This document shows positions 1 to 64,000 of a DNA stretch of 64,000 bases, one piece after another (positions within the stretch are counted from its first letter, which is position 1; each line of letters begins with the position of its first letter). The stretch is from assembly GCA_001657385.1 (NCBI GenBank), contig LYSZ01000005.1, positions 248,001 through 312,000 of the forward strand. The letters are read 5' to 3'. This DNA is from Parvularcula sp. BBD 1991-13 (GTDB taxonomy: Bacteria; Pseudomonadota; Alphaproteobacteria; Caulobacterales; Parvularculaceae). The position numbers and the translations under genes were made by a program. The notes under the pieces are model-generated. The model was given only the letters and a program-made list of their open reading frames with translations. It ran no database searches and was not told the origin of the DNA.

Positions 1-1
1 C

Positions 2-784
2 GGCGACAATGCCCTCCTCTACGTGACGGCGAGCACGGGCTTCCTGTCCGGCGCGCTCAACAACAGCGGTTCCCAGACGGACGACCAACAGTCGCGCGTG
101 ATCGAGGCCGGGGTGAAGAGCCAGCTTTTCAATAATACGCTCCTGTTCAACCTCGCCGGACATTACACGACCTATGATAACTTGCTCGGACAGTTCCAGG
201 TTCAGCAGACGCTCGAGGACGGCTCCTCCATCGTCGTCACCCAGGCGATCAATGGCGGGGAAATCGAGGCGTATGGCGTGGAGCTTGAAACGATCTGGGC
301 TCCCGTCGACGGTTTGCAGCTCGGCGCCAATCTCGCCTATCTGAGTTCCGAATTCGAGGCCTTCGGACAGACCAACCCGTATCAGCTCCTGAACGGACAG
401 GTTCAGGGCTTCGTCGACCTGGCCGGCGAGACGACCCCCTGGTCGCCGGAGTTCACCGCCAGCCTGTTCGGGTCTTACGCGGTCGATATCGGCGAATACG
501 GCACGCTGACCCCTTATGTGCAGTTCTACTACAGCGACGGCTATAACACCTCGAACCTCCTGTCGATCGATCCGCTGCAGCAGCAGGACAGCTTCACCAA
601 GACGGACCTGCGGCTGATCTGGGACGCGCCGGAGACCTTCGGCGATTATTCGATCGAGGTCTTCGTCGAGAACATCGAGGACGAGGCGGTGCTCGCCCGC
701 GGCAACAACAACAGCAGCGACATTGTCCAGACGAGTTATCTTTACCCGCGGAATTTCGGCTTGCGTTTCCGCGCCGATTTCTAG
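2..784 (+). CDS. TonB-dependent receptor, C-terminal part (5' truncated by window)
   Basis: The reading frame is open from the first bases of the window, so only about 260 C-terminal residues are seen. They show the alternating aromatic/polar beta-strand pattern of the outer-membrane barrel of TonB-dependent receptors. Near the window start is a stretch resembling the conserved 'Y.S.GF.SG..N' element, and the chain ends in the typical terminal strand 'YPRNFGLRFRADF' with a final Phe. These proteins import bulky or scarce substrates using TonB/ExbBD energy. A strong terminator follows. Its position beside the LacI-controlled catabolic genes suggests that it takes up the substrate of that pathway, but its promoter is outside the window, so co-regulation is inference. 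Confidence 0.9.
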   Translation, partial: GDNALLYVTASTGFLSGALNNSGSQTDDQQSRVIEAGVKSQLFNNTLLFNLAGHYTTYDNLLGQFQVQQTLEDGSSIVVTQAINGGEIEAYGVELETIWAPVDGLQLGANLAYLSSEFEAFGQTNPYQLLNGQVQGFVDLAGETTPWSPEFTASLFGSYAVDIGEYGTLTPYVQFYYSDGYNTSNLLSIDPLQQQDSFTKTDLRLIWDAPETFGDYSIEVFVENIEDEAVLARGNNNSSDIVQTSYLYPRNFGLRFRADF

Positions 785-815
785 GCGCACGTCCCCAATA
801 TCGCCTTGAAAAGGG

Positions 816-848
816 AAGGGACCGCCCGCGGCGGTCCCTTTTCTTTTT
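816..848 (+). terminator. Rho-independent terminator after the TonB receptor
   Basis: A nine-base-pair GC-rich stem (GGGACCGCC / GGCGGTCCC) with a CGC loop is followed by the T-rich run TTTTCTTTTT. It lies about 30 bases after the receptor stop codon and separates it from the convergent SDR gene. Confidence 0.9.
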
Positions 849-911
849 CCGAGTGCGGACGGATAAAGCCGCAAAAATTAAAGAGCCGTTTGTTTTTCAA
901 GGATCAGCGCC

Positions 912-1655
912 TTATTGCGCCGTCCACCCGCCGTCGACGAGAAGGCTGTGGCCGGTGACCATCGCGGAGGCCGGCGAGGCGAGATAGAGAACGGCGTTGG
1001 CCACGTCTTCCGGCTTGCCGATTTTCTGCATCGGGATCATGCGGAAAACGAAGTCGCGGAACTCGGGCTTGTCCAGCATCGGCTTGGTCATCGGCGTTTC
1101 GATGAAGGTCGGGGCGACGCTGTTGACGCGGATATTCTTCGGCGCAAGCTCGACCGCCATGGCTTTGACGAGCCCCTCGATCGCGTGCTTGCTCATGCAG
1201 TAGACGGTGCGGTCGGGCGAGCCTACATGCCCCATTTGCGACGACATATGGACAATCGCGCCGCCTTCGGCGCCGCCTTTCAGCATGACGCGCGCCGCCG
1301 CCTGCGCCGTGCGAAACATGGATCGGATATTCAGATTGATGATGAAATCCAGATTCTCCGCCGATACGTCGATGAATGGCTCCGGCCGGTTGGCGCCGGC
1401 GTTGTTGACGAGGATGTCGAGACGGGGAAGCCCGGCGACCGCGTCGATGAATTCGTCGCTGGTCACGTCCTGCGCCCAGATGTCGACGCGCTCGCCCAGC
1501 GCCGCTCTGATCTCGTTGAGATCGGCTTCGGTCCGGGCTGCGGCGATCACCCTCGCGCCGGCGTCGTGGAGCTTTTCCACGATGGCCCGGCCGAGACCGC
1601 GGCCGGCCCCGGTCACAAGCGCGACTTTGTTCTCAAGGCGCTGATTATCAATCAT
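912..1655 (-). CDS. SDR-family NAD(P)-dependent oxidoreductase
   Basis: A 247-residue classical short-chain dehydrogenase/reductase. The Rossmann cofactor motif TGAGRGLG is at residues 15-22, the NNAG motif at 84-87, the catalytic Ser at 138/139 and the YxxxK pair at Tyr152/Lys156, so all catalytic residues are present. Length is normal for FabG-like enzymes. Such enzymes oxidise or reduce hydroxyl/carbonyl groups; the substrate cannot be read from sequence. The gene is transcribed away from the HisD-like dehydrogenase, and a perfect LacI-type operator lies 34 bp upstream of its start codon, so it is very likely part of the same regulon and could catalyse one of the pathway's dehydrogenation steps. 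Confidence 0.92.
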   Translation of the reverse strand: MIDNQRLENKVALVTGAGRGLGRAIVEKLHDAGARVIAAARTEADLNEIRAALGERVDIWAQDVTSDEFIDAVAGLPRLDILVNNAGANRPEPFIDVSAENLDFIINLNIRSMFRTAQAAARVMLKGGAEGGAIVHMSSQMGHVGSPDRTVYCMSKHAIEGLVKAMAVELAPKNIRVNSVAPTFIETPMTKPMLDKPEFRDFVFRMIPMQKIGKPEDVANAVLYLASPASAMVTGHSLLVDGGWTAQ

Positions 1656-1688
1656 CTTTCTGTCTCCTGCGCGACGCGGAAAGTGGCT

Positions 1689-1706
1689 ATTGCATTCGAA
1701 TGCAAT
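1689..1706. promoter_or_regulatory. LacI-type operator A (perfect 18-bp palindrome)
   Basis: ATTGCATTCGAATGCAAT is a perfect palindrome with the central CG typical of LacI-family operators. It lies between the divergent SDR and HisD-like genes, the latter co-transcribed with the LacI gene. Three related 16-bp sites occur elsewhere in region A. Confidence 0.85.
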
Positions 1707-1871
1707 CTATGGGAATGATCCATTATTGCAAGAATTTGCGGCGCCGCGCCACTGATCGGACCCTTGCGCGCGTTGCGTTGTGCGCGCTGACGGCGCCTCG
1801 CTGACAAAGACGCGCGGCGAGAGCGGGCGAGGCGGGCCTCGCCCGGACGAGGAAACAGGGAGACAGGGAAG

Positions 1872-3158
1872 ATGATACGTTACCTGAAAGAAGGCGTTTC
1901 GGAAGAAAAAGCCGCGACCGACGACGCCAAGGTGAGAGCGACTGTCGAAGACATCCTCGCCGATATTGAAAAACGCGGCGATGCGGCCGTGCGCGCGCTC
2001 TCCGAAAAGTTCGACCGATGGTCGCCGGCGTCTTTTCGTTTGTCTACGGACGATATTCGGGCGTGCTACGACGAACTTGATCCGCAAGCCATCGAAGACA
2101 TCCGTTTCGCCCAGGAACAGGTGAGAACTTTCGCACAGCATCAGCGCGACGCGCTCAAGGATGTGGAGGTCGAAACCCTGCCCGGGGTTGTCCTGGGGCA
2201 TAAAAACATCCCGATGAACAGCGTCGGCTGTTATGTGCCGGGCGGGAAGTATCCGCTCGTCGCCAGCGCGCATATGAGCGTCGTCACGGCGAAGGTTGCG
2301 GGGGTTCCCCGCGTCATCGCCGCCGCCCCGCCTTTCGACGGCCGGCCCGCGCCGGCCATCGTCGTCGCCATGGACATGGCCGGCGCCGACGAGATTTACG
2401 TGCTGGGCGGCGTACAGGCGGTGGGCGCCATGGCGCTCGGTACGCAAACCATTGCGCCGGTGGACATGATCGTCGGGCCGGGCAACGCCTTCGTTGCTGA
2501 AGCCAAGCGCCAGCTGTTCGGGCGCGTCGGGATCGACCTGTTCGCCGGTCCGACCGAAACCCTCGTCATCGCGGATGAAACCGTAGATGGGGAGCTGTGC
2601 GCGGCCGACCTTCTGGGGCAGGCCGAGCACGGAACGAACTCGCCCGCCGTTCTCCTGACGAATTCCGAAAAGCTCGCAAGGGAAACCATGGCTGAGGTGG
2701 AGCGCCAACTGACGATCCTGCCCACGGCGGACACGGCCGGCCCCGCTTGGCGCGATTACGGCCAGGTGATCGTGTGCGACAGCTACGAGGAAATGGTCCG
2801 GACGGCCGACGGCATCGCTTCCGAGCATGTTCAGGTGATGACCCGAGATCCGAACTACTTCCTTGAAAACATGACCAATTACGGCGCGCTTTTCCTCGGT
2901 GAGGAAACCAATGTGTCGTATGGCGACAAGGTGATCGGCACCAACCACACCTTGCCGACGAAAAAGGCGGCGCGCTACACTGGCGGGTTATGGGTTGGCA
3001 AATTCATCAAAACCTGCACATATCAACGTGTTACAAAAGAGGCATCGGTCCAGGTGGGCGAGTATTGCTCCCGGCTCTGCGCCCTGGAAGGGTTCGCGGG
3101 CCACAAGGAGCAGGCGGACATTCGTGTAAGGCGCTATGGCGGGAAAAACGCAGCCTGA
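1872..3158 (+). CDS. HisD-family zinc-dependent alcohol dehydrogenase (HpsN-like paralog)
   Basis: A 428-residue member of the histidinol dehydrogenase family. The residues that in E. coli HisD bind zinc (Gln259, His262, Asp360, His419) and act in catalysis (Glu326-His327) have clear equivalents here: Gln250, His253, Asp352, His411 and Glu318-His319. It should therefore be an active NAD-dependent enzyme taking an alcohol to an acid. It is not in a his operon but next to a LacI regulator and catabolic genes. That fits the HisD paralogs used in catabolism, of which sulfopropanediol 3-dehydrogenase HpsN is the known example. No sulfonate-specific partners are seen, so the substrate stays open. 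The start codon follows an AGGGAGACAGGGAAG ribosome site. The 3' end overlaps the LacI gene by 23 bp. Confidence 0.85.
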
Positions 3159-4185
3159 GAAAGTCGTATCGATCAAGGCCGTGAAACAGCCGGTGACGTC
3201 CTACGACGTCGCCCGCCACGCCGGGGTTTCGCAATCGGCCGTGTCGAGATGTTTCAAGCCTGGCGCCAGCGTTTCAGCGAAGATGCGCGAACGGGTGATG
3301 ACGGCGGCGAAGGAGCTTGGCTACGAACCGAACGCCATTGCGCGCAGCCTGATCACGCGGCGCTCCAACCTCGTCGCCATCCTGATTTCCAACCTCACCA
3401 ATCTTTACTACCCCGAAGTGCTGGCGGAACTGACCCAGCGGTTTTCGGCCCACGGGGTGCGCGTTCTCCTGTTCTCCCTGAAAAGCGAGGCCGACGCTAA
3501 CGAAACACTGCAACAGATCTGGCCCTATCGCGTGGACGGGGTGGTGGCGGCGGCGGAATTGTCGCCCGATCATGTTGGAGAATTCGAAAAGCGCGACGTG
3601 CCGCTAGTGTTCTACAACCGCCACCTGACCGGCGCGCCGGTCAGTTCCGTCTGCTGCGATCAGGAAGACGGGGCGCGTCAGTTGGTGGACGGTCTTTACC
3701 GGGCCGGGCATCGCACCTTTGCGATTATCGCCGGCCCGCCGGAATCCGCCGTCGGCGTCGAGCGTAAATCCGGCGCGCTGGAGCGGTTGGACGAACTCGG
3801 CGTGGAAGACCCGCCCGTTCTGCAGGGGGATTATTCCTATGAAAGCGGCTTCTCGCTCGCCGACGACCTTATGAACAGGGGGAGCGCCCGGCCCGACGCG
3901 GTCATCTGCGCCAACGACGTCATGGCGATCGGCGCGCTGGACGCGTTTCGCGTCAAGCACCGACTGGCGGCGCCGGCGGATATCTCCGTCGTCGGATTTG
4001 ACGGGGTCGGTCCGTCGAGTTGGAAAAGCTACGACCTGACCACCATTCGCCAACCGGTGCGCCGCATGACCGAAGCGGCGGTTTCCATGCTGATGACGAT
4101 GATCGAAGAGCCCGGATCGCCGCATGAAAAGCGGGTCTTTTCCGGCATCCTGAAACCGGGAACGTCCGCTCAGTTCACTGCATGA
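3136..4185 (+). CDS. LacI-family transcriptional regulator
   Basis: A 349-residue LacI/GalR regulator. The N-terminal helix-turn-helix (about residues 20-45, [13 protein letters not shown]) is followed by the hinge helix [10 protein letters not shown] (61-70) and a periplasmic-binding-protein-like effector domain. This family usually represses catabolic genes until a sugar or other small effector binds. The gene is translationally coupled to the HisD-like gene, and operator A upstream of that gene predicts autoregulation. The four matching operators in region A give a direct hypothesis for its DNA target. The HAD-like gene follows. Confidence 0.93.
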
Positions 4186-4244
4186 GCGTGCGTGATGCTG
4201 GCGCGGGCGTTGCGAAACGGTACCCTTTCCGGCGGTGCAGCAGC

Positions 4245-4976
4245 ATGAAGGCGGACCTCTTGGCGAAATCAATTGTATTCCTCGGATCGATCGGCGTGAT
4301 CGCGGAGACCTCCGACATTCAGCGCGAAGCGTACAATCAGGCGCTTGGCGAGGCCGGCTTGTCATGGCGTTGGGAGCGGCGGGTTTACCGCGATTTGCTG
4401 GGACTTCCCGGCGGCCGCGACCGGTTGCGGCTGCTGAGCGACGCCGCCGGCGCCGGCCTGTCGGATGCGCAGATCGCGGCCATCCACGCGCGCAAGACGG
4501 AGCTTGCCTGCGCGCGTATTGTCGAGGATGGGGTCAATCTGCGTCCGGGCGTGGAAGCGCTGATCGCGTCGTGTCTTGAGCGCGGGGTGACGTTGGGCCT
4601 TGTCACCAGCACCTATCCGGCGAACATCGCGGCGATTGAAAAAGGCGCGGGCGGGCGCCTGCCGCTTGACCGGTTCGCAGTCGTGGTCTCTCGCGACGAC
4701 GTTTCGCGCGGCAAGCCAGACCCGGCGGCTTATCTGCACGCCTTGCAGCGGACGGGATACGGCGCCGAGGACGCGCTGGCGATCGAAGATACGGCCGTGA
4801 GCGCCCTCTCGGCGCGCCGCGCCGGCGTTGAGGTCATCGTAACGCCGGGCGCGCTTGCCGACGAGCAGGACTTTCTGTCCCATGAGCGGGTGTTTGGCGC
4901 GCTTGCGACGGCCGATGGCGGCGCGCTGCGCGACGACATTCGGCGTCTCATTTTCGACGACGCCAAGGAAGCGTAG
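4245..4976 (+). CDS. HAD-like protein lacking the catalytic Asp nucleophile
   Basis: A 243-residue protein with the overall beta-phosphoglucomutase/phosphoglycolate-phosphatase HAD fold. Motif II (Thr121/Ser122), motif III Lys157 in GKPDP and motif IV Glu181-Asp182 are present. Motif I, normally D-x-D-G, reads F-L-G-S-I-G-V-I-A-E-T (12-22), so both the nucleophile and the acid/base aspartate are missing. The rest of the helix after motif I (ETSDIQREAYNQAL) is well kept, so this does not look like random decay. Either it works without the usual phospho-aspartate or it is a binding protein. An upstream ATG at 4182 overlaps the LacI stop codon and may be the coupled start; the ATG used here fits the family's N-terminus better. 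Confidence 0.75.
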   Translation: MKADLLAKSIVFLGSIGVIAETSDIQREAYNQALGEAGLSWRWERRVYRDLLGLPGGRDRLRLLSDAAGAGLSDAQIAAIHARKTELACARIVEDGVNLRPGVEALIASCLERGVTLGLVTSTYPANIAAIEKGAGGRLPLDRFAVVVSRDDVSRGKPDPAAYLHALQRTGYGAEDALAIEDTAVSALSARRAGVEVIVTPGALADEQDFLSHERVFGALATADGGALRDDIRRLIFDDAKEA

Positions 4977-4992
4977 GGTTGCGGGTTCGCCG

Positions 4993-5409
4993 TCAGGCCC
5001 AGCCGAGTTGCGCAAGGGCGAGACCCGCGTGCCAGACTTTCGTCAGATGAGAAATTCTGTCGCCGCTGAAGACCATGATATAGACGTAGTCCGACTCAAC
5101 GGTCTTGCCCGTCGGCGGCGTCGGCCCGCCCTCGCCGGTGTGCGTTCCCCGAAACACGGCGAAGGCGCACACGGCGCCGCGCTCGTCGTCGACGGCGAAG
5201 GATTTTATCTCGTAGCGTCCGTCCGGCAGGGGGCCGAGCAGCGATTTCATCCATTCGGCGTATTCAGCGACGGTCCCGATTTCCAGGAGCGGTTCGGCCT
5301 GGGCTGAAAACGCGGCGTCCGCATGGCAATAGTCTTTACACCCCTCCCACCCCTCGCCGGTTTCGCAGGCCTCGAAAAAGGCGCGGGCCGTTTCTTTCAT
5401 TTCTGCCAT
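4993..5409 (-). CDS. SnoaL-like (NTF2 fold) protein
   Basis: A 138-residue protein of the NTF2/SnoaL cone fold: N-terminal helices, then the curved sheet with H-A-D-A-A-F and a V-Y-I-M-V-F-S-G-D-R-I-S strand pair near the C-terminus. SnoaL-like proteins act as cyclases, hydrolases, isomerases or small-molecule binders, so function cannot be assigned. Start is supported by GGAGACCCCGAT before the ATG. It is the second gene of a minus-strand pair with the larger two-domain SnoaL protein (28-base gap). Region A encodes four SnoaL-type proteins, which suggests several related steps on one scaffold. Confidence 0.75.
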   Translation of the reverse strand: MAEMKETARAFFEACETGEGWEGCKDYCHADAAFSAQAEPLLEIGTVAEYAEWMKSLLGPLPDGRYEIKSFAVDDERGAVCAFAVFRGTHTGEGGPTPPTGKTVESDYVYIMVFSGDRISHLTKVWHAGLALAQLGWA

Positions 5410-5437
5410 ATCGGGGTCTCCTGCGGTTGACCGGACG

Positions 5438-6469
5438 TCAGCAGCCCGTCCGGGCCTTGTTGAACTCTTTCATCCGTGCAAGGACGTCGACGCCGATCTG
5501 GGCGTAGACGTCCAGAAGGTCGACCAGCACCCAGTTCTCCCGGATCATCCCGTTTTCGCAACGCCAGAAATCGAGGCTGCGCAGAGTGATTTTCTGACCG
5601 GCGGGCGCGATGCCCATCCATCCGTCATGGGAAATGGTGGCGCGCATGTTCGGCCAGCCGGTGACGGCGACATAACCCCCGTCTGCGAAAAACCCGCCCT
5701 TGCCGCCGGTTCCCTCGCGGTCGGGCATGCCGTTGAGGAACGGAATCTGGTGCCAGTTGCGAAACCCCTCGATCCCGCGGCAGGTCCCGATGCCGAACGG
5801 GCCGTACCATGAACATCTGGGGTGCCAGTAGTCCGGCAGCCGCATGGCCTCGACGCCGCCGCCAGCGAACTTCGACAGGCCGTCGAGCATGGACGTGACA
5901 AGCGTGAAACTGGCCTGCGCATGGGCGTCGTCGCGATTGACGATGGCGAGCCCGTCCTGGGTCGCCGGTCCGGGCGCGTACCAGGCGCGCCCCAATTGCG
6001 GCGGCATCGGCCACGCGCCGGCCTGGCGCATCAGTTCCGGGATGTCCCACAGGCCCTGAAACTCGACGACGCAATTCTCCTCGATGCGGTAGAATTCGTG
6101 GTAACGCATGGTCGCAAAATGGCCGCTGGGCGGAATGTCGAGGAACGGGCGCGTGAAGGCGCCGGCGTAATAACCGCAGCAGCCGACCCAGACCTGCCCG
6201 TCCTCCGTCGGCCCGGCCATGACAATCGTATCGCGCCGTTCAAGGTCCGCGAACGCGCCGTGCAGCGCGCGCAGGGCGTTTTCGAACAGCGCGTCCGGTC
6301 CGGCCAGGTCCTCGAACGGGAAGGCCAGCCGCACAGCCGCATCCGGCGCGAAGGCTGTCTTCAGGGCGGCGCGGACAGCCTCGCCCTCGAAATCGTAGAG
6401 CGCGGCGCGAAGCGGGGCGACGACCGCTTTCGCCCGGTCCCGGGCGTCTTGTGAGAGGGTTTGGGGCAT
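5438..6469 (-). CDS. Two-domain SnoaL/NTF2-like protein
   Basis: A 343-residue protein with two NTF2-like halves. The C-terminal half carries the typical 'DFWR..NG.I.ENWVLVDLLDVYAQIG' ending shared with ester cyclase/SnoaL proteins, and the same ending appears in the 150-residue SnoaL gene downstream in region A. The N-terminal half (about 1-165) has a matching MRYHEFYRIEE strand. There is no signal peptide or membrane segment. It is divergent from the hydrolase operon, with operator B between them. A dehydratase, cyclase or isomerase role is possible; no catalytic set can be defined by eye. Confidence 0.75.
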   Translation of the reverse strand: MPQTLSQDARDRAKAVVAPLRAALYDFEGEAVRAALKTAFAPDAAVRLAFPFEDLAGPDALFENALRALHGAFADLERRDTIVMAGPTEDGQVWVGCCGYYAGAFTRPFLDIPPSGHFATMRYHEFYRIEENCVVEFQGLWDIPELMRQAGAWPMPPQLGRAWYAPGPATQDGLAIVNRDDAHAQASFTLVTSMLDGLSKFAGGGVEAMRLPDYWHPRCSWYGPFGIGTCRGIEGFRNWHQIPFLNGMPDREGTGGKGGFFADGGYVAVTGWPNMRATISHDGWMGIAPAGQKITLRSLDFWRCENGMIRENWVLVDLLDVYAQIGVDVLARMKEFNKARTGC

Positions 6470-6540
6470 GTTCGGCGTTTTATGCTTTTTCTACGGAAAT
6501 CAACGGGTTTCGGAAGCGGCGGCGGCATTGCGGGGTGATT

Positions 6541-6556
6541 TTGACTTCGAAGTACA
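6541..6556. promoter_or_regulatory. LacI-type operator B (imperfect)
   Basis: TTGACTTCGAAGTACA has the same 16-bp length and central TTCGAA as operator A, with a perfect 10-bp core (ACTTCGAAGT). It lies between the divergent SnoaL pair and the hydrolase-MetE-aldolase operon. It also decides the hydrolase start: a longer reading frame would place the operator inside the gene. Confidence 0.65.
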
Positions 6557-6569
6557 TTATTGTCCACCC

Positions 6570-7295
6570 ATGATCGCGACACCCATCGTTTTTGCGCCGG
6601 GCATGATGTGCGACGACCGCCTGTTCGAACGGCAGGCGGCTGCGTTGCGCGCCGGACGCGGCGTCGCCTTCGCGGATTTTTCAAAAGACGATTCGATCGC
6701 CGGGATGGCGCGGCGGCTCCTCGCCGCGGCGCCGGCGCGCTGCGTGCTGGTCGGCCTTTCCATGGGCGGGATCGTGGCGTTCGAAGCCTGGCGCCAGGCG
6801 AGGGAGCGGATCGCGGGCCTGGTCCTGTTGAATACCACGCCCTTTGCCGACGCGCCCGCAAGGCGCGCCGTCCGATTGTCCCAGATTGACCGGGCGCGCG
6901 AGGGGCGCCTCCAGGACGTGGTGCTGGAGGAACTGAAGCCGATATATCTCGGCGCCGCGCGGAAGGACGACCGGACGCTTCTGGATGCGATTTACGCCAT
7001 GGCCGAGCGTCTCGGCCCGGAGGTCTTCGTGCGTCAGAGCCATGCCTTGATGACGCGCGCCGACAGCGTCGAAACCCTGGCGTCGATCGATTGTCCGACG
7101 CTGATCATCGCCGGGGAAGCGGACGAGGTCTGTCCTCCCGAGCTTCACGAAACCATGCACGATGCGATTGCCGGCTCGTCCCTGCGCGTTCTTTCCGGTT
7201 GCGGACACTTGTCCGCCATGGAGGCGCCGGACGCCGTCGCGACGCTGTTGAGAGACTGGATCGAACAACTGGAAAAAGGGGAGCGAAACTCATGA
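6570..7295 (+). CDS. Alpha/beta-fold hydrolase
   Basis: A 241-residue alpha/beta hydrolase with nucleophile elbow G-L-S-M-G (Ser64), acid Asp185 in GEADEVC and His213 in SGCGHLS, that is, a complete catalytic triad. Length is normal. It probably hydrolyses an ester, lactone or C-C bond in the pathway. The chosen ATG lies just after operator B; the frame is open further upstream, but that sequence contains the operator and does not look like protein. The stop overlaps the start of the MetE-like gene (ATGA), so the three genes hydrolase, MetE-like protein and aldolase are translated together. Confidence 0.88.
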   Translation: MIATPIVFAPGMMCDDRLFERQAAALRAGRGVAFADFSKDDSIAGMARRLLAAAPARCVLVGLSMGGIVAFEAWRQARERIAGLVLLNTTPFADAPARRAVRLSQIDRAREGRLQDVVLEELKPIYLGAARKDDRTLLDAIYAMAERLGPEVFVRQSHALMTRADSVETLASIDCPTLIIAGEADEVCPPELHETMHDAIAGSSLRVLSGCGHLSAMEAPDAVATLLRDWIEQLEKGERNS

Positions 7296-8446
7296 AAATC
7301 AGTACAGAACGCATTTTGACAACCCATGTCGGCAGCCTGCCGCGCTCGCAAGCGGTGACCGACGGCGTGTTCGCCCATGAAAAAGGCGAATTGACCGACG
7401 TCGACGGTTTCCGGGCGACCATCGCCGCGGCGGTGAAGGACGTGGTGGCGAAACAAGCGGACGCCGGCGTCGACATCGTCAGCGACGGCGAAATGAGCAA
7501 GATCTCCTACGCGACATACATCAAGGACCGCATTTCCGGGTTTGACGGCGACAGCGCGCGCAACCCGCCCAGGGATCTGGAGGAATTTCCCGGGTTCTTG
7601 CAGCGCCAGGCAAAGGGCGGCGGGACGCCGTCTTACCGCCGGCCGAAATGCGTTGGCGAAATCGCGCTCAAGGATATGGCGCCCGTCGAGGCGGATATCG
7701 ACAATTTCAAGGCTGCGATCGCCGCTGCGCCCGCCGCCGAGGGGTTCATGAACGCCGCCTCGCCAGGGGTGATCGCTCTTTTTCAGCCTAATGAGTATTA
7801 CCCGAATCATGAAGCGTATCTCGAAGCGCTGGCGAACGCCATGCGCCACGAATATGAGGCGATCGTCGCCGCCGGCTTCGTTCTCCAGCTTGATTCGCCG
7901 GATCTCGGACTCGGGCGCCACATGATGTTCAAGGATGAGGAGGACGCGGCCTACGAAGCCTTGGCGAGCCTGCATGTGGAGGCGTTGAACCACGCAGTGC
8001 GGAACATTCCCGCGGACAGGATGCGATTGCATGTCTGCTGGGGCAATTATGAAGGGCCGCATCATTGCGACGCGCCGATGGAAATGGTGCTGCCGATTGC
8101 GCTCAAGGCCAAGCCCCAGGCGCTGCTCTTTGAGGCCGCCAACCCGCGCCACGCCCATGAATGGCGCGTTTTCCAGGACGCCGACCTGCCCGAGGACAAG
8201 ATCCTCGTTCCCGGCGTCATCGATTCCACCACGAACTTTATCGAGCATCCGAAACTGGTCGCTGAACGGATTATTCGTTTCGCCCAGATTGTCGGGCGGG
8301 AGCGGGTGATCGCCGGGACTGATTGCGGGTTTTCCACCTTCGCCGGTTTCGGCGCGGTGGACCCCGACATCGTTTACGCCAAGCTTCGCGCGCTTGGCGA
8401 CGGCGCGGCCCTGGCCAGCGATGCGCTCTGGTCGAGAGCCGCATGA
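7292..8446 (+). CDS. Cobalamin-independent methionine synthase II-like zinc protein (MetE C-domain family)
   Basis: A 384-residue protein of the MetE C-terminal (UROD/MetE-like TIM barrel) family. The four zinc-ligand positions are visible: His247 and Cys249 in L-H-V-C-W-G-N-Y, Glu281 in L-F-E-A-A-N-P, and Cys345 in G-T-D-C-G-F. The N-terminus T-T-H-V-G-S-L-P-R is typical. Members include methionine synthases, other methyl transferases and epoxyalkane:coenzyme M transferase, all using zinc to activate a thiol. In this catabolic operon a thiol-dependent methyl- or alkyl-transfer is more likely than methionine synthesis. It overlaps both neighbours by ATGA. Confidence 0.88.
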   Translation: MKISTERILTTHVGSLPRSQAVTDGVFAHEKGELTDVDGFRATIAAAVKDVVAKQADAGVDIVSDGEMSKISYATYIKDRISGFDGDSARNPPRDLEEFPGFLQRQAKGGGTPSYRRPKCVGEIALKDMAPVEADIDNFKAAIAAAPAAEGFMNAASPGVIALFQPNEYYPNHEAYLEALANAMRHEYEAIVAAGFVLQLDSPDLGLGRHMMFKDEEDAAYEALASLHVEALNHAVRNIPADRMRLHVCWGNYEGPHHCDAPMEMVLPIALKAKPQALLFEAANPRHAHEWRVFQDADLPEDKILVPGVIDSTTNFIEHPKLVAERIIRFAQIVGRERVIAGTDCGFSTFAGFGAVDPDIVYAKLRALGDGAALASDALWSRAA

Positions 8447-9219
8447 CGGCGCCGTTTTTCCGCGACAGGTTGCTCAGTGGCGAGGCGCTGGTCGGCGCGT
8501 GGATGAAAACGCCGTCGCCGATCGTCGCCGACGTGCTCGGGCTGAGCGCGCTCGACTGTATCTGTCTCGATGCGGAACATGCTCCGTTCGACCGGATGGC
8601 GATCGACGGCTGCGTCGCCTCCTTGCGCGCCGCCGGCATGCCGGCGCTGGTGCGCGTTCCCAGCCTTGCGCCGGAACACGCGCTGAACGCGCTTGATTGC
8701 GGCGCGACCGGCCTTGTCGGCCCCCATGTGACGGACGCCGAAGCGGCCGGGGCCTTCGTCCGCGCCTGCCGGTATGGCACGGGCGGGCGAGGCTATGCCG
8801 GCTCGTCCCGCGCGGCGGGCTATGCGACGAAGCTGATGGGCGAGGTTCTCGGCGCGGCGGCGCGGGAGACGGCGGTCATCGCCCAGGTCGAAGATCTCGA
8901 CGCCGTCGAGCGCATCGACGAAATCGCCGCTGTCGATGGCGTGGACTGTCTGTTTATCGGCCGCATCGACCTGACGGCGGCGCTCGGCGCCGCGTCGCCG
9001 GGGGACGGCCGGGTCGTCGCGTTGGTGGAGCGGGTTTGCGAAGCGGGACGCCGGGCGGGCAAACGCATCGGCATGTTCGTCGGCGATCTCGGCGAGATCC
9101 CGAAATGGCGCGCCGCCGGCGCCAGCCTGTTTATTCTGCAGTCGGATCACGCCTTCCTGCTGCGGGGCGCCAGTTCCTTGCGCGATCAGTTCGACGGTTA
9201 TTGCAATGGCGCGCCGTAA
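8443..9219 (+). CDS. HpcH/HpaI-type class II aldolase
   Basis: A 258-residue aldolase of the HpcH/HpaI family. His46, Arg71, Glu150 and Asp176 line up one position after the E. coli HpaI residues His45, Arg70, Glu149 and Asp175, so base, substrate anchor and metal ligands are present. These enzymes split 2-keto-4-hydroxy acids to pyruvate or another 2-oxo acid plus an aldehyde. That makes it a likely carbon-carbon cleavage step that ends the pathway. It is coupled to the MetE-like gene by an ATGA overlap, and the 3' end runs 22 bp into the convergent amidohydrolase gene. Confidence 0.9.
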   Translation: MTAPFFRDRLLSGEALVGAWMKTPSPIVADVLGLSALDCICLDAEHAPFDRMAIDGCVASLRAAGMPALVRVPSLAPEHALNALDCGATGLVGPHVTDAEAAGAFVRACRYGTGGRGYAGSSRAAGYATKLMGEVLGAAARETAVIAQVEDLDAVERIDEIAAVDGVDCLFIGRIDLTAALGAASPGDGRVVALVERVCEAGRRAGKRIGMFVGDLGEIPKWRAAGASLFILQSDHAFLLRGASSLRDQFDGYCNGAP

Positions 9220-10097
9220 AACCGTGCGGCGTTGTCGCAGCCGATGTCGGCCAGCGCGTCGCGGCCTGAAATCAGGTCTTCAAGCGCCGCCCAGATACGC
9301 CCGTAGCCGCCATAGAGCTTGTCCACAGGGAAATTCGACCCCGCCATGCAACGCCCCTCGCCGAAAAGCTCAAGCGCGGTCTCCACATAGGGAGCGATAT
9401 CCGCCGCCGTCCAGTCCGGCTTGAACATGCCGAACCCGGAGAATTTCAGCCAGCAGTTCGGCAAGGCGGCGAATCCGGCGAGCGCGCGCCGCCAGCGCTG
9501 AAACCCGGAGGGCGAAAGGTCCCATGGAGACGCGAAATGACAGATCGCGACGCGCAGGCCGGGCCTTGCGGCGAAAACCTCCAGCGCGCGCGCATATTGC
9601 GCTTCGGTCAGTTGAAGGTCAAAGCTCAGCCTGCGGCGTTCGAGAAGTTTCAATCCTTCGGCGAACCGCGGATTGTCGAGCAGGGCCGCGCTGCCGGTCC
9701 TCGCGTCCTCGACCGGGTGACGCCCGATAATCTGGCGCACGCCGCGAAAGGCGCCGGACTGCTGGTGGGCGTCGAGCTGGCGTTCAAGATTGTCCGCAGT
9801 CAGATCGGCGTATCCGACGATCGCCGTGGGAAGACGCCGCGCCTGATCGCTCAGCGATTGCAGCCAGCGGGTTTCCCTGACGGCGTCCTCGGCGGCGACG
9901 CCGACCTGGATATGGGTCGAGCCGGCAAGTTCGTAGTCCGCGGCGTCGGCGAGGAATTCGGCGACGCCATAGTCCTTTTGGATAGGCGCCGGGTCGCCGA
10001 AAAAACGCCTGACGCCCTTGGCCATGAGCCACGGATAGCGGCAATGGTCCAGCGCCCACAAATGATGGTGAGCGTCGTAAATGCGCAGCTTGCTCAT
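9198..10097 (-). CDS. Amidohydrolase family 2 (TIM-barrel) hydrolase
   Basis: A 299-residue protein of the amidohydrolase-2 family (lactonase, decarboxylase and pyrone-dicarboxylate hydrolase relatives). It starts with the metal-binding H-x-H in D-A-H-H-H-L-W (residues 8-14), has a central C-H-F-A-S-P-W element and the late S-N-F-P-V-D-K Asp. Members hydrolyse lactones such as L-fuconolactone and pyrone dicarboxylate, or decarboxylate aromatic acids. A lactonase role would fit sugar-acid or ring-opened substrates here. The start is the ATG that gives this typical N-terminus. It is preceded on the same strand by a SnoaL-type gene with a 16-base gap. Confidence 0.88.
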   Translation of the reverse strand: MSKLRIYDAHHHLWALDHCRYPWLMAKGVRRFFGDPAPIQKDYGVAEFLADAADYELAGSTHIQVGVAAEDAVRETRWLQSLSDQARRLPTAIVGYADLTADNLERQLDAHQQSGAFRGVRQIIGRHPVEDARTGSAALLDNPRFAEGLKLLERRRLSFDLQLTEAQYARALEVFAARPGLRVAICHFASPWDLSPSGFQRWRRALAGFAALPNCWLKFSGFGMFKPDWTAADIAPYVETALELFGEGRCMAGSNFPVDKLYGGYGRIWAALEDLISGRDALADIGCDNAARFYGAPLQ

Positions 10098-10113
10098 TGG
10101 TCGGTTATCCGCT

Positions 10114-11214
10114 TCAGGACGAGGACCGACGATATGTTTCGATCTGGCGCAGCACCGCCAGTTCGTCGAACACGGTCCATTCTTCGCGCACGCGCCCGTT
10201 GATAATGCGCCAGTGGGTGGCGCCAAGGATGTAAAGCGGCGCGCCTGACGCCGGTCCGAAGAGACCGTCGCCCGAGTGCGTTGCCGCGATCGACCATCGT
10301 ACGGCGACATCCCTGGCGTCGCCGAGATAGGGAACGCTCGCCACATGGTCGATGCTTGCGGTCAGGTCGGGCAGGGCGGCGAAGAGGGCCGACAGATACT
10401 CTCCGTATTCGACTGTTCCGTAGAGGTCGCGATTAGCGGTGAGATGGGCGCCGACGCGAAAATCGAAAGCCTCCGGCAACAGCGTAAGGTTCTTTTCGTT
10501 CCAGACCCCGCCGATGACCGCCGCGGCGAAGGCATGCGGGTCGGTTTCAGGGCATTGGGGCGGCGGGGCGGCGGCCGCGCGCCGCCGCACCGTTTCCTCG
10601 CGCCAGGCGGTCAGCGCGCCGATCAGGTCGGCACCCCGCTCGCGGTCGGCCGCCGCCTGGGTTTTCGCGATCACGTCAGGATCGAGGCCCAGTTGCAGGG
10701 CCAGCGCCGCGTTGTCGCGCATCAGCCATTCCTCGACGATGAGATTTTCTCGGCACAGGCAATCGGCGATTGTCCTGATCCGCGCGCGCTTGCCGGTCGC
10801 CGGGCCGAATTCAGACGGGCCGAGATTAGTCATCCGGCTGGTGATCAGGTGAGATGAGTAATAGCCCGCGTCTTCGTCGCCGGACCAGATCACATTATCA
10901 CCGTCGAGCGTTCTGTCCGGGAACGAAACAAGTGTTGCGCGGGTGTTCGCCTCCACGGTCGCCGCGCCGGTGATGTCGCCGCCGAGCGTGTGGATGACGC
11001 TGTCCTCGGCGTAGTAGGCCCGGCACAGATCGATCCTGCGCTCATGCCAGATCCGGTCGGTAATGCGGATGATATAGTCCGCGATGTCGACGAACTCCTC
11101 GTCGAATCCCTTCATGGGCATGCGCCGGCCGGTCGGCGCCGGTTGCAGCAACGCGCTGATGTCTGTGACGGCGACCTTGGTGATTTCAGGGGCTTCGGGC
11201 GTGGCGCTCATCAT
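10114..11214 (-). CDS. Two-domain SnoaL/NTF2-like protein
   Basis: About 366 residues with two NTF2-like domains. The N-terminal one (about 30-180) contains the Y-Y-A-E-D-S-V-I-H and I-A-D-C-L-C-R-E-N-L-I-V-E-E-W-L-M-R-D strands. The C-terminal one ends in W-R-I-I-N-G-R-V-R-E-E-W-T-V-F-D-E-L. It is a distant relative of the 343-residue protein encoded earlier in region A. An alternative ATG at 11268 would place the start 11 bases from operator C; the ATG pair near 11214 is preferred because homologous sequence begins after it. It shares an operon with the amidohydrolase. Activity is unknown. Confidence 0.72.
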   Translation of the reverse strand: MMSATPEAPEITKVAVTDISALLQPAPTGRRMPMKGFDEEFVDIADYIIRITDRIWHERRIDLCRAYYAEDSVIHTLGGDITGAATVEANTRATLVSFPDRTLDGDNVIWSGDEDAGYYSSHLITSRMTNLGPSEFGPATGKRARIRTIADCLCRENLIVEEWLMRDNAALALQLGLDPDVIAKTQAAADRERGADLIGALTAWREETVRRRAAAAPPPQCPETDPHAFAAAVIGGVWNEKNLTLLPEAFDFRVGAHLTANRDLYGTVEYGEYLSALFAALPDLTASIDHVASVPYLGDARDVAVRWSIAATHSGDGLFGPASGAPLYILGATHWRIINGRVREEWTVFDELAVLRQIETYRRSSS

Positions 11215-11279
11215 CGAATTCCAATCGGGTTGACGGTCGGCCCGGTCTCTCAGGACCCGGCGCAGCATTGAAAATCAGA

Positions 11280-11295
11280 TTGCATGCGAATGCAA
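11280..11295. promoter_or_regulatory. LacI-type operator C
   Basis: TTGCATGCGAATGCAA differs from operator A's core at one position and keeps the length and central CG. It lies between the divergent SnoaL/amidohydrolase operon (minus) and the small SnoaL gene (plus). Confidence 0.82.
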
Positions 11296-11350
11296 GAAAG
11301 TCTACGTAAGATCCGTGGCCGGTCGCCGGCGCGGCGGCCTTTGGGAGCTT

Positions 11351-11803
11351 ATGATGGATAAAAAAAGCTACAAAGAGCGCATTATCGCCATGAATGACGC
11401 GCTTAACGAGCATGTCATCGACGGAATCGATGCGCATTTCGCGAAAAACTTTGTCTGGCGCGGCGGAGCCGGGCCCGGAACCAAGACGTCGCTGGAACAG
11501 TTCCAGAACGGCTGGCAGCGTCCTTTTCTCAATGCTTTCAAGGACAAGCATACGACGATCGACCTCATCCTGGAGGATGGCGATCTCGTCGCGGCCTATG
11601 GCTCGGTGCAGGCGACCCATTCCGGCGAGTTTCTTGGCATGGAGCCGACGGGTAAGCGCATCAATCTGAAATATATGGATTTCTGGCGCTTCGACGATAA
11701 CGGCGAATGCGTCGAAAACTGGGTGCATCTCGATATCATCGATGTGTTTCGCCAACTGGGCAGAGACCTGCTCGACGGCAAGGGCTGGGACGACCGGCGC
11801 TGA
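11351..11803 (+). CDS. SnoaL-like protein (ester cyclase family)
   Basis: A 150-residue NTF2-fold protein with the ester-cyclase signature: V-Q-A-T-H-S-G-E-F-L-G, P-T-G-K-R-I, and the final Y-M-D-F-W-R-F...V-E-N-W-V-H-L-D. His/Asp residues in the conserved TH and LD positions are those used by SnoaL-type cyclases. The ribosome site GGGAG lies three to six bases before the tandem ATG ATG. It is flanked by operator C upstream and operator D downstream. The exact reaction is unknown, but this is the most canonical of the four SnoaL proteins and may carry out an aldol-type cyclisation or its reverse. Confidence 0.8.
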   Translation: MMDKKSYKERIIAMNDALNEHVIDGIDAHFAKNFVWRGGAGPGTKTSLEQFQNGWQRPFLNAFKDKHTTIDLILEDGDLVAAYGSVQATHSGEFLGMEPTGKRINLKYMDFWRFDDNGECVENWVHLDIIDVFRQLGRDLLDGKGWDDRR

Positions 11804-11836
11804 CGCCGGCGCCGTCGGGATTGCCTTGCCGATTTT

Positions 11837-11852
11837 TTGCATTCGAAGTACA
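11837..11852. promoter_or_regulatory. LacI-type operator D
   Basis: TTGCATTCGAAGTACA combines the left half of operator A with the right half of operator B, at identical spacing. It lies about 48 bp upstream of the cupin start codon. Confidence 0.75.
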
Positions 11853-11899
11853 TTTCCTCGACCAAAGACGCATAACGACATCACGGGGAGCGCGGCTCT

Positions 11900-12964
11900 A
11901 TGACCTTTTCCTTACAAGACATGGAAAACCGACTGGTGCGCTACGGCGCGCTCGAGCCCTGCAAGACCGCGTTCATCGATGCGCGCACCCCCGGCAGCGA
12001 CAAGAAGGAAAATTTCTGCATTATCGGTCCCGGCGTCGCGGAAAACCCGGGTCAGCACGTGCATGTGAAAATCGCTCACGGGTTCAACATCGGCGGCGCG
12101 CGCCAGCCGAAGGGATGCGTCAACTCACAGCATAGTCATGAGACGGAGGAAGTCTTCCTGGTTCATTCCGGCGCCTGGGCGTTTCGCTGGGGCCATGACG
12201 GCGGCGACGGCGAGGTGATCCTGCATCCCGGCGACGTCATTTCCATTCCTGTAAACGTGTTCCGCGGATTTGAGTGCGTCTGCGACGACGAGAGCTTCCT
12301 TTTCGCCATTCTGGGCGGCGACGACCCGGGGCACGTCACCTGGGCGCCCTATGTGTTCAAGGAGGCGGAAGGGCGCGGCCTTGTCTTGACCAAGGGCGGA
12401 CGGCTGGTCGACACCGCCGTGGGCGAGACGATCCCGGAAGGCGACGAACCGTGCGCCCCCACATCGGAAAGCGACCTCGCTTCGTTCCGGCGGATGTCGC
12501 GCGAGGAAATGACCGCATGCGTCGTTCTTAACGGCGAGGCGCGCCATAGCGCGACGACCGATCTCGCCGCCCATTCGAGGCATGTGACGGAGGCGCCGAT
12601 TCTCGGTCCGGCAAGCGACGCCGAAGGCGTGCCCGCGGCCAAGATATCCACGCCTCACGGGTTTCATTTCCGCAAGCTGCTTTTCGGAAAGGGTGGGCGC
12701 ATTCCCCCGCACGCGCGCGCCGAGGAGGAGGTCGTGTTCGTGCAGGAAGGCGCGGCGACCCTGTTCTGGGGCGACAAGTATCTTGAACTCGGCAAGGGAG
12801 ACACCATCACCGTTCCCAAAGGGCTGATCAGGAGCTGGTGGGCGACGGGCGAGGGCGAAACGACGCTGTTCGTCGTGCGCGGCGGGGACGCGCCGGCCGC
12901 GCCGAAATGGGTCGACGAAACAACCCGTACGGATAATCGGCCTACGGCCTTATTCGTTTCCTGA
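11900..12964 (+). CDS. Double-cupin protein (bicupin, gentisate-dioxygenase-like fold)
   Basis: A 354-residue bicupin. The first cupin carries a good metal motif (Q-H-S-H-E-T-E-E-V-F-L-V-H-S-G, about residues 78-92) followed by a matching H-P-G-D-V-I-S-I-P second motif. The second cupin (I-P-P-H-A-R-A-E-E-E-V-V-F-V-Q-E-G) keeps one His but has lost the His-x-His pair, so metal binding is doubtful there. Bicupins include gentisate and hydroxynaphthoate ring-cleaving dioxygenases and many isomerases or lyases. The ribosome site GGGGAG lies 12 bases upstream of the start. It is the last gene of the LacI regulon, with its own operator. The substrate is unknown. Confidence 0.78.
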   Translation: MTFSLQDMENRLVRYGALEPCKTAFIDARTPGSDKKENFCIIGPGVAENPGQHVHVKIAHGFNIGGARQPKGCVNSQHSHETEEVFLVHSGAWAFRWGHDGGDGEVILHPGDVISIPVNVFRGFECVCDDESFLFAILGGDDPGHVTWAPYVFKEAEGRGLVLTKGGRLVDTAVGETIPEGDEPCAPTSESDLASFRRMSREEMTACVVLNGEARHSATTDLAAHSRHVTEAPILGPASDAEGVPAAKISTPHGFHFRKLLFGKGGRIPPHARAEEEVVFVQEGAATLFWGDKYLELGKGDTITVPKGLIRSWWATGEGETTLFVVRGGDAPAAPKWVDETTRTDNRPTALFVS

Positions 12965-13339
12965 GCAAGACCATGCCGGGCGTTCCCGCGCTTTTGCGGC
13001 GGCGCCGGACGGCCATCTTCCGCGGCGCTGCAAGCTGAGGCGATTGAGACGCCGCAGATCTTCGCGGCCGGACAGGCACGCTTCGCCAAGGTCAATCGCG
13101 CGTTCGATAATCGTTTCAGGCGCGTTGCGCCATGCCGGCGGCCTGATCGTCTCGCGCCATGGGCGCCCGCAGGCGCAGTCCAGCAGAATTCGGGCGAAAC
13201 AGTGGTTCAATCGAACGGGCCAGCGTTGCGCCGCCGCGGCGGCGGGCATGTCCTCGTCCACCAGTTTGCGCCAGCGCCGACGCAGACGCGCCTCGCCTTC
13301 GTCGGGAAAAGCGCGGCTCACAGGCAACTCAAGCTGCAT
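12950..13339 (-). CDS. Small conserved hypothetical protein
   Basis: A 129-residue basic protein with the central pattern W-P-V-R-L-N-H-C-F-A-R-I-L-L-D-C-A-C-G-R-P-W, which I recognise as a widespread bacterial small-protein pattern without a known function. There is no signal peptide or membrane segment. It overlaps the DUF4149 gene upstream by 11 bases and runs 15 bases into the convergent cupin gene, so it is the last gene of a three-gene operon. I judge it real by this overlap pattern and the recognisable core rather than by any assigned domain. Confidence 0.6.
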   Translation of the reverse strand: MQLELPVSRAFPDEGEARLRRRWRKLVDEDMPAAAAAQRWPVRLNHCFARILLDCACGRPWRETIRPPAWRNAPETIIERAIDLGEACLSGREDLRRLNRLSLQRRGRWPSGAAAKARERPAWSCSGNE

Positions 13340-13766
13340 GGGTCAGGGTCCAGTCGATCAGGACGGCGGCGACAGCGATCAGTTGCGCCGCGTTGACGAT
13401 GACGCTCAGGCGATGACCCTGTGCGAATTTCCGTTCCGACCGGCCGTCCCCGGCCGCCGCCTCATCCCGCCATGCGTTGAGCTGCGGGACGAGCGCCTGG
13501 CGGATCGCGAGGGTCGACGCCGCGGTTAGCGCGAAAACCGCTGCGTAAACCGGTTTTTCTCCAGCGCCGGTCAGGGCCGCAACGCCGGCGGCGGCAATGA
13601 TAAACATGTAATATGCCGGGAACAGCGCCCGCAGGAATTGTCCGGCGCTGCGCTCATCCAGTACGCTGAACACCTTTGGCGCGACGACGGTTGGAAAAAA
13701 GATCATCCCGCCGAGAAGAATGGCGGCGCTTGCGATGAAAAGGACCGTAAGAGCGTTGTCCATCAT
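13329..13766 (-). CDS. DUF4149-like four-helix membrane protein
   Basis: A 145-residue protein with four hydrophobic helices (about residues 5-25, 48-66, 72-92 and 120-140). The sequence around F-F-P-T-V-V-A-P-K-V-F and F-L-R-A-L-F-P-A-Y-Y is the DUF4149/TMEM205-like pattern. Function is unknown. Tandem ATG codons overlap the stop of the upstream methyltransferase-like gene (ATGA), so the two are coupled. Confidence 0.75.
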   Translation of the reverse strand: MMDNALTVLFIASAAILLGGMIFFPTVVAPKVFSVLDERSAGQFLRALFPAYYMFIIAAAGVAALTGAGEKPVYAAVFALTAASTLAIRQALVPQLNAWRDEAAAGDGRSERKFAQGHRLSVIVNAAQLIAVAAVLIDWTLTHAA

Positions 13767-14629
13767 GCAGATCCCGTGGTTTCGTGCGGGGGGCGGCTGC
13801 GCGCGCGAGCGCCGCCCGCCGACGGCCTGTGATTTCCGAAGGGGAGCCAGTAGGGCACGCGGGCGCGGTAGCGTGCAAACCGCTCTCCGTAGAGCCTGAG
13901 AAAACGCCTTTCCTTCAGCAGCGGCGCAAACAGGCAATAGGCTGTATAAAGCCCGGCGATCGCAAGCTGGTCGACGGTCCAGGTCGGCGTCGTCCAGAGC
14001 ACAAGCGCAAATGACACATAAATCGGTTGTCTGACGATCATGAACAGCCCTTTTTCCGGCATGTCCGGGAACGCCGGCTCGCGGTTGCGCAACAGCGCGA
14101 CCCAGCCAAGAGCGCCGCTTTGCAACTGAAGCCCGGCGTCGGAACTCGCCTTGGCCAGCAGCACCCAGCTCGCCGCGTAGGCGACGGACATCGCCGCAAA
14201 CGCCGCCCCCTCTGCGCGCCAGACTATGACGCCCGTCGGCGTCCACAAGGTGAACAACGCCAGCAATTGCAGCGATGCGATCGTTGCGTAAGTCGTCGTC
14301 GCCAGGGTTTTGCCAAAGCCCAGGGGTGCGAGCCGAGCGAGGGCCGCGCGCCCGCGGGCCGACAGTAAAAAGGAGTGGGCGAGAGGGAATTGTATTAGCA
14401 GCAAGCCATTGGCGAGCGCGGCGAAGGGCTGCGGCGCGGCGCCGAACGTCTGCGTCATGCCGGTGAAGAGACCATACGCCATGGCGAGGGACGCCAGAGC
14501 GAAAATGACGTGGCAGATAAAGCCATAGGCGAGGGCGACGGCGATCCGCGCGGTCGGGCGGGGGCTCGCGGCGGCCGTCGCCAATCCGGTTTCATCCTGC
14601 CGTTCAGACGCCGTGTTCGTTGTTGTCAT
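13763..14629 (-). CDS. Isoprenylcysteine/phospholipid methyltransferase-like membrane protein (NnrU/ICMT type)
   Basis: A 288-residue membrane protein with about six hydrophobic segments. The C-terminal part (about 195-265) shows the ICMT/PEMT-like signature: R-Q-P-I-Y-V-S-F then K-E-R-R-F-L-R-L-Y-G-E-R-F-A-R-Y-R-A-R-V-P. In relatives this binds S-adenosylmethionine, so lipid or prenyl-cysteine methylation is a family-based guess. GGGAG precedes the start. It heads a small operon with the DUF4149 and hypothetical genes and is divergent from the photolyase gene, so a light- or stress-linked membrane function is possible but unproven. Confidence 0.78.
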   Translation of the reverse strand: MTTTNTASERQDETGLATAAASPRPTARIAVALAYGFICHVIFALASLAMAYGLFTGMTQTFGAAPQPFAALANGLLLIQFPLAHSFLLSARGRAALARLAPLGFGKTLATTTYATIASLQLLALFTLWTPTGVIVWRAEGAAFAAMSVAYAASWVLLAKASSDAGLQLQSGALGWVALLRNREPAFPDMPEKGLFMIVRQPIYVSFALVLWTTPTWTVDQLAIAGLYTAYCLFAPLLKERRFLRLYGERFARYRARVPYWLPFGNHRPSAGGARARSRPPHETTGSA

Positions 14630-14736
14630 GCTCTCCCATACGCGCCACCAGCGGGCGCGGACCGCGCCGCATCGCGCCGCGCCGCGCGACACAATGACGC
14701 CAAGCAGGGCCCTCGCGGAGGGCATAAAAAACCATC

Positions 14737-16269
14737 ATGGCCGACCCCGTTCATATTGTCTGGTTCAAACGGGACCTGCGCATCGCCGACCATCGCCCGC
14801 TGGCCGAAGCGGCCCGGTGCGGCCCGGTGCTGCCGCTCTATGTCGCCGAGCCGGCATGGTTGCGCGGGCCGGACATGGCGGCCCGGCACTGGTCTTTCAT
14901 TGCGGAGTGCCTTGCCGAGCTTCAAGAGGCGCTCGGCGCGCTGGGCCAGCCGCTCGTCATCCGCGTCGGCGATGTCGTCGAAGTGCTGGAAGAAATTGCG
15001 TCGCGCCGCCCGGTCGCCGGGTTGTGGTCCCATGAAGAGACAGGCAATGGCTGGACTTTCGAGCGCGACAGGCGGGTCGCGGCCTGGGCAAGGGCGACGG
15101 GCGTTCCGTGGGCGGAGTTCCGCCAGTCCGGGGTGATCCGGCGATTGAAAAGTCGCAATGGCTGGACCAGGCGCTGGGACGATTTCATGGCCGAACCGGT
15201 GGTATCGCCGCCGGCCGCGCTGAAACCCGCCGACGAAGACGATCCCGGCGCCGTTCCCGTGGCGGCTTCGCTCGGGCTCGCGGCGGACCCGTGTCCGCAG
15301 CGCCAGGCCGGCGGGCGGCGGGCCGCCATGGCGACGCTCTCGGGTTTTCTGAACCAACGCGGCGCGCCCTACCGCAAAGCAATGTCCAGTCCGCTTACAG
15401 CGTACACGCATTGCTCCCGTCTGTCCCCCTTTCTGGCCTGGGGCGTGGTATCCATGCGCGAGACGGCGCAGGCTGCGTGGACGCGGCAAAGGACGCTGAA
15501 GACCGCCGACGCGCGGAACGGCTGGCGCGGTTCCCTCAAGTCGTTTTCCAGCCGCCTGCACTGGCGCGACCACTTCATGCAGAAACTCGAAGACGAGCCC
15601 CGCATCGAGTTCGAGAATTTTCATCCGGCATATGACGGATTGCGGCCGAAAACGCCGGACGCCGCGCGATTTGAGGCGTGGCGCAATGGCGAAACGGGTC
15701 TGCCTTTTGTCGACGCCTGCATGCGCGCGCTGACGGCGACGGGCTGGATGAATTTCCGGATGCGCGCCATGCTGATGGCGGTGGCGAGCTTTCATCTCTG
15801 GCTGGACTGGCGCAAGCCCGGCGAACATCTTGCAAGGCTCTTTGTCGACTATGAGCCCGGCATCCACTGGAGCCAGGCGCAGATGCAGTCCGGTGCCACC
15901 GGCATCAACACTGTGCGCATTTACAATCCCGTGAAACAGGGGCGCGATCAGGACCCGGATGGTATTTTCATCAAGCGCTGGGCGCCGGAACTGGAGGCGG
16001 TTCCCGCCGAATACGTGCATGAGCCCTGGCGTTGGGAAGGGGCCCCTGACCTGCTCGGCAAGACCTACCCCCACCCGGTCGTCGATCATCTGGAAGCGGC
16101 CAGGGAAGCGCGGCGCAAGGTCTGGGGCGTGCGCGGGTCGCCCGCTTACCGTGATACGGCGGCGGCGATCCAGGAACGCCACGGCAGCCGTAAGAGCGGC
16201 ATGCGGCGGGCCGGCCGGCGCAAGACGCCGCCGCGCGCCGACGGGCAGCTTTCATTGCCGCTCGAATAG
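14737..16269 (+). CDS. Cryptochrome/photolyase family protein
   Basis: A 510-residue protein with the N-terminal antenna-binding Rossmann domain (V-W-F-K-R-D-L-R-I-A-D-H, residues 8-19) and the C-terminal FAD-binding helical domain. The latter shows F-S-S-R-L-H-W-R-D-H-F, the G-W-M-N-F-R-M-R-A-M-L-M helix, and I-Y-N-P-V-K-Q...D-P-D-G-I-F-I-K-R-W-A-P-E-L. This fits a light-driven pyrimidine-dimer photolyase or a cryptochrome-type receptor. The lysine/arginine-rich C-terminal tail may bind DNA. The antenna-less flavoprotein gene follows closely. Whether it repairs CPD, 6-4 lesions or ssDNA cannot be read by eye. Confidence 0.88.
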   Translation: MADPVHIVWFKRDLRIADHRPLAEAARCGPVLPLYVAEPAWLRGPDMAARHWSFIAECLAELQEALGALGQPLVIRVGDVVEVLEEIASRRPVAGLWSHEETGNGWTFERDRRVAAWARATGVPWAEFRQSGVIRRLKSRNGWTRRWDDFMAEPVVSPPAALKPADEDDPGAVPVAASLGLAADPCPQRQAGGRRAAMATLSGFLNQRGAPYRKAMSSPLTAYTHCSRLSPFLAWGVVSMRETAQAAWTRQRTLKTADARNGWRGSLKSFSSRLHWRDHFMQKLEDEPRIEFENFHPAYDGLRPKTPDAARFEAWRNGETGLPFVDACMRALTATGWMNFRMRAMLMAVASFHLWLDWRKPGEHLARLFVDYEPGIHWSQAQMQSGATGINTVRIYNPVKQGRDQDPDGIFIKRWAPELEAVPAEYVHEPWRWEGAPDLLGKTYPHPVVDHLEAAREARRKVWGVRGSPAYRDTAAAIQERHGSRKSGMRRAGRRKTPPRADGQLSLPLE

Positions 16270-16313
16270 AAGGAGCCAATCATAGATGAGATCTGTCGGT
16301 TACATGCCTGCGT

Positions 16314-17612
16314 GTGAAACGGGAAGCGGTTGTGAGCGTTGATGCGGCCGCCGCGCGCGCGGCGGCGGAGGCCGCGCCTTCATGGACGCCCTCGCGCGAC
16401 GCGGCGCTGGCCCGCCTTGCGGCGTTCGCGCCGCTTTCCGGGCCGCATTACGCAAGAACGCGGAACTTCGACTTCGGGCCGGCCAGGCGGGACAACGTTT
16501 CCATGCTGTCTCCATGGCTGCGCTGCCGGTTGCTGCTGGAGGAGGAGGTGCTGGACGCCGCCCTGCGCGGCGCCGGCCTGGAAGGCGCCGAAAAGTTCGT
16601 ACAAGAGGTATTCTGGCGCGGGTATTTCAAGGGATGGCTTGAGCATCGTCCCGACGTCTGGCGGCGCTATCGCCGCGAGGTGACCGATCTGGTCGCGGCC
16701 ATGGACCGCGACGGCGCGCTGCGGCGTCGTTACGAGAATGCCGTCGGCGGGGAAACGGGGATCGACTGTTTTGACGCCTGGTCCCGTGAGTTGCGCGACA
16801 CAGGGTATCTGCACAATCACGCCCGCATGTGGTTCGCGAGCATCTGGATTTTCACGCTCCGACTTCCCTGGTCTCTTGGCGCCGATTTTTTCTACCGGTT
16901 CCTGCTGGACGGGGATCCGGCTTCGAACACGCTTTCATGGCGATGGGTCGCCGGGTTGCATACCAGGGGAAAGCATTACCTGGCGCGGGCTGACAATATC
17001 CGGCGTTACACGGAAGGAAGGTTTTACCCCGCCGGACGGCTCGACGAATGCGCGCAGCCCCTGGAGGAGGAAATCGCTGTCGAGCCCCGCTCCATGCAGT
17101 TGCCCAAGAAAGAGGGCGGCGCGATCCCGGCGCCGGCCGGCCTGCTCGTCACCGAAGAAGACTGCATGCCCGAAGACGAGGCGCTTGCCGGGGTGCAGCC
17201 GGTCGCCGCCGCCGGCTTGTCCTGTGCTGCTTTGCGCTCGCCGCTGCCGGTATCGGCGGCGGCGGCGGATTTTGCCCAGGCGGCGGTCAGCGAGGGACTA
17301 AAAAGGATAGAAGCTGTATACGGATTGCCTTGCGAGCGCATCGAGCCCGGCCTCACCGAGGGGCCGGACGTTGACGCGGTGCGCCGATGGGCGCGCGCGC
17401 AGGGCCTTTCCACCGTGGTCACCGCCTTTGCGCCTGTCGGCCCCGCGAGGGAATTCCTGGACCGGCTTCGAGAGCGTCTGACGCAGGACGGCGTTCTGTT
17501 GGTTGAGCGTGCGCGCCGCTACGACCGCGTGGTCTGGCCGCATGCGCCCAAGGGGTTTTTCGGTCTCAAGAAAAAAATCCCTGCTATCCTTCAGGATCTG
17601 AACCTGCTTTAG
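16314..17612 (+). CDS. FAD-binding photolyase-like protein without antenna domain
   Basis: About 432 residues, starting at GTG. It matches only the C-terminal FAD-binding domain of photolyases: Y-A-R-T-R-N-F-D-F, V-S-M-L-S-P-W-L-R-C-R-L, V-F-W-R-G-Y-F-K-G-W, L-H-N-H-A-R-M-W-F-A and L-S-W-R-W-V-A-G-L-H-T-R-G-K-H-Y. The N-terminal antenna domain is absent, and residues 270-432 form an extra C-terminal region with A-P-V-G-P-A-R-E-F-L, resembling a displaced Rossmann-like part. It is encoded directly after a full photolyase, so the pair may work together or share induction by light. Confidence 0.85.
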   Translation: MKREAVVSVDAAAARAAAEAAPSWTPSRDAALARLAAFAPLSGPHYARTRNFDFGPARRDNVSMLSPWLRCRLLLEEEVLDAALRGAGLEGAEKFVQEVFWRGYFKGWLEHRPDVWRRYRREVTDLVAAMDRDGALRRRYENAVGGETGIDCFDAWSRELRDTGYLHNHARMWFASIWIFTLRLPWSLGADFFYRFLLDGDPASNTLSWRWVAGLHTRGKHYLARADNIRRYTEGRFYPAGRLDECAQPLEEEIAVEPRSMQLPKKEGGAIPAPAGLLVTEEDCMPEDEALAGVQPVAAAGLSCAALRSPLPVSAAAADFAQAAVSEGLKRIEAVYGLPCERIEPGLTEGPDVDAVRRWARAQGLSTVVTAFAPVGPAREFLDRLRERLTQDGVLLVERARRYDRVVWPHAPKGFFGLKKKIPAILQDLNLL

Positions 17613-17630
17613 ATAAGTTTGGGCGCCTTA

Positions 17631-18377
17631 TCAAAAGAGGCGTTCGATCTCGGTGCGGATGGCCTCGGAATCGGGAGCGACGCTCGACGGAAAAGCGCCG
17701 ACGACGGCGCCGTGCTGGTCGATAAGGATTTTATGAAAGTTCCAGCGGGGGATGGCGTCTGCGCCGTATTCGGCCGCGGCCCATGCATAAAACTCATGGG
17801 CGTTGGCGCCGCTGACCGGCGTTTTCGCCGCCAGGGGAAAGGTAACGCCGTAGTTGATCTCGCAGAACTCCCGAATCTCTTCGGCGCTCCCGGGCTCCTG
17901 TCCGCCAAAGTCATTGGACGGAACACCGAGGACGCTGAAGCCTGAGCCGGCATATTCCTCGTGGAGCGACTGGAGCGCGCGATATTGCGGCGTGAAGCCG
18001 CACCGGGAGGCCGTGTTGACGATAAGAAGAATCTCGCCCTGAAACGCCGCCAGGGGAATGTGGTCCACCATCAGTCCCTCGAATGTAAACTGGTGGGCGT
18101 TCCGTGCTTGGCCTTGAGCGGGCGCCGGGTTGGCAAAGCTGGCGCGCTGATTGTCGATCGCGGCCGCGATTTGCGCAGCGCTGGGGGCCGCGCCAGCGAA
18201 ACGGTCGGGTTTATCGTCCTGATTTTCCTGCGCGGCGCCGCATGCGATGAGAAACGGACTGAAGGTTGCGGCGGCGAAGCGGAGAATACGCCGCGACAAG
18301 CCCCGCTCGACGACGTCGTGATGGCTTTGCGGCGGGGGCGTACATTCCTGAGTGCGTGTGCTCATCACCCGGGTCAA
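17631..18377 (-). CDS. Glutathione peroxidase, predicted lipoprotein
   Basis: A 248-residue glutathione peroxidase with the catalytic Cys126 in N-T-A-S-R-C-G-F-T, Gln160 in F-G-G-Q-E-P-G and Trp212 in P-R-W-N-F-H-K; it uses Cys, not Sec. It is unusual in having an N-terminal basic-hydrophobic signal ending in the lipobox L-I-A-C (Cys46), so it should be membrane-anchored in the periplasm. About 50 residues of linker follow. The start may instead be the ATG four codons later. It likely reduces lipid peroxides at the envelope. It is convergent with the photolyase-like gene. Confidence 0.9.
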   Translation of the reverse strand: MTRVMSTRTQECTPPPQSHHDVVERGLSRRILRFAAATFSPFLIACGAAQENQDDKPDRFAGAAPSAAQIAAAIDNQRASFANPAPAQGQARNAHQFTFEGLMVDHIPLAAFQGEILLIVNTASRCGFTPQYRALQSLHEEYAGSGFSVLGVPSNDFGGQEPGSAEEIREFCEINYGVTFPLAAKTPVSGANAHEFYAWAAAEYGADAIPRWNFHKILIDQHGAVVGAFPSSVAPDSEAIRTEIERLF

Positions 18378-18725
18378 CTCATCAGATCATCGAAAAGATG
18401 GCTGAATGCCCGGTGGCGCGATACGCCGTGATAGGGCGCGGGCCGTCGCCCGGAAGATTCCCGCGGTGTTTGCGAAGAGGCCTCGGCGCGATCACAGGCC
18501 CCTCGGTAAGGACTGTTTTTGCTATGGTTTTCCGCATTTCGGGTCATGGATGTCCCCATCTTTGAAAAAAGCGTACACTTAATAAACGTGTCGGACGGGG
18601 CTGCGGATCACCTCCATCGTCTGTCACTTTGCCCATCGTCAATCATTGTCTCGTGCTTGCGTCACATTCGCAGGCCCGACGCGCGGCGCCTTTTCCGGCC
18701 GCTCGGCGCAGGGCGCGCTGAGAGG
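18378..18725. other. 348-bp intergenic region between GPx and the sulfotransferase stop
   Basis: It holds the promoter region of the minus-strand peroxidase and the 3' end of the sulfotransferase operon. A short T/A-rich patch (TTTTTGCTATGGTTTTCC) occurs in the middle. I see no convincing gene, tRNA or classical terminator. Confidence 0.4.
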
Positions 18726-19307
18726 TTAATAGGAATAACCAAATCGTTCGATGACCTCCGAGTCGATCCTGGCCACCAGGTCAATCAGCGCCTGGCTGTC
18801 GTAATATTCCTTATAGTGACGGCGTGACGTCATGTTGAGTTTGAGAATGTCTCGCGGGTATCCATGCATTTCGGAAAGCCTCTTGATGCTGGCGGCGTAG
18901 TCTTCGTAAAGAAAAACCTCCGTCACGCCCCAGCACCAGTGTATTTGCGGCGTCCCGAACCAGTTGGATTTTTCCTGCGAAAACTCGTTCACCTCCAGCC
19001 ATTCGGCAAACGAATAGCGCCGCGCCCGGGTATGGCTCAACGCGGAGGACGAAAAACGGGCGAATTCTGTACTCCTCTGATAATGATAAAGAGACACATA
19101 GCGATCCCAGGGATTCCTTACGAATGTGAAGCTGTAGAAAGTCGGCCACGTATCTTGAAAAATCCAGGCGACCGCCTCCTGCGGCCGGGTGTGGCTGAAA
19201 CGATTGTTGCGGCTTATTTCCTTGTAGCCGAAACTCCGTATCAGCGAACTACCGGCTGTCTTGGGATTATGAATGAAAATAACTTTTCGCTTCTGGTCTA
19301 CGAACAT
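18726..19307 (-). CDS. Sulfotransferase family 2-like protein (RiPP-operon tailoring candidate)
   Basis: A 193-residue sulfotransferase. The 5'-phosphosulfate loop P-K-T-A-G-S-S is at residues 15-21 and the 3'-phosphate motif F-V-R-N-P-W-D-R-Y at 62-70, so PAPS binding is likely. It would transfer sulfate to a hydroxyl or amino group. The start chosen gives the usual 'M-F...K-V-I-F-I-H-N-P-K' N-terminus and overlaps the Fic gene by 10 bases; an upstream ATG at 19337 is possible. As the last gene of the peptide-JmjC-Fic operon it is a candidate to modify the same product. Confidence 0.85.
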   Translation of the reverse strand: MFVDQKRKVIFIHNPKTAGSSLIRSFGYKEISRNNRFSHTRPQEAVAWIFQDTWPTFYSFTFVRNPWDRYVSLYHYQRSTEFARFSSSALSHTRARRYSFAEWLEVNEFSQEKSNWFGTPQIHWCWGVTEVFLYEDYAASIKRLSEMHGYPRDILKLNMTSRRHYKEYYDSQALIDLVARIDSEVIERFGYSY

Positions 19308-20155
19308 CCTGACACGCCGTAATGAGATTGAAGACAATGCGACATTGAACCAAAGCCTTTGATCAGCAGGGTCAGCATGTAATCCATGTTCCGGTGATAC
19401 ATGATCCGCCGCGCGGCTATCTCAAAAACTCCCTGGGAGAGGTAGGCCAGCGGCCCTATGGGAAGGCTCGTGGAATCTATGATCCGCGCCTTGGCTAACA
19501 GGATCACAAAGAGGCTGCGGGAGACGCGCCCATTGCCGTCGTCAAGGGGGTGAATGGCGAGAAACGCAGCCATCGCCCAGACAGCCTTGATCAGTTCGGC
19601 CTCCGTCGCGTCATAACCTTGGTTGGCGGTTGTCAAAAATTCCTTTAGCGCCCTCTGTAGCGTGTGCGGCTTATAGTATTCCTTTCGAAACCCGTAATGG
19701 TCAGGCTCAGTGAAATTCTCCACGGTGCGGATTGACGGCTTTGCGTTCGGTCCCAGAAACGCCGATACCGACAAAAGGTCGTCTACGGAGAGCTCCCGCG
19801 AAGCGGTTTTTTCAAGTGTCAGGGCGATGGCGGGGCCGGGATCGGCTCTCGATCTCAATTCGTCTAACGCGCGCATGGGCGCGTTCAGGTATCTGCGAAT
19901 TTCACACCATGAAAACGTATCGTCAGGAAGCGGATGCGCTCGTAAAAGGTCAATCCACGCTTGCTGCGTGAACGACGCGCCAGTAGTCTTCTGTATATGA
20001 ATGACGGCATTGTCCAGGGCCTGAAGCGCGTTGAGAAGCTTGCCGGCCGCGAGGATGTTTTCTTCCGCGAGGAAGTGATTCAGAGGTTCAATTTCTGGAA
20101 CCGGACTCACCAGTTCCATGGGCGCCGTCTTCTTCTCTGTGAAGGGATCAGGCAT
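19298..20155 (-). CDS. Fic/DOC-family protein
   Basis: A 285-residue Fic-domain protein. The active-site motif H-P-L-D-D-G-N-G-R-V-S-R lies at residues 202-213: His, Asp, the G-N-G anion hole and both Args are present, but the usual third-position Phe is Leu. Helices 1-5 of the fold precede it. I see no (S/T)xxxE(G/N) inhibitory helix, so it may be active without the usual autoinhibition. Fic enzymes move AMP, UMP or phosphocholine onto hydroxyls of proteins. The start overlaps the JmjC stop by eight bases and the end overlaps the sulfotransferase gene. No antitoxin gene is adjacent. Confidence 0.85.
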   Translation of the reverse strand: MPDPFTEKKTAPMELVSPVPEIEPLNHFLAEENILAAGKLLNALQALDNAVIHIQKTTGASFTQQAWIDLLRAHPLPDDTFSWCEIRRYLNAPMRALDELRSRADPGPAIALTLEKTASRELSVDDLLSVSAFLGPNAKPSIRTVENFTEPDHYGFRKEYYKPHTLQRALKEFLTTANQGYDATEAELIKAVWAMAAFLAIHPLDDGNGRVSRSLFVILLAKARIIDSTSLPIGPLAYLSQGVFEIAARRIMYHRNMDYMLTLLIKGFGSMSHCLQSHYGVSGCS

Positions 20156-21368
20156 GTTGGCGGCCTGTAACGACATCGATGACGCCGAGCGAGGCAAGAG
20201 CATCGATCGGCAAGCGATCCGCGCCGTTCGTATCCTTGAGTTCGCGTATCGTCAGCTGTCGGTGTTCCTCAAGTCGTTCGAGCGTTGCATAGGCGATTTT
20301 GTTGAGTGTAAGCGTTTTAAATCCCGCCTGGAGCATCCATTGCGAAGTTGATAGCCGTTTTACAGTCATGGGCAGATCGCGCAACACGACCGTATCATCA
20401 TCGTGCAAATCCGAAACGCGCAACCCCGCTGTCAGCGGCGTCGGAAAAATCCCCTGTTCGTCCGCCACCCGATTCCGGCATGATGACAAGGCCTGCGCGA
20501 AATCCAGTCCCGCAACAGCTTCCAGAGCGGCGTTGCGGATATCTCCGGCGGTGGCTTGGATCGAGGTTGGATCGGACAGCAGATTGGCGGGCGCAGGCTC
20601 TCTCAATATCCCCATGCGATCATGATCAGTACTCAGAGCGCGTAGCAGTATATCGAAAATCGTGATCGCTCTTAAGCCGAAGGTGACATGCAGCGACGCA
20701 TCGCCTGTCGTCCGGGCGATGTGAGGAAAGCCCGCCGGAAGATAAAGGCAATCGCCTGGCTCAAGCGTTTTTTCATCGATCAGCGTCTCCGCAAGAACAT
20801 CGTGCGGCGTGTCCGGATTGAAGGACGCCGGATGATCAGGGACCGAAGCGGGTTTGGCGTAAATACGCCAGGTCTTTGTTCCGTCAAGTTGCAGGACAAT
20901 GACGTCGTGAACGTCATAATGGAGGTTGTACCCCCGCGACCACGCAGGGGTCAGGTAGAGATTTGCATGAACCGACCTTGACGTCGCAAGAGACAGCAGC
21001 CTCGCCAATGTCGAGAAGACATTCAGGTGATGGTGGGCCCCTTCATAAACAATGGTTTGTCCATCATGGTATCGCATCCAGAGTTGCTGAAGATCTACTT
21101 TCCCGCGCGAGGTGATTGCGGGCTGCTGCGAACGATCGCTGTTGACGACTTTCAGCGCATTCGTTCTGTCTGCGGACAGGTTTACCGTTTCGGCAAAATC
21201 GCGCCGAGAGATCAAAACAGGCGTTTTCGGCTGACCGGCATCGATTCCTGAACAAAGAATACAGCCGGTTACATATTTTTTCCCCAGCACGGTTTGTAGA
21301 AATGAGTCATACGAAACGCCGAAAAAAAACTCGAATACGGTTTCGCGATTGAGCTGGTTTACATCCAT
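20148..21368 (-). CDS. JmjC/cupin-4 type Fe(II)/2-oxoglutarate dioxygenase
   Basis: A 406-residue JmjC-fold oxygenase of the ribosomal-oxygenase (cupin-4) type. The iron triad is visible: His150 and Asp152 in N-L-H-Y-D-V-H-D-V-I-V-L-Q, and His216 in L-P-A-G-F-P-H-I-A. The strand L-D-G-T-K-T-W-R-I-Y after the HxD motif is characteristic. Relatives hydroxylate side chains (Arg, His, Asn or Asp) of proteins. The C-terminal 170 residues form extra helices, perhaps for binding peptide. It follows the 55-residue peptide gene and an attenuator-like hairpin, and overlaps the Fic gene, so peptide hydroxylation is the natural hypothesis. Confidence 0.83.
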   Translation of the reverse strand: MDVNQLNRETVFEFFFGVSYDSFLQTVLGKKYVTGCILCSGIDAGQPKTPVLISRRDFAETVNLSADRTNALKVVNSDRSQQPAITSRGKVDLQQLWMRYHDGQTIVYEGAHHHLNVFSTLARLLSLATSRSVHANLYLTPAWSRGYNLHYDVHDVIVLQLDGTKTWRIYAKPASVPDHPASFNPDTPHDVLAETLIDEKTLEPGDCLYLPAGFPHIARTTGDASLHVTFGLRAITIFDILLRALSTDHDRMGILREPAPANLLSDPTSIQATAGDIRNAALEAVAGLDFAQALSSCRNRVADEQGIFPTPLTAGLRVSDLHDDDTVVLRDLPMTVKRLSTSQWMLQAGFKTLTLNKIAYATLERLEEHRQLTIRELKDTNGADRLPIDALASLGVIDVVTGRQHA

Positions 21369-21470
21369 GGGATTTTTTCAGGCGAGCGGTTTGCCGCGCA
21401 ACTTTTCGGGAAGAGAAGCGTGAAACCTTTAGAAAAGAAGGGATAGCCGTCTATCTGTAAAGAGGGGAAA

Positions 21471-21505
21471 CACGCTTTCGGCAAGGCGATGTCGCCGAAA
21501 GCGTG
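21471..21505 (-). terminator. Hairpin between peptide gene and JmjC gene (attenuator-like)
   Basis: A perfect 12-bp stem (CACGCTTTCGGC / GCCGAAAGCGTG) with an 11-base loop; on the minus strand it is followed by TTTCCCCTCTTT. A second short inverted repeat (AGGCCTG / CAGGCCT, 21512-21531) precedes it. It lies between the small peptide and the first enzyme gene, where partial termination would make far more peptide than enzyme. Confidence 0.65.
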
Positions 21506-21581
21506 TAAGCCCAGGCCTGTGCTGTCAGGCCTTTGCGTACTGTAAGTTTGTATAAAGATTAAAAAGCCTAAAGCGGGAAAA

Positions 21582-21749
21582 TCAGGCTTCTTCAAGTGAG
21601 GACGGCGCTTCGACGCTGGTGTCCGCGATGTCGCCGTTCGACGCCCTGCCGTCGCCAAAGCCGCCGGAAACCAGTTCAAGTGTTTCGGCGGGGATGTCCC
21701 AAACGCTTTTTCCGTCCGTCGAGGAGGCGCCCTGTTCTTTCAAAATCAT
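21582..21749 (-). CDS. Short peptide with double-glycine-type leader end; RiPP precursor candidate
   Basis: A 55-residue ORF in frame from an ATG six bases after AGGAG (AGGAGAATAAT). The N-terminal half is leader-like and acidic (M-I-L-K-E-Q-G ... W-D-I-P-A-E-T), then ends in L-E-L-V-S-G-G, the classic GG leader pattern of bacteriocin-type precursors. The remaining 25 residues (from F-G-D-G-R-A-S-N-G-D-I-A-D-T) are rich in Asp, Asn, Gly and Ser, with no Cys. The JmjC, Fic and sulfotransferase genes follow on the same strand after an attenuator-like hairpin. It is a candidate precursor for a hydroxylated, perhaps sulfated, peptide. No C39 peptidase is seen nearby. Confidence 0.7.
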   Translation of the reverse strand: MILKEQGASSTDGKSVWDIPAETLELVSGGFGDGRASNGDIADTSVEAPSSLEEA

Positions 21750-21796
21750 ATTATTCTCCTGAGAAATGTTTTATATGTTGGTCGTTATGGCTCAAG

Positions 21797-21824
21797 CATA
21801 TATTTTTTTTGACAGCTTCATCAA
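21797..21824 (-). promoter_or_regulatory. Putative promoter of the peptide operon
   Basis: On the minus strand, TTGATG and TATATG are 16 bases apart, in an AT-rich stretch about 48 bases upstream of the peptide start. The same spacing and a nearly identical ribosome site occur in the second leader upstream. No transcription start data exist. Confidence 0.4.
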
Positions 21825-22054
21825 CCAAAAATTTATCATGTAAAGTAAAAAACTTAAGTGTGCGGAATGTCGGCGCCGCCTTGTATAAGCGCTGAGTGCT
21901 GATGGAATTGATGATTGGACCAGGTTCTGCCTCAACGCCAGTTGGCGCGAAAGCTACGACGGAAAACCTTGCTTCAAGCGACCATGTCATTCTTCTGGTG
22001 ATGAGAAAAAGGTCTCTGCAAATGGGGCCGCCCGAGGGCTGTATGCTAGCTGCA

Positions 22055-22828
22055 TCATACCGGACGGATGTCGAAGAGCACATTATTCGAGGCCGCAGCA
22101 TACAAAGCACCGCGTGGCGCCTTGCGCCGGGATGATTCCTGGCGGCGAATTTTTTCGATATAGGCCCGTCGCACCGCGGAGCCGGCGTTCGTGCCGTTTT
22201 TGACCGTGAGCGCGCCGCCGTGTTTGCGATAATAATAAAGCGGTAATGGAAGATTTCGTATGTCGAAGGCGTGAAGGGCGCGGAAAACAAATTCATCGTC
22301 CCCGGCAATGCGCGTTTCTCCGTCAAATCCGCCAAGCGTACGCATAACGCTGGTGCGCGTCAGCATGGTAGGGTGGAGGAGCAGGAACGACCTGCCAAGG
22401 GTGCGCCAGAAGTTACAGTGCTTCGCCATCTTGCGGCGGCCGATAACTGTCCCCGTTTCGTCGATAATATGGAAGGATGTTCCCACCACGTCGCAGTTCG
22501 GGGTTCTTATGGCCGCCATCTGCTTTTCAAGTCTGAGCGGATGGCTGAAATCGTCCGCATCATGAAAAGCGAGAAATGTGCTGTCTACCCTATCGAGCAT
22601 ACGATTCTTGATGCGATAGGGACCAACATTTTCAGTGGTTCGATAAAGTTTCAGCCGTCGGTCCTTGCTGAAGGCCGCAGCGGCGTTCAACCAGGCGTCT
22701 GTCGGAGATGCGTCATCGACAATCAAAAGTTCGAAGTCGGTGAAGGTTTGAGACAAAATACTGTCGATGGCGGTCTTGAGATAGGCGTCGCAGTTAAAAT
22801 GAGTCATCAAGATCGTTAAAGCCGGCAA
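22055..22828 (-). CDS. Family 2 glycosyltransferase
   Basis: A 257-residue GT-A fold glycosyltransferase. The N-terminal strand L-T-I-L-M-T-H-F-N-C-D-A-Y and the V-D-D-A-S-P-T-D loop (37-44) bind the nucleotide; the D-A-D metal motif is at 90-92; G-F-D-G-E-T-R-I-A-G-D-D-E acts as the acceptor/ED motif. It is cytosolic and transfers a sugar from an NDP-sugar. It lies between the tiny-ORF leader and the peptide operon, same strand, so it may glycosylate the peptide or another product of the island. A terminator lies between it and the tiny ORF upstream. Confidence 0.88.
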   Translation of the reverse strand: MPALTILMTHFNCDAYLKTAIDSILSQTFTDFELLIVDDASPTDAWLNAAAAFSKDRRLKLYRTTENVGPYRIKNRMLDRVDSTFLAFHDADDFSHPLRLEKQMAAIRTPNCDVVGTSFHIIDETGTVIGRRKMAKHCNFWRTLGRSFLLLHPTMLTRTSVMRTLGGFDGETRIAGDDEFVFRALHAFDIRNLPLPLYYYRKHGGALTVKNGTNAGSAVRRAYIEKIRRQESSRRKAPRGALYAAASNNVLFDIRPV

Positions 22829-22867
22829 GTGATTTCCTCGTTCTTGTAGCGCGACGAGTCGCGCTCA

Positions 22868-22895
22868 TAAAAATAGCAGCGCATCAGCGCTGCTA
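22868..22895 (-). terminator. Rho-independent terminator or attenuator after tiny ORF
   Basis: On the minus strand: TAGCAGCGC - TGAT - GCGCTGCTA followed by TTTTTATG, a perfect nine-bp GC-rich stem with a T run. It lies 37 bases after the tiny ORF stop and 40 bases before the glycosyltransferase start, so it can control readthrough to that gene. Confidence 0.8.
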
Positions 22896-22932
22896 CTGGA
22901 TGGTGAAAGGAATTTTGTTGTTGAAAAAAGTA

Positions 22933-22965
22933 CTAAATGATTTTTTCGACTTCGCCGCAGCGCAT
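22933..22965 (-). CDS. Tiny leader ORF (10 codons) with strong ribosome site
   Basis: ATG followed by nine codons (M-R-C-G-E-V-E-K-I-I) and TAG. The start is preceded by CAGGAGAATGTT, almost identical to CAGGAGAATAAT before the 55-residue peptide, and by the same ACATTTCT element. A -35/-10 pair is upstream and a terminator downstream. It may be a regulatory leader peptide or the remains of a second precursor gene broken by an early stop; frame-shifted reading does not restore a GG leader that I can see. Confidence 0.4.
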   Translation of the reverse strand: MRCGEVEKII

Positions 22966-23318
22966 AACATTCTCCTGATAGAAATGTTGAAATAATAATG
23001 ATCATTACACCGCTTTTTCATGTTGTCAATCGCGACCTGGCGAGTCGATCAAAAATGCAGGCGTCATTCCTTATTATGCTGGTGTTAAACCGGTTGCGAT
23101 ATCCGGCTTTCCCGGCGCGAAACGCTATGACAAGGATGATGGACGTTTTGCGTTGCGGCGCTCCCCGTCTAATGATTAATGCCCCTTCTGGCGATTAAGA
23201 TTGAGAAACCGTTTCGGCATGAAAAAATATCGATTGCATTCCTGCTATGCATGTCGTCATTATACCTCTTGAATTCCATCCTTAAAATACATCCCATACC
23301 TGCAAACGAGGAGTCGCC
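22966..23318. other. 353-bp AT-rich divergent region upstream of the tolC-like gene
   Basis: Besides the minus-strand promoter and palindrome, it holds the upstream region of the plus-strand exporter operon. Several A/T-rich patches occur near 23160-23290. I see no further gene that can be supported; a 17-codon ORF starting at 23219 has no ribosome site. Confidence 0.4.
23002..23029 (-). promoter_or_regulatory. Putative sigma-70 promoter of the tiny ORF/glycosyltransferase unit, overlapped by a palindrome
   Basis: On the minus strand, consensus TTGACA and TAATGA are 16 bases apart. The -10 lies inside the perfect 12-bp palindrome TAATGATCATTA (22996-23007), which could be a repressor site. 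The tiny ORF starts 37 bases downstream of the -10. Confidence 0.5.
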
Positions 23319-24662
23319 TTGGCGCCTGGCAAGATCCTGATATTCGCCGCCTGCATTCTGGCTGCATTTTCGGCTTCGTGCGCTAGCGCTCAGTCGCTGC
23401 CGGATATGCTCGACTATGTCTACAACAACGATCCAAGGATACGCGCGCAGGAAGAACGTCTGGCGATCATTGACGAGGGACGCGCTCAGGCGAAGGCGGA
23501 GAGCTTGCCGCAGGTCAATTTTACGGCGGGTCTGGAGGAAAATCGTATCGACAATTCATCCTTGTTCGATGCTTCCGGCGGCGTTCGGGAACAGGCTTTT
23601 GATTTTCAAACCAGGGGAGTCGGCCTGACGGGCTCGCTCGAAGTCTTTTCAGGGTTCAGGAACCTGAATAACAGGCGGCGCGCCGCGTCCTTGTCCGAGG
23701 CGTCGCAAGCGGAACTGAACCTTGTGACGCAAACGGTTTTACGCGATGCCGCCGCTGCATATTTTGATCTGTTGCGTGATCGGAAAGTCCATCATGTGCG
23801 GCTGGAAAATGTCGAGGTCCTCATGCTGGAGAACAGGAGAGCCGAAGAGGAACGCGAGCTTGGCGTTGCGACGCTCACGGATGTAGCGCAAACGCAATCG
23901 CGCCTCGCCAGAGCGCAATCGCTTCTGGCGCAGGCAAAGGCAAACCTCGAATCATCGCGAGCGGAGTATGTAAAGCAGGTCGGCAAGCCGCCGGAGGTCA
24001 TTGCGCCGTTAGACGCGCCGATCGCCATTCCCGACCGGCTTGAAGATGTGTTGAGCATCGCGCGCGAGGTTGAGCCGAGGATCGTGATGGCCCGCCACAG
24101 GGAAAAAGCGGCGCGTTATCGGGTGAGGATGGCCTATGCCGCGTTTTCGCCGACGATCGATCTTGGCGTAAGCTATCAGCTTGCCGATAATCCCAGCTTT
24201 TTCGTTCAAGACTCCGACAGTCTGATTTACGGCGCCCGGCTGTCGGTGCCGGTCCTTACCGGCGGGCTCAACCGTTCGAAATTGCGGGAAGCCAAGGCGA
24301 CTCTGCGCGCCGCAAGGCAGGAGGTCCTGTTCGAAGAACGCCGGGTGGAAAGCGATATCGCCAAAGCCTGGGCGCGCGTGGCCGCCGCCCGTGTTTCAAG
24401 GGACAGCGCGGAGAAGGAGTTGCAGGCCGCGCAGACGGCGCTTGTGGGCGTGCGCGAAGAGCATGCGCTTGGCTTGCGCACGACGCTTGATATTCTGAAT
24501 GCGGAACAGGAAAAACTTAACGCCGAGGCTTTCCTGGCTGAGAACGAGCGGGAAAGCAACGTGGCGGCGTTCTCTCTTCTCGCCTATATAGGCGCGCTTC
24601 TTCCATCAACCATGGAGGGCCGTCCTTCGTATACCGGGTTCGCCGGCGTTGAAGAACACTGA
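23319..24662 (+). CDS. TolC-family outer-membrane efflux protein
   Basis: A 447-residue TolC/OEP protein starting at TTG, supported by ACGAGGAG six bases upstream. The signal peptide ends at about A-S-A-Q (residue 25). Two OEP repeats of long coiled-coil helices follow, with the typical N-N-D-P-R-I-R-A, T-L-T-D-V-A-Q-T-Q-S-R and L-R-T-T-L-D-I-L-N-A-E-Q-E signatures. It forms the outer-membrane channel of a type I or RND-like exporter. The HlyD-type adaptor gene follows, then a glycosyltransferase; the matching ABC gene lies at 38153, so the exporter may serve the island's product. Confidence 0.92.
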   Translation: MAPGKILIFAACILAAFSASCASAQSLPDMLDYVYNNDPRIRAQEERLAIIDEGRAQAKAESLPQVNFTAGLEENRIDNSSLFDASGGVREQAFDFQTRGVGLTGSLEVFSGFRNLNNRRRAASLSEASQAELNLVTQTVLRDAAAAYFDLLRDRKVHHVRLENVEVLMLENRRAEEERELGVATLTDVAQTQSRLARAQSLLAQAKANLESSRAEYVKQVGKPPEVIAPLDAPIAIPDRLEDVLSIAREVEPRIVMARHREKAARYRVRMAYAAFSPTIDLGVSYQLADNPSFFVQDSDSLIYGARLSVPVLTGGLNRSKLREAKATLRAARQEVLFEERRVESDIAKAWARVAAARVSRDSAEKELQAAQTALVGVREEHALGLRTTLDILNAEQEKLNAEAFLAENERESNVAAFSLLAYIGALLPSTMEGRPSYTGFAGVEEH

Positions 24663-24740
24663 AGGGGAGGCGCGTCGTTCATTGTCAGTAAGATTGCAAG
24701 GGTGCGCGTCCCGTTCGGCCCGCATTCTGCGTGATGACGG

Positions 24741-26054
24741 ATGCATATGACGAAAGCTGAAGACATTCCGTTTCCCCAGGCGATCCTGTCGCGATACCGG
24801 TTGATGGTGCTGGTCGCTGCTGCGTTCTTACTCTCATGTATTGCCCTCGGCTGCATGGCCAAAGTCGATGTTGTGGTTACAGGGGACGGATCGGTTTCTC
24901 CCGATTTTACAGACTACACCTTGTCGGCGCCCCGGTCCGGGGAGTTATCCGTGAAATCCGCCGTGGACGGCGACCGACTCGCGCCCGGAGACCTCATCCT
25001 TGAATTCAACTGCGCTTCGGAAGAGAGCAAGCGCGCCGCTCTGGTCAACCAGTTGGCCGTGACCCAGGGCGTATTGGCGCGAGGGTTGACCCTTGCCTCG
25101 GCCGTTTTCGATGAGGATCTTGTCCGCGCCCTCCACGCACATTTCGGGGCCTTCGCCGACGCCGACGAGACCTTTGCGCGCGAGAGCGCGACGATTTTTC
25201 TCGAGCGGCACCTCACCCTCGCAAAGGTTGCCGAACGGTCGGTGTCCAAGTTCGACGCGAGGTTGTCCGCGCTTGAGGTTGAAAAGGAGAAAACCGCAGT
25301 TGATTCGGCGCTGGCGCGGCAATCGCTGGAACTGACGCGTGCGCTGACCGAAAAAGGATATGCGCCGGCGTCGAAACTGGCCGAGGAACGCGCGGCCGCG
25401 AGAACGACAACGCTCTCCGCGCAAATTTCATCGCTTGAAATCGCAAGAACGGCGGCGGAAAAAGAGGAGCTTGAGCTTGCCGCCCATATGGAGGCGCTTA
25501 GCGAGCGTGAGGCGATTTATCTCGGCATTGAAAAAGCCGTTGAGACGATCGCTCATATAGAGGAAAAAATCGCCGACGCCGAAAGCGCCCTCAGGGGGTG
25601 CCGCGTGCGCGCGTCTGTTCCCGGGGAGATTTTCTGGCTTACCTCGGCGGCGCCGGGAAGCTGGATCGCGGCGGGACAGACGCTGGCGAAAGTTGTTCCC
25701 TCAACGGATGAAATTGTTATCGAAACCCGAATTCTCGAAAAAGACATTGCTTTTGTCCAGGCCGGCCAGCCTGTTATCATCAAACTGAACTCCCTTCCTT
25801 TCACCCGTTACGGCGCGCTTGAGGGGCGGGTCAAGTTCGTATCGCCGGATACGGTTGAAGACAATATCGGCCGGGGCACGTATCGTCTTTATGTCTCGGT
25901 GGAAGAGAGCGCGGCGCAGATCGCGGAACGCGGCCTGGTTCTCGTTCCCGGCATGGCCGCCCAGGTTGACATTGTGACCGGAAAGCGGCGCATCATGGAC
26001 TATTTCATTGATCCGATCCTGCGTGCTGTCAACACCAGTTTCAGAGAACGTTGA
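24741..26054 (+). CDS. HlyD-family membrane fusion protein
   Basis: A 437-residue periplasmic adaptor. A single N-terminal membrane helix (about 21-42) anchors it; a split biotinyl/lipoyl half motif (S-G-E-L-S-V-K-S ... D-G-D-R-L-A-P-G-D) is followed by a long coiled coil (about 130-270) and the returning lipoyl half, then the beta-barrel (E-K-D-I-A-F-V-Q-A-G-Q-P-V). This is the type I secretion MFP layout. It joins an inner-membrane ABC transporter to TolC. The 3' end overlaps the start of the glycosyltransferase gene (TTGA), so they are coupled. Confidence 0.9.
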   Translation: MHMTKAEDIPFPQAILSRYRLMVLVAAAFLLSCIALGCMAKVDVVVTGDGSVSPDFTDYTLSAPRSGELSVKSAVDGDRLAPGDLILEFNCASEESKRAALVNQLAVTQGVLARGLTLASAVFDEDLVRALHAHFGAFADADETFARESATIFLERHLTLAKVAERSVSKFDARLSALEVEKEKTAVDSALARQSLELTRALTEKGYAPASKLAEERAAARTTTLSAQISSLEIARTAAEKEELELAAHMEALSEREAIYLGIEKAVETIAHIEEKIADAESALRGCRVRASVPGEIFWLTSAAPGSWIAAGQTLAKVVPSTDEIVIETRILEKDIAFVQAGQPVIIKLNSLPFTRYGALEGRVKFVSPDTVEDNIGRGTYRLYVSVEESAAQIAERGLVLVPGMAAQVDIVTGKRRIMDYFIDPILRAVNTSFRER

Positions 26055-27187
26055 GAGAGAGCGACGTGAAAAAGGTCTCGCCCAACCGCACCCGGCTTCA
26101 AAAACTGACGGCGAAAGGGTTCGTTGACCCGCCCCGCCGCAACTTCGATCCTCACTGGATCCGCAGGCAGGCGTCGCAAGACAAGACCGGTCTGCGGGTT
26201 GCGCTTTATCTGCCGACGCTTTTTTCCTCCGTCGACGCGCCAATTCAGGCGCTGGAGGATATGCCGCGGCAACTGGCGGCAATGCGCCGCCTTGCTCCCC
26301 AAGTGATTCCGGAAGCGCTTGTCGCGATCCAGACCCATGAGGAAAATCGGGCTGACGCCATTCAAGCGTTGGCGCAATTGCTTGACCGTCTCGCGGTGGG
26401 GTGTCGCGCGTTGAACGTCAGTCCCGGGATCGCCGGCGTTTGCCTTTCCGGTTTCGGCAAGGTCAATTCTCTAAACGCCCTGACCGTGGAAGCGGAGCGT
26501 TTGAACTGCGAGGCGGTATTCCTCCTGGACGACGATATCGAGCTGGAAGAAGAATGCCTGGCGCGTCTTGCGACGACATACGCCGCCAGCGGCGACAGAC
26601 CGCTTGCCGTCGGCGCCTGCAAGATCGGACTACCACTGAAAAACTGGTCGTCCCGTTTTTTGCACAGGGCGAAATCATTCACCAGGCCGGCAGAAAATTA
26701 TCCGCATGCGTGTTGTATGATCGTGAGTTTAAGCGTGCTGCGGCCTGAGATTCCTCCGATTTTTTCAAGCGATGACGGCTATGTCTGCTTTGAATTGCTG
26801 GCCCCCGGGGAAGAAAACCCTCTTCGCCGCCTTCGCCTGCTTGAAGATGCGCGATGCAGGCATTTCGTCGGCGGCGAGGGCGGTCAGAGCCTTGCGCGCA
26901 TTCGCAGAATGCTGATCCATCATCATCTGTTCCTGTCCCATTACGACATAAACAAGGCCCGGTATTATGCCCGCGAGATGTTGTTTTACGGATTTTGGCC
27001 GTATTCGCCTCCGGACTTCAGCAACGGGCTGCGTTTTGCGGCTGTAAAATGGATATTGAAGTTCGTCTACGGCCTATGGTTTATGCAGGTGTGGGCGGAA
27101 CTGATTATCAGGGGCCTGGTCAACAAACCGATCAGCGACATATCCTGGGGCGGGCGCCTCCAGCCGCAGATTGAAAACGCCGCCTGA
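26051..27187 (+). CDS. GT-A fold glycosyltransferase-like protein
   Basis: About 378 residues. The central V-F-L-L-D-D-D-I-E-L-E stretch is the metal-binding DxD of family-2-type transferases and is followed by a short acceptor region. A C-terminal hydrophobic helix pair (about 330-352) may tie it to the membrane. The N-terminal 60 residues are not typical. The start may be TTG (overlapping the HlyD stop) or GTG at 26066, which follows GAGAGAG. As part of the TolC-HlyD operon it could glycosylate the exported compound on the inner face of the membrane. Confidence 0.75.
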   Translation: MRESDVKKVSPNRTRLQKLTAKGFVDPPRRNFDPHWIRRQASQDKTGLRVALYLPTLFSSVDAPIQALEDMPRQLAAMRRLAPQVIPEALVAIQTHEENRADAIQALAQLLDRLAVGCRALNVSPGIAGVCLSGFGKVNSLNALTVEAERLNCEAVFLLDDDIELEEECLARLATTYAASGDRPLAVGACKIGLPLKNWSSRFLHRAKSFTRPAENYPHACCMIVSLSVLRPEIPPIFSSDDGYVCFELLAPGEENPLRRLRLLEDARCRHFVGGEGGQSLARIRRMLIHHHLFLSHYDINKARYYAREMLFYGFWPYSPPDFSNGLRFAAVKWILKFVYGLWFMQVWAELIIRGLVNKPISDISWGGRLQPQIENAA

Positions 27188-27215
27188 CGGGCCCGGCGCG
27201 ACGGGTGCGAATTTT

Positions 27216-27274
27216 GTCTTGCGCGGCGAGGCTCTTCGGCGTCGCGACGCGCCGCGCCAAGACGGCCTCGCCGC
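27216..27274. repeat. Large interrupted inverted repeat between convergent genes
   Basis: GCGGCGAGGC (27223-27232) pairs with GCCTCGCCGC (27265-27274), and GTCTTGCGCGGC pairs with GCCGCGCCAAGAC inside it. It lies between the convergent glycosyltransferase and polyprenyl-synthase-like genes and probably folds at the 3' ends of both messages; no T run follows. Confidence 0.45.
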
Positions 27275-28242
27275 TAGGCGGTCCGGCGCTGCGCCGCAAT
27301 GTTTCGGGAGGCGTATAAGTCGAGCGACACATTTCTGTGTTGTGTTAAAATCCGGGGCAGTCTGTCGGCGACCGCTTCAAGCGCCGTCGCCAGCCCGTCA
27401 AACCCCTCAGTTTCGGACAGGGAGCGTATGTCGCTCAACTCCCGGGCCGCCTGGTCGAGGTTCAGGTTGAGAAACTCGTCCGTACGGGTATAGGCGAGGC
27501 AGGCCGCTGCGTTTTTCTGCATGACGGCGCCAGCCAGCGCCTCCGACTTGTGCATGATTTGGTAGATAGGATAAGAGAGGAATATGCCGTCGTCGATGTC
27601 GTTTTCCGTATCTAGAATATCGTCCAGCAGGGAGCACCAGTCGCCGAACATTCCGGCGATCTTGACGACCGCTTCCGAGCGTTCCGTCTCCTGCGGGATC
27701 AGGCCTCTGGCTATGGTTTCGAAAAAGGCGCCGATCCGCCGCCCTGGATTCTGGCCGGCGGCGGCGAACTGATTGACAGTCATCGCTTTGCGGTCGGATT
27801 GGTCGTGGAGGAAAAAGTCGATGACCGGATAGACGGATCGGCTGTACTGCCGCTCGATCCCGTCATTGAACCAGTGCGCGTTTCGCAGCGCTTCGAACAT
27901 GAAGAGGTAAAGCAGCATCATTTGCGATGCGCCGACATTTTGTTCCCTGTCAAGAAAATCGTCCGCGATTGACGTGGTGAGGCTGACATAGACCGGTCCC
28001 GGCGTTGCGGCCAGGCGCGCCGCAAGATCCCTGTTGTCGAGATTGCAGGCGTGCTTGACCAGCCACGCCGCAGGGTAGCCCATGCACTTTCCGGCGATGT
28101 AATGCAGCGGTTTGGACAGGGTCGCCTGCGCGGACGGGGACGCGCCGGCCAGGATCCGTTCGCATTGCGCGCGCACGATATTGCGCGCATCCTCGCCGTC
28201 GATCAGCACCTCAAGCATGTCGGACACATATGTCTTCTTCAT
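27274..28242 (-). CDS. Polyprenyl-synthase / class I terpene-synthase-fold protein
   Basis: A 322-residue all-alpha protein with two aspartate-rich motifs: D-D-F-L-D (94-98) and D-D-I-L-D (207-211) followed by N-D-I-D-D. These are the first and second Mg-binding motifs of isoprenyl diphosphate synthases and class I terpene cyclases, so it may elongate, cyclise or transfer a prenyl diphosphate. The first motif is short. The ribosome site GGGAAAATCTAT precedes the ATG. It is the last gene of a minus-strand operon with a glycosyltransferase and an asparagine synthetase; a distant second member lies at 42996. Confidence 0.78.
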   Translation of the reverse strand: MKKTYVSDMLEVLIDGEDARNIVRAQCERILAGASPSAQATLSKPLHYIAGKCMGYPAAWLVKHACNLDNRDLAARLAATPGPVYVSLTTSIADDFLDREQNVGASQMMLLYLFMFEALRNAHWFNDGIERQYSRSVYPVIDFFLHDQSDRKAMTVNQFAAAGQNPGRRIGAFFETIARGLIPQETERSEAVVKIAGMFGDWCSLLDDILDTENDIDDGIFLSYPIYQIMHKSEALAGAVMQKNAAACLAYTRTDEFLNLNLDQAARELSDIRSLSETEGFDGLATALEAVADRLPRILTQHRNVSLDLYASRNIAAQRRTA

Positions 28243-28293
28243 ATAGATTTTCCCGTATCAATAAAACAAGTCTTGCCGCGCCGTTGTGTTGGT

Positions 28294-29484
28294 TTACTGG
28301 CCGGGCGACAACAATGCTGTTTCAGTCAGGCGATCGGCAATAACAGAGCGCGTGCGATGGTAATTAAAAAAAGTATTCGAAAATTCAGTAACGCGGCGGC
28401 GTAGCGCTTCAGCCTCGTCGAGGCTTGCCGCCCATGTCTTGATATAATCGCCGGCTGTCGCGACATCCGTTGTCGACATGCCGACTTTTTCCTGATCTAT
28501 CAGTGTACCAATCCAATCTTCCATTGGCAAGCCGGATTGAAGCCCGACAACCGGAAGGCCGAACGACAAAGCTTCGAACACGGTGTTGGGGGCAGTCTTG
28601 CAGACCATCAGCGAGGCGGGCTTTTCCGCAAGAGCGGCGAGCCTTTGCTGGTAAAGCTCGTGGGGCAAAGCGTCGTCAATCGTCCAGTCGAGGTTTCTTT
28701 CCGTCGCAAGAGCTTTGGCCTGTCTTGAGAGGTCTTCGGAGGCGACGAAGATCAGCTCCGCCTTGATGAGGTCCCCCATGTCGCTCAGGCGTTGCAACAG
28801 ACTTGCATATTCCTGTCCCCCGCGATTGACGAGCACGCCGACCGAGGGCTTCGGGGCTTGCTTTGCAGGGCGGGGGAGGGCAGGCCGCACGCGGTTTTTG
28901 ACAAGCGGCCCGACCACATCGACCTGTGCGCCCGGCGCCTGGCGAAGGGTGTCTTGCAGGCGCCGTCTCCCATATTGCGTTTGAACCATGTGCAGTATCG
29001 GCGCATGGCTGTGATGGGCGTCGAGCGTCAGCAGGCCGTCATTGGTGACATAATTGATCACGGGCGGTTTTTTCAGGGCGTGGCGATTGATCGCCGTCCA
29101 GCATATGCGTGAAATGAGTCCCTTCAGGCCAAAAACGACGTCGCAGTTTCGGGCTGAAATCCGTTCCGCTATGGATTTCAGGTCAACGCCCTCGACCGTC
29201 ACCGCCGGGTCGAATTCGAACCGCGGGCCGAAACGGCGACCGATCTCTCCCAGGAACTGAGCATAAAGGGCGTTGCGTTCGGCGGGCGTCTCGCCCGACG
29301 AGTAAATCGCTCTTATTCTTTCGCCGGATTGCGCGAAGAAGCGGCAGTACTCCTCAAAGGGCTGGATAATGATTTCCGCATCCGGGAGGCTTTCCTCCAG
29401 CGCCGCGCCGAGCTTGTTCGCGGCGATGAAGTTGCCGAGCTGGCCCCACGTTCTCGCGCAGACAATCATTATTCTAAGGCCCAT
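28294..29484 (-). CDS. GT-B glycosyltransferase (MurG/GT28-like)
   Basis: About 396 residues in two Rossmann-like halves. The N-terminal one starts R-I-M-I-V-C-A-R-T-W-G-Q-L-G and the C-terminal one has C-K-T-A-P-N-T-V-F-E-A-L-S-F-G-L-P-V-V, the nucleotide-sugar-binding segment of GT28/MurG and UGT proteins. It may glycosylate a lipid or small molecule. The start follows GGAAAGG. It sits between asnB and the polyprenyl-synthase-like gene, which would fit glycosylation of a polyprenyl-linked or prenylated intermediate. Substrate is unknown. Confidence 0.78.
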   Translation of the reverse strand: MGLRIMIVCARTWGQLGNFIAANKLGAALEESLPDAEIIIQPFEEYCRFFAQSGERIRAIYSSGETPAERNALYAQFLGEIGRRFGPRFEFDPAVTVEGVDLKSIAERISARNCDVVFGLKGLISRICWTAINRHALKKPPVINYVTNDGLLTLDAHHSHAPILHMVQTQYGRRRLQDTLRQAPGAQVDVVGPLVKNRVRPALPRPAKQAPKPSVGVLVNRGGQEYASLLQRLSDMGDLIKAELIFVASEDLSRQAKALATERNLDWTIDDALPHELYQQRLAALAEKPASLMVCKTAPNTVFEALSFGLPVVGLQSGLPMEDWIGTLIDQEKVGMSTTDVATAGDYIKTWAASLDEAEALRRRVTEFSNTFFNYHRTRSVIADRLTETALLSPGQ

Positions 29485-29498
29485 GAAATATTCCTTTC

Positions 29499-31370
29499 CT
29501 ATGAAAATGAATGAAGCTTGTGCGCCGCCCATTTTTGCAGACAGTAGGTTGTCCAGATTTTCTTCGAGTGATCGAGGCCCTTGTCGAAATGCTCGGCGGA
29601 TATTCTTTCGACGGCATCCGGCGCAAACACGCCGACGGCGCGCGTGACGTCAGGGGAAAGATATTTCCTGATTTCGGTTGCGAGTACGGTGCGCGAAAGG
29701 CGGCGAACAGGCAGGCGAAATCCCTGTTTCTTGCGATGAACAATCTCCCCGGGCAGCCACTTCTCGGCAATGGACCTGACGATCTGTTTTGTCTCGCCGC
29801 CGCGGATTTGTTCGTGCGCTGGATATCTGAACGAGGCTTCTACGACATCGATGTCGAGAAACGGGCTGCGCAGCTCCATCGAGTTCAGCATCGATGCCCG
29901 GTCGAGCTTGGTCAGGATGGACGCCTGCAGAAATCCGTAGAACATGCCCGCTTGTGCGCGCCGAAGAGAGCTCGAAGCTTCGTCGAGGAAAGGAGGAACC
30001 GCGTCATGCGCGCCGGCGAATGCCGGGGTCAGGCAATGCGTCATCTCGTTGGGCGAAAAGGCGGAGGTGCAATATGCAAAGCGCCATGCCGGCGGCGCGG
30101 CCACACCGCGCGCAAGCATGCCAAGAACAAGGCCCGCGTTCATGTTGGCGTCGCGCCCGGGCAGGCCGGTCAAGGCATGCGCGGCCCATCCCGCGAGCGC
30201 CTGCGGGGTCAGGCGATGCAACGCTTCCAGAACGCGGGCGATCCGGAAAAATGAATAACCGAAAAAAAGATCGTCCGCTCCGTCGCCGGTGAGAAGATAC
30301 TTGCTGCGTTCCCGCGCGCGCTCCAGTATTGCGCCCATGGCGACAAAGGACGGATCGGCGATGGGTTCGTCAACGGCGGCGCAATATTTCATGGCGGCCG
30401 CGGCCAGAACATCGTCGGTCAGGTCGATCGGAACGTGTTCAAGTCCTGTTGCGCGCGCCAGCAACGCGGCGGCGGGCGTTTCGTCATAGCTGGCGCCGAC
30501 GAAGCGCCCTGAATAGGCGCGCCATTTCCGATCGCGATGCTGATCTCTTGCAATTGATGCGACAAGCGCGGAATCGAGGCCGCCGCTGACAAGAAGGCCG
30601 GGCTCTGCTGTATCGCTCTGCAACCTTCTGCGCACCGCCGTAACAAGGACGCGCTCAAGCTCTTCGGCGCAGGCGCGACGGTCCGGCGATCTGTCTTCCT
30701 GCGGCGTCGGTCGCCAGAACCGCTCCGTGTTGCGCGCCGCGCCGTTCCAGCGGACCGAAGCGCCGGGCGGGACCTTGCCCGCTTCGGCGAGAATGCACCG
30801 GTCCGGCGGGAGCGAGTTGAAAAGCAGATAGTCGCGCACCGCAATCGGCGACAGGGTGCGCGAGCGGGCCGCATCGAGTAGCGGGGAAAGCTCCGAAGCG
30901 AAATAGACCGCGTTATCCTGTTCAAGGTAATAAAGCGGCTTTTTCCCGAGCGGGTCTCTGAACAAGTGCAACGCGCCATCCGATCCGTCGACCAGCGCGA
31001 TGGCGTACATGCCTTTCAGACGCCGCGGAAAACTTCGCCCGAAACGCGCATAGGCGCGGCAAACGACGTCTATTTCCGATACAGCTCTTGCATGAAGGCC
31101 GAGCGTGTCCTTGATCTCCTCCATATTGTAGATCTCGCCGTTGAATGCGGCGATCGACCCATGCGCGTGCAGCGGCTGCTCATCCCCATAGGTCTTCCTG
31201 AATGCAAGCAGGGAATGGCACAGGATAAAATTTTCTCCCTGCACGCATTTTTTTCCTTCCGGTCCGCGATGCCGCATCACGCTGAGCGCGTATTTGCACC
31301 AGCGGCTGTGATTGCTGAAAGATGCAGCGGTTTCGGCCTTGCGAAACCAGACGCCGCTCAAGCCGCACAT
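29499..31370 (-). CDS. Asparagine synthetase B-like glutamine-dependent amidotransferase
   Basis: About 623 residues. It begins M-C-G-L-S-G, so the catalytic Cys2 of the class II glutaminase domain is intact (residues 2-220), followed by the ATP-pyrophosphatase synthetase domain with L-V-S-G-G-L-D-S-A-L (about 265-274). AsnB proteins make asparagine or, in natural-product and polysaccharide clusters, amidate another carboxyl. Here it heads the operon for a glycosyltransferase and a polyprenyl-synthase-like protein, so it probably amidates an intermediate. It is not a lasso cyclase by context: no B1/B2 proteins or precursor are linked. Confidence 0.9.
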   Translation of the reverse strand: MCGLSGVWFRKAETAASFSNHSRWCKYALSVMRHRGPEGKKCVQGENFILCHSLLAFRKTYGDEQPLHAHGSIAAFNGEIYNMEEIKDTLGLHARAVSEIDVVCRAYARFGRSFPRRLKGMYAIALVDGSDGALHLFRDPLGKKPLYYLEQDNAVYFASELSPLLDAARSRTLSPIAVRDYLLFNSLPPDRCILAEAGKVPPGASVRWNGAARNTERFWRPTPQEDRSPDRRACAEELERVLVTAVRRRLQSDTAEPGLLVSGGLDSALVASIARDQHRDRKWRAYSGRFVGASYDETPAAALLARATGLEHVPIDLTDDVLAAAAMKYCAAVDEPIADPSFVAMGAILERARERSKYLLTGDGADDLFFGYSFFRIARVLEALHRLTPQALAGWAAHALTGLPGRDANMNAGLVLGMLARGVAAPPAWRFAYCTSAFSPNEMTHCLTPAFAGAHDAVPPFLDEASSSLRRAQAGMFYGFLQASILTKLDRASMLNSMELRSPFLDIDVVEASFRYPAHEQIRGGETKQIVRSIAEKWLPGEIVHRKKQGFRLPVRRLSRTVLATEIRKYLSPDVTRAVGVFAPDAVERISAEHFDKGLDHSKKIWTTYCLQKWAAHKLHSFS

Positions 31371-32081
31371 CGGCGTGCGCCGGCGCATAAAGTCGCGGCG
31401 CCCATCTTGAGCGATGGACCAGCGGGAAACGACGTCTGGTGCGAAAAATGAGAAAATCTTGAGTCAATCGTTGAAAAAATCTGGCGTCGCATCATGGCGG
31501 GTTCTGTGGGGTTTGTATTGTCTAATGGGATAAAACAGTGAGGATTATACTTTTACGCATACAGATCAAGTCTGCAAACGAACGACTTTGATTGATTATC
31601 TCAAAATAGAAAAGGGGGTTTAAGGACGAAATCTGAAATTCCGGTAATGGCGCATCCGGTCGCCGATAAAGCAATGAGCGAACTGAAAGGAACGCATGCC
31701 GAGAAAATGCCTGTCGTCATTGGCCGGATTCGGTGAGGCGGTGCACTCAAAAGGCATAGCGCTTCGCCCTCGACCGTCGGCGCTCCTTCCATTCTGCATT
31801 CCCAATCGGAAGAAGAATAAAAAAATTTTTGGACGGATTTTTCTGTGCAAAAAATACTTGAACAATTTGCTACGACAAGACTTGCAACAATGCTTATTTT
31901 ATAACCATACTGACGCTTGCTCCATATGACTTTGCCGGCTGTGTCTTCGAAGAGATGTCAGCCCCGGGTTTCGCCTTCGGCACGCCTTTGCTTCCGACTT
32001 ACGATTATCGGCGTTTTCAACGTCCCCATATTTTGCAATCGATCACTGTTAACCGTCGTTTTACTGATGTCAGGTGAGTCC
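31371..32081. other. 711-bp AT-rich divergent region between asnB-like and radical SAM genes
   Basis: This region is clearly richer in A/T than its flanks, with a run of A/T around 31820-31910. It must hold promoters for both divergent operons. A 30-codon ORF (31647-31736, +) with ordinary host codons but a poor ribosome site is present; its product is M-A-H-P-V-A-D-K-A-M... I do not call it a gene. A 77-codon ORF from 31696 has a good AAAGGA site, but the frame runs into the AT-rich patch and looks random. Confidence 0.5.
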
Positions 32082-33473
32082 ATGCGAGTCGCATTGATAA
32101 GAAACCATGATGAGTGTGTTAATACCCGGCAAATAAAAATGATGCAGAAACGCGCGGGGGTGCTGCCGCATCTGGGGTTGGCCTATATTGAAACCGCCCT
32201 GCGCAAGGCCGGTTTTGAGGTCGTCACCATAGACGCGCAGGCGCTGGTGCTCGACCGGGAGGGCCTTGTTGAACGCGTAAACGCTTTCGGTCCTGACCTG
32301 GTCGGCGTCACCACCACCACGCCGGGGGTACCCGGCGCCGTAGAAGCGTGTCAGGTCGCGAAGGAGGCCGGCGCAACCGTTATTCTGGGCGGGCCGCACA
32401 CAGAGGTTTTCGACCGGGAAAACTTCTGTCAAGATTTCATTGATTATGTCGGCGTCGGCGAGGGCGTGACCACAATGCTCGGTCTCGCCGAAGCGCTGCG
32501 CGACGGGAGCGACGTGTCGACGGTGCCCGGGCTCGTCGCACGCACTTTCAGGAACCCGCCTGCGCCGATGCTGAACCTGGAAAGCATGGGATGGCCGTCG
32601 CGCGATTCCATGGATGTGAACCTTTATCATTCCATCATGGCGAAGCACCCTTTCGCCACCATGATCTCCAGCCGCGGGTGTCCCTTCCAGTGCGCCTTTT
32701 GTTTCAAACAGGCCGTAGACAAGAAATCCATGTATCGCAGCGCTGAAGATGTCGTCGGTGAAATGTCCAGTCTCGTACATGACTATGGCGTGCGTGAGAT
32801 CATGTTTTACGATGACGTCTTTACCATGAAGAAAAAGCGCGTATACGAAATATGTTCGCTGATTGTCGAGCGCGGGCTCAAGGTCCGCTGGGAGGCGCCG
32901 ACTCGCGTTGATCTGGTCGATCCCGATATGCTTCGCGCCATGGCGCGCGCCGGCTGTGTGCGGCTGCGGTTTGGCATTGAATCCGGCGATGTCGACATCC
33001 TGCGGCGAATGCGCAAGAAAACCGATCTGGAGCAGATCACGGCCGCCGTCGCCGCGGCGAAGGCCGCCGGCATACAGACATTCGCGTATTTCATCGTTGG
33101 CTGGCTTGGCGAGACCGAGCTTCAGTATCGTCAGACTCTGGAATTCGCCAAAAGCCTAAAGCTCGATTACGCGAGTTTTTATACGGCGACGCCGCTGCCT
33201 GGCACTCAACTGCACCGCGAGGCCATCGCATCCGGCAAGATCGATGAAAATTATTGGCTGGATTACATCAAGGGCGCGCGTACGGACCGTATTGGCGTTC
33301 TTGCGCCGAATGCGGAGGAAAAATCGCGTTATGCTTACAAGGATTTCTACCTTCGGCCAAGCAAGGCGCCAATCCTTTTGCGGCACTTGGTCAATCCGGA
33401 GACATTCAGTTCGGTCGTCACGGGTTTGTCGAGCCTGATCGCATCGCGAACCAATGCGGTGCGCGACTTTTGA
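32082..33473 (+). CDS. B12-binding-domain radical SAM protein
   Basis: A 463-residue protein. The N-terminal half (1-150) is a cobalamin-binding-type Rossmann domain (D-L-V-G-V-T-T-T-T-P-G, L-G-G-P-H-T-E), though no classical DxHxxG motif is seen. The radical SAM cluster motif is C-x3-C-x2-C at Cys200, Cys204 and Cys207, followed by the GGE-like and S-adenosyl-binding strands. Such enzymes methylate unactivated carbons or rearrange rings. Start is supported by AGGTGAG. It opens the plus-strand operon of carbamoyltransferase, ATP-grasp-like, metallophosphoesterase, dioxygenase and ABC genes. Confidence 0.9.
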   Translation: MRVALIRNHDECVNTRQIKMMQKRAGVLPHLGLAYIETALRKAGFEVVTIDAQALVLDREGLVERVNAFGPDLVGVTTTTPGVPGAVEACQVAKEAGATVILGGPHTEVFDRENFCQDFIDYVGVGEGVTTMLGLAEALRDGSDVSTVPGLVARTFRNPPAPMLNLESMGWPSRDSMDVNLYHSIMAKHPFATMISSRGCPFQCAFCFKQAVDKKSMYRSAEDVVGEMSSLVHDYGVREIMFYDDVFTMKKKRVYEICSLIVERGLKVRWEAPTRVDLVDPDMLRAMARAGCVRLRFGIESGDVDILRRMRKKTDLEQITAAVAAAKAAGIQTFAYFIVGWLGETELQYRQTLEFAKSLKLDYASFYTATPLPGTQLHREAIASGKIDENYWLDYIKGARTDRIGVLAPNAEEKSRYAYKDFYLRPSKAPILLRHLVNPETFSSVVTGLSSLIASRTNAVRDF

Positions 33474-33487
33474 CATAGGCGCGCCCC

Positions 33488-35077
33488 ATGCAAAAAAGCC
33501 AGATCATTGGCGTTCATTCTGCGGGTCACGATACCGGCGCGTGTCTGTGGGAGAACGGTCACTTACTCTTTTCCGTTGAGACGGAACGGCTGACACGCAA
33601 CCGGCATGACAGCTTCGTTGCGCCAGCCCTCGAAGCGGTTCGCGCGCATCACCGGTTTGACCCAGACGCCGTAGAACTGGTCGCGCTCAGTACGCCCGTA
33701 AGGCAGGCGATGCTCAACGTCAAAGATCACGACGTCGCCATGAAACGAATTCTTGGCAAGGAACTGCATGCGGAGTCCCGGTGCGCGCTCTGGGGACGAG
33801 ATTATCCCTGTCTCGTCATCGCTCATGAAGCGGCTCACGCGGCGATGGGCCTTCTTGAAGCAGAGTTTACGGATGATACGTTGATTCTGGTCAATGAAGG
33901 ACGGGGCGTTTTTTCTCGAAACGCCTTGCTTCATTTCCATAATGGCGCGTTCAGTCTTGAGGATGTCGACTTTCTGCCGTGGTACGGAACGGGCTTCGCC
34001 TGGTCTGCTTTCGGGGCGCGGCTTGGCTTCGGCAAGGGACCGTCCGTCGCCGGGAAGGTAATGGCGCTATCCGGTTTTGCGCATGCGGGCGACGCCGAAA
34101 TGGATGCGATCCGCAGCGTTCGCGCGGACTTGCTTGAGGTTGCGACGGACGTCCAGCTTGAAGAGGCGGCCTGTCTTCCCCTCGGCGCCCTGGACGCATC
34201 GTCGTTCGACGGCAACGCCCGCATGGTGAATGCGTTACAACGCCTGTTCACCGCCGCTGTGGGCGAAGCGTTGGCGGCGCGCACGGCGCGGGGCGGCGTT
34301 TCACGGATTGCTCTTTCCGGAGGCTGTGCGTTGAACATCATCACGAATGCGGCGTTGCGCGAGCGGCTTCCCGTGGCGCTCGCCATTCCGCCTGCGTGTA
34401 ATGATGCGGGTCAGGCCCTGGGCGCGGCGATCTACGCCCAGAAAGCGTATCTCGGGCGCGACGTCCACAGCTTTTCCGTTTACGCCAACGGTGAGCAGGA
34501 GAGCGCCGATTCAATCGTCCGTACGCTTTGTGACTATGATATCCCCTATGAGGATTACGACCCTGACAGCGTTGCGGCTGATCTGGCGGAGGGAAAGGTT
34601 GCGGCGTTTTTCCGGGGCGTATCGGAGATCGGTCCACGCGCCCTGGGCAACCGATCCATTCTCGCCGACCCTTCAAAGCCTGATCAGAAGAAAAAGGTTA
34701 GCGAGGACATCAAGAAACGGGAATGGTTTCGCCCGCTGGCGCCGATTATGCGCGAGGAGACGTTTTCAGCCCTGTGGCCGGATGAGCCGGCCTCTCCTTA
34801 CATGCTGTTCAACTATGACGCATGCGGCAGAAATATTGACGGCGCGATGCATGTGGACGGAACGGCGCGGGCGCAAACGGTCGCCCCCGATGCAAATCCG
34901 GCGATCCATGATCTGCTCGAACGATTTGAGGCGAAAAGCGGCGTTCCCGCCCTGATCAACACCTCTCTCAACGCCGGCGGTCGGCCGATCGCCCTGACAT
35001 GTCGGGACGTTCTCGACGACTTCTACGAGTCCCTGATTGATGTGTTCGTGTTCCAGGATGTCGTCGTCCGACGGTAG
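33488..35077 (+). CDS. NodU/CmcH-family carbamoyltransferase
   Basis: A 529-residue carbamoyltransferase with both parts of the family: the N-terminal YrdC-independent kinase-like half (I-G-V-H-S-A-G-H-D-T-G-A, A-H-E-A-A-H-A, N-E-G-R-G, L-S-G-G-C-A-L-N) and the C-terminal half beginning F-F-R-G-V-S-E-I-G-P-R-A-L-G-N-R-S. Together with carbamoyl phosphate and ATP it makes carbamoyl-AMP and transfers the carbamoyl group to a hydroxyl, as in cephamycin, novobiocin, saxitoxin and Nod factor pathways. Start follows after a 14-base gap from the radical SAM gene. The acceptor is unknown. Confidence 0.92.
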   Translation: MQKSQIIGVHSAGHDTGACLWENGHLLFSVETERLTRNRHDSFVAPALEAVRAHHRFDPDAVELVALSTPVRQAMLNVKDHDVAMKRILGKELHAESRCALWGRDYPCLVIAHEAAHAAMGLLEAEFTDDTLILVNEGRGVFSRNALLHFHNGAFSLEDVDFLPWYGTGFAWSAFGARLGFGKGPSVAGKVMALSGFAHAGDAEMDAIRSVRADLLEVATDVQLEEAACLPLGALDASSFDGNARMVNALQRLFTAAVGEALAARTARGGVSRIALSGGCALNIITNAALRERLPVALAIPPACNDAGQALGAAIYAQKAYLGRDVHSFSVYANGEQESADSIVRTLCDYDIPYEDYDPDSVAADLAEGKVAAFFRGVSEIGPRALGNRSILADPSKPDQKKKVSEDIKKREWFRPLAPIMREETFSALWPDEPASPYMLFNYDACGRNIDGAMHVDGTARAQTVAPDANPAIHDLLERFEAKSGVPALINTSLNAGGRPIALTCRDVLDDFYESLIDVFVFQDVVVRR

Positions 35078-35103
35078 ATGAGGCGCTCCCGGTGTGTGAA
35101 GTC

Positions 35104-36093
35104 ATGGCCATACCCACGGACAGTGTTTTCGACAGGGCGCTTGAACGGCTTGCCCCGGTCGTCTGGCGGCTTCAGCTGAAATTGCTGAAGCCGAAACAGA
35201 TCAGAGCGTTGCGGCACGTCAAGCATTACGGCCTCGCGGCCATTGCCGGACTTCGTTATGCCTTCGAGAATAGTTTCACTTTTCAGTACTACCCCGAAAC
35301 GCCGACGCGCCATCATGCCGCGCGCGTTGTCTGCGTCGCCGCGCGCTGTCGCGGCGTCTCCTATAACGGGCGCAACGACGCGCGCGCTGTCTGCTTTTTT
35401 CATGACGACACGGCCTCGCCCCAGGCGTTTACCGAGGCGTTACGCCGGTCGCGCCCCGGCATATACGTTATCAACGGCTCTTGTCTCGACATATCGAAGC
35501 GCCATGTGGACATATTGCACAAAAAAGCCTTCGGGTATGGCTTGAACCTGGACAGACCGGCGATTGCCGCTTCGCGCGATGAACGTTTTGTTGTGAAATC
35601 GAACGCGAACGCCGCCCACCAGGGACGTCTCGTTACAAGAGACGACGCGCTTTCCGCACTGGACGAAGACCGGCTGGTCGTCCAGAAATATGTGGATACG
35701 CGCGTGTCTTACAGGGGCGAGAGCTGGGTCTGCGATCATCGTGTCGGGGTCGGCGACGGTCGCATCCTGTTCGTGATCAGAAAGCTGCGTTTGGCGAAAA
35801 ACGTGTTCTACCCGGAGACGGCGCATTTCATTCTGACGCCGCCTCAAGGCGCTTTCACTCCCGCGGAAACAGAGGCGATCATGCGATTATGCCGTCTCGC
35901 CGGCCTCGACATCGGCGAACTGGACATCTTGCGCGACCGGCGCGACCGCAAACTCTATGTATGCGATGTATCGCGCACGCCGCAACGAATGCCGTCTTCC
36001 ATGATCGCGCCGAAAGTTTTTCATTGCTATGCAGAGTATGCAAAGGCGTTGCGTTCTCTCCTGAGAAAAGGATTATCGTATGACGGTGGGTGA
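35104..36093 (+). CDS. ATP-grasp-like protein, paralog of 44373
   Basis: About 329 residues. The C-terminal end (D-I-G-E-L-D-I-L-R-D-R ... L-Y-V-C-D-V-S-R-T-P) has the look of the ATP-grasp metal-binding segment, where acidic residues and an Asn/Asp bind MgATP. The middle part (V-V-K-S-N-A-N, V-V-Q-K-Y-V-D-T) resembles the ATP-grasp lysine and hinge strands. It is about one-third identical by eye to the protein at 44373. A ligase, for example peptide-bond or ester forming, is likely. GTG at 35092 is an alternative start. It overlaps the next small gene by 14 bases. Confidence 0.7.
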   Translation: MAIPTDSVFDRALERLAPVVWRLQLKLLKPKQIRALRHVKHYGLAAIAGLRYAFENSFTFQYYPETPTRHHAARVVCVAARCRGVSYNGRNDARAVCFFHDDTASPQAFTEALRRSRPGIYVINGSCLDISKRHVDILHKKAFGYGLNLDRPAIAASRDERFVVKSNANAAHQGRLVTRDDALSALDEDRLVVQKYVDTRVSYRGESWVCDHRVGVGDGRILFVIRKLRLAKNVFYPETAHFILTPPQGAFTPAETEAIMRLCRLAGLDIGELDILRDRRDRKLYVCDVSRTPQRMPSSMIAPKVFHCYAEYAKALRSLLRKGLSYDGG

Positions 36094-36487
36094 AGAAGCC
36101 GGGCGGGCGCCGCTGCCGGGCGAGTTGGCTTCGTGGGTTGACGCTTTTTTCGAGCGCATGGCTCAAAAGGGGATCGGCGCTACGGATGGCGCGCGCCGCC
36201 TTTTGACCCTTGCTATCGAAACGCAACTCATCGAAGGGCCGACCGATCGCCCTGAGTTGCTGCTGAAAGCCTTGCGCCGGATCAGTATTGACGATGTCGC
36301 CTCCCTTTATGCGCTCAAATATGGCGGGCGGCGTTTATCCTTCAACAGATTGACCCGTCTTTTAAGCGACCTTCATGAGGCGTGGCTGGACATAAAAGAG
36401 GCGGAATACGTTCAAGCGCGCGGACTGCGACAGGACCCGCCGGCGCCTCACGGCTTGAGCCGAAAACCGGGAGGAGCGGCGATATGA
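36080..36487 (+). CDS. Small unknown protein of the carbamoyl operon
   Basis: A 135-residue helical protein without signal peptide or membrane segment. It has an N-terminal helix (L-A-S-W-V-D-A-F-F-E-R-M), a leucine-rich middle and a C-terminal loose tail. I do not recognise the family. It overlaps the ATP-grasp-like gene by 14 bases, and its stop overlaps the phosphoesterase start (ATGA), so it is translated with both. A carrier or binding partner of the ATP-grasp protein is possible but there is no phosphopantetheine Ser motif. Confidence 0.6.
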   Translation: MTVGEEAGRAPLPGELASWVDAFFERMAQKGIGATDGARRLLTLAIETQLIEGPTDRPELLLKALRRISIDDVASLYALKYGGRRLSFNRLTRLLSDLHEAWLDIKEAEYVQARGLRQDPPAPHGLSRKPGGAAI

Positions 36488-37299
36488 TCATCGGGCATTT
36501 GTCAGACCTGCACGCGCTGGCGCCGGGACGCAAGCTGATGGATATTCTCGACACCAATGCGCTCGCCGAAAGGGCGGTCAAACGCATCAACACCCTTGAT
36601 CCGGCGCCGGATTTTGTCGTCGTGACCGGCGATCTCACCCACAATGGCGGCGATGACGAGACCCGGCATGCGCGTGCAATCCTCGACGCCTTGAAACCGC
36701 CCTATCTCGCATTGCCCGGCGGGCATGACGACCTGAGTGTTTTCAACAGCGTCTTTGGCGATGCGTTTTCGAATAGCGACGCCTGGGCGCGCGACGGCGC
36801 CTGCAAGGATCTGGAAGATCTGCGCATTGTTTTCATCAACAGCCTTGGAGACGGCGAAGGGCCGTCATTTTCCGCGGAGCGCGCCCGGGCCTTGAACGCC
36901 ATGTTATGCGACCGCCCGAACGCGCCGACCATCGTCTGCATGCATCACCCCCCTTTCCAGTGCCGAATTCCGGTGTCGACCTATATCGACGATCCGGATG
37001 CGTCATGGGCGTTGCGGCTTGGCGATACGCTTGCCGCTCACGTTCAGGTCAGGCTGGTCCTTTGCGGTCATGTGCATCGCTCCATGGTGACCGCCTGGCG
37101 CGGCGCCAATGTTATTGTGGCGCCGTCGACCTGCGTGCAGGTCGATCCGAACTTCAATGACTTTCACGCCAACGCAGACCGGAGCAAACGCAACTTCCAG
37201 TTAATCGCCGAGGACCCGTCTTTCATGCTGCACTATTGGAGCGGCGAAGATTTCATATCATACGTTTTGCCAACCAGGGACGATTATGCACGCGCATGA
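36484..37299 (+). CDS. Metallophosphoesterase (CpdA-like)
   Basis: A 271-residue calcineurin-type phosphoesterase. The metal motifs are in order: D-L-H (8-10), G-D-L-T-H-N-G, G-G-H-D (a G-N-H-D variant with Gly for Asn), H-H-P-P and G-H-V-H-R. The second-metal Asn replaced by Gly is unusual and may change activity. Relatives hydrolyse cyclic nucleotides, phospholipids or nucleotide sugars. In this operon it could remove a phosphate from an intermediate. It overlaps its neighbours by ATGA on both sides. Confidence 0.88.
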   Translation: MIIGHLSDLHALAPGRKLMDILDTNALAERAVKRINTLDPAPDFVVVTGDLTHNGGDDETRHARAILDALKPPYLALPGGHDDLSVFNSVFGDAFSNSDAWARDGACKDLEDLRIVFINSLGDGEGPSFSAERARALNAMLCDRPNAPTIVCMHHPPFQCRIPVSTYIDDPDASWALRLGDTLAAHVQVRLVLCGHVHRSMVTAWRGANVIVAPSTCVQVDPNFNDFHANADRSKRNFQLIAEDPSFMLHYWSGEDFISYVLPTRDDYARA

Positions 37300-38129
37300 C
37301 TGAACGAAACGCTCAGTACGGTGTAGAATCATTCGACGGCGCCAAGTCGGACATCTACCGCGCCGAAGGGTTTGCGGTCTATACGCGCGCATTCGCCGAC
37401 GGCGTGGCGGCGAGGGCGCTTGATGCGCTTCAGGGCTTATTTGACCGTTGCCCCGAGGGCGCCGGCGCCGTGGTGACAGCTTACGGCGAGGCCGGCGTTG
37501 ACTCCGGACAAACGCGCATAGACCACCCTCATCTCGTCAGCGAAGACGTCAGGGCGCTGGCGACTCATCCTGACCTCGCCTGCGCCATCGGGAAGACTCT
37601 CGGCGTCGGCGCCGCCCAGCTCTGGTATTGCCACGCCCTGCGAAAGCCGGCCGGCGTCGATCGCAATACGCATGTCGGCTGGCATTTTGACGGTCAGTAC
37701 AGCCCTTTTTTTGCAGGAGACTTTGTAACCGCGTGGATTCCCCTGACCGACAATGGCCCGGCCGGCGCCCCTTTGGTCTATGTACGGAAAACCCACAAAG
37801 TCCGAATTCCGGTTCAAAGCGGGTTTTCCCACAAGATTTCGCTGGACGAACTCAAACATAGCATTGTCGATGCTGCCGGCATCGACTGGAACGAAACACA
37901 TGTGGCCGCTGCGCCGCACCGTTTCGTCCTGCACAGCAGCCGTATCCTTCACGGCAGCGCGGCCAACCATTCCGCCGCGCCGCGGATCAGCCTCACCTGT
38001 CATTTCAGGACCGAGGCAAACCGTCTGACCGGCAGGCGATACTCCAAGTTCAACCCCGAAGAGCTTGAAGATATGAAAAAATGCCCCCTGCTTTTCGGCG
38101 ATAAGAAGCTGCTTGATTTCGCCGGTTAA
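37296..38129 (+). CDS. PhyH-family Fe(II)/2OG dioxygenase
   Basis: A 277-residue phytanoyl-CoA-hydroxylase-type enzyme. The iron ligands are H130-F-D132 in G-W-H-F-D-G and His219 in R-I-L-H-G-S, and Arg230 in A-P-R-I-S-L is the 2-oxoglutarate anchor. Such enzymes hydroxylate, desaturate or chlorinate small molecules. The start overlaps the phosphoesterase stop by ATGA, so it belongs to the same operon. A second PhyH gene lies at 40760. Confidence 0.88.
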   Translation: MTERNAQYGVESFDGAKSDIYRAEGFAVYTRAFADGVAARALDALQGLFDRCPEGAGAVVTAYGEAGVDSGQTRIDHPHLVSEDVRALATHPDLACAIGKTLGVGAAQLWYCHALRKPAGVDRNTHVGWHFDGQYSPFFAGDFVTAWIPLTDNGPAGAPLVYVRKTHKVRIPVQSGFSHKISLDELKHSIVDAAGIDWNETHVAAAPHRFVLHSSRILHGSAANHSAAPRISLTCHFRTEANRLTGRRYSKFNPEELEDMKKCPLLFGDKKLLDFAG

Positions 38130-38152
38130 CGGCGGCGACAGAAAGACATGGT

Positions 38153-39874
38153 TTGCGATTGAGCGTGCCGGAAGCACAGGAAGAGAAAACAAGAAGCCTC
38201 GACATCCTGCTTGATTCCAGGCAAGGGCTCGGCGCCATCGTCGCATCGGCGCTGCTGGGGCTTCTTCTTACGTTCGTTTTTCCGCTGTCCGTTGCGGCGA
38301 TCATCGATCGCGTCATCGTGCACAACGCGCTGTCGACGCTTCAGATCGTCGCCGTCGTCCTGTTTACCACGGCCGTATTCGAGGGCCTCGTCAGCATATT
38401 GCGCGGGCGCATCATCAGCTTCAAGACGGGACAAATCAGCGCGCGGCTCGCTTCGTTGCTGATCCGGCATATCTTCACAGTCGATTTGAAACACCTCCTC
38501 GGTCAGCAGGGCCGGCGCACGGTGGAAACCGTCGCGACGATCAATCTTTTCAAGGATTCAATTCGGGAGCTGATCGACTTTTTCGTACAGATCTGCCTTT
38601 CGGTCACGGTCTATTCGCTCGTTCTGTTTGTGATCAATGCGCAGTTGTTCGGATTTCTGGTGCTGGCGCTCGTCGTTCAGGTGACGTTCCTCGCCCTGGC
38701 GCACAGAAGGCTGAAACCGCTGGTGACGGAATCGATTCAGGAACATAAACAGTTCAGCGCCATGCTGCATACCGCCGTCGGCGCCATTGAAACCTTGAAA
38801 GTCTACGGCGCGGCCGGCATTTTCGAGGGCGCGGCGCGGCAGAAGGTGAATTCCGCTCTGGCGAAGAACTTTCACGCATCGAGAGTGACCGCGGACGGTA
38901 CGGCTTTTTCAAGGATGATTGCGCGTTTCACCGAGGCGACAATCGTCACCCTGGGGGCGTTCAATGTCATCATGGGAACGTTGACGATCGGTCAGCTGAT
39001 TGCGTTTCAGATGTTCGCCATTCGGTTTTTTGAACCGTTTGGGCGGATCAGTCTGATGATCCAGCGCTATGAACGGGTTCGAACTTTCTTCAGGGACTGG
39101 GATGAATTTCTCGCCATTCGCGTGGATAATAAAAGCGCCAGCGTGCGGTCCGAGGCGAAACCGGACGCTCCTGTTCTGCATGTCAGCGACCTGTCATTTC
39201 GCTATGATGGCGCGAAGGACTATGCCTTGCGGGATGTGAGCATGGACATCGCTCCCATGGAAGTCGTCTTTATCCTTGGGCCGTCGGGATCGGGAAAAAG
39301 CACCCTTGTAAGGCTTCTATCGGGGTTGCTGCCTGTCAGGGAAGGCGTCGTCGAGGTCCGCGGGGTCTGCCTGCAGGATATTCCGGAGACTGAGCGCCGC
39401 AGCTTTGTCGCCTGCGCCTTGCAGGAGCCGATGCTGCTCCCTGGCGCCGTGGCGGAAAACGTATCGGCTTTTGACGCGCGGGTATCCATGGCCGAAGTGC
39501 GCCGCGCCTTACGCATCACGGGGTGCGAAGCTTTCGTCGATAAGCTGCCGGCGCGGGAGAATACGCTGGTCGGCGAAAATTACGTCTCCATTTCCGGCGG
39601 CGAGCGTCAGCGTCTGTGTCTCGCCAGAATGTGCGCCAGCAACGCCGCGCTGCAGATCATTGACGAGGGTACCTCGGGCCTGCATCGCCAGCTTGAGGTC
39701 GATGTTCTCCAGAGAATCATCGATGGCATGCAGCCGCACCAGGCGACTATCGTCATTACCCATCGCGAAGATCTGGCGGTGCTGGGCACCCGGATCTTGC
39801 GCATAGACGAGGGCCGGCTCGTTGCCGACAGCGCGGCTGAACCGGTGCTGGCGAAAGCTCAGGCGGACTCATAG
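38153..39874 (+). CDS. ABC exporter (fused permease and ATPase)
   Basis: A 573-residue type I exporter half-transporter. Residues 20-310 carry the six membrane helices, and the ATPase follows: Walker A G-P-S-G-S-G-K-S-T (about 376-384), signature I-S-G-G-E-R-Q-R (about 480) and Walker B I-I-D-E-G. The D-loop has H instead of D (S-G-L-H), unusual. There is no N-terminal C39 peptidase or C39-like domain, so it cannot cleave a GG leader. It is likely the inner-membrane partner of the TolC-HlyD pair. Start is uncertain (TTG 38153, or GTG 38165). It overlaps the convergent sulfotransferase gene. Confidence 0.88.
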   Translation: MRLSVPEAQEEKTRSLDILLDSRQGLGAIVASALLGLLLTFVFPLSVAAIIDRVIVHNALSTLQIVAVVLFTTAVFEGLVSILRGRIISFKTGQISARLASLLIRHIFTVDLKHLLGQQGRRTVETVATINLFKDSIRELIDFFVQICLSVTVYSLVLFVINAQLFGFLVLALVVQVTFLALAHRRLKPLVTESIQEHKQFSAMLHTAVGAIETLKVYGAAGIFEGAARQKVNSALAKNFHASRVTADGTAFSRMIARFTEATIVTLGAFNVIMGTLTIGQLIAFQMFAIRFFEPFGRISLMIQRYERVRTFFRDWDEFLAIRVDNKSASVRSEAKPDAPVLHVSDLSFRYDGAKDYALRDVSMDIAPMEVVFILGPSGSGKSTLVRLLSGLLPVREGVVEVRGVCLQDIPETERRSFVACALQEPMLLPGAVAENVSAFDARVSMAEVRRALRITGCEAFVDKLPARENTLVGENYVSISGGERQRLCLARMCASNAALQIIDEGTSGLHRQLEVDVLQRIIDGMQPHQATIVITHREDLAVLGTRILRIDEGRLVADSAAEPVLAKAQADS

Positions 39875-40494
39875 GGGAGGGCGTCGAAATCGCGCGCATA
39901 GACGCTGTTCAATATCTCCCTGTCGTTTCGCGTTAACAGGCTTGGCGCGTCCGGATGAGAGGTTCGGTTACGTTTTATCCGGATATTGACGCCGAAGATT
40001 TTGTGAAGCGCTTCAAGGTCGTATTCCATGCGGAGGAAATGGGTTTCGCGCAGAAACAATCCGGCGACGCCGCTGATGATATGCGTTTGCGGACGAAGAT
40101 GCCGGTTGGCCGTGATGCGCGGCAGAAATTCTATGAACGCACTGAGTTCAATCTTTAGCAGCGCCGATCGAATCGTTTCAAAATCTTCTCTTCCGGAAAC
40201 GCCGGCCAGCGGGAACAGTCTCCTTTGCGAATATTGCCAGGACGATTTTTCCCTGTCGCGAAGGTCATGTCTCAGCTTGTCGTAAAAAAAAGAAATGACC
40301 CGCGCATAAGGGTGCCGGACGAGCATGTAATGCCGAGGCGCGTCGTTGGCGAATCCGAACCGGGCAAGGCGCGCGCAAAATTCCGCTTCGTTGACGCTTC
40401 GCAGGGCGGGGTCGCCTTTCAGCGTTGTAAACATGACCTTATAGTTCGTGCTTAGAAAAAGACGTTCCGATTGTGCGGCGATAAATCTGGGCAT
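39859..40494 (-). CDS. Sulfotransferase family 2-like protein
   Basis: A 211-residue sulfotransferase-like protein. The 3'-phosphate motif is clear (L-V-R-H-P-Y-A-R-V-I-S-F-F, residues 58-70), but the usual P-K-T-G/A loop is replaced by S-T-N-Y-K-V-M-F-T-T-L-K-G, so the 5' phosphosulfate loop is atypical. Relatives include heparan and carbohydrate sulfotransferases. It is on the minus strand, convergent with the ABC gene, and divergent from the second PhyH gene. Function as a tailoring enzyme is inferred from context. Confidence 0.75.
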   Translation of the reverse strand: MPRFIAAQSERLFLSTNYKVMFTTLKGDPALRSVNEAEFCARLARFGFANDAPRHYMLVRHPYARVISFFYDKLRHDLRDREKSSWQYSQRRLFPLAGVSGREDFETIRSALLKIELSAFIEFLPRITANRHLRPQTHIISGVAGLFLRETHFLRMEYDLEALHKIFGVNIRIKRNRTSHPDAPSLLTRNDREILNSVYARDFDALPYESA

Positions 40495-40759
40495 ATGACC
40501 GGTTGGAGTTGTGCGCGGCCTGACGCCGGAGGGGATGCGTTGGAGAAACGCCGCCGGCGGCGCAGCGCGGCTCCGTTCCGAGGGCGGGTATATTCTCTGC
40601 GCGCCTGTGGCGTTGCGCGGTTTGTTGTGATATTAGTTAGTATAAATAGTAAAAATACTTCCCGAAAGAAACAATATACTTTCATCCTTCGTGATCGCGG
40701 GAAAATAGGTCGCGGTCCTGTCCACTGGGAATATCGACAATGCCGCCCCGGCGTCTCGC

Positions 40760-41569
40760 ATGGCTACAGATATGGGCAAGCATGCCATACCACTGACGAT
40801 TTCCAATCGCCTCGTCCGGGAATACGAACAGGCGGGGGTCGTCGTTCTGCGCCGTGTCTTCGCGCAAAGCCGCGTCAATGCGGTGTTTGAGGAATGCCGC
40901 GCGAACCTGGACCGGTTGCGCGCCCGGAACGCCGCAGGCAACGACGCGGTCGTTGTCGACTTCGCCTCCCATTGCCTTGACCGCGTCAGGGCGCTTTGCC
41001 GCGATCCTCTGGTCGGAAAAATCGGCGGTGTATTGAGCCGGTCTCTACAGATGCGTCACCTTGTCGATCATCTCTTCATCAAGGAGCCGATGACCGACAG
41101 CGCAACGCCATGGCACAGGGACTTGCCGTTTTATCCCGTCCGCGGCGAGCAGATTCCGCTTCTCTGGATTGCGTTGACCGCGTCGTCAGCCGATTGCGGC
41201 GGTCTCGTCTACGCGCCGGGTTCGCATCGCTGGACGACACCGAAGAACGCGCCTCGAGAAGCAGACAAACGTCTTTCTCCGGACGACTTCAAGACCGCAC
41301 GGCTGACGGTTTTCGAGCTTTCCCCCGGCGATATAGTTGTGCATCATCCGCTGACGGCCCATGGCGCCGGGCCCAACCGGACGGACCGCCCGCGCTATGG
41401 GCTTGCCGTGCGGCTCGCCGGCGACGATGCAAGCTGGGCGCCCCGGCCGAAAACCCTCCGCATACCCGAGGGGGAAACCATGTCCTATAAGGGCCGGCTT
41501 TCCCGCAGCGGTCTGCCCGTGATCTGGCGGGCGCGCTCAGACAGTTCCGGCGTGACCGACGCTGCTTGA
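40760..41569 (+). CDS. PhyH-family Fe(II)/2OG dioxygenase
   Basis: A 269-residue enzyme of the phytanoyl-CoA dioxygenase family. Iron ligands: His119 and Asp121 in P-W-H-R-D, and His201 in L-T-A-H-G-A-G-P-N; Arg212 anchors 2-oxoglutarate. It is not a close copy of the one at 37296, so the two may act at different positions. A 31-base gap separates it from the serine hydrolase gene. An ATG four codons downstream (40772) could also be the start, as no ribosome site is evident. Confidence 0.86.
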   Translation: MATDMGKHAIPLTISNRLVREYEQAGVVVLRRVFAQSRVNAVFEECRANLDRLRARNAAGNDAVVVDFASHCLDRVRALCRDPLVGKIGGVLSRSLQMRHLVDHLFIKEPMTDSATPWHRDLPFYPVRGEQIPLLWIALTASSADCGGLVYAPGSHRWTTPKNAPREADKRLSPDDFKTARLTVFELSPGDIVVHHPLTAHGAGPNRTDRPRYGLAVRLAGDDASWAPRPKTLRIPEGETMSYKGRLSRSGLPVIWRARSDSSGVTDAA

Positions 41570-41602
41570 GCCATTGAACCCGCGCAACCCAGGAGAAACG
41601 GC

Positions 41603-42940
41603 ATGCGCGCCGCCACGGTCCGTACAAGCGTCGAGTTTCCGGCGCGCGCTGAAACCCTGCTGCGGACTTTTCAGCGGCGCCGCAATATCGCCGGCATGTC
41701 CGTTATTGCTCGGGACAGTGACGGGCGCAGTTACCGTTACCTCAATGGTTATGCGTCGCTTACCCACGGGGCGAGGGTTTGCGAGAAGACGCGTTTCCAC
41801 ATTGGCTCGGTTTCGAAACACATGGTTGCGTGTCTTGTTCTCGCCCTGCGGGGCAGGGGAATGTTGAGCCTGGCCGACCCGATCGGCGCGCGGCTTCCCG
41901 GTTTGCCGCAGGACTGGCGCGCCGTACCGGTTTATTGCCTGCTGACGCATACGTCGGGCTTGCCCGAATGTTACGCACGGCTTCCAGGCTGGGGAAAATC
42001 GCATGCGCGGGACGCGCTTATGCCGATCTTTGAAGATATGGCGGCGGATTATCCTGCCGGTTCGGCATGGACCTACAGCAACACTAATTACATATTGCTC
42101 GGCTGGCTGATCGAAGCGCTGACCGGCCGCACCTTGAGAGACGTCATGGAAAACGAGGTGTATGCGCGCGCGGGCCTGCCCGATGCATGTCACGACTCGA
42201 CGCGGTTCGTTGTTCAGGGGCGCGCGGAACCGTATGTCCATGTCCACGACGCCTTTATGCATGCGGACCGGATGCATGACAGCATTTCCGATCTCGGCGG
42301 TTTCGGCGGGTTGATGAGTGCCCGCGATGTCGAGGCATGGCGCGACGCCCTTGCGCGGCCGCCGCTGTCCGCCGTTGACGGGCAGTGTTACGAACCCGCA
42401 ACGTTATCCAACGGCGTTCAGGTCCCTTACGGATATGGGTGGTTCGCAGGCGTGACAAGCGCAAGGCGCATCTACTGGCACGGCGGCGCGCCGCCCGGAT
42501 TTCGCGCCGTATGGGTGCGGATTCCCGATCTTGGCGCAAGCGCCTTCATCTGTGTCAACACCAAAGCGTCAAGTCATGCGGTTCTCGACCTGGCGGTGAA
42601 CGTGCTGGAGAGCTTGTCGCCGGGGTCCACCTATCATTCAAAGACGCCTGAGCCGCTCGAGGCCGGTGAACGGCTCGACTTCATTCGCGCATTTGCCGCT
42701 TCGCCGGAAACCCTCGATGAATCTGCCATGACAACGGAAATGGCGTTGACCTGGAAATACGGATCGCTCGCCTTTCCCGGCGGCGCCATGGCCATGGCCG
42801 TGGACGCGGTCGCGCTCTGTGAGGAGCATTCCTTTGGGCCCGGGACGCTGGCGCGCTACAGGCTGAGCGTTCAGGGCGAAGCGATGTTCATCACTATAGG
42901 TTGGAATGCCGACGGGAAAGTTTTCTGGATCGGCGAGTAA
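41603..42940 (+). CDS. Class C beta-lactamase-like serine hydrolase
   Basis: A 445-residue penicillin-binding-protein-fold hydrolase. The SxxK motif is Ser69-Val-Ser-Lys72, the YxN motif is Tyr158-Ser-Asn160 in W-T-Y-S-N, and the third motif is H-G-G. No signal peptide is visible, so the enzyme should act in the cytosol, unlike true class C beta-lactamases. Members act as esterases, acyltransferases (LovD type) or peptidases. Acyl transfer onto the island's product is an attractive option. It directly follows the PhyH gene. Confidence 0.86.
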   Translation: MRAATVRTSVEFPARAETLLRTFQRRRNIAGMSVIARDSDGRSYRYLNGYASLTHGARVCEKTRFHIGSVSKHMVACLVLALRGRGMLSLADPIGARLPGLPQDWRAVPVYCLLTHTSGLPECYARLPGWGKSHARDALMPIFEDMAADYPAGSAWTYSNTNYILLGWLIEALTGRTLRDVMENEVYARAGLPDACHDSTRFVVQGRAEPYVHVHDAFMHADRMHDSISDLGGFGGLMSARDVEAWRDALARPPLSAVDGQCYEPATLSNGVQVPYGYGWFAGVTSARRIYWHGGAPPGFRAVWVRIPDLGASAFICVNTKASSHAVLDLAVNVLESLSPGSTYHSKTPEPLEAGERLDFIRAFAASPETLDESAMTTEMALTWKYGSLAFPGGAMAMAVDAVALCEEHSFGPGTLARYRLSVQGEAMFITIGWNADGKVFWIGE

Positions 42941-42995
42941 AGGCGTTGCGATATGCCGACGCAGCGCTTTGCTCCGGCGCGTCCGTAAAGACCGC

Positions 42996-43865
42996 CTAGA
43001 GCGCGGCCATCGCCGGGTCGTTCAGCCACCGACGGCACTTGTTGATATCGTCACGGAAGTAATCCAGAAAGTTGAAACTTGGCGGCGCCGCCGCAATATT
43101 GGCCTCGAATTCGTTCGAGGCGTCGTCAAGCATCACGATTGCGTCGCTCCGGTCGACATATCCTTTCTGGATCATGGCTTTCAGATTGGCGTGTTCTTCT
43201 TTGGCGTTGCCGACGTCGCGGATATCGTCAATGGCGGTGTAGACAATGCCCAAAGGTTCGATGGCGGCGTGAATGATCCCGCCGTCGGCGGGACGCGCGT
43301 TCAGTTCATTTCCAAGCTGAGCATAAAACGCCATGATGTGCCCGCATTTGACCCGTGACGACGCATCCCACTCTTCAAGAGATGTCAACGCCGTGTCGGG
43401 CTCCTTTTTCAAATGCCGCCAGATGGCAGGCAGTTTCGCCCTGGAAAGCCGAAAAAAAGCATCCGAAAGCTCCTGGCTCGCCAATATGGAAGCGGCGTGT
43501 TCATAGAGCCGAATGCCGGCGACCGCCAGGTCCGGATGCCGATAACCGGTGTCGTCGTCGATGATATCGTCGAGCAGCTTGACGCCCCAGCAGTGTATGA
43601 CGAACGCGGTTCCAACGGCCCTGCGCCTGGCGCTGTCCTCAACCCAGGCCGCCATCGGGTATATGTACTTCGCAAACTTTTTCGCGCAAATCGTTTCGAT
43701 AAGCGCTTCGGGCGTATCGACTTCAGCCATCAGCTTGCGGGCCGCTGTCTCCGCGTCCCGCGCTGCATCGCCCCATTCGGTTCCCGGTTTCAATCGATTG
43801 CCAATATCCATCGCGGGCTTCTTTCTTTTGGGAAAGGGTTCGGTATTGAACTGGTCGAGCGTCAT
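42996..43865 (-). CDS. Second polyprenyl-synthase-fold protein
   Basis: A 289-residue all-alpha protein with L-L-D-D-I-I-D-D-D (97-105) as the first Asp-rich motif and A-I-D-D-I-R-D-V (211-218) as the second, the layout of isoprenyl diphosphate synthases and class I terpene cyclases. Only distantly related to the 27274 gene. The start may also be the ATG at 43811, as no clear ribosome site is seen. It is convergent with the serine hydrolase gene. Prenylation or terpene formation for the island's product is inference. Confidence 0.75.
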   Translation of the reverse strand: MTLDQFNTEPFPKRKKPAMDIGNRLKPGTEWGDAARDAETAARKLMAEVDTPEALIETICAKKFAKYIYPMAAWVEDSARRRAVGTAFVIHCWGVKLLDDIIDDDTGYRHPDLAVAGIRLYEHAASILASQELSDAFFRLSRAKLPAIWRHLKKEPDTALTSLEEWDASSRVKCGHIMAFYAQLGNELNARPADGGIIHAAIEPLGIVYTAIDDIRDVGNAKEEHANLKAMIQKGYVDRSDAIVMLDDASNEFEANIAAAPPSFNFLDYFRDDINKCRRWLNDPAMAAL

Positions 43866-44085
43866 GACAAAACGAATCCGACAAGGGACAAAATTTTTGC
43901 GGTGTTCTCGCCTCTGCGAGGGATGCGCTTTGCCGTTAGCCCGATCTTGAGATTGAAGACATACGGATTATTTCAGTCGGATTATCCCGGTTTTGGTTCT
44001 TATGGCGCCGCCTGTAAGCGGAGCTCTTCATTTTTAATAAGAGGTTATACGATACAATCAAAACCTCAAGCCGGAAAGAAAAATA

Positions 44086-44205
44086 ATGCGTTTAAGGATG
44101 ATTATGAAAAGAGTCAATGTGAAACCGGCCATGGCTGGCCCGGAATGGTCGTCGATCACGGCTGCTCGAAAGAAGATTCCCGCCTTGATGGCGCACGCGA
44201 TTTAA
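44086..44205 (+). CDS. Small ORF, possible short peptide (39 codons)
   Basis: An ORF in the gap between the polyprenyl-synthase-like and second ATP-grasp-like genes. Alternative starts are at 44086 and at 44104; the latter is preceded by AAGGA five bases away. Codons after 44104 look host-like. The peptide begins M-K-R-V-N-V-K-P-A-M and ends K-K-I-P-A-L-M-A-H-A-I. It is basic and lacks Cys. It may be a peptide substrate of the adjacent ATP-grasp protein, but I see no graspetide-like core motif, so support is weak. Confidence 0.35.
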   Translation: MRLRMIMKRVNVKPAMAGPEWSSITAARKKIPALMAHAI

Positions 44206-44372
44206 ATTGATGAATTCGGGCCATTGCTGGTAGAATAAAAGCCGCCTTCCTGTATTGCTGGCGAGTCCGTCAGCTTTCTGCATTTTCTTGCAACTCCGCG
44301 AAAATCCGGCCGCATGGCGCTTCGGATGTTGATTCATTGAGGAAGGGGCGGTCGGCGGCGCATGGTCTCAGA

Positions 44373-45383
44373 ATGATTGATACGGGTATAGATGCATCTG
44401 GCGTAAATCGTGAAAGCGGCCAAAACACCGCGCGCGCGCCAAAAGCCGGACGACGCCAAAGCCGGCTGGACCGGATATCTGCCTTGCTGCCGAGACATAT
44501 CGGCAAGCGGCTCAAGAAAATCAAAAACATGGTCGTTACGACCGTCGTTCGGCTCAGCCATGGACGCCGATTCGACGTTATGGTCTTTCCGGAACGTCCG
44601 ACAAGACACCATCTCTTATTCTGGTCCGTGTGGGCGGCGGGAGGGATGATCCGTTACTACAGCAGCGTCAGCGAATGCCGCCTGCTCTTCTTCTTCCACG
44701 ACGCCACATGCTCGCCTCCCTCGCTAACGACGTTTGCAAAACATGAATTTCGCAACAAAACCGTTATCAACGGCAGGTGCGTTGATATTTCAAAATTGTA
44801 CATCGATCAAAGGCATATTGAGGTATTCGGTTACGGATTAAACCTCACGCGGGACGCTCTGCAGGGCCGGGAAGATGAATTGTTCGTTGTGAAATCGAAC
44901 GAAAACTGTCGGCACGACGGCGTACTGACCCCTGGTCGAGACTGCGACGGCAAGCTGATGTCGCATGATACAGTCGTTCAGGAGTATATCGACACAACCG
45001 TCATGCTCGATGGCGAACCGCACCTATGCGATCTTCGCGTCGGGGTCGGCGGCGACAAAATATTATATGTCGTGCAAAAATACAAAACCAAAGACCATAC
45101 CTTCCGTTCCTACGCCACATATATGGCGCTGGCGCAACCGGACCTGGTTTTCTCGAATAAAGAAAAAGAAAAACTGCTGGCGTTCGCCCGTGCTGTAAAC
45201 CTGGAGCTTGGAGAGCTGGACGTTCTGGTCGATCGGACGAGCCGGAGGCTGTTTGTCTGCGACGTGTCCAGAACGCCGATGCGATTGTCGCCCAAGCTCC
45301 GTTCGGACGAACTGGCCTATTGCTACAGGAAAATAGCGGACGTGATAGGCTCTTATGCGGCGCGTGCGGACTTGTCGGGATGA
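44373..45383 (+). CDS. ATP-grasp-like protein, paralog of 35104
   Basis: About 336 residues. Central I-N-G-R-C-V-D-I-S-K and F-V-V-K-S-N-E-N strands, and the C-terminal L-G-E-L-D-V-L-V-D-R ... L-F-V-C-D-V-S-R-T-P segment, match the protein at 35104 position by position. The segments fit ATP-grasp nucleotide and metal binding. The start used is ATG; an upstream TTG (44337) is possible. Two paralogs in one island suggest that they act on related intermediates, or as a pair. It precedes the thymidylate-synthase-like gene. Confidence 0.68.
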   Translation: MIDTGIDASGVNRESGQNTARAPKAGRRQSRLDRISALLPRHIGKRLKKIKNMVVTTVVRLSHGRRFDVMVFPERPTRHHLLFWSVWAAGGMIRYYSSVSECRLLFFFHDATCSPPSLTTFAKHEFRNKTVINGRCVDISKLYIDQRHIEVFGYGLNLTRDALQGREDELFVVKSNENCRHDGVLTPGRDCDGKLMSHDTVVQEYIDTTVMLDGEPHLCDLRVGVGGDKILYVVQKYKTKDHTFRSYATYMALAQPDLVFSNKEKEKLLAFARAVNLELGELDVLVDRTSRRLFVCDVSRTPMRLSPKLRSDELAYCYRKIADVIGSYAARADLSG

Positions 45384-45592
45384 TGTCCCGTATCTGCCGG
45401 CAGGCTATGCTGGCGTAAAGATATTAGTCAGGTCTTATGGACGTGTGTCAGTCATGCTGATGCGGCTTTTATCGCCGCCCGCATTCGTCAACGGGTTTCA
45501 GGGGCCGGGCTTCGGTAAACGGGCTGACTTAAGGCATCGCGTTTCGATGCATCAGAATTTCCAGCAGCTTCAAGATGAGAAACAGGGGCGAC

Positions 45593-47224
45593 ATGGACGG
45601 CGACAAAAAAGCTGACAAATTGACATTTGCGCCGCTCATGCTGGGAAAGCAGTTGAGGCTTGTAAATCCGTCGGGGGATATCGGCGTTTTGACCTTGTGG
45701 ACGAGCAAGGATCAGGTATTGCGCGATCTTCAGGCTACTCGCGCCGACAGTCCGAACGGGGCGGCGGCGCGCATCGCCGTTATCGGCAATTTTTATGGCG
45801 GAGGAATCGCAGAGCTTTTATGTAATCTTCAGTATAATCCGCAAATTCGTTTTCTGTTCGCTATCGGCAATAATCTGAACCCTTCATCGGTGGAAACGTT
45901 GCAAAAAATTCTCAGCAACGGCGTGCGCTATCATGACGGGGGACAGGCTGAGACTCTTGTCGTGAACGGATGTGAGACGCCGCTTCCTTTCATTGAAAAC
46001 CTTGACGTTTCCGGCGAGTACAGATGGCCGGATTTCCTGCATATCGACCGTGTGTCCATGGATGAAACATACAAGGCTTTACATGCTGCTGTTGAAACAG
46101 CGCCGAGAGGAAACGCCGCCGGCGCCCGTCGAATGAAGCGCCGCGAGGCTAGGCTTCCCTGCAAGGTCGGGGCTGCGCAACTAAGGACCTCGTCGACAGA
46201 GGTGATGCATTGCGTGGTCGCAAAGGGATGCGCTGAAGCGTGGGAGCATCTCGTGGCGAAAACCCTGCAATTCGGAGAGGAAATCGATACGGTTCACGGC
46301 CCGAGACTTGAGTTGCGCAATGTTCACTTTTCAATATCTGCGCCGCATGAGGGTCAGCTTGCGGATTTCGAGGAGTACGGTTTCGATCAGGAAAGCACAA
46401 GCGCATATGTTGACAGCGCTTTTTCCGGCGCCGTACCCCGGTCGACCGATTATTCCTATGGAAATCGACTAAACGGTTTTTTTTGCCGGAACGGCGTTGA
46501 GGCGTCCAAGCTTGATGTCATATGCGAAAAACTCAGAAAAAACAAAACCACAAGAGCCGCTTTCCTGTCATTGTGGGACAGCCGACGCGACACATTCAGC
46601 GATGTTGACGGGGACATCAACGCTCGTTCCACACCCTGTTTTGTCTCCATAAATTTCATTGCCGAAGACGGTTGTCTCGACTGTTTCACGCTCTTCCGCA
46701 CGCAGGATCTCTTGAGTGCGTGGACGCCCAACACCTTTCTTACAGTCGCCCTGGCCGAGCATGTGGCCCGGTCGTGCCGACTTCGATTGCGGATGCTCAA
46801 CGGAACGGTCTATGCGCTTCGTCTGGACCCGCGCAATGACCGCATGCGTTACCTTGATGTTATTCGTAAACGAACGAAACCGTATTTCACTTTCGACCGG
46901 CTCAGGAGGAAATTCGATTTTCGGGAGGACCCGCTTGGTTACTTCGTTCTCGACAGGGATATGGAAAAGAAGGAAGTCATCGCTTCCTATTATTTTCGGG
47001 GGGCGCCTAAAAAAACCTATCGCGCCAGAACGGCCTCCCGCCTGCACAAACAAATTGTTCGCGACAATTGCCTTTCATCGGTCGATCACGCCATGTGGCT
47101 TGGCCGGGCGATAGAAACGGAATTCCAGAAACTGCATTGTTCCTCCGCCGCCGTAGAGACTTCCGGTGAGAACCTTCACGACGAGGCGCGCGCCGATGCG
47201 CCGCCCGGTCCGTCACGAAAGTGA
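45593..47224 (+). CDS. Thymidylate-synthase-like protein fused to MtrA-like and DUF4346-like regions
   Basis: A 543-residue protein in three parts. Residues 20-115 resemble an MtrA-type segment (G-D-I-G-V-L-T-L-W ... I-A-V-I-G-N-F-Y-G-G-G-I-A-E). The middle part is thymidylate-synthase-like, with the catalytic Cys349 in S-T-P-C-F-V-S and Arg369, Asp372, Asn380 in F-R-T-Q-D-L-L-S-A-W-T-P-N-T-F; the His of the usual H-x-Y element is not seen. Residues 445-515 look like DUF4346 (D-P-L-G-Y-F ... S-S-V-D-H-A-M-W-L-G). It may transfer a C1 unit to a pyrimidine-like or other ring. It has no folate-cycle neighbours. Confidence 0.7.
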   Translation: MDGDKKADKLTFAPLMLGKQLRLVNPSGDIGVLTLWTSKDQVLRDLQATRADSPNGAAARIAVIGNFYGGGIAELLCNLQYNPQIRFLFAIGNNLNPSSVETLQKILSNGVRYHDGGQAETLVVNGCETPLPFIENLDVSGEYRWPDFLHIDRVSMDETYKALHAAVETAPRGNAAGARRMKRREARLPCKVGAAQLRTSSTEVMHCVVAKGCAEAWEHLVAKTLQFGEEIDTVHGPRLELRNVHFSISAPHEGQLADFEEYGFDQESTSAYVDSAFSGAVPRSTDYSYGNRLNGFFCRNGVEASKLDVICEKLRKNKTTRAAFLSLWDSRRDTFSDVDGDINARSTPCFVSINFIAEDGCLDCFTLFRTQDLLSAWTPNTFLTVALAEHVARSCRLRLRMLNGTVYALRLDPRNDRMRYLDVIRKRTKPYFTFDRLRRKFDFREDPLGYFVLDRDMEKKEVIASYYFRGAPKKTYRARTASRLHKQIVRDNCLSSVDHAMWLGRAIETEFQKLHCSSAAVETSGENLHDEARADAPPGPSRK

Positions 47225-47278
47225 CGCTGCGGCCTTGGCCGCCAGATTCCAGGCGGCGTTCCGTTATCGCTGATCCCG

Positions 47279-50038
47279 CTAATGACCGGTGTCTGTCCTG
47301 TACGCACTGATCACGCCTTGCGCCTTTGCCGCTTCTATGAGCCTGGAGCGGCTGTTCACGGTGAATTTCTGATAAAGGTTCCTGCGGTGGAATTTGATGG
47401 TGGCTTCCGAAAGCCCGAGTTGGCTGGCGATTTCCTTGTTGGAGAGGCCGTCCGCGATCGCGGTCAAAACGTCCATTTCCCTTGCCGTGACGGTCTGGGG
47501 GGCGCCCTGCTTGTTCAGGATCGTCAGCGCTCTGGACAATGAATGGGCCTTGAAGGCGTCAGGCTGGAACAGCTTGACGACCGTCTGGCGGTCATCCTGG
47601 GATACGTCGTCGAGGGAGGCGATGATCGGCGCTATGGTATCGTGATGAGCCGCTAATTCATCCGTAAAGGGACGCAGTAAGCGCCTTGGCAACGCAAAAT
47701 CGATCGCGGATGCGAGGGTCGACGCGGCCTCGCTGCGATTGCCCAGATGCGCCGCCGCAACCGACGCTATCAGGCGAAGGCAAGTCAGTTGAAGACGTTG
47801 GCCCATAAGTTCCGCAGCGGTTCCAGCCGCTTTCGCTATGTCGTACGCAGCTGAATAGTCCTTTGTCGCCAGCAGATAACGTGCGTAAGTCTTCTGTGCG
47901 GCAAGGCGGGGGTGAACGGATCGGTTCGGCGCGGCGACTGGCGCGTTTGCGAAATCCAGTATGCACGAAGCTTCAATCGCGCGTCGCGCCTCGTTGAGAT
48001 CGTCCCAATATATGAATTCGTCAATTTCACGAAACCTTGCGATCTGTGCAAGCCTCTCCAGCCGTCTTTCCGCCGCCAGACGTTGCAACTCGCGCAAAAG
48101 GGAAAGGGCGCGTTCCTTGTCTTGATTATGCCTTGCGATATAGGCCGCCGTGGAATAGGCGCTCCACAGTACGTTGTAGTAAATCTCGCCGTGAACCGCA
48201 TTGTCGAATGACATGCTGATCAGTTTTTCCGCCGCGCTTAGGTCGTTCATCAGGTAGTTGGCTTCGGCGCAGAATATTTGACAGTTCGTATAGATATTGT
48301 TATCGACGCCGAGGCTGTTCAGTGCGTTACGCGATATTTCATTGTAAAAATCAAGCGCCTTGCAAGGCTCCGCAACCTGCAGGTAGGATAGTCCAATATA
48401 GATGGAAAGATACATGCCGCCGTAATGAAGGTCGAGCGCCCGGTTTACGCTTAATGCGCGAAGCCCGGAATCTATGGCCTGATCGTAATCGCCCTCCAGC
48501 GCAATGCTGATGCTGATCATGTTGTTGGCCAGCACTTTCAGTTTCGGGTTGAGATCCGGCGCCTCCAGAATCGGCGAAAACTGGTCTTGCAGCCTGGCCC
48601 GGGTCAGTTCCTTGTCCCGGTAAAAATCAATAAACGACTTGATGATCAGCGCGTCGTACTGAATATCGGTCGCGTCTGAAACGCTGGGCGAGAACGCCTG
48701 AAATCCGCTTGTCGCTTTTTCAAGTCGTTCCAATTGCGCGGCGGCGTCGTCGATCCGGCTTTCTTTCTGGGCCAGATAGATATGCGCCAGTTCGACGCGC
48801 GGAAATTGAATTATATCGGGGTTTTGCAGTGTACAGATGGATCTCAATGCGGGAACGCCATGGGTGAGGCCAAGCTGCCATCCGCCTGCGTTTTCCATGA
48901 GCGCGAACGCATAGAACGGGTCCGCGGTTTTCTGCGCATGGCGCAATGCTTCATCGATAAAAAGATGGTCGCAGAACCATTCCGCCGCCCGTCGATGCAG
49001 GTCGGCGATGGCGTCCGGATAAAGGCGCCGGTACCGATCCTGCAGGAACTCTCGAATGAGCTGATGGTAGCGGCGCCACTTCCGAGTCTGACCGATCGGA
49101 ACTATAAACAGGTTGCGTTTCTCCAGTTCTTCCAGCGTTTCCCAGCTGTCGGAGCGGTTGCAGACTGCGTTCGCCAGATCGCCGTTGATCCTTTCAAGGA
49201 ATGCGGTCTGCATCATGAAGAGCTGGTGGTCGTCCGATAACCCCGAAAATACTTCTTCGGTCAGATAATTCGCGATGTCGCTGATATGGCCTGAGAAGTT
49301 GGAGAGGTCGGAAGGCTCCCGGCGGTTTTCCATCCATATTTTCGCAAGGTTGACCGCGACCGGCCATCCCTCGGTCCTTTCCATCACGGCGTTCAGAAGG
49401 GGCGCGTCAAGCGACGCCTCGAAGAAGGCGTCGAGCTCCTCGACGTCGAATTTCAACGACTGCGGACCGATGAGCTGTAGCCTGCTTTGTGAAAACAGTC
49501 TGGGTACGCCCACATTCGGGTGTTCCCTTGAGCCGATCACGATATGGCAATCGGCGGGCATATGCGTGATAAAGTACCGCAGCCGTTTGTCGATATCCGG
49601 CGTGGCGGCGAGGTGGTAATCGTCGAGGAAGAGAACGATTCGCCTGTCTTCGAGCTCCATCCGGCTGACGAGGGTTTGCCAGGCCGCGTCCATGTTGTTT
49701 CCCAGAAAGCCTTCCGCCGCAAGCCGCGGCAGGTGGCCCAGGTCGACGCCGGCTTCGCTCAGCGCGGTGATGAGATAAGCCGCAAAGGTTTCGCTTTTCC
49801 TGTCGAACTCGTCGAGTGACAGCCACGCGGCGTTGACGCTCTGGCTTTTGACCTGGTGGAAGAGCGAGGACAGGAAGCTGGTCTTGCCGAAACCCGGCGG
49901 CGCCGAGACAAGGACGACCCGGGCGAGACCGTCCGAAAGCGTTTTCTCGGTCAGCCTTGCGCGATGAAGCAACGGAACGTCCGCCCCGGAGGGATGCATC
50001 TTCGATCGGATCAGCCAGATGTCGGACTCGTCTTCCAT
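47279..50038 (-). CDS. MalT-type LuxR transcriptional activator (LAL family)
   Basis: A 919-residue ATP-dependent regulator. Walker A is A-P-P-G-F-G-K-T (46-53) and Walker B is I-V-L-F-L-D-D (134-140), as in STAND ATPases. A long tetratricopeptide-like helical region follows, then a C-terminal LuxR helix-turn-helix (about 850-915, T-A-R-E-M-D-V-L ... S-N-K-E-I-A-S-Q-L-G-L-S-E-A-T-I-K). It senses an inducer and activates promoters. It is divergent from the secreted-protein gene and could control the Rieske operon, the biosynthetic island, or both. Confidence 0.92.
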   Translation of the reverse strand: MEDESDIWLIRSKMHPSGADVPLLHRARLTEKTLSDGLARVVLVSAPPGFGKTSFLSSLFHQVKSQSVNAAWLSLDEFDRKSETFAAYLITALSEAGVDLGHLPRLAAEGFLGNNMDAAWQTLVSRMELEDRRIVLFLDDYHLAATPDIDKRLRYFITHMPADCHIVIGSREHPNVGVPRLFSQSRLQLIGPQSLKFDVEELDAFFEASLDAPLLNAVMERTEGWPVAVNLAKIWMENRREPSDLSNFSGHISDIANYLTEEVFSGLSDDHQLFMMQTAFLERINGDLANAVCNRSDSWETLEELEKRNLFIVPIGQTRKWRRYHQLIREFLQDRYRRLYPDAIADLHRRAAEWFCDHLFIDEALRHAQKTADPFYAFALMENAGGWQLGLTHGVPALRSICTLQNPDIIQFPRVELAHIYLAQKESRIDDAAAQLERLEKATSGFQAFSPSVSDATDIQYDALIIKSFIDFYRDKELTRARLQDQFSPILEAPDLNPKLKVLANNMISISIALEGDYDQAIDSGLRALSVNRALDLHYGGMYLSIYIGLSYLQVAEPCKALDFYNEISRNALNSLGVDNNIYTNCQIFCAEANYLMNDLSAAEKLISMSFDNAVHGEIYYNVLWSAYSTAAYIARHNQDKERALSLLRELQRLAAERRLERLAQIARFREIDEFIYWDDLNEARRAIEASCILDFANAPVAAPNRSVHPRLAAQKTYARYLLATKDYSAAYDIAKAAGTAAELMGQRLQLTCLRLIASVAAAHLGNRSEAASTLASAIDFALPRRLLRPFTDELAAHHDTIAPIIASLDDVSQDDRQTVVKLFQPDAFKAHSLSRALTILNKQGAPQTVTAREMDVLTAIADGLSNKEIASQLGLSEATIKFHRRNLYQKFTVNSRSRLIEAAKAQGVISAYRTDTGH

Positions 50039-50513
50039 GGAGGTTGTTTACGCGGTCTGCGAGATCGTTGAGCGCGGCTGTTCGCGCCGGGTATCCTGCA
50101 TTGCTTTTCAATCCTTATACAAAATGTCTCGCGGCGCAGCGGGCTGGGCTGTGTTGGGGCGGTGCGCGCATCCGCCGGTAATCGATTCCACGGCTTCGGC
50201 TCTCATACTTTATCCTAGCGCCCTTTATTCTCGAGTTGGGGCGCGGCGACCGGGGCGGCGGCGCCGTTCGAGCGCAATCGATGGTTATCGATGGTTCTGA
50301 CCGATTATCCTAATCAAGAAATCAGAAGGCGACAATGCGTGCGCCAACCTAACCAAATGGGATAGGTTTCATGCGCGGATGCTGCTGATACCGTAAATCG
50401 CACAGAAAACTGGCGTCGTGGCGATGCGGCTTGCATATGGCAAGGCGGCGGCGACGGTGCGCCTTGCGGCAAGGCCGCGAAAACTGGGAATATTAAGAGG
50501 GAGAGGGAATCTG
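50039..50513. other. 475-bp divergent regulatory region of the LuxR gene
   Basis: It holds the promoters of the LuxR gene (minus) and the secreted protein (plus). An imperfect direct repeat (CGATGGTTATCGATGGTT) lies near 50280-50298 and an AACCTA...TAGGTT inverted repeat near 50350. These may be regulator sites. No gene is supported in this stretch. Confidence 0.4.
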
Positions 50514-50885
50514 ATGGGTAAGCAGAACAACCGCCGCAAGGGCGCGTTAACGTTACTTTTCCTGGGGCTTTCCGGGGTTGCGGCAATGGCGGCGCCGGCA
50601 TATGCGAATGACACCGTCGACGCGATCGTCGGGAACGTGTGGGTATGGACGTCGCTGGAAACAGGCGATGTCGTCAAGGATTATCTGACCGCCGACGGTA
50701 AGTTCACCATGGATACCGGCGCTTCGGGAACATGGACGCTTGACGGCGACGAGTTGTGCCTGGCCGAAGCGACGGGCGCCTGGGCCGGCTGCGTTATCGT
50801 TCCGCAGGGCCGCAGCGTCGGCGACAGTTTTGAAATGACCGGTTTCGACGGCAATCGCTGGATGACGGAAATTCTCGCCAAGTAG
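50514..50885 (+). CDS. Secreted small protein of unknown function
   Basis: A 123-residue protein. A signal peptide (basic N-terminus, then G-A-L-T-L-L-F-L-G-L-S-G-V-A-A-M-A-A-P-A-Y-A) ends near residue 31, so it should be exported to the periplasm. The mature part has repeated beta strands with W-V-W-T-S-L-E-T-G-D, D-G-K-F-T-M-D-T-G-A-S-G-T-W-T-L-D-G-D and two Cys (likely a disulfide), suggesting a small binding barrel. The ribosome site GAGAGGGA precedes the ATG. It is followed by the SRPBCC gene, divergent from the LuxR gene. Confidence 0.72.
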   Translation: MGKQNNRRKGALTLLFLGLSGVAAMAAPAYANDTVDAIVGNVWVWTSLETGDVVKDYLTADGKFTMDTGASGTWTLDGDELCLAEATGAWAGCVIVPQGRSVGDSFEMTGFDGNRWMTEILAK

Positions 50886-50943
50886 CGAAGGCGGGGCCGT
50901 ACGTCTTGGTAATGAATAAGCGGGGGTTTTGCTTGTGCCGGTC

Positions 50944-51453
50944 ATGACACGCGAACGCATCGAGATAAACAACGCGACCGAGACCCTTGTTACAGGCGTC
51001 GACAAGGGCCATTCATGGGTCCGGTATGCCCGCAAACTTGATCACACCGCGGCGGCGGTGTGGGGGGTCGTCGGTGATGTCGGCAACCTGGAATCAATGG
51101 CGAACTTCATTACCGAGATCGAGGTGGAAGGGAAAGGCGCGGGCGCCGTCCGGCGTATGCGCCTTTCCGATGCGCTGGGCGGAGAATGGATAACCGAACG
51201 GATCGACGCCCATTGCGACCGAAAGATGAGCTATTCCTATTCCTTCGTCGACTTCGGATCGTTGCCCTGGGGGCATTATGCCGGAAAGCTGTCCGTATTC
51301 GGAGCCGGCCCGGGTCAATCAATTTTTTATTTCGAGTCCGATGAACTGCCCCTGGGGGTCAGTCATGAGGAAGCGGCGCAGATTTCCGTTTCGAACATTC
51401 GCGGCTATATGGACCAGATTTTGAAGTGTCTGCAAAAGGCTGACAACACCTGA
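50944..51453 (+). CDS. SRPBCC-family (START/Bet v1-like) protein
   Basis: A 169-residue SRPBCC protein: Y-A-R-K-L-D-H-T-A-A-A-V-W-G-V-V-G-D-V near the N-terminus, a central G-A-G-A-V-R-R-M-R-L strand, and a C-terminal helix. The fold has a deep hydrophobic pocket used by polyketide cyclases and lipid or steroid binders. No catalytic residues can be assigned. An upstream GTG at 50935 is possible. With RidA and a Rieske oxygenase next door, a binding role for a hydrophobic substrate is plausible. Confidence 0.75.
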   Translation: MTRERIEINNATETLVTGVDKGHSWVRYARKLDHTAAAVWGVVGDVGNLESMANFITEIEVEGKGAGAVRRMRLSDALGGEWITERIDAHCDRKMSYSYSFVDFGSLPWGHYAGKLSVFGAGPGQSIFYFESDELPLGVSHEEAAQISVSNIRGYMDQILKCLQKADNT

Positions 51454-51529
51454 TCCCGCCAAAGCAAGAAAGCGATATCTGCTGTAAAGTCGGCGCCGTC
51501 GCCGCTGCGCTTTGTGGGCGCCTCGTCGT

Positions 51530-52072
51530 TCAGCCTTGATGGTCCGTGTCGGCCATGGCGATGATGATGAAAGACGCCGCGCATATGACGCCGTACTGGA
51601 ATGCGCCGTTTAACGACCCCTGACCCGCCGGCGTCTGCCACATCTGGAAGTACCCGCCGCCGATGACGATGAAAAAGCCGAACCAGATGACAAGACCCAG
51701 TCCAGCGCCCAGAAGCGCGTAGCCCTTGGCGGCGTTGAACGCGGCCGCGCTCTTGCTCCGCACCGCCCATAACGCAGCCGCGCCGACTCCTGCAAGCAGC
51801 GCTGCGGCGAATTCCAGGACAATGATAACGGCGAACCCGACCCAAATGACCTGGGGGTGAGTGACGGCGGGACCGATCGCGTTCGGATGAACGGTGTGGT
51901 CGGCCATGCTGAAGACATACGCCATGACGCCGACGGCGGCCGGCGCATTGACGACGTTCTGGGCGGCGTAGATGAAATGCAGACAGGCGATGAGCGCGGC
52001 CAGGGCGATCTTTGCGAATCGCATCGCCCGGCCGGTCGTCAGTAGAGGTATTGGGCCAGGCATCAGGCGCAT
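51530..52072 (-). CDS. DUF2165-like membrane protein
   Basis: About 180 residues with four hydrophobic helices. The M-W-Q-T...L-N-G-A-F element near the C-terminus and the S-M-A-D-H-T-V-H loop match the DUF2165 family. The ribosome site TAAGG overlaps the stop of the RidA gene, so the two are coupled. Function is unknown; its link with the Rieske operon is only positional. Confidence 0.7.
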   Translation of the reverse strand: MRLMPGPIPLLTTGRAMRFAKIALAALIACLHFIYAAQNVVNAPAAVGVMAYVFSMADHTVHPNAIGPAVTHPQVIWVGFAVIIVLEFAAALLAGVGAAALWAVRSKSAAAFNAAKGYALLGAGLGLVIWFGFFIVIGGGYFQMWQTPAGQGSLNGAFQYGVICAASFIIIAMADTDHQG

Positions 52073-52079
52073 GGCGGCC

Positions 52080-52466
52080 TTAGGCGTGGGCGATAACTTC
52101 GACCTCAAGCAGGCAGTCCGGGTTGACGAGACGAGAAATCTCCACCCAGGTCGCCGTGGGCGCGTGGTCGGGGTCGAAGAACTGCGCCCGCACGTCGCTA
52201 GCGCCGGTCATGCCTTCCATATCCGTACAGAACACGGTCTCCTTGACGATATGATCCATGGCCATGCCGTACTCTTCCAGAGTGTTTTTGATTTCCTGGT
52301 AGACAGCATCGACCTGCGCATCCCAATCGTTCTTGCCGATTGCGTTTCCGTCGAGGTCCATGCTGAGGCAGCCGGAAACGAACAACAGGTCTCCGACTTT
52401 GATGGCTTGTGCAAATACGAAAGCCTTCTCCAGCGCCCTGCGATGAAATCTGTGCCGTTCTTGCAT
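52080..52466 (-). CDS. RidA/YjgF family protein
   Basis: A 128-residue RidA-like protein: V-G-D-L-L-F-V-S-G-C, a central A-V-Y-Q-E-I-K-N-T-L-E-E-Y-G and the final L-V-N-P-D-C-L-L-E-V-E-V-I-A. The Arg that in RidA binds carboxylates of imine intermediates is not clear here (the S-R-L-V-N-P-D-C region). Members remove reactive enamines or serve in catabolic operons. It is transcribed away from the Rieske operon, with a shared 216-base regulatory gap. Confidence 0.85.
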   Translation of the reverse strand: MQERHRFHRRALEKAFVFAQAIKVGDLLFVSGCLSMDLDGNAIGKNDWDAQVDAVYQEIKNTLEEYGMAMDHIVKETVFCTDMEGMTGASDVRAQFFDPDHAPTATWVEISRLVNPDCLLEVEVIAHA

Positions 52467-52588
52467 GAATGCGCTCCCGTATTTCCATGCCGATTGTGAC
52501 GTCGATATCCGAACCTTTGTAGATTCGGGGCGCAGCGCCTGTCGCCTATCCGTTTCGGTCAGGCGCCGCGCCGCCGGCGGAATGGGGC

Positions 52589-52606
52589 CCCCTATTTTTG
52601 GGTAGT
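52589..52606. promoter_or_regulatory. Possible regulator site upstream of the Rieske operon
   Basis: CCCCTATTTTTGGGTAG lies in the gap between RidA and the Rieske gene and has an inverted-repeat character (CCC...GGG with TA on both sides). No second copy is seen, so this is a weak call. Confidence 0.25.
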
Positions 52607-52682
52607 TGTTACGGGGCGTGCGTCACAATAGTATCACAATGAAACGCATTCTGAAGATCTATGCGCATTGGAGAGGGAACGT

Positions 52683-53768
52683 ATGACTGCCAACAACACG
52701 CCCGAAGCCTTCCATCCGGCACAGTCAGGCAACCAACAGCCGTCCGGCGAAGTTCGCAATGTCGGCAAGCGCGGCATGGAGCGGCGCGTCAATCCCATCA
52801 AGAGTGAAGGCGAGGATGGCCTGTTCACGCAAAGTTGGTACGCCATCTGTTTATCCAGCGAGGTGCGCCCCGGCGAAGTGATCGGCCGTGACTTCCTGGA
52901 TGGGCGCGTCGTCATTTTCCGCGGCGAAGACGGCAAGATTAACGTGACCAGCGCCTATTGCCCCCATGTCGGCGCCGACCTCGCTGTCGGCCAGGTTGTC
53001 GGCAACGATATTCAGTGTGCGTTTCACGGCTGGCGGTACAATGCTTCCGGCGAATGCGTCAGCACGATGTTCGGTTCCAAGCCGCCGCAACGGGCGTGTC
53101 TGTTCGCTTACCCCGTAACCGAACGCTACGGCGTTGTCTGGGTGTTCAACGGCGAAGAGCCGCTGTGGGATATTCCCAAATTCGAAAAAAACGAGGATGA
53201 TCTCATCTTTTATGCGTATAAACACCAGCCGGCTTACAAGTGCGATCCGTGGGTGTTCTGCTGCAACACGCTCGACTTTCAGCACCTGATCGTCATTCAC
53301 GGCATCAACGTCCCGCAGGATGCTATCGATACGCTGCATGACGATGTGGACTGGCTCGACCATGGTTTCGACTACAGGGTGGCGACGACCCACCAGGGCG
53401 GCGTGTCGCTGGACTGGCAGCTCGGCATCAGGGGCACGAGCTTTTATCGTCAGCAAGGGATGTATGAGGACTTCTGGTTCGGCTATATCGCCGGCTTTTC
53501 GCTGCCGCGGCCGGGGTTGACGGACTGTTACAACATCTTCGCTGTCGAGAAGGGCGAGGATACGCCGGAAGGGCGCGCGCTAGCGCAGAAGCGCCTGAAG
53601 ATGGCCGACGATCTTGAAGTCCGGACGATTGAAGAGGATCGCGACGTTCTCGATTCGATCCGCCTGAAGCCAGGCAATCTGATCAAGGTCGATACGTCCA
53701 TGGCCAAATTTTACGATTATCTGCGCCGGTATCCGCGTGCTCATCCGGGGGCTGACTTTATCAAATAA
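52683..53768 (+). CDS. Rieske-type ring-hydroxylating oxygenase alpha subunit
   Basis: A 361-residue oxygenase. The Rieske cluster is Cys93-x-His95 and Cys112-x2-His115 (A-Y-C-P-H-V-G-A-D-L ... C-A-F-H-G-W). The catalytic mononuclear iron is His201, His206 and probably Asp198 in D-F-Q-H-L-I-V-I-H. These residues are complete. Such oxygenases hydroxylate or demethylate aromatic or steroid-like rings, or amines. GGAGAGGGAACGT is the ribosome site. It is followed by a TonB receptor, a DJ-1-like protein and its electron chain. Confidence 0.93.
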   Translation: MTANNTPEAFHPAQSGNQQPSGEVRNVGKRGMERRVNPIKSEGEDGLFTQSWYAICLSSEVRPGEVIGRDFLDGRVVIFRGEDGKINVTSAYCPHVGADLAVGQVVGNDIQCAFHGWRYNASGECVSTMFGSKPPQRACLFAYPVTERYGVVWVFNGEEPLWDIPKFEKNEDDLIFYAYKHQPAYKCDPWVFCCNTLDFQHLIVIHGINVPQDAIDTLHDDVDWLDHGFDYRVATTHQGGVSLDWQLGIRGTSFYRQQGMYEDFWFGYIAGFSLPRPGLTDCYNIFAVEKGEDTPEGRALAQKRLKMADDLEVRTIEEDRDVLDSIRLKPGNLIKVDTSMAKFYDYLRRYPRAHPGADFIK

Positions 53769-53848
53769 GAATGGCGCCGGTTCCGTCGGCGGGCCGGCGC
53801 ATTGGACTAACCGTAAACAGATCGCCAGAATGGCGCGGGAGGGGAAAA

Positions 53849-56035
53849 ATGAAAAAAACTTCAGTTTTAATAGGAAAAAACCAACAATGGCGCGTAGGCG
53901 GCGCCGTCAGCATTGCGGCGATCGCCGCGGTTCTGGCCGGGGAGGCCGCCGCTCAGGATGAAGGCGCCTATCAGGCCAGGGAGACGGTCCGCGACACCAT
54001 CGTCGTCACCTCGCGCCGTCGGGAGGAGAACCTTCAGGACGTGCCCGATTCGGTGTCGGCTTTCGGCGAAACCGATATTCAGCGTCAGGACATAAGGCAG
54101 GTTAACGACGCTATCGACGTTCTGCCGAACATTTCCATCATCGATTCCCAGGATCCCGGGCTTTCCTTGATCAACATTCGCGGGATCGGTCAGGTTCGCA
54201 ACGGCGAGCCCCCCGTCGCGATCATCGTCGACGGCGTACAGCTCGTATCGGTGGACATCGTCAACCAGGACCTGTTCGACGTTACCTCGATCGAGGTTCT
54301 CAAAGGACCGCAGGGTGCTCTTTACGGGCGTAACGCCATCGGCGGGGCGATCGTCGTCGAAACCAGGGAGCCGGGCGACGAATTCGAAGGTTTCGTGGAA
54401 GGGCGGTATGCGAACGGATCGGAAGTTGCGGCCAAGGCGGCGTTCCGCGGCCCGATCGTCGACGACAAGCTCTTTTTTTCCGTCGCCGGCTCCGCGACCA
54501 GTTTCGACGGACTGATCGAAAACGTCACGGTCCGCAGGCCGGCCCCAACCACCAACGGGGGCGGCGGTCTCGGCGAGCCGGTCACGGTGGACAACAGGTC
54601 GGAAGCAAACCTGTTGGGCAAGCTGATTTTCAAGCCGACGGACCGGCTGTCGTTCGATCTGAGGGCGCGCTATTCCTATCTTGACGGCGGCGCATCCTAC
54701 TTCATTCCGCTGCCGCCGGGCGAGCCGAACAACACGTCGATACCGGTGCAGAACGATGAAATCGGTTTCGCCACCCGCGAGCACGAAGAATATTCGCTGA
54801 AGATTGATTACGATTTCGACTGGTTCACGCTGACATCGGTCACGGCAAGGTCGATCACCGATTTCTTCCTGCACGAAGATCTTGACTGGCTGCCGGAGTC
54901 GATTTTCGGTCTCGATCAGGCGCGCTATTCAAGCTCGTGGAGCGAGGACCTGCGCATTGCGTCGCCGTCCGATCAACGCTTGCGCTGGATGGTCGGCGCC
55001 TATTATCTGAACATCGACAAGTCCATCAACACCACGTTCCTGATCGAAACGCCGGCGGAGGGCAATCTTGACCTGGTCGTGCCGACCGCCGACACCTTTG
55101 AAAAAAACGAGGCCTATGCGTTTTACGGTCAGATCAACTACGACATTATCGACAATCTCGAGTTTACCGCGGCGCTGCGCTATGATCGTGACGAACGTGA
55201 ACAGACCGACTTTCTGTCGGGCGGCGCTGTAAGCAAGGCGAGTTTCGACTCCCTCCAGCCGAAATTCTCCCTTGCTTACCGCTGGTCGGACAACCTGCTG
55301 ACATATGTATCGGCGGGTAAAGGCTTCCGCAGCGGCGGTTTTAACGCCCCGGGACCCGTGTTCCCGCTGGTTTTCAACCAGGAAGAAGCGCGCAGCATTG
55401 AAGTCGGCGCCAAAGCGAATTTCGCCGACAACCTTGTTACGGTCAATCTTGCCGGTTTCTACACGAATTATAAAGACATGCAGCAATTCAGCCTGGTGCA
55501 GGGCTTGCAAGGGCTGTTCAATGTTGATGATACGGACATTTTCGGTTTTGAAATGGACGCTGTTATCAGGCCGTTTGAAAACTTCGATATCTTCGCGGCG
55601 GTCGGCATCCTCGACAGCGAAATCAAGGATTTCTCCAGCACGATCGAAACGGCGCCGGGAACGGTTCTGGTCTCGCCCGATAATGTCATCGGCAACCAGA
55701 TCTCGCTCATGTATGGCTGGTCTTATCGGCTGGGCGCTCAGTACACGGTTAACGTCACGCCTGAATGGGATCTCGTCAGCCGCATCGACTATCGGGCGCA
55801 GGGGGACAATTTCTGGCATATCGACAATCTTGACCGGGAAAAGGAGCGTCATATCGCCGACGCCAGCGTGACGCTGGAAAACGGACCGCTCGCCATCACC
55901 GCCTATGTCGAGAACCTGTCGAACCACGACTACACGGTTGAGTTTTACGCGCAGGAGTGGATCGCGCTTGTGTCCGACATCCGCTGGCCGAACCAGCCGA
56001 GAAGGTACGGCGCGCGTATTCGCTACCAATTCTAA
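53849..56035 (+). CDS. TonB-dependent receptor
   Basis: A 728-residue complete receptor. A signal peptide ends near A-A-A-Q (residue 36). The plug contains the TonB-box-like stretch and R-R-R-E-E-N-L-Q-D-V-P, L-S-L-I-N-I-R-G-I-G-Q, then L-K-G-P-Q-G-A-L-Y-G-R-N-A-I-G-G-A-I. The barrel ends in R-R-Y-G-A-R-I-R-Y-Q-F with terminal Phe. It starts with GGGAGGGGAAAA in front of the ATG. It is located between a Rieske oxygenase and its electron transport genes, so it likely imports the oxygenase substrate or a related compound. Confidence 0.93.
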   Translation: MKKTSVLIGKNQQWRVGGAVSIAAIAAVLAGEAAAQDEGAYQARETVRDTIVVTSRRREENLQDVPDSVSAFGETDIQRQDIRQVNDAIDVLPNISIIDSQDPGLSLINIRGIGQVRNGEPPVAIIVDGVQLVSVDIVNQDLFDVTSIEVLKGPQGALYGRNAIGGAIVVETREPGDEFEGFVEGRYANGSEVAAKAAFRGPIVDDKLFFSVAGSATSFDGLIENVTVRRPAPTTNGGGGLGEPVTVDNRSEANLLGKLIFKPTDRLSFDLRARYSYLDGGASYFIPLPPGEPNNTSIPVQNDEIGFATREHEEYSLKIDYDFDWFTLTSVTARSITDFFLHEDLDWLPESIFGLDQARYSSSWSEDLRIASPSDQRLRWMVGAYYLNIDKSINTTFLIETPAEGNLDLVVPTADTFEKNEAYAFYGQINYDIIDNLEFTAALRYDRDEREQTDFLSGGAVSKASFDSLQPKFSLAYRWSDNLLTYVSAGKGFRSGGFNAPGPVFPLVFNQEEARSIEVGAKANFADNLVTVNLAGFYTNYKDMQQFSLVQGLQGLFNVDDTDIFGFEMDAVIRPFENFDIFAAVGILDSEIKDFSSTIETAPGTVLVSPDNVIGNQISLMYGWSYRLGAQYTVNVTPEWDLVSRIDYRAQGDNFWHIDNLDREKERHIADASVTLENGPLAITAYVENLSNHDYTVEFYAQEWIALVSDIRWPNQPRRYGARIRYQF

Positions 56036-56085
56036 AAGGCGCGCGCGCCTTTGCGTATCGCGTCCGGTTTCAAGAGGAAAAATAC

Positions 56086-56769
56086 ATGTCGAAAAAGATC
56101 CTCGCCATTGTCACGTCCAAGAAAACGCTGGACGCCGGCGATCCCACCGGCTTCTGGCTTGAGGAGTTCGCCGCGCCATACGGGGTTTTTCGCGAGGCTG
56201 GTTACGAAGTCGATATCGCTTCCCCCGACGGTGGGGAAACGCAAATCGACCCCGCGAGCCAAGGCGCGCCGTGGTTGTCCGACAGCGGCCGGTCCGTGCT
56301 CGAAAGCCAGGAAGTCATGGCGAAAATCGCCGATACGGCAAAACTGGCCGATGTCGACCCTGACGTCTACGACGCTGTTTTTGTCGTCGGCGGCGTCGGG
56401 GCGGCCTTCGATCTCCACGAGAACGCGGCCCTGAAACGACTGCTTGAGGCGTTCGAAGCGAAGGAAAAGGTCGTCTCCGCGATCTGCACCGGCGTCGTCA
56501 GTCTGGCCGACATCTGCGACGCGAACGGCGATTTGCTGGTTGCCGGAAAACCGCTGACGGCGATCAGCAATGCTGAAAACGACGAGTTGAACATTACGCC
56601 CCTGCTCCCGGTGCTGACGGAAACTCGCCTCAAGGAAGCCGGGGCGGTTTACGAAGCGGCCGCCCCGTGGGGCGTGTGCGTTCGCCGGCACGGGCGGCTG
56701 ATCACCGGGCAGAATCCCGCTTCCGCGGCCCCCCTGGGGCAGGCGGTCGTCGCCTGCCTTTTGTCCTAA
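56086..56769 (+). CDS. DJ-1/PfpI-family protein
   Basis: A 227-residue DJ-1/PfpI protein with the nucleophile Cys134 in S-A-I-C-T-G-V-V (usual HG replaced by TG) and Glu26 at the family position. Length fits the Hsp31/glyoxalase III-like branch. It may remove glyoxals or act on an acid of the pathway. It lies between the TonB receptor and ferredoxin genes in one operon, ten bases from the ferredoxin. Confidence 0.85.
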   Translation: MSKKILAIVTSKKTLDAGDPTGFWLEEFAAPYGVFREAGYEVDIASPDGGETQIDPASQGAPWLSDSGRSVLESQEVMAKIADTAKLADVDPDVYDAVFVVGGVGAAFDLHENAALKRLLEAFEAKEKVVSAICTGVVSLADICDANGDLLVAGKPLTAISNAENDELNITPLLPVLTETRLKEAGAVYEAAAPWGVCVRRHGRLITGQNPASAAPLGQAVVACLLS

Positions 56770-56778
56770 TGCTATCCA

Positions 56779-57099
56779 ATGCCTAAGGTCACGTTTATCA
56801 GCGCCGCGGGCGACAGCCGGACGGTGGAAGTCGAAGACGGTCTGTCCGTTATGGAGGCGGCGATCCGTCATTCCGTAACGGGAATAGATGCCGATTGCGG
56901 CGGTGCATGCGCATGCGCCACCTGTCACGTCTACATAGAGCCGGACTGGCGCGCGCGCGTCGGCGCGCCGTCGCCGATGGAGGCGTCGATGCTGGAGTTC
57001 GCGGCGGACCGCAGGGAGAATTCCCGGCTTGCCTGCCAGGTCGCAATGACCGACGCGCTTGACGGCCTCGTCGTGCGCACCCCCGAAACGCAGGGCTGA
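56779..57099 (+). CDS. Adrenodoxin-type [2Fe-2S] ferredoxin
   Basis: A 106-residue plant/adrenodoxin-type ferredoxin with Cys40, Cys46, Cys49 and Cys86 as cluster ligands (C-x5-C-x2-C ... C); an extra Cys44 lies inside the loop. It carries electrons to the Rieske oxygenase. The ferredoxin reductase gene follows. Start is ATG ten bases after the DJ-1 gene stop. Confidence 0.93.
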   Translation: MPKVTFISAAGDSRTVEVEDGLSVMEAAIRHSVTGIDADCGGACACATCHVYIEPDWRARVGAPSPMEASMLEFAADRRENSRLACQVAMTDALDGLVVRTPETQG

Positions 57100-57221
57100 C
57101 CTTTTCCCTCGCCTTTATGGCGCGAGTCTCTCCCCTTGGCGTCCATGCAAATGTCAAAACGCGATTGCCGACGCGATGGTCCGTTGACGTCAGCAACAGC
57201 GCAAACGGGAGGACAGCGGAA

Positions 57222-58445
57222 TTGTCCGTAACCAGGATCGTCATCATCGGCGCCGGGCAGGCGGGCGCCCAAGCGGCGGGCTCGCTCCGGCTGGCCGGCT
57301 TTGACGGCGAGATCGTCATGTTTGGCGCGGAGGCCGCCCCGCCTTATCAGCGCCCGCCGCTGTCAAAGTCTTTTCTCAAAGGCGATCTGGAGGAGGCGCG
57401 GCTGTATCTGCGCCCGCCCTCATACTATACGGAAAACGACATCGATCTCAGAACCGGGTGCGGCGTTCGCGCGGTCGACTGCGCGCGCCAAACGGTGACG
57501 ACGGCGCTCGGCGAAGACGTCGGATACGACAAGCTGCTCCTTGCGACCGGGGCGTCAAGCCGCAAGCTGAACATTCCCGGCGCGGAAAACGCCGGCGTCC
57601 ATTATCTGCGCACACTGACGGATGCTTGCCGGCTGCGTTCGGTCTTCGCCGCCAAGGGCCGTATCCTGATCGTCGGCGCCGGCTATATCGGTCTTGAGGT
57701 CGCCGCCGCGTTGCGAAGCGCCGGCAGGCGGGTCACGGTCGTGGAAAGGGCGGAACGCGCCCTGGCGCGGGTCGCGGGGCCGCCGATCTCGGCGTTTTTC
57801 CAGCGTCTGCACGAGAAGGCCGGTGTGGATTTTCGCTTTGGCGCCAGCGTCGATCGCTTGATCGGCGACGGCGGCGCCGTCGCCGCTGCGGAGCTTTCCA
57901 GCGGCCATGTCCTTGACTGCGACGCCGTGCTCATTGGCGTCGGCGCGGCGCCGTCGACACGGCTTGCCGAAGAGGCCGGCCTCGCCGTCGACGACGGCGT
58001 CCTCGTCGACGACCGCGCCCGCGCCAGCCTGGAAAACGTCTGGGCCGCCGGCGATTGCGCAAGGTTTCCGTCCGCGCGCTATGGTCGTCGCCTGCGCCTT
58101 GAGTCGGCGCCGAACGCCATCGATCACGCCAAGGCGGCGGCGGCGGACATGACGGGGGCGGAGGGTTGCTACGATCCGTTGCCCTGGTTCTGGTCCGATC
58201 AGTACGACGTCAAGCTCCAGACCGTCGGGCTGGCCGAGGGGGCCGATGAGTATGCAATACGCGGCGACGCCGAATCCTTGTCGTTCGCCGTCTGGCATCT
58301 CAAGGCGGGAAAGCCCGTCGCTGTCGAGGCGGTCAATGACGCTGAGTCGTTCGCGGTCGGTAAAAGACTGATCGCCCTTAACAAACCCGTAGCGGCATCG
58401 ATGCTGACGGGGTCATCGAGCGCGCTGAGAGCGCTTCTGAAGTAG
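57222..58445 (+). CDS. FAD-dependent ferredoxin reductase
   Basis: A 407-residue NAD(P)H-dependent reductase with I-V-I-I-G-A-G-Q-A-G (FAD), a second Rossmann I-L-I-V-G-A-G-Y-I-G-L-E-V-A (NAD(P)), and the C-terminal V-W-A-A-G-D-C-A-R. This fits the putidaredoxin reductase type. A TTG start at 57222 is preferred because it follows GGGAGGA, although the frame is open 35 codons upstream. It completes a three-part electron chain: reductase, ferredoxin, Rieske oxygenase. Confidence 0.9.
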   Translation: MSVTRIVIIGAGQAGAQAAGSLRLAGFDGEIVMFGAEAAPPYQRPPLSKSFLKGDLEEARLYLRPPSYYTENDIDLRTGCGVRAVDCARQTVTTALGEDVGYDKLLLATGASSRKLNIPGAENAGVHYLRTLTDACRLRSVFAAKGRILIVGAGYIGLEVAAALRSAGRRVTVVERAERALARVAGPPISAFFQRLHEKAGVDFRFGASVDRLIGDGGAVAAAELSSGHVLDCDAVLIGVGAAPSTRLAEEAGLAVDDGVLVDDRARASLENVWAAGDCARFPSARYGRRLRLESAPNAIDHAKAAAADMTGAEGCYDPLPWFWSDQYDVKLQTVGLAEGADEYAIRGDAESLSFAVWHLKAGKPVAVEAVNDAESFAVGKRLIALNKPVAASMLTGSSSALRALLK

Positions 58446-58670
58446 CGGCCCCGGATAATTTTCAGGCGTTCACTTGCTATTAACCCCTGCCTGCGCCATA
58501 TGGTGGCTCAGGCCGCGTGTAGCGGGAGACGCCGGATGGCGATGATATCTCCCACGGCCATCATCCAGACAATCAGGCGCCCAGACACGCGGGTCCCTCC
58601 ATTGGAACCCGGGACGCGGGCGCGTCGCGCTTTTTACAGCGCCGCCCCCTCGCGCCCAGAAAGATTTTTT

Positions 58671-59939
58671 GTGACGACTTTTGAAGACCTCGGCCTTGCA
58701 AAACCCATCCTGGCGGCGCTCGGCGACGAAGGCCATGAGACGCCGACGCCAATCCAGGCGCAGGCCATTCCCGCCCTCCTGTCGGGCCGCGACCTCCTCG
58801 GCCTGGCGCAAACCGGCTCTGGCAAGACGGCGGCCTTCACCCTGCCGCTGTTGCAGCAACTTGTTGACAAGCCTGGCAAGGCGAAAGCGGGCGGCCCGCG
58901 GGCGCTCATCCTCACCCCGACCCGCGAGCTTGCAGGGCAGGTGCGGGACCGCGTTAACGCTTACGGCTCGCGTACGACGCTGCGCGCCGGCCTGGTGATC
59001 GGCGGGGCGTCCATCGGCAAGCAGAAAAGCATGATCCGCAAAGGCGTCGATATCCTGATCGCGACGCCCGGGCGGCTTGAAGATCTCATGAAGCAGAACG
59101 CCGTTTCGCTTGACGGCGTCGAATACTTCGTTCTCGACGAAGTGGATCAGATGCTCGACATGGGCTTCATCCATGCGATCCGGGCGATCACCGGAAAATT
59201 GCCGCAACGGCGGCAAAGCCTGTTTTTCTCCGCGACGATGCCGCAAAGCATTGCCCGGCTTGCGCACGCGCTGTTGAACGATCCCGTGCGGGTCGAGGTG
59301 AAAACCCAGGCCCCGCCCAAGATCGACCAGTCCGTCGAATTCATGGCGAAACCGGAGAAAATCGGCGCCTTGATCAAGGTTGTCAGTGAAAAGAGCTTCG
59401 AAAGGGGGCTTGTATTTTCACGCACCAAACACGGGGCGGATAAGATCGTCAAAAGCCTGAACAAGGCGGGCTTCGCCGCCCAGGCGATCCACGGCAACCG
59501 CAGCCAGGGCCAGCGCGAACGCGCCCTGAAAGCGTTCAAGTCAGACGCGATCCGCATTCTCGTTGCGACGGACATCGCTGCGCGAGGCATCGATATCCGC
59601 GACGTTTCCCACGTGGTCAATTTCGATCTGCCGAATGTGCCCGAAACCTATGTCCACCGGATCGGCCGCACGGCGCGCGCCGGCGCGGCGGGCGTCGCGA
59701 TTTCGTTTTGCAGCCCCGAGGAGCGCGCTGACTTGCGCGCGATCGAGCGGTTGACCGGCGAACGCTTTGGCGGTCCCGGCGCCGGCGCCGAAGCAAAAAA
59801 ATCGCGACCGGCGCGGCAATCGCCGGGCGCCGGAAAACGCGCGAACCGGAAGAAAAAACGCTCCGGGACGAGCGCCGCCGTCGTTCGGGAAGCCGACAGG
59901 ACAATCGCCGGACTGTCGTTCATGCGTCCCGCGACCTGA
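58671..59939 (+). CDS. DEAD-box RNA helicase (RhlE type)
   Basis: A 422-residue helicase starting at GTG. Motifs in order: Q motif T-P-T-P-I-Q (residues 24-29), Walker A A-Q-T-G-S-G-K-T (46-53), P-T-R-E-L-A, T-P-G-R-L, the DEVD box (variant of DEAD), S-A-T, A-R-G-I-D-I and H-R-I-G-R-T-A-R-A-G. The basic C-terminal tail binds RNA. The frame is open 57 codons upstream, but that stretch does not resemble the family. It is convergent with htpG. Likely in ribosome assembly or RNA decay. Confidence 0.88.
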   Translation: MTTFEDLGLAKPILAALGDEGHETPTPIQAQAIPALLSGRDLLGLAQTGSGKTAAFTLPLLQQLVDKPGKAKAGGPRALILTPTRELAGQVRDRVNAYGSRTTLRAGLVIGGASIGKQKSMIRKGVDILIATPGRLEDLMKQNAVSLDGVEYFVLDEVDQMLDMGFIHAIRAITGKLPQRRQSLFFSATMPQSIARLAHALLNDPVRVEVKTQAPPKIDQSVEFMAKPEKIGALIKVVSEKSFERGLVFSRTKHGADKIVKSLNKAGFAAQAIHGNRSQGQRERALKAFKSDAIRILVATDIAARGIDIRDVSHVVNFDLPNVPETYVHRIGRTARAGAAGVAISFCSPEERADLRAIERLTGERFGGPGAGAEAKKSRPARQSPGAGKRANRKKKRSGTSAAVVREADRTIAGLSFMRPAT

Positions 59940-59940
59940 C

Positions 59941-59970
59941 CCCTGTTTGCTTGATCCCTGTTTGCCTGAT
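59941..59970. repeat. Tandem 15-bp repeat between rhlE-like and htpG genes
   Basis: CCCTGTTTGCTTGAT is followed at once by CCCTGTTTGCCTGAT, one mismatch. It lies two bases after the helicase stop. It may have arisen by slippage; function unknown. Confidence 0.6.
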
Positions 59971-60017
59971 CTCGCTTTGACGGCGGCGTTCAGGCCGCGG
60001 GCGCATGTCGCCATTCA

Positions 60018-61910
60018 TCAGGAGCGCGGACCGGCGAGGCCGCGCTCCATGAAATGCGCCATCCGCTGCGAGAAGGCCGCGGGATCGGGCAGGTTCTGCC
60101 CCTGAACGATCCGGGCCTGGTCGAGGAGCAGACGGGCGGCGTCCGTCCGCGCCGCGCCATCCGACAACCCCGCGAGGCAGGTGATCAGAGGATGGCGCCT
60201 GTTGACCTCCAGAACCGGCCTTGTGCGAGGATTGCTCTTCTGCGAGAGCTGGAGAACGCTTTCCATGTGCATGTCCAGGCCAAGATCCGGCGCGACGAGA
60301 CATACGGGCGATTGGGTGAGACGCGACGAAAAACGCACGTCGTGAACGTCGTCCTTCAGCGCCTCCTTCAGGAACGCCAGCAGGTCATTGGCCGACTGAT
60401 CGTCGGGTTGTTCGCCTTCCGCGGCCGCGTCGCCGTCCGTGTTTTCATCGCCGGCGTCGAACCGCGACAAGTCGATTTCTCCCTTGGCCGCCGACTGGAA
60501 AGGCGTTTTGTCGTATTCCCGCACGTTTTGCAGCCAGGCGCCGTCCACCGCGTCGGTCATCAGCAGCACGTTGAGGCCGCGCGCCCGAAAGCCTTCAAGC
60601 TGCGGCGAGGCGCGCAGCGCGTCGAGATCGTCGCCGGTCATGTAGTAAATCGACGTCTGGCCCTCTTTCATGCCGGTCAGATAGTCGTCAAGGGAAATCA
60701 TCTCCTCCCCGGTTTCGGAAGAGAAGAAACGGCAGATTTTGAAGATTTCCTCGCGATGCTCCACCGCGTCGTAAAGACCCTCCTTGATTACCATGCCGAA
60801 CTGACGCCACAGGGTGTCGAAGGCCTGCTTGTCGTTATCCGCCAGCTTGGCGATGTCGCTCAGGATGCGTTTTGAAACGCTTCGCCGGATGGTGTCCACG
60901 ATCGCGTTTCGTTGCAGCATTTCCCGCGAGATATTGAGCGGCAGGTCCTCGCTGTCGATCACCCCGCGGACGAAACGCAGCCACGGATAAACCAGATGTT
61001 CCGATTGGTCCGTGATGAACACCCGTTTCACGTAAAGACGAACTGCGGCTCGCCGCGACGGATCGTAAAGGTCCCACGGTCGCATTGACGGCACGAAAAG
61101 CAGGACGGAAAATTCAAGCTTCCCTTCCGCGCGCCAGTGGGAGGTCAGGATCGGATCGTCGAACGCCTGCGCGATATGGCGATAAAATTCCTTATACTGT
61201 TCTTCTCTCACTTCGCTTTTCGGGCGCATCCAGAGCGCCGCGGCTGCGTTCAGGGGTTCGTCTTCCTCGCCCGCATGGACCGGGACGGATACATGGTCGG
61301 AATAGGTCCGTATAACGCGTTTCAGCGTGTCGTAGGAAAGATAGTCCCGCGCTGTCGGTTTCAGATTCAGGATGACGGCGGCGCCGCGTCCGCCCGGAAG
61401 CGCATCGGCCTGCGCCGTGTCGGCTTGCCTGACCGTGAAGCCGGTGCGTCCGTCCGATTCCCAAGCGAAAACCGTTTCCTCCCCGGCCTTTCGCGAGATC
61501 ACCGTAACGGTGTCCGCGACCATGAACGACGCATAAAAGCCGACGCCGAACTGCCCGATCAGGCTTAAATCGCCGCCGGCGTCCTTGACCTGTTCCATCA
61601 TGGCGGCGGCGCCGGAATGAGCGATTGTGCCGAGATTTTCCGCAAGATCCTTGTCGTTCATGCCGATTCCGTTATCGGCGACCGTCAAGGTGTTCGCGTC
61701 CGGATCGACCGTCACCCGGATCTTGAAATCCGGATCGCCGACGATCAGGGCGGGATCGCGCATCCCTTCGTATCGCAGGCGATCGCACGCATCGGCGGCG
61801 TTTGAAATCAGTTCCCGCAGAAAGACGTCGGGATTGGTGTATAGCGCGTTGGCGACGATATCGAGCAGCCGCGCAACATCGGTTTCAAAATTTTTCTCGT
61901 AATCAGTCAT
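60018..61910 (-). CDS. htpG: Chaperone HtpG (Hsp90)
   Basis: A 630-residue Hsp90-family chaperone. It begins M-T-D-Y-E-K-N-F-E-T, and shows the GHKL ATPase motifs E-L-I-S-N-A-A-D-A-C-D (35-45), D-N-G-I-G-M and G-Q-F-G-V-G-F-Y-A-S-F. Middle and C-terminal domains follow. Length is normal for HtpG. It helps to fold and stabilise client proteins. It is divergent from the methyltransferase gene. Confidence 0.95.
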   Translation of the reverse strand: MTDYEKNFETDVARLLDIVANALYTNPDVFLRELISNAADACDRLRYEGMRDPALIVGDPDFKIRVTVDPDANTLTVADNGIGMNDKDLAENLGTIAHSGAAAMMEQVKDAGGDLSLIGQFGVGFYASFMVADTVTVISRKAGEETVFAWESDGRTGFTVRQADTAQADALPGGRGAAVILNLKPTARDYLSYDTLKRVIRTYSDHVSVPVHAGEEDEPLNAAAALWMRPKSEVREEQYKEFYRHIAQAFDDPILTSHWRAEGKLEFSVLLFVPSMRPWDLYDPSRRAAVRLYVKRVFITDQSEHLVYPWLRFVRGVIDSEDLPLNISREMLQRNAIVDTIRRSVSKRILSDIAKLADNDKQAFDTLWRQFGMVIKEGLYDAVEHREEIFKICRFFSSETGEEMISLDDYLTGMKEGQTSIYYMTGDDLDALRASPQLEGFRARGLNVLLMTDAVDGAWLQNVREYDKTPFQSAAKGEIDLSRFDAGDENTDGDAAAEGEQPDDQSANDLLAFLKEALKDDVHDVRFSSRLTQSPVCLVAPDLGLDMHMESVLQLSQKSNPRTRPVLEVNRRHPLITCLAGLSDGAARTDAARLLLDQARIVQGQNLPDPAAFSQRMAHFMERGLAGPRS

Positions 61911-62094
61911 GGGTGTTTTTAGTGGAGAATGGCGGGTTGTTCAATCGATATTCCACCTTGACTTTACATCCGTCAATCTGCGTAGGGAAAATCCTCTGCG
62001 GGCGCGCCTTGTCATCGTCCCCCCCCGGCGTAAGGCGTGTCGCGCAAAGCGTCGCGAGGCCCGTCGAATCTTGGCAAGGGTTTTCGAGACTTGT

Positions 62095-62766
62095 ATGAAG
62101 AACGTTGTTGAGCGCGCCGATGCAGCGAGTAAGCCCGTGACGTCACTATCCGATCCTGCAAGCGGCCCGGCTGACGGCTGGGAAGACGTGGCGGACGAAT
62201 TCATCGAGGCGCGCGAGCAGTCCACCATCGGCGTTGAGGTCGTCAGGCCGTGGGCGAGGGCGCTGCCGAGAGGCGCCGCGATCCTTGACCTTGGCTGCGG
62301 CGCCGGCGCGCCCATCGCCGAGGCGCTCGCCGAAGACGGTTTCTCGCTTTACGGCGTTGACGCGTCGCCCACGCTCGCCGCCCGATTTCGCCGGCGCTTG
62401 CCGCAGGCTGGCGTCGCTTGCGAGCCGGTTGAGACGTCGGCTTTCTTTGGCAGAAGCTTTGACGGCGTTGTCGCCGTCGGGCTTATGTTCCTGCTGCCGT
62501 CCGACGCGCAGCGCACGCTTGTCGGCAAGGCCGCCCGCGTTCTCAATGACGGCGGCCGCTTCCTGTTCACGGCCCCCTATCAGGTTTGCGAATGGGTGGA
62601 CCCGATGACCGGGCGGGCGTGCCGTTCCCTGGGCGAGGACGCCTACCGCGCGCTTCTTGACGAAGCGGGCTTGGCGTTCGTCGGCAATTATGTGGATGAG
62701 GGCGACAATTTTTATTTCCACGCGCGAAAGCCGGGGCGCGTTTCCGTCAGCGACGACAAGCGGTGA
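62095..62766 (+). CDS. SAM-dependent methyltransferase
   Basis: A 223-residue class I methyltransferase with I-L-D-L-G-C-G-A-G-A-P as SAM-binding motif I and a clear Y-G-V-D-A-S motif II. Target unknown. The chosen ATG starts 185 bases from htpG, upstream in-frame sequence does not look like protein. It is convergent with the phosphopantetheinyl transferase gene. Confidence 0.87.
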   Translation: MKNVVERADAASKPVTSLSDPASGPADGWEDVADEFIEAREQSTIGVEVVRPWARALPRGAAILDLGCGAGAPIAEALAEDGFSLYGVDASPTLAARFRRRLPQAGVACEPVETSAFFGRSFDGVVAVGLMFLLPSDAQRTLVGKAARVLNDGGRFLFTAPYQVCEWVDPMTGRACRSLGEDAYRALLDEAGLAFVGNYVDEGDNFYFHARKPGRVSVSDDKR

Positions 62767-62834
62767 CCCGGTTCGGGCCGGTTGGCGGTTGGAACGGTCC
62801 GGCGCCGTCATTCAGCAATGACGCGTGCAGCGTT

Positions 62835-63554
62835 TCACGGCGACCATAGCCTTTTTTCCAGCCGCCAGGCGGCGCCGTCATAAAGATAAAGTTGCGGCGG
62901 CTTGGGCGCCGGCGTCGCCGCGCATAAGCGATGCCTTCCGATCGTTGCAAAATGAAAATGGCTGCCGGCGTCCGGCCGGCCGTCGACGAATACGCGCGCG
63001 CCGGGCGCCCCGCCCCGCGCCAGGGCCAGCCGTTTCGGTTGAATGGACAGTCCGGCGCCGATCTGTTTCAGATAGGCTTCTTTCGCCGTCCAGAACGAGA
63101 CCGGCTGCGCGTCGCCGTCGCGGTCGTCGGCAATCCGGCGTCGTTCATCGTCGGTGAAGACTTCGGCGAGCAGCTGCGCATCGAAATCGCGATCGACGGG
63201 TTCGGCGTCGACGCCGAGCGGCAAACCGGCCGGGCCGGCGATCAACGCAACAAAGTCGTCAGTATGGGTAAGGTTGAAGCTCGGCGGCGCGTCCCCGCCG
63301 AGATACGGCTTTTCGGCGCCGTCGCGGCGAATGTCGACGTCTTCCGGGCCGCTGCCGGTCAACGCGCCTAGAACCCCTCTCATGACAAACCGTGACAGCG
63401 CGAATTCCCGCCGGTGCCGGTCGAAGCGAAAGCGCCGGTATTTTTCGCGCTCGCTCCCGGACATCCACATGAGCGCGATGTCGATTTCGCGCTCCAGCGA
63501 CTTGCCGGTCATGGATACGGCGTACACGCTGACAGCATTTGCGATGTTGTTCAT
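62835..63554 (-). CDS. 4'-phosphopantetheinyl transferase (Sfp type)
   Basis: A 239-residue Sfp-type enzyme: F-N-L-T-H-T-D-D-F, L-G-V-D-A-E and W-T-A-K-E-A-Y-L-K are the three conserved motifs; the metal Asp/Glu and the Lys are kept. It puts the phosphopantetheine arm on carrier proteins. Length is in the usual range for the Sfp type. No PKS or NRPS gene is in this window. Ribosome site GGCGGAAAGG precedes the start. Confidence 0.9.
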   Translation of the reverse strand: MNNIANAVSVYAVSMTGKSLEREIDIALMWMSGSEREKYRRFRFDRHRREFALSRFVMRGVLGALTGSGPEDVDIRRDGAEKPYLGGDAPPSFNLTHTDDFVALIAGPAGLPLGVDAEPVDRDFDAQLLAEVFTDDERRRIADDRDGDAQPVSFWTAKEAYLKQIGAGLSIQPKRLALARGGAPGARVFVDGRPDAGSHFHFATIGRHRLCAATPAPKPPQLYLYDGAAWRLEKRLWSP

Positions 63555-63821
63555 GGCCTTTCCGCCTGTGCGCCTTTGACTCGTGATCCGCCGCCGCGCG
63601 GACACTTTCATTTCTGCCGCGGCCGTGGCGCCGGAGCGCATCGTAGCGGCCACGCCGCCGCCGCCACACAGCCGCCGCCTATCTCGCAATTGTTATCCCT
63701 CGCGGCATTGCCCCTCTCGATCATCCAATCAATGAATGACGTATGCACACTATACGCTGACTATTTCCATGTCGGGAGCGCCAAGAGCGCTTTTCTTTTA
63801 CTAAAGAAGGGAGAGAATAAA

Positions 63822-64000
63822 ATGTTCAGTAACATGCTCTGCAGAATTCGCCTGGGCGCGCTGGCCGCGATGTTGGCGCTGGCCCTTCCCGCCGTCGCGG
63901 GCGCCGAAACCGGCGAGGATGCGGCCGGACGAGACGCGGACAGCGCATCGGACCCGGACGCCCTGTTCACCGGCAAGTTCAAACGCGCGCGGCCCGGTCT
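63822..64000 (+). CDS. Secreted protein, N-terminus only (3' truncated by window)
   Basis: The first 59 complete codons are seen. A signal peptide (C-R-I-R-L-G-A-L-A-A-M-L-A-L-A-L-P-A-V-A-G-A) ends near residue 27, followed by an acidic, Asp-rich linker. The ribosome site GGGAGAG precedes the ATG. Family cannot be told from this part. Confidence 0.7.
   Translation, partial: MFSNMLCRIRLGALAAMLALALPAVAGAETGEDAAGRDADSASDPDALFTGKFKRARPG

Follow-up and report, generated by a model that had tools for sequence, protein, structure and literature searches.

Microcin C7 is a ribosomal peptide that bears a nucleotide, which is added by a ThiF/E1-like enzyme and not by a Fic protein. Hydroxylation of a ribosomal peptide by a JmjC enzyme has been described as well. 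BipG is a JmjC peptidyl-ornithine hydroxylase that has been tested in vitro (PMC12707348), and passages on biphenomycin present BipG/BpmG as JmjC 2OG oxygenases that hydroxylate a precursor side chain within a RiPP cluster (PMC12707348, PMC12257519). According to a passage of another paper, RRE-like domains can be fused to PF08007, with bacterial homologues in RiPP-like contexts (PMC12710340). The RaxX/RaxST/RaxAB system, as its passages describe it, combines a 60-aa precursor carrying a GG leader with a sulfotransferase and type I secretion (PMC6637879). The initial annotation of the locus described here had known of no described RiPP class with its set of a GG-leader peptide, a JmjC oxygenase, a Fic protein, and a sulfotransferase. 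This agrees with the literature searched, in which we found no paper on the set. Two of its elements have nevertheless been published: GG-leader sulfopeptides (RaxX; PMC6637879) and hydroxylation of a RiPP by a JmjC enzyme (BipG; PMC12707348). In the open literature searched, no paper was found on Fic in such peptide systems or on JmjC with a Tat signal and aspartate.

The locus lies in a 64,000-nucleotide stretch of Parvularcula sp. BBD 1991-13 DNA that is called the window here. The order on the minus strand is precursor, hairpin, JmjC, Fic, and sulfotransferase. These features and the candidate export partners are as follows.

21756..21760, minus strand: Shine-Dalgarno (SD) AGGAG, read from the sequence
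21582..21749, minus strand: putative precursor peptide ORF, 55 aa, with ATG, SD, and GG leader
21660..21749, minus strand: predicted leader, 30 aa (M1-G30), ending in LELVSGG, from the sequence
21585..21659, minus strand: predicted core, 25 aa, FGDGRASNGDIADTSVEAPSSLEEA, from the sequence
21470..21506, minus strand: 15-bp hairpin between the precursor and enzyme genes (folding z of -4.24 for 21380-21581)
20148..21368, minus strand: JmjC_2 2-oxoglutarate/Fe(II) oxygenase, 406 aa (PF08007, 5.2e-26; HxD...H)
20169..20369, minus strand: winged-helix-like C-terminal region, JmjC residues 334-400 (secondary structure of three strands and three helices)
19298..20155, minus strand: Fic protein, 285 aa, motif HPLDDGNGRVSR (PF02661, 2.6e-9)
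18726..19307, minus strand: sulfotransferase (Sulfotransfer_2), 193 aa (PF03567, 1.7e-6)
23319..24662, plus strand: TolC, candidate export partner (TIGR01844, above cut-off)
24741..26054, plus strand: HlyD adaptor, candidate export partner (TIGR01843, above cut-off)
38153..39874, plus strand: ABC exporter of the type I secretion type without C39, candidate export partner (type I models)

The ORF of 55 aa, its AGGAG ribosome site, the LELVSGG leader, and the 25-aa core are all present as first annotated, giving at the sequence level the short encoded precursor with leader and core of a RiPP. The spacer between AGGAG and ATG is 6 nt, and the GC contents at the three codon positions are 0.60, 0.51, and 0.69. 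Counting bore out the Asp/Asn/Gly/Ser-bearing character of the core (3 D, 1 N, 4 G, and 4 S in 25 aa); tyrosine is absent from the whole peptide. The three downstream enzyme genes were likewise confirmed, with Pfam matches to JmjC_2, Fic, and Sulfotransfer_2. The Fic ATG at 20155 produces an 8-base overlap with the JmjC gene and the sulfotransferase ATG at 19307 a 10-base overlap with the Fic gene, and no small gene intervenes between Fic and either neighbor. The hairpin that had been reported downstream of the precursor is real, with 15 uninterrupted pairs, one of them G-U, and none of 200 shuffles of the surrounding 202-nt stretch folded as well. It may be an attenuator or a processing stem.

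By consensus, GG leaders cut by C39 peptidases have GG or GA at the cleavage site and hydrophobic residues at positions -4, -7, and -12. The window peptide has GG at the predicted cut, preceded by S at -3, V at -4, L at -7, I at -12, and V at -15. Two peptides of the same genome, both with LDIVSGG and both near a C39 peptidase-exporter outside the window, share S at -3, V at -4, L at -7, and hydrophobic residues at -12 and -15, which supports the earlier reading of a GG-leader precursor. To model chance occurrence, we simulated the window 60 times at 64 kb with a third-order Markov model and counted ORFs on both strands. A strict GG-leader pattern with an SD was found in 2 ORFs among the 60 simulated windows (0.033 each) and exactly once in the real window, at the precursor, although the pattern was devised with the peptide already seen and the simulated rate therefore understates chance. 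A loose "xGG" pattern occurred 3.7 times per simulated window, versus twice in the real one. The peptide matched no Pfam or NCBIfam family (E up to 1) and none in PADLOC. A search of the order at E<=0.05 matched 8 of 299 genomes, one of them its own, and yielded no relative. Six of the seven non-self matches align to one kind of stretch, which reads like what we take to be enoyl-CoA hydratase, and one aligns to something else; with a best E of 0.0018 per genome over 299 genomes, we took them as chance.

The JmjC protein scores above the PF08007 cut-off and has the metal site of a JmjC_2 oxygenase, with HxD at residues 150-152 followed by H216; H150, D152, and H216 are invariant in all 16 aligned proteins. 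The strand and helix order of its C terminus fits RRE beta3-alpha3 and suggests a possible peptide-binding (RRE-like) role, but this region is also covered by ribosomal oxygenases that match along the full length of the protein. Pfam found no PqqD at E<=1 in 16 JmjC proteins, and no RRE or PqqD chain is among the best 50 matches listed in either structure-search list. A single-protein contig scan with the JmjC gave 34 pattern-matching stretches, none of them confirmed.

Relatives of the window JmjC are 26-42% identical, occur in several phyla, and in many cases lie beside Asp-rich repeat ORFs. We scored whether an Asp-containing 4-mer occurred at least three times in an ORF neighboring the JmjC gene, a measure picked after composition and D-density measures had been tried. 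This was so at 51 of 80 JmjC loci and 17 of 20 loci from a separate genome search. Among 255 control genes it was so for 19, and among 7 distant JmjC genes, which had been separated for weak similarity after their neighborhoods were seen, for none. Requiring at least four copies left 38/80 and 16/20 JmjC loci versus 5/255 controls and 0/7 distant JmjC genes. A composition rule for neighboring ORFs was weaker (27/80 JmjC loci versus 25/632), and D density hardly separated the sets (47/74 versus 118/291 at 7 per 40 residues). Among 69 Asp-repeat ORFs, 19 had an acidic motif in the leader, LTDDDI for example; shuffles averaged 0.03, with a maximum of 1 over 200.

Three JmjC relatives (L106, L110, and L074) are found in GG-leader NHLP/Nif11 RiPP loci. 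The GG-leader peptide is ~70 bases from the JmjC gene in L106 and ~550 bases in L110, where the one peptide tested matched the NHLP leader model TIGR03793 at 2.3e-13 (49.8 bits versus a cut-off of 50.9). L074 is a Nif11/LanM/NHLP-export locus in which the JmjC gene is ~7 kb from the Nif11 precursor. The window JmjC itself forms a long branch on whose placement two trees disagree: it joins L088, L132, and L134 in the quick tree (SH-aLRT 90) and the distant JmjC genes in the careful tree (90/80), both flagged as long-branch joins. Neither tree unites it with the GG-leader clade, a grouping that was not rejected (p-AU 0.708 and 0.316).

The window peptide is not repetitive and so falls outside the Asp-rich repetitive peptides of these JmjC loci. 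Nor does its core resemble the repeats beyond composition: in alignment to them, 630 of 1,000 shuffles scored as high. As for the proposal that the JmjC hydroxylates the core, a peptide-modifying role is favored by the Asp-repeat association and by the GG-leader neighbors in the three loci above. Taken together, the sequence evidence supports the peptide/JmjC half of the proposed system, and the 55-aa peptide is probably a RiPP precursor with the JmjC as its hydroxylase.

We give an even chance to the whole explanation, in which the operon would make a small secreted RiPP that is modified by the JmjC and exported after the GG cut. The precursor would be made in excess from its own SD, with the hairpin damping read-through, and its leader would be bound by the modifying enzymes. 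Because JmjC relatives associate with Asp-rich peptides, the JmjC might hydroxylate the Asp/Asn-bearing core on at least one side chain, using its HxD...H site and the winged-helix domain at its C terminus; Asp/Asn is the natural guess for the target of a JmjC beside Asp-rich peptides. The Fic protein and sulfotransferase might then cap a hydroxyl with a nucleotide or sulfate, modifications that are guesses prompted by gene layout, the sole link of these enzymes to the peptide. Leader removal after GG and export would fall to a C39 peptidase-exporter encoded elsewhere, or to the TolC/HlyD/ABC set of the window aided by a C39 protein. The genome has two matches to C39 peptidase PF03412, both on other contigs. 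TolC, HlyD, and the ABC exporter are encoded on the strand opposite to the precursor operon; the ABC gene has no C39 peptidase domain, and the matches of type I models to it begin at profile position 141 or 136 and score below the cut-offs.

The Fic protein scores 38.2 bits over a PF02661 cut-off of 24, and its motif, HPLDDGNGRVSR, has an F to L change from the Fic motif form HPFx[D/E]GNGRxxR. Its structure prediction from a single sequence had a pLDDT of 37. Apart from its own genome, 385 class and 398 phylum genomes contained no Fic relative at E<=1e-6; viral contigs gave 5 pattern stretches, none confirmed, and on plasmids the sole match was a weak one in Sphingomonas. Among 110 loci of JmjC relatives, tblastn and a motif search revealed no JmjC-Fic pair. 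A Fic motif in one of these, L101, is ~8 kb from the JmjC gene at the end of the locus and was taken as unrelated. The sulfotransferase scores 28.8 bits over the Sulfotransfer_2 cut-off of 22, with PKTAGSS and RNPWDRYVSLY presumably representing PAPS motifs; it had no PDB match at E<=0.01. By these searches, the Fic/sulfotransferase half is a singleton among the genomes sampled and JmjC loci searched.

Several other explanations have to be weighed. The JmjC could be ribosomal-oxygenase-like and act on a host protein, with the 55-aa ORF being an unrelated exported peptide, a bacteriocin, or spurious. Among the matches listed, the closest solved structures, which align over the whole length, are indeed the ribosomal oxygenases NO66, MINA53, and YcfD; the careful tree places the window with the distant JmjC genes, and no peptide relatives were found. 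However, Asp-rich repeat ORFs adjoin most of the best-scoring JmjC relatives, a GG-leader ORF with an SD is directly upstream on the same strand, and the best JmjC match in 59 other genomes of the same genus and family reaches just E 1.6e-6, unlike a housekeeping ribosomal oxygenase. We consider this explanation unlikely. It is rather more plausible, though short of even, that only the peptide and JmjC make up a RiPP system, with Fic and the sulfotransferase serving an island that makes a glycan or small molecule. Roughly 18-56 kb of the window is a low-GC stretch encoding a glycosyltransferase, AsnB, a B12 radical SAM protein, a carbamoyltransferase, a second sulfotransferase, and two paralogues weakly like TTL/ATP-grasp, and on a Palleronia plasmid a relative of the gene at 44337 sits amid genes for exopolysaccharide. 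In addition, tblastn, which detects close relatives only, found no match to Fic or to either window sulfotransferase in the 110 JmjC-relative loci. The 8- and 10-base overlaps argue against such a division of the operon.

Alternatively, Fic might leave the peptide alone and control the oxygenase or a host target, as a regulator, self-modifier, or toxin-type enzyme. Most Fic enzymes in bacteria act in regulation or as toxins, and the protein has a SoFic-type match (PADLOC SoFic, 2.2e-14 over 78-233; PDB Fic proteins, 4.8e-5 at best), whereas no small gene adjoins it and the [ST]xxxE[GN] motif is absent; we take this as a real possibility while leaning against it. A GG-leader sulfopeptide of the RaxX kind, with the sulfotransferase as main modifier and a signal or bacteriocin as product, seems improbable. 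The RaxX parts named in the passages (60-residue GG-leader precursor, sulfotransferase, and type I export; PMC6637879) have counterparts here, but the window exporter is without C39, and the core is without tyrosine, which makes tyrosine sulfation impossible.

Beyond the JmjC-modified RiPP that we prefer, a bolder version would have the core hydroxylated by the JmjC and then both nucleotidylated by Fic and sulfated. Such a product would be the first RiPP modified by a Fic enzyme, and it would branch off from a large family of secreted Asp-rich peptides recognized through a shared acidic leader motif and modified by JmjC enzymes. We regard this version as improbable; if true, it would extend ribosomal peptide chemistry by an enzyme type, Fic, and by an order of modifications that are both new to it. 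We found no description of such a family in the literature searched. The firmer result is that JmjC genes are widely paired, in several phyla, with Asp-rich repeat peptides. Whether such bacterial JmjC proteins hydroxylate secreted peptides and not ribosomal proteins thereby becomes directly testable.

Compared with known systems, the locus differs from each in some respect. The substrates of NO66, MINA53, and YcfD are ribosomal proteins, according to the structure entry titles. Biphenomycin has an ornithine target and a different set of other enzymes (an MNIO, a B12 radical SAM enzyme, an arginase, and a TldD-type protease), and the passages name neither Fic nor a sulfotransferase (PMC12707348, PMC12257519). 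RaxX undergoes Tyr sulfation and its leader is cut by RaxB, whereas the window peptide has no Tyr; JmjC and Fic are unnamed in the passages on that system (PMC6637879). The NHLP/Nif11 loci L074, L106, and L110 are alike in having a JmjC_2 gene near GG-leader peptides, but their NHLP leaders are long, L074 has LanM and an NHLP exporter, and tblastn found no Fic or sulfotransferase relative in them. The JmjC/Asp-repeat loci share a JmjC_2 protein with a like C terminus and a short Asp-bearing ORF upstream; their peptides carry repeats and Tat-like or LTDDDI-type leaders, whereas the window peptide is short and single and has a GG leader.

The initial annotation proposed a minus-strand operon running from a peptide through a hairpin to JmjC, Fic, and sulfotransferase genes, and this order is borne out in the sequence. 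The 55-aa peptide ORF (21582 to 21749) carries AGGAG six bases 5' of its ATG. Placing the ATG of Fic at 20155 and that of the sulfotransferase at 19307 gives the gene overlaps of 8 and 10 bases; alternative in-frame starts further out (20176 and 20203) would give a longer Fic. GC3 of the ORF is 0.69, versus 0.58 to 0.65 in the JmjC, Fic, sulfotransferase, and upstream glycosyltransferase genes. A strict GG-leader ORF pattern with a Shine-Dalgarno sequence, devised after the peptide had been seen, turned up twice when both strands of 60 windows simulated with a third-order Markov model were scanned. The operon is a real feature, and its precursor plus JmjC modifier probably constitute a RiPP system. 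The mechanism as a whole, in which a GG-leader peptide would be hydroxylated by JmjC, perhaps capped via Fic or the sulfotransferase, cut by a C39 peptidase, and exported, we give an even chance of being correct.

The window leader reads G-1, G-2, S-3, V-4, L-7, I-12, and V-15 before the cut, and the following peptides from a separate locus of the same genome (L165) read G-1, G-2, S-3, V-4, L-7, L-12, and L-15:

Start 13362, minus strand, 56-aa peptide
Start 12834, minus strand, 56-aa peptide

The 18-kb stretch bearing both peptides also holds an exporter gene with a C39 peptidase (PF03412, 2.8e-35), and in one L165 gene the sequence shows a CxxxCxxC motif of the radical SAM type. A C39 peptidase is thus present in trans in this genome and would be the enzyme that cuts the window peptide. 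Type I exporter models match the ABC gene of the window below their cut-offs and only from profile position ~140 onward, so this gene is taken to be without C39. In its own right, L165 (5319 to 13362) is the second GG-leader locus of the genome, with a near-identical peptide pair (LDIVSGG), a radical SAM-like gene, and a C39 ABC exporter.

The window Fic has the motif HPLDDGNGRVSR, with L in place of F, and lacks an [ST]xxxE[GN] motif. Its best matches were PDB Fic proteins (4.8e-5) and the PADLOC SoFic model (2.2e-14). Outside its own genome, searches of 385 genomes of the class and 398 of the phylum gave no relative at E<=1e-6; in a search among 100 relatives, 20 matched at E<=0.001, counting its own genome, and the strongest of the remainder reached 6.6e-7. 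Using tblastn, Fic and both window sulfotransferases found nothing at E<=0.01 in 110 JmjC-relative loci, some of them short, a search that would miss distant sulfotransferases; a Fic motif occurred in 1 of the 110, ~8 kb away. The JmjC-Fic-sulfotransferase set is therefore a singleton as far as searched, so that it is the gene overlap that suggests joint action of its enzymes. Among the open-licence papers searched, none was found that combines Fic with a RiPP or biosynthetic gene cluster. As the core has no tyrosine, sulfate would need Ser, Thr, or a JmjC-made hydroxyl. Also, a relative of the 44337 gene (weakly TTL/ATP-grasp-like) sits among exopolysaccharide genes, and the sulfotransferases therefore need not concern the peptide.

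The region from ~18 to 56 kb has a GC content of 0.52 to 0.61, versus 0.61 to 0.67 to its left, and a biosynthetic-looking gene set; it may be an acquired island. Within it, the low-GC stretch 22055 to 47224 is a putative natural-product or glycan pathway, encoding a glycosyltransferase, AsnB, a B12 radical SAM protein, a carbamoyltransferase, two paralogues with a weak likeness to TTL/ATP-grasp that share 37% identity, two PhyH proteins, a second sulfotransferase, a thymidylate-synthase-like protein, and type I export proteins. One protein (45575 to 47224) matches thymidylate synthase (TIGR03283, 3.6e-23, below cut-off), MtrA-like, and PterinBD-DUF4346 models, a combination that looks unusual for a bacterium.

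The wider pairing of JmjC genes with Asp-rich repeat peptides is a stronger finding than the reading of the window operon. A locus was counted if a same-strand ORF, ending <=1.6 kb upstream of JmjC or starting <=0.9 kb downstream, contained one Asp-containing 4-mer >=3 times; controls were genes of >=300 aa, >3 kb from JmjC, in the same 80 loci. This held for 51/80 JmjC loci, 17/20 loci of a separate genome-search set, and 19/255 controls (38/80, 16/20, and 5/255 with four copies), although the loci are related and the counts are not independent events. Seven distant JmjC genes (L029-L033, L071, and L072), separated for weaker similarity when their neighbourhoods had already been seen, gave 0/7 at either threshold. 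The rule was adopted after two others had been tried: a weaker composition rule (27/80, 11/20, and 0/6 vs 25/632 control ORFs) and D density per 40 residues, which scarcely separated JmjC loci from controls. In some negatives (L077, L078, and L099) an Asp-repeat peptide is encoded on the strand opposite to JmjC; a looser rule that accepts either strand admits 69/101 loci, some through wrong frames (e.g., L077 and L091). A strictly defined acidic leader motif, in which [LI] is followed by one or two residues from T/N/S/R/K/D and these by [DE][DE][DEQ][IVM], occurs in 19 of these 69, against a mean of 0.03 and a maximum of 1 in shuffles (n=200). Six peptides were tried, and the four Asp-rich ones among them (one each from L087, L094, L075, and L099) had no above-cut-off match in Pfam or NCBIfam. 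None of the papers retrieved describes this JmjC_2 pairing.

The pairing is widespread (L021-L028, L059-L069, and many of L081-L155). Peptide types include a Tat-like signal with TDSD repeats and an LNDDDI-type leader with DGGADG repeats, the acidic leader motif being common to some; the L075 peptide, from S. clavuligerus, is short.

The window JmjC has a very long branch (2.7 to 4.0). A quick tree (108 rows) groups it with L088, L132, and L134 at SH-aLRT 90, and a careful tree (51 rows) with the distant genes at 90/80, both joins carrying a long-branch flag; with the distant genes removed, it shifts beside an actinobacterial/myxobacterial group (87/69). Constraining it into the clade of JmjC proteins from GG-leader loci gave a likelihood 10.8 above the free quick tree (p-AU 0.708), and in the careful tree this placement was not rejected (3.4 lower, p-AU 0.316). 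Because placement differs among trees, the family association is argued by nearest relatives and not by clade.

That clade joins the JmjC proteins of L074, L106, and L110 (SH-aLRT 100 in the quick tree; 100/100 in two further trees). At L110, a series of NHLP-like peptides carrying LNEEQLEAVAGG or LTDEQLEIVSGG lies upstream of JmjC, the one tested matching TIGR03793 at 2.3e-13 (49.8 bits, cut-off 50.9); at L106, one NHLP-like peptide lies directly downstream. Both are MAG contigs, and L106, labelled Zambryskibacteria, may be misbinned. On a Pseudanabaena plasmid (L074), JmjC shares a locus with Nif11-type precursors ~7 kb off, LanM, TolC, and an NHLP exporter; this locus (L074/L169) has two more 2OG-Fe(II) oxygenases. 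On the small, mobilizable E. coli plasmid pEC6868-2 (L073), a JmjC/cupin gene comes after one for an ABC transporter; no precursor peptide was evident there, and 25 Escherichia plasmid records match, the annotation having been viewed for one region.

Among known systems, RRE-like domains fused to PF08007 are reported, with the closest bacterial homologues in RiPP-like contexts (PMC12710340), and BipG has been demonstrated to be a gamma-ornithine hydroxylase (PMC12707348); a further paper on the biphenomycin pathway (PMC12257519) and one on RaxX (PMC6637879) also serve for comparison.
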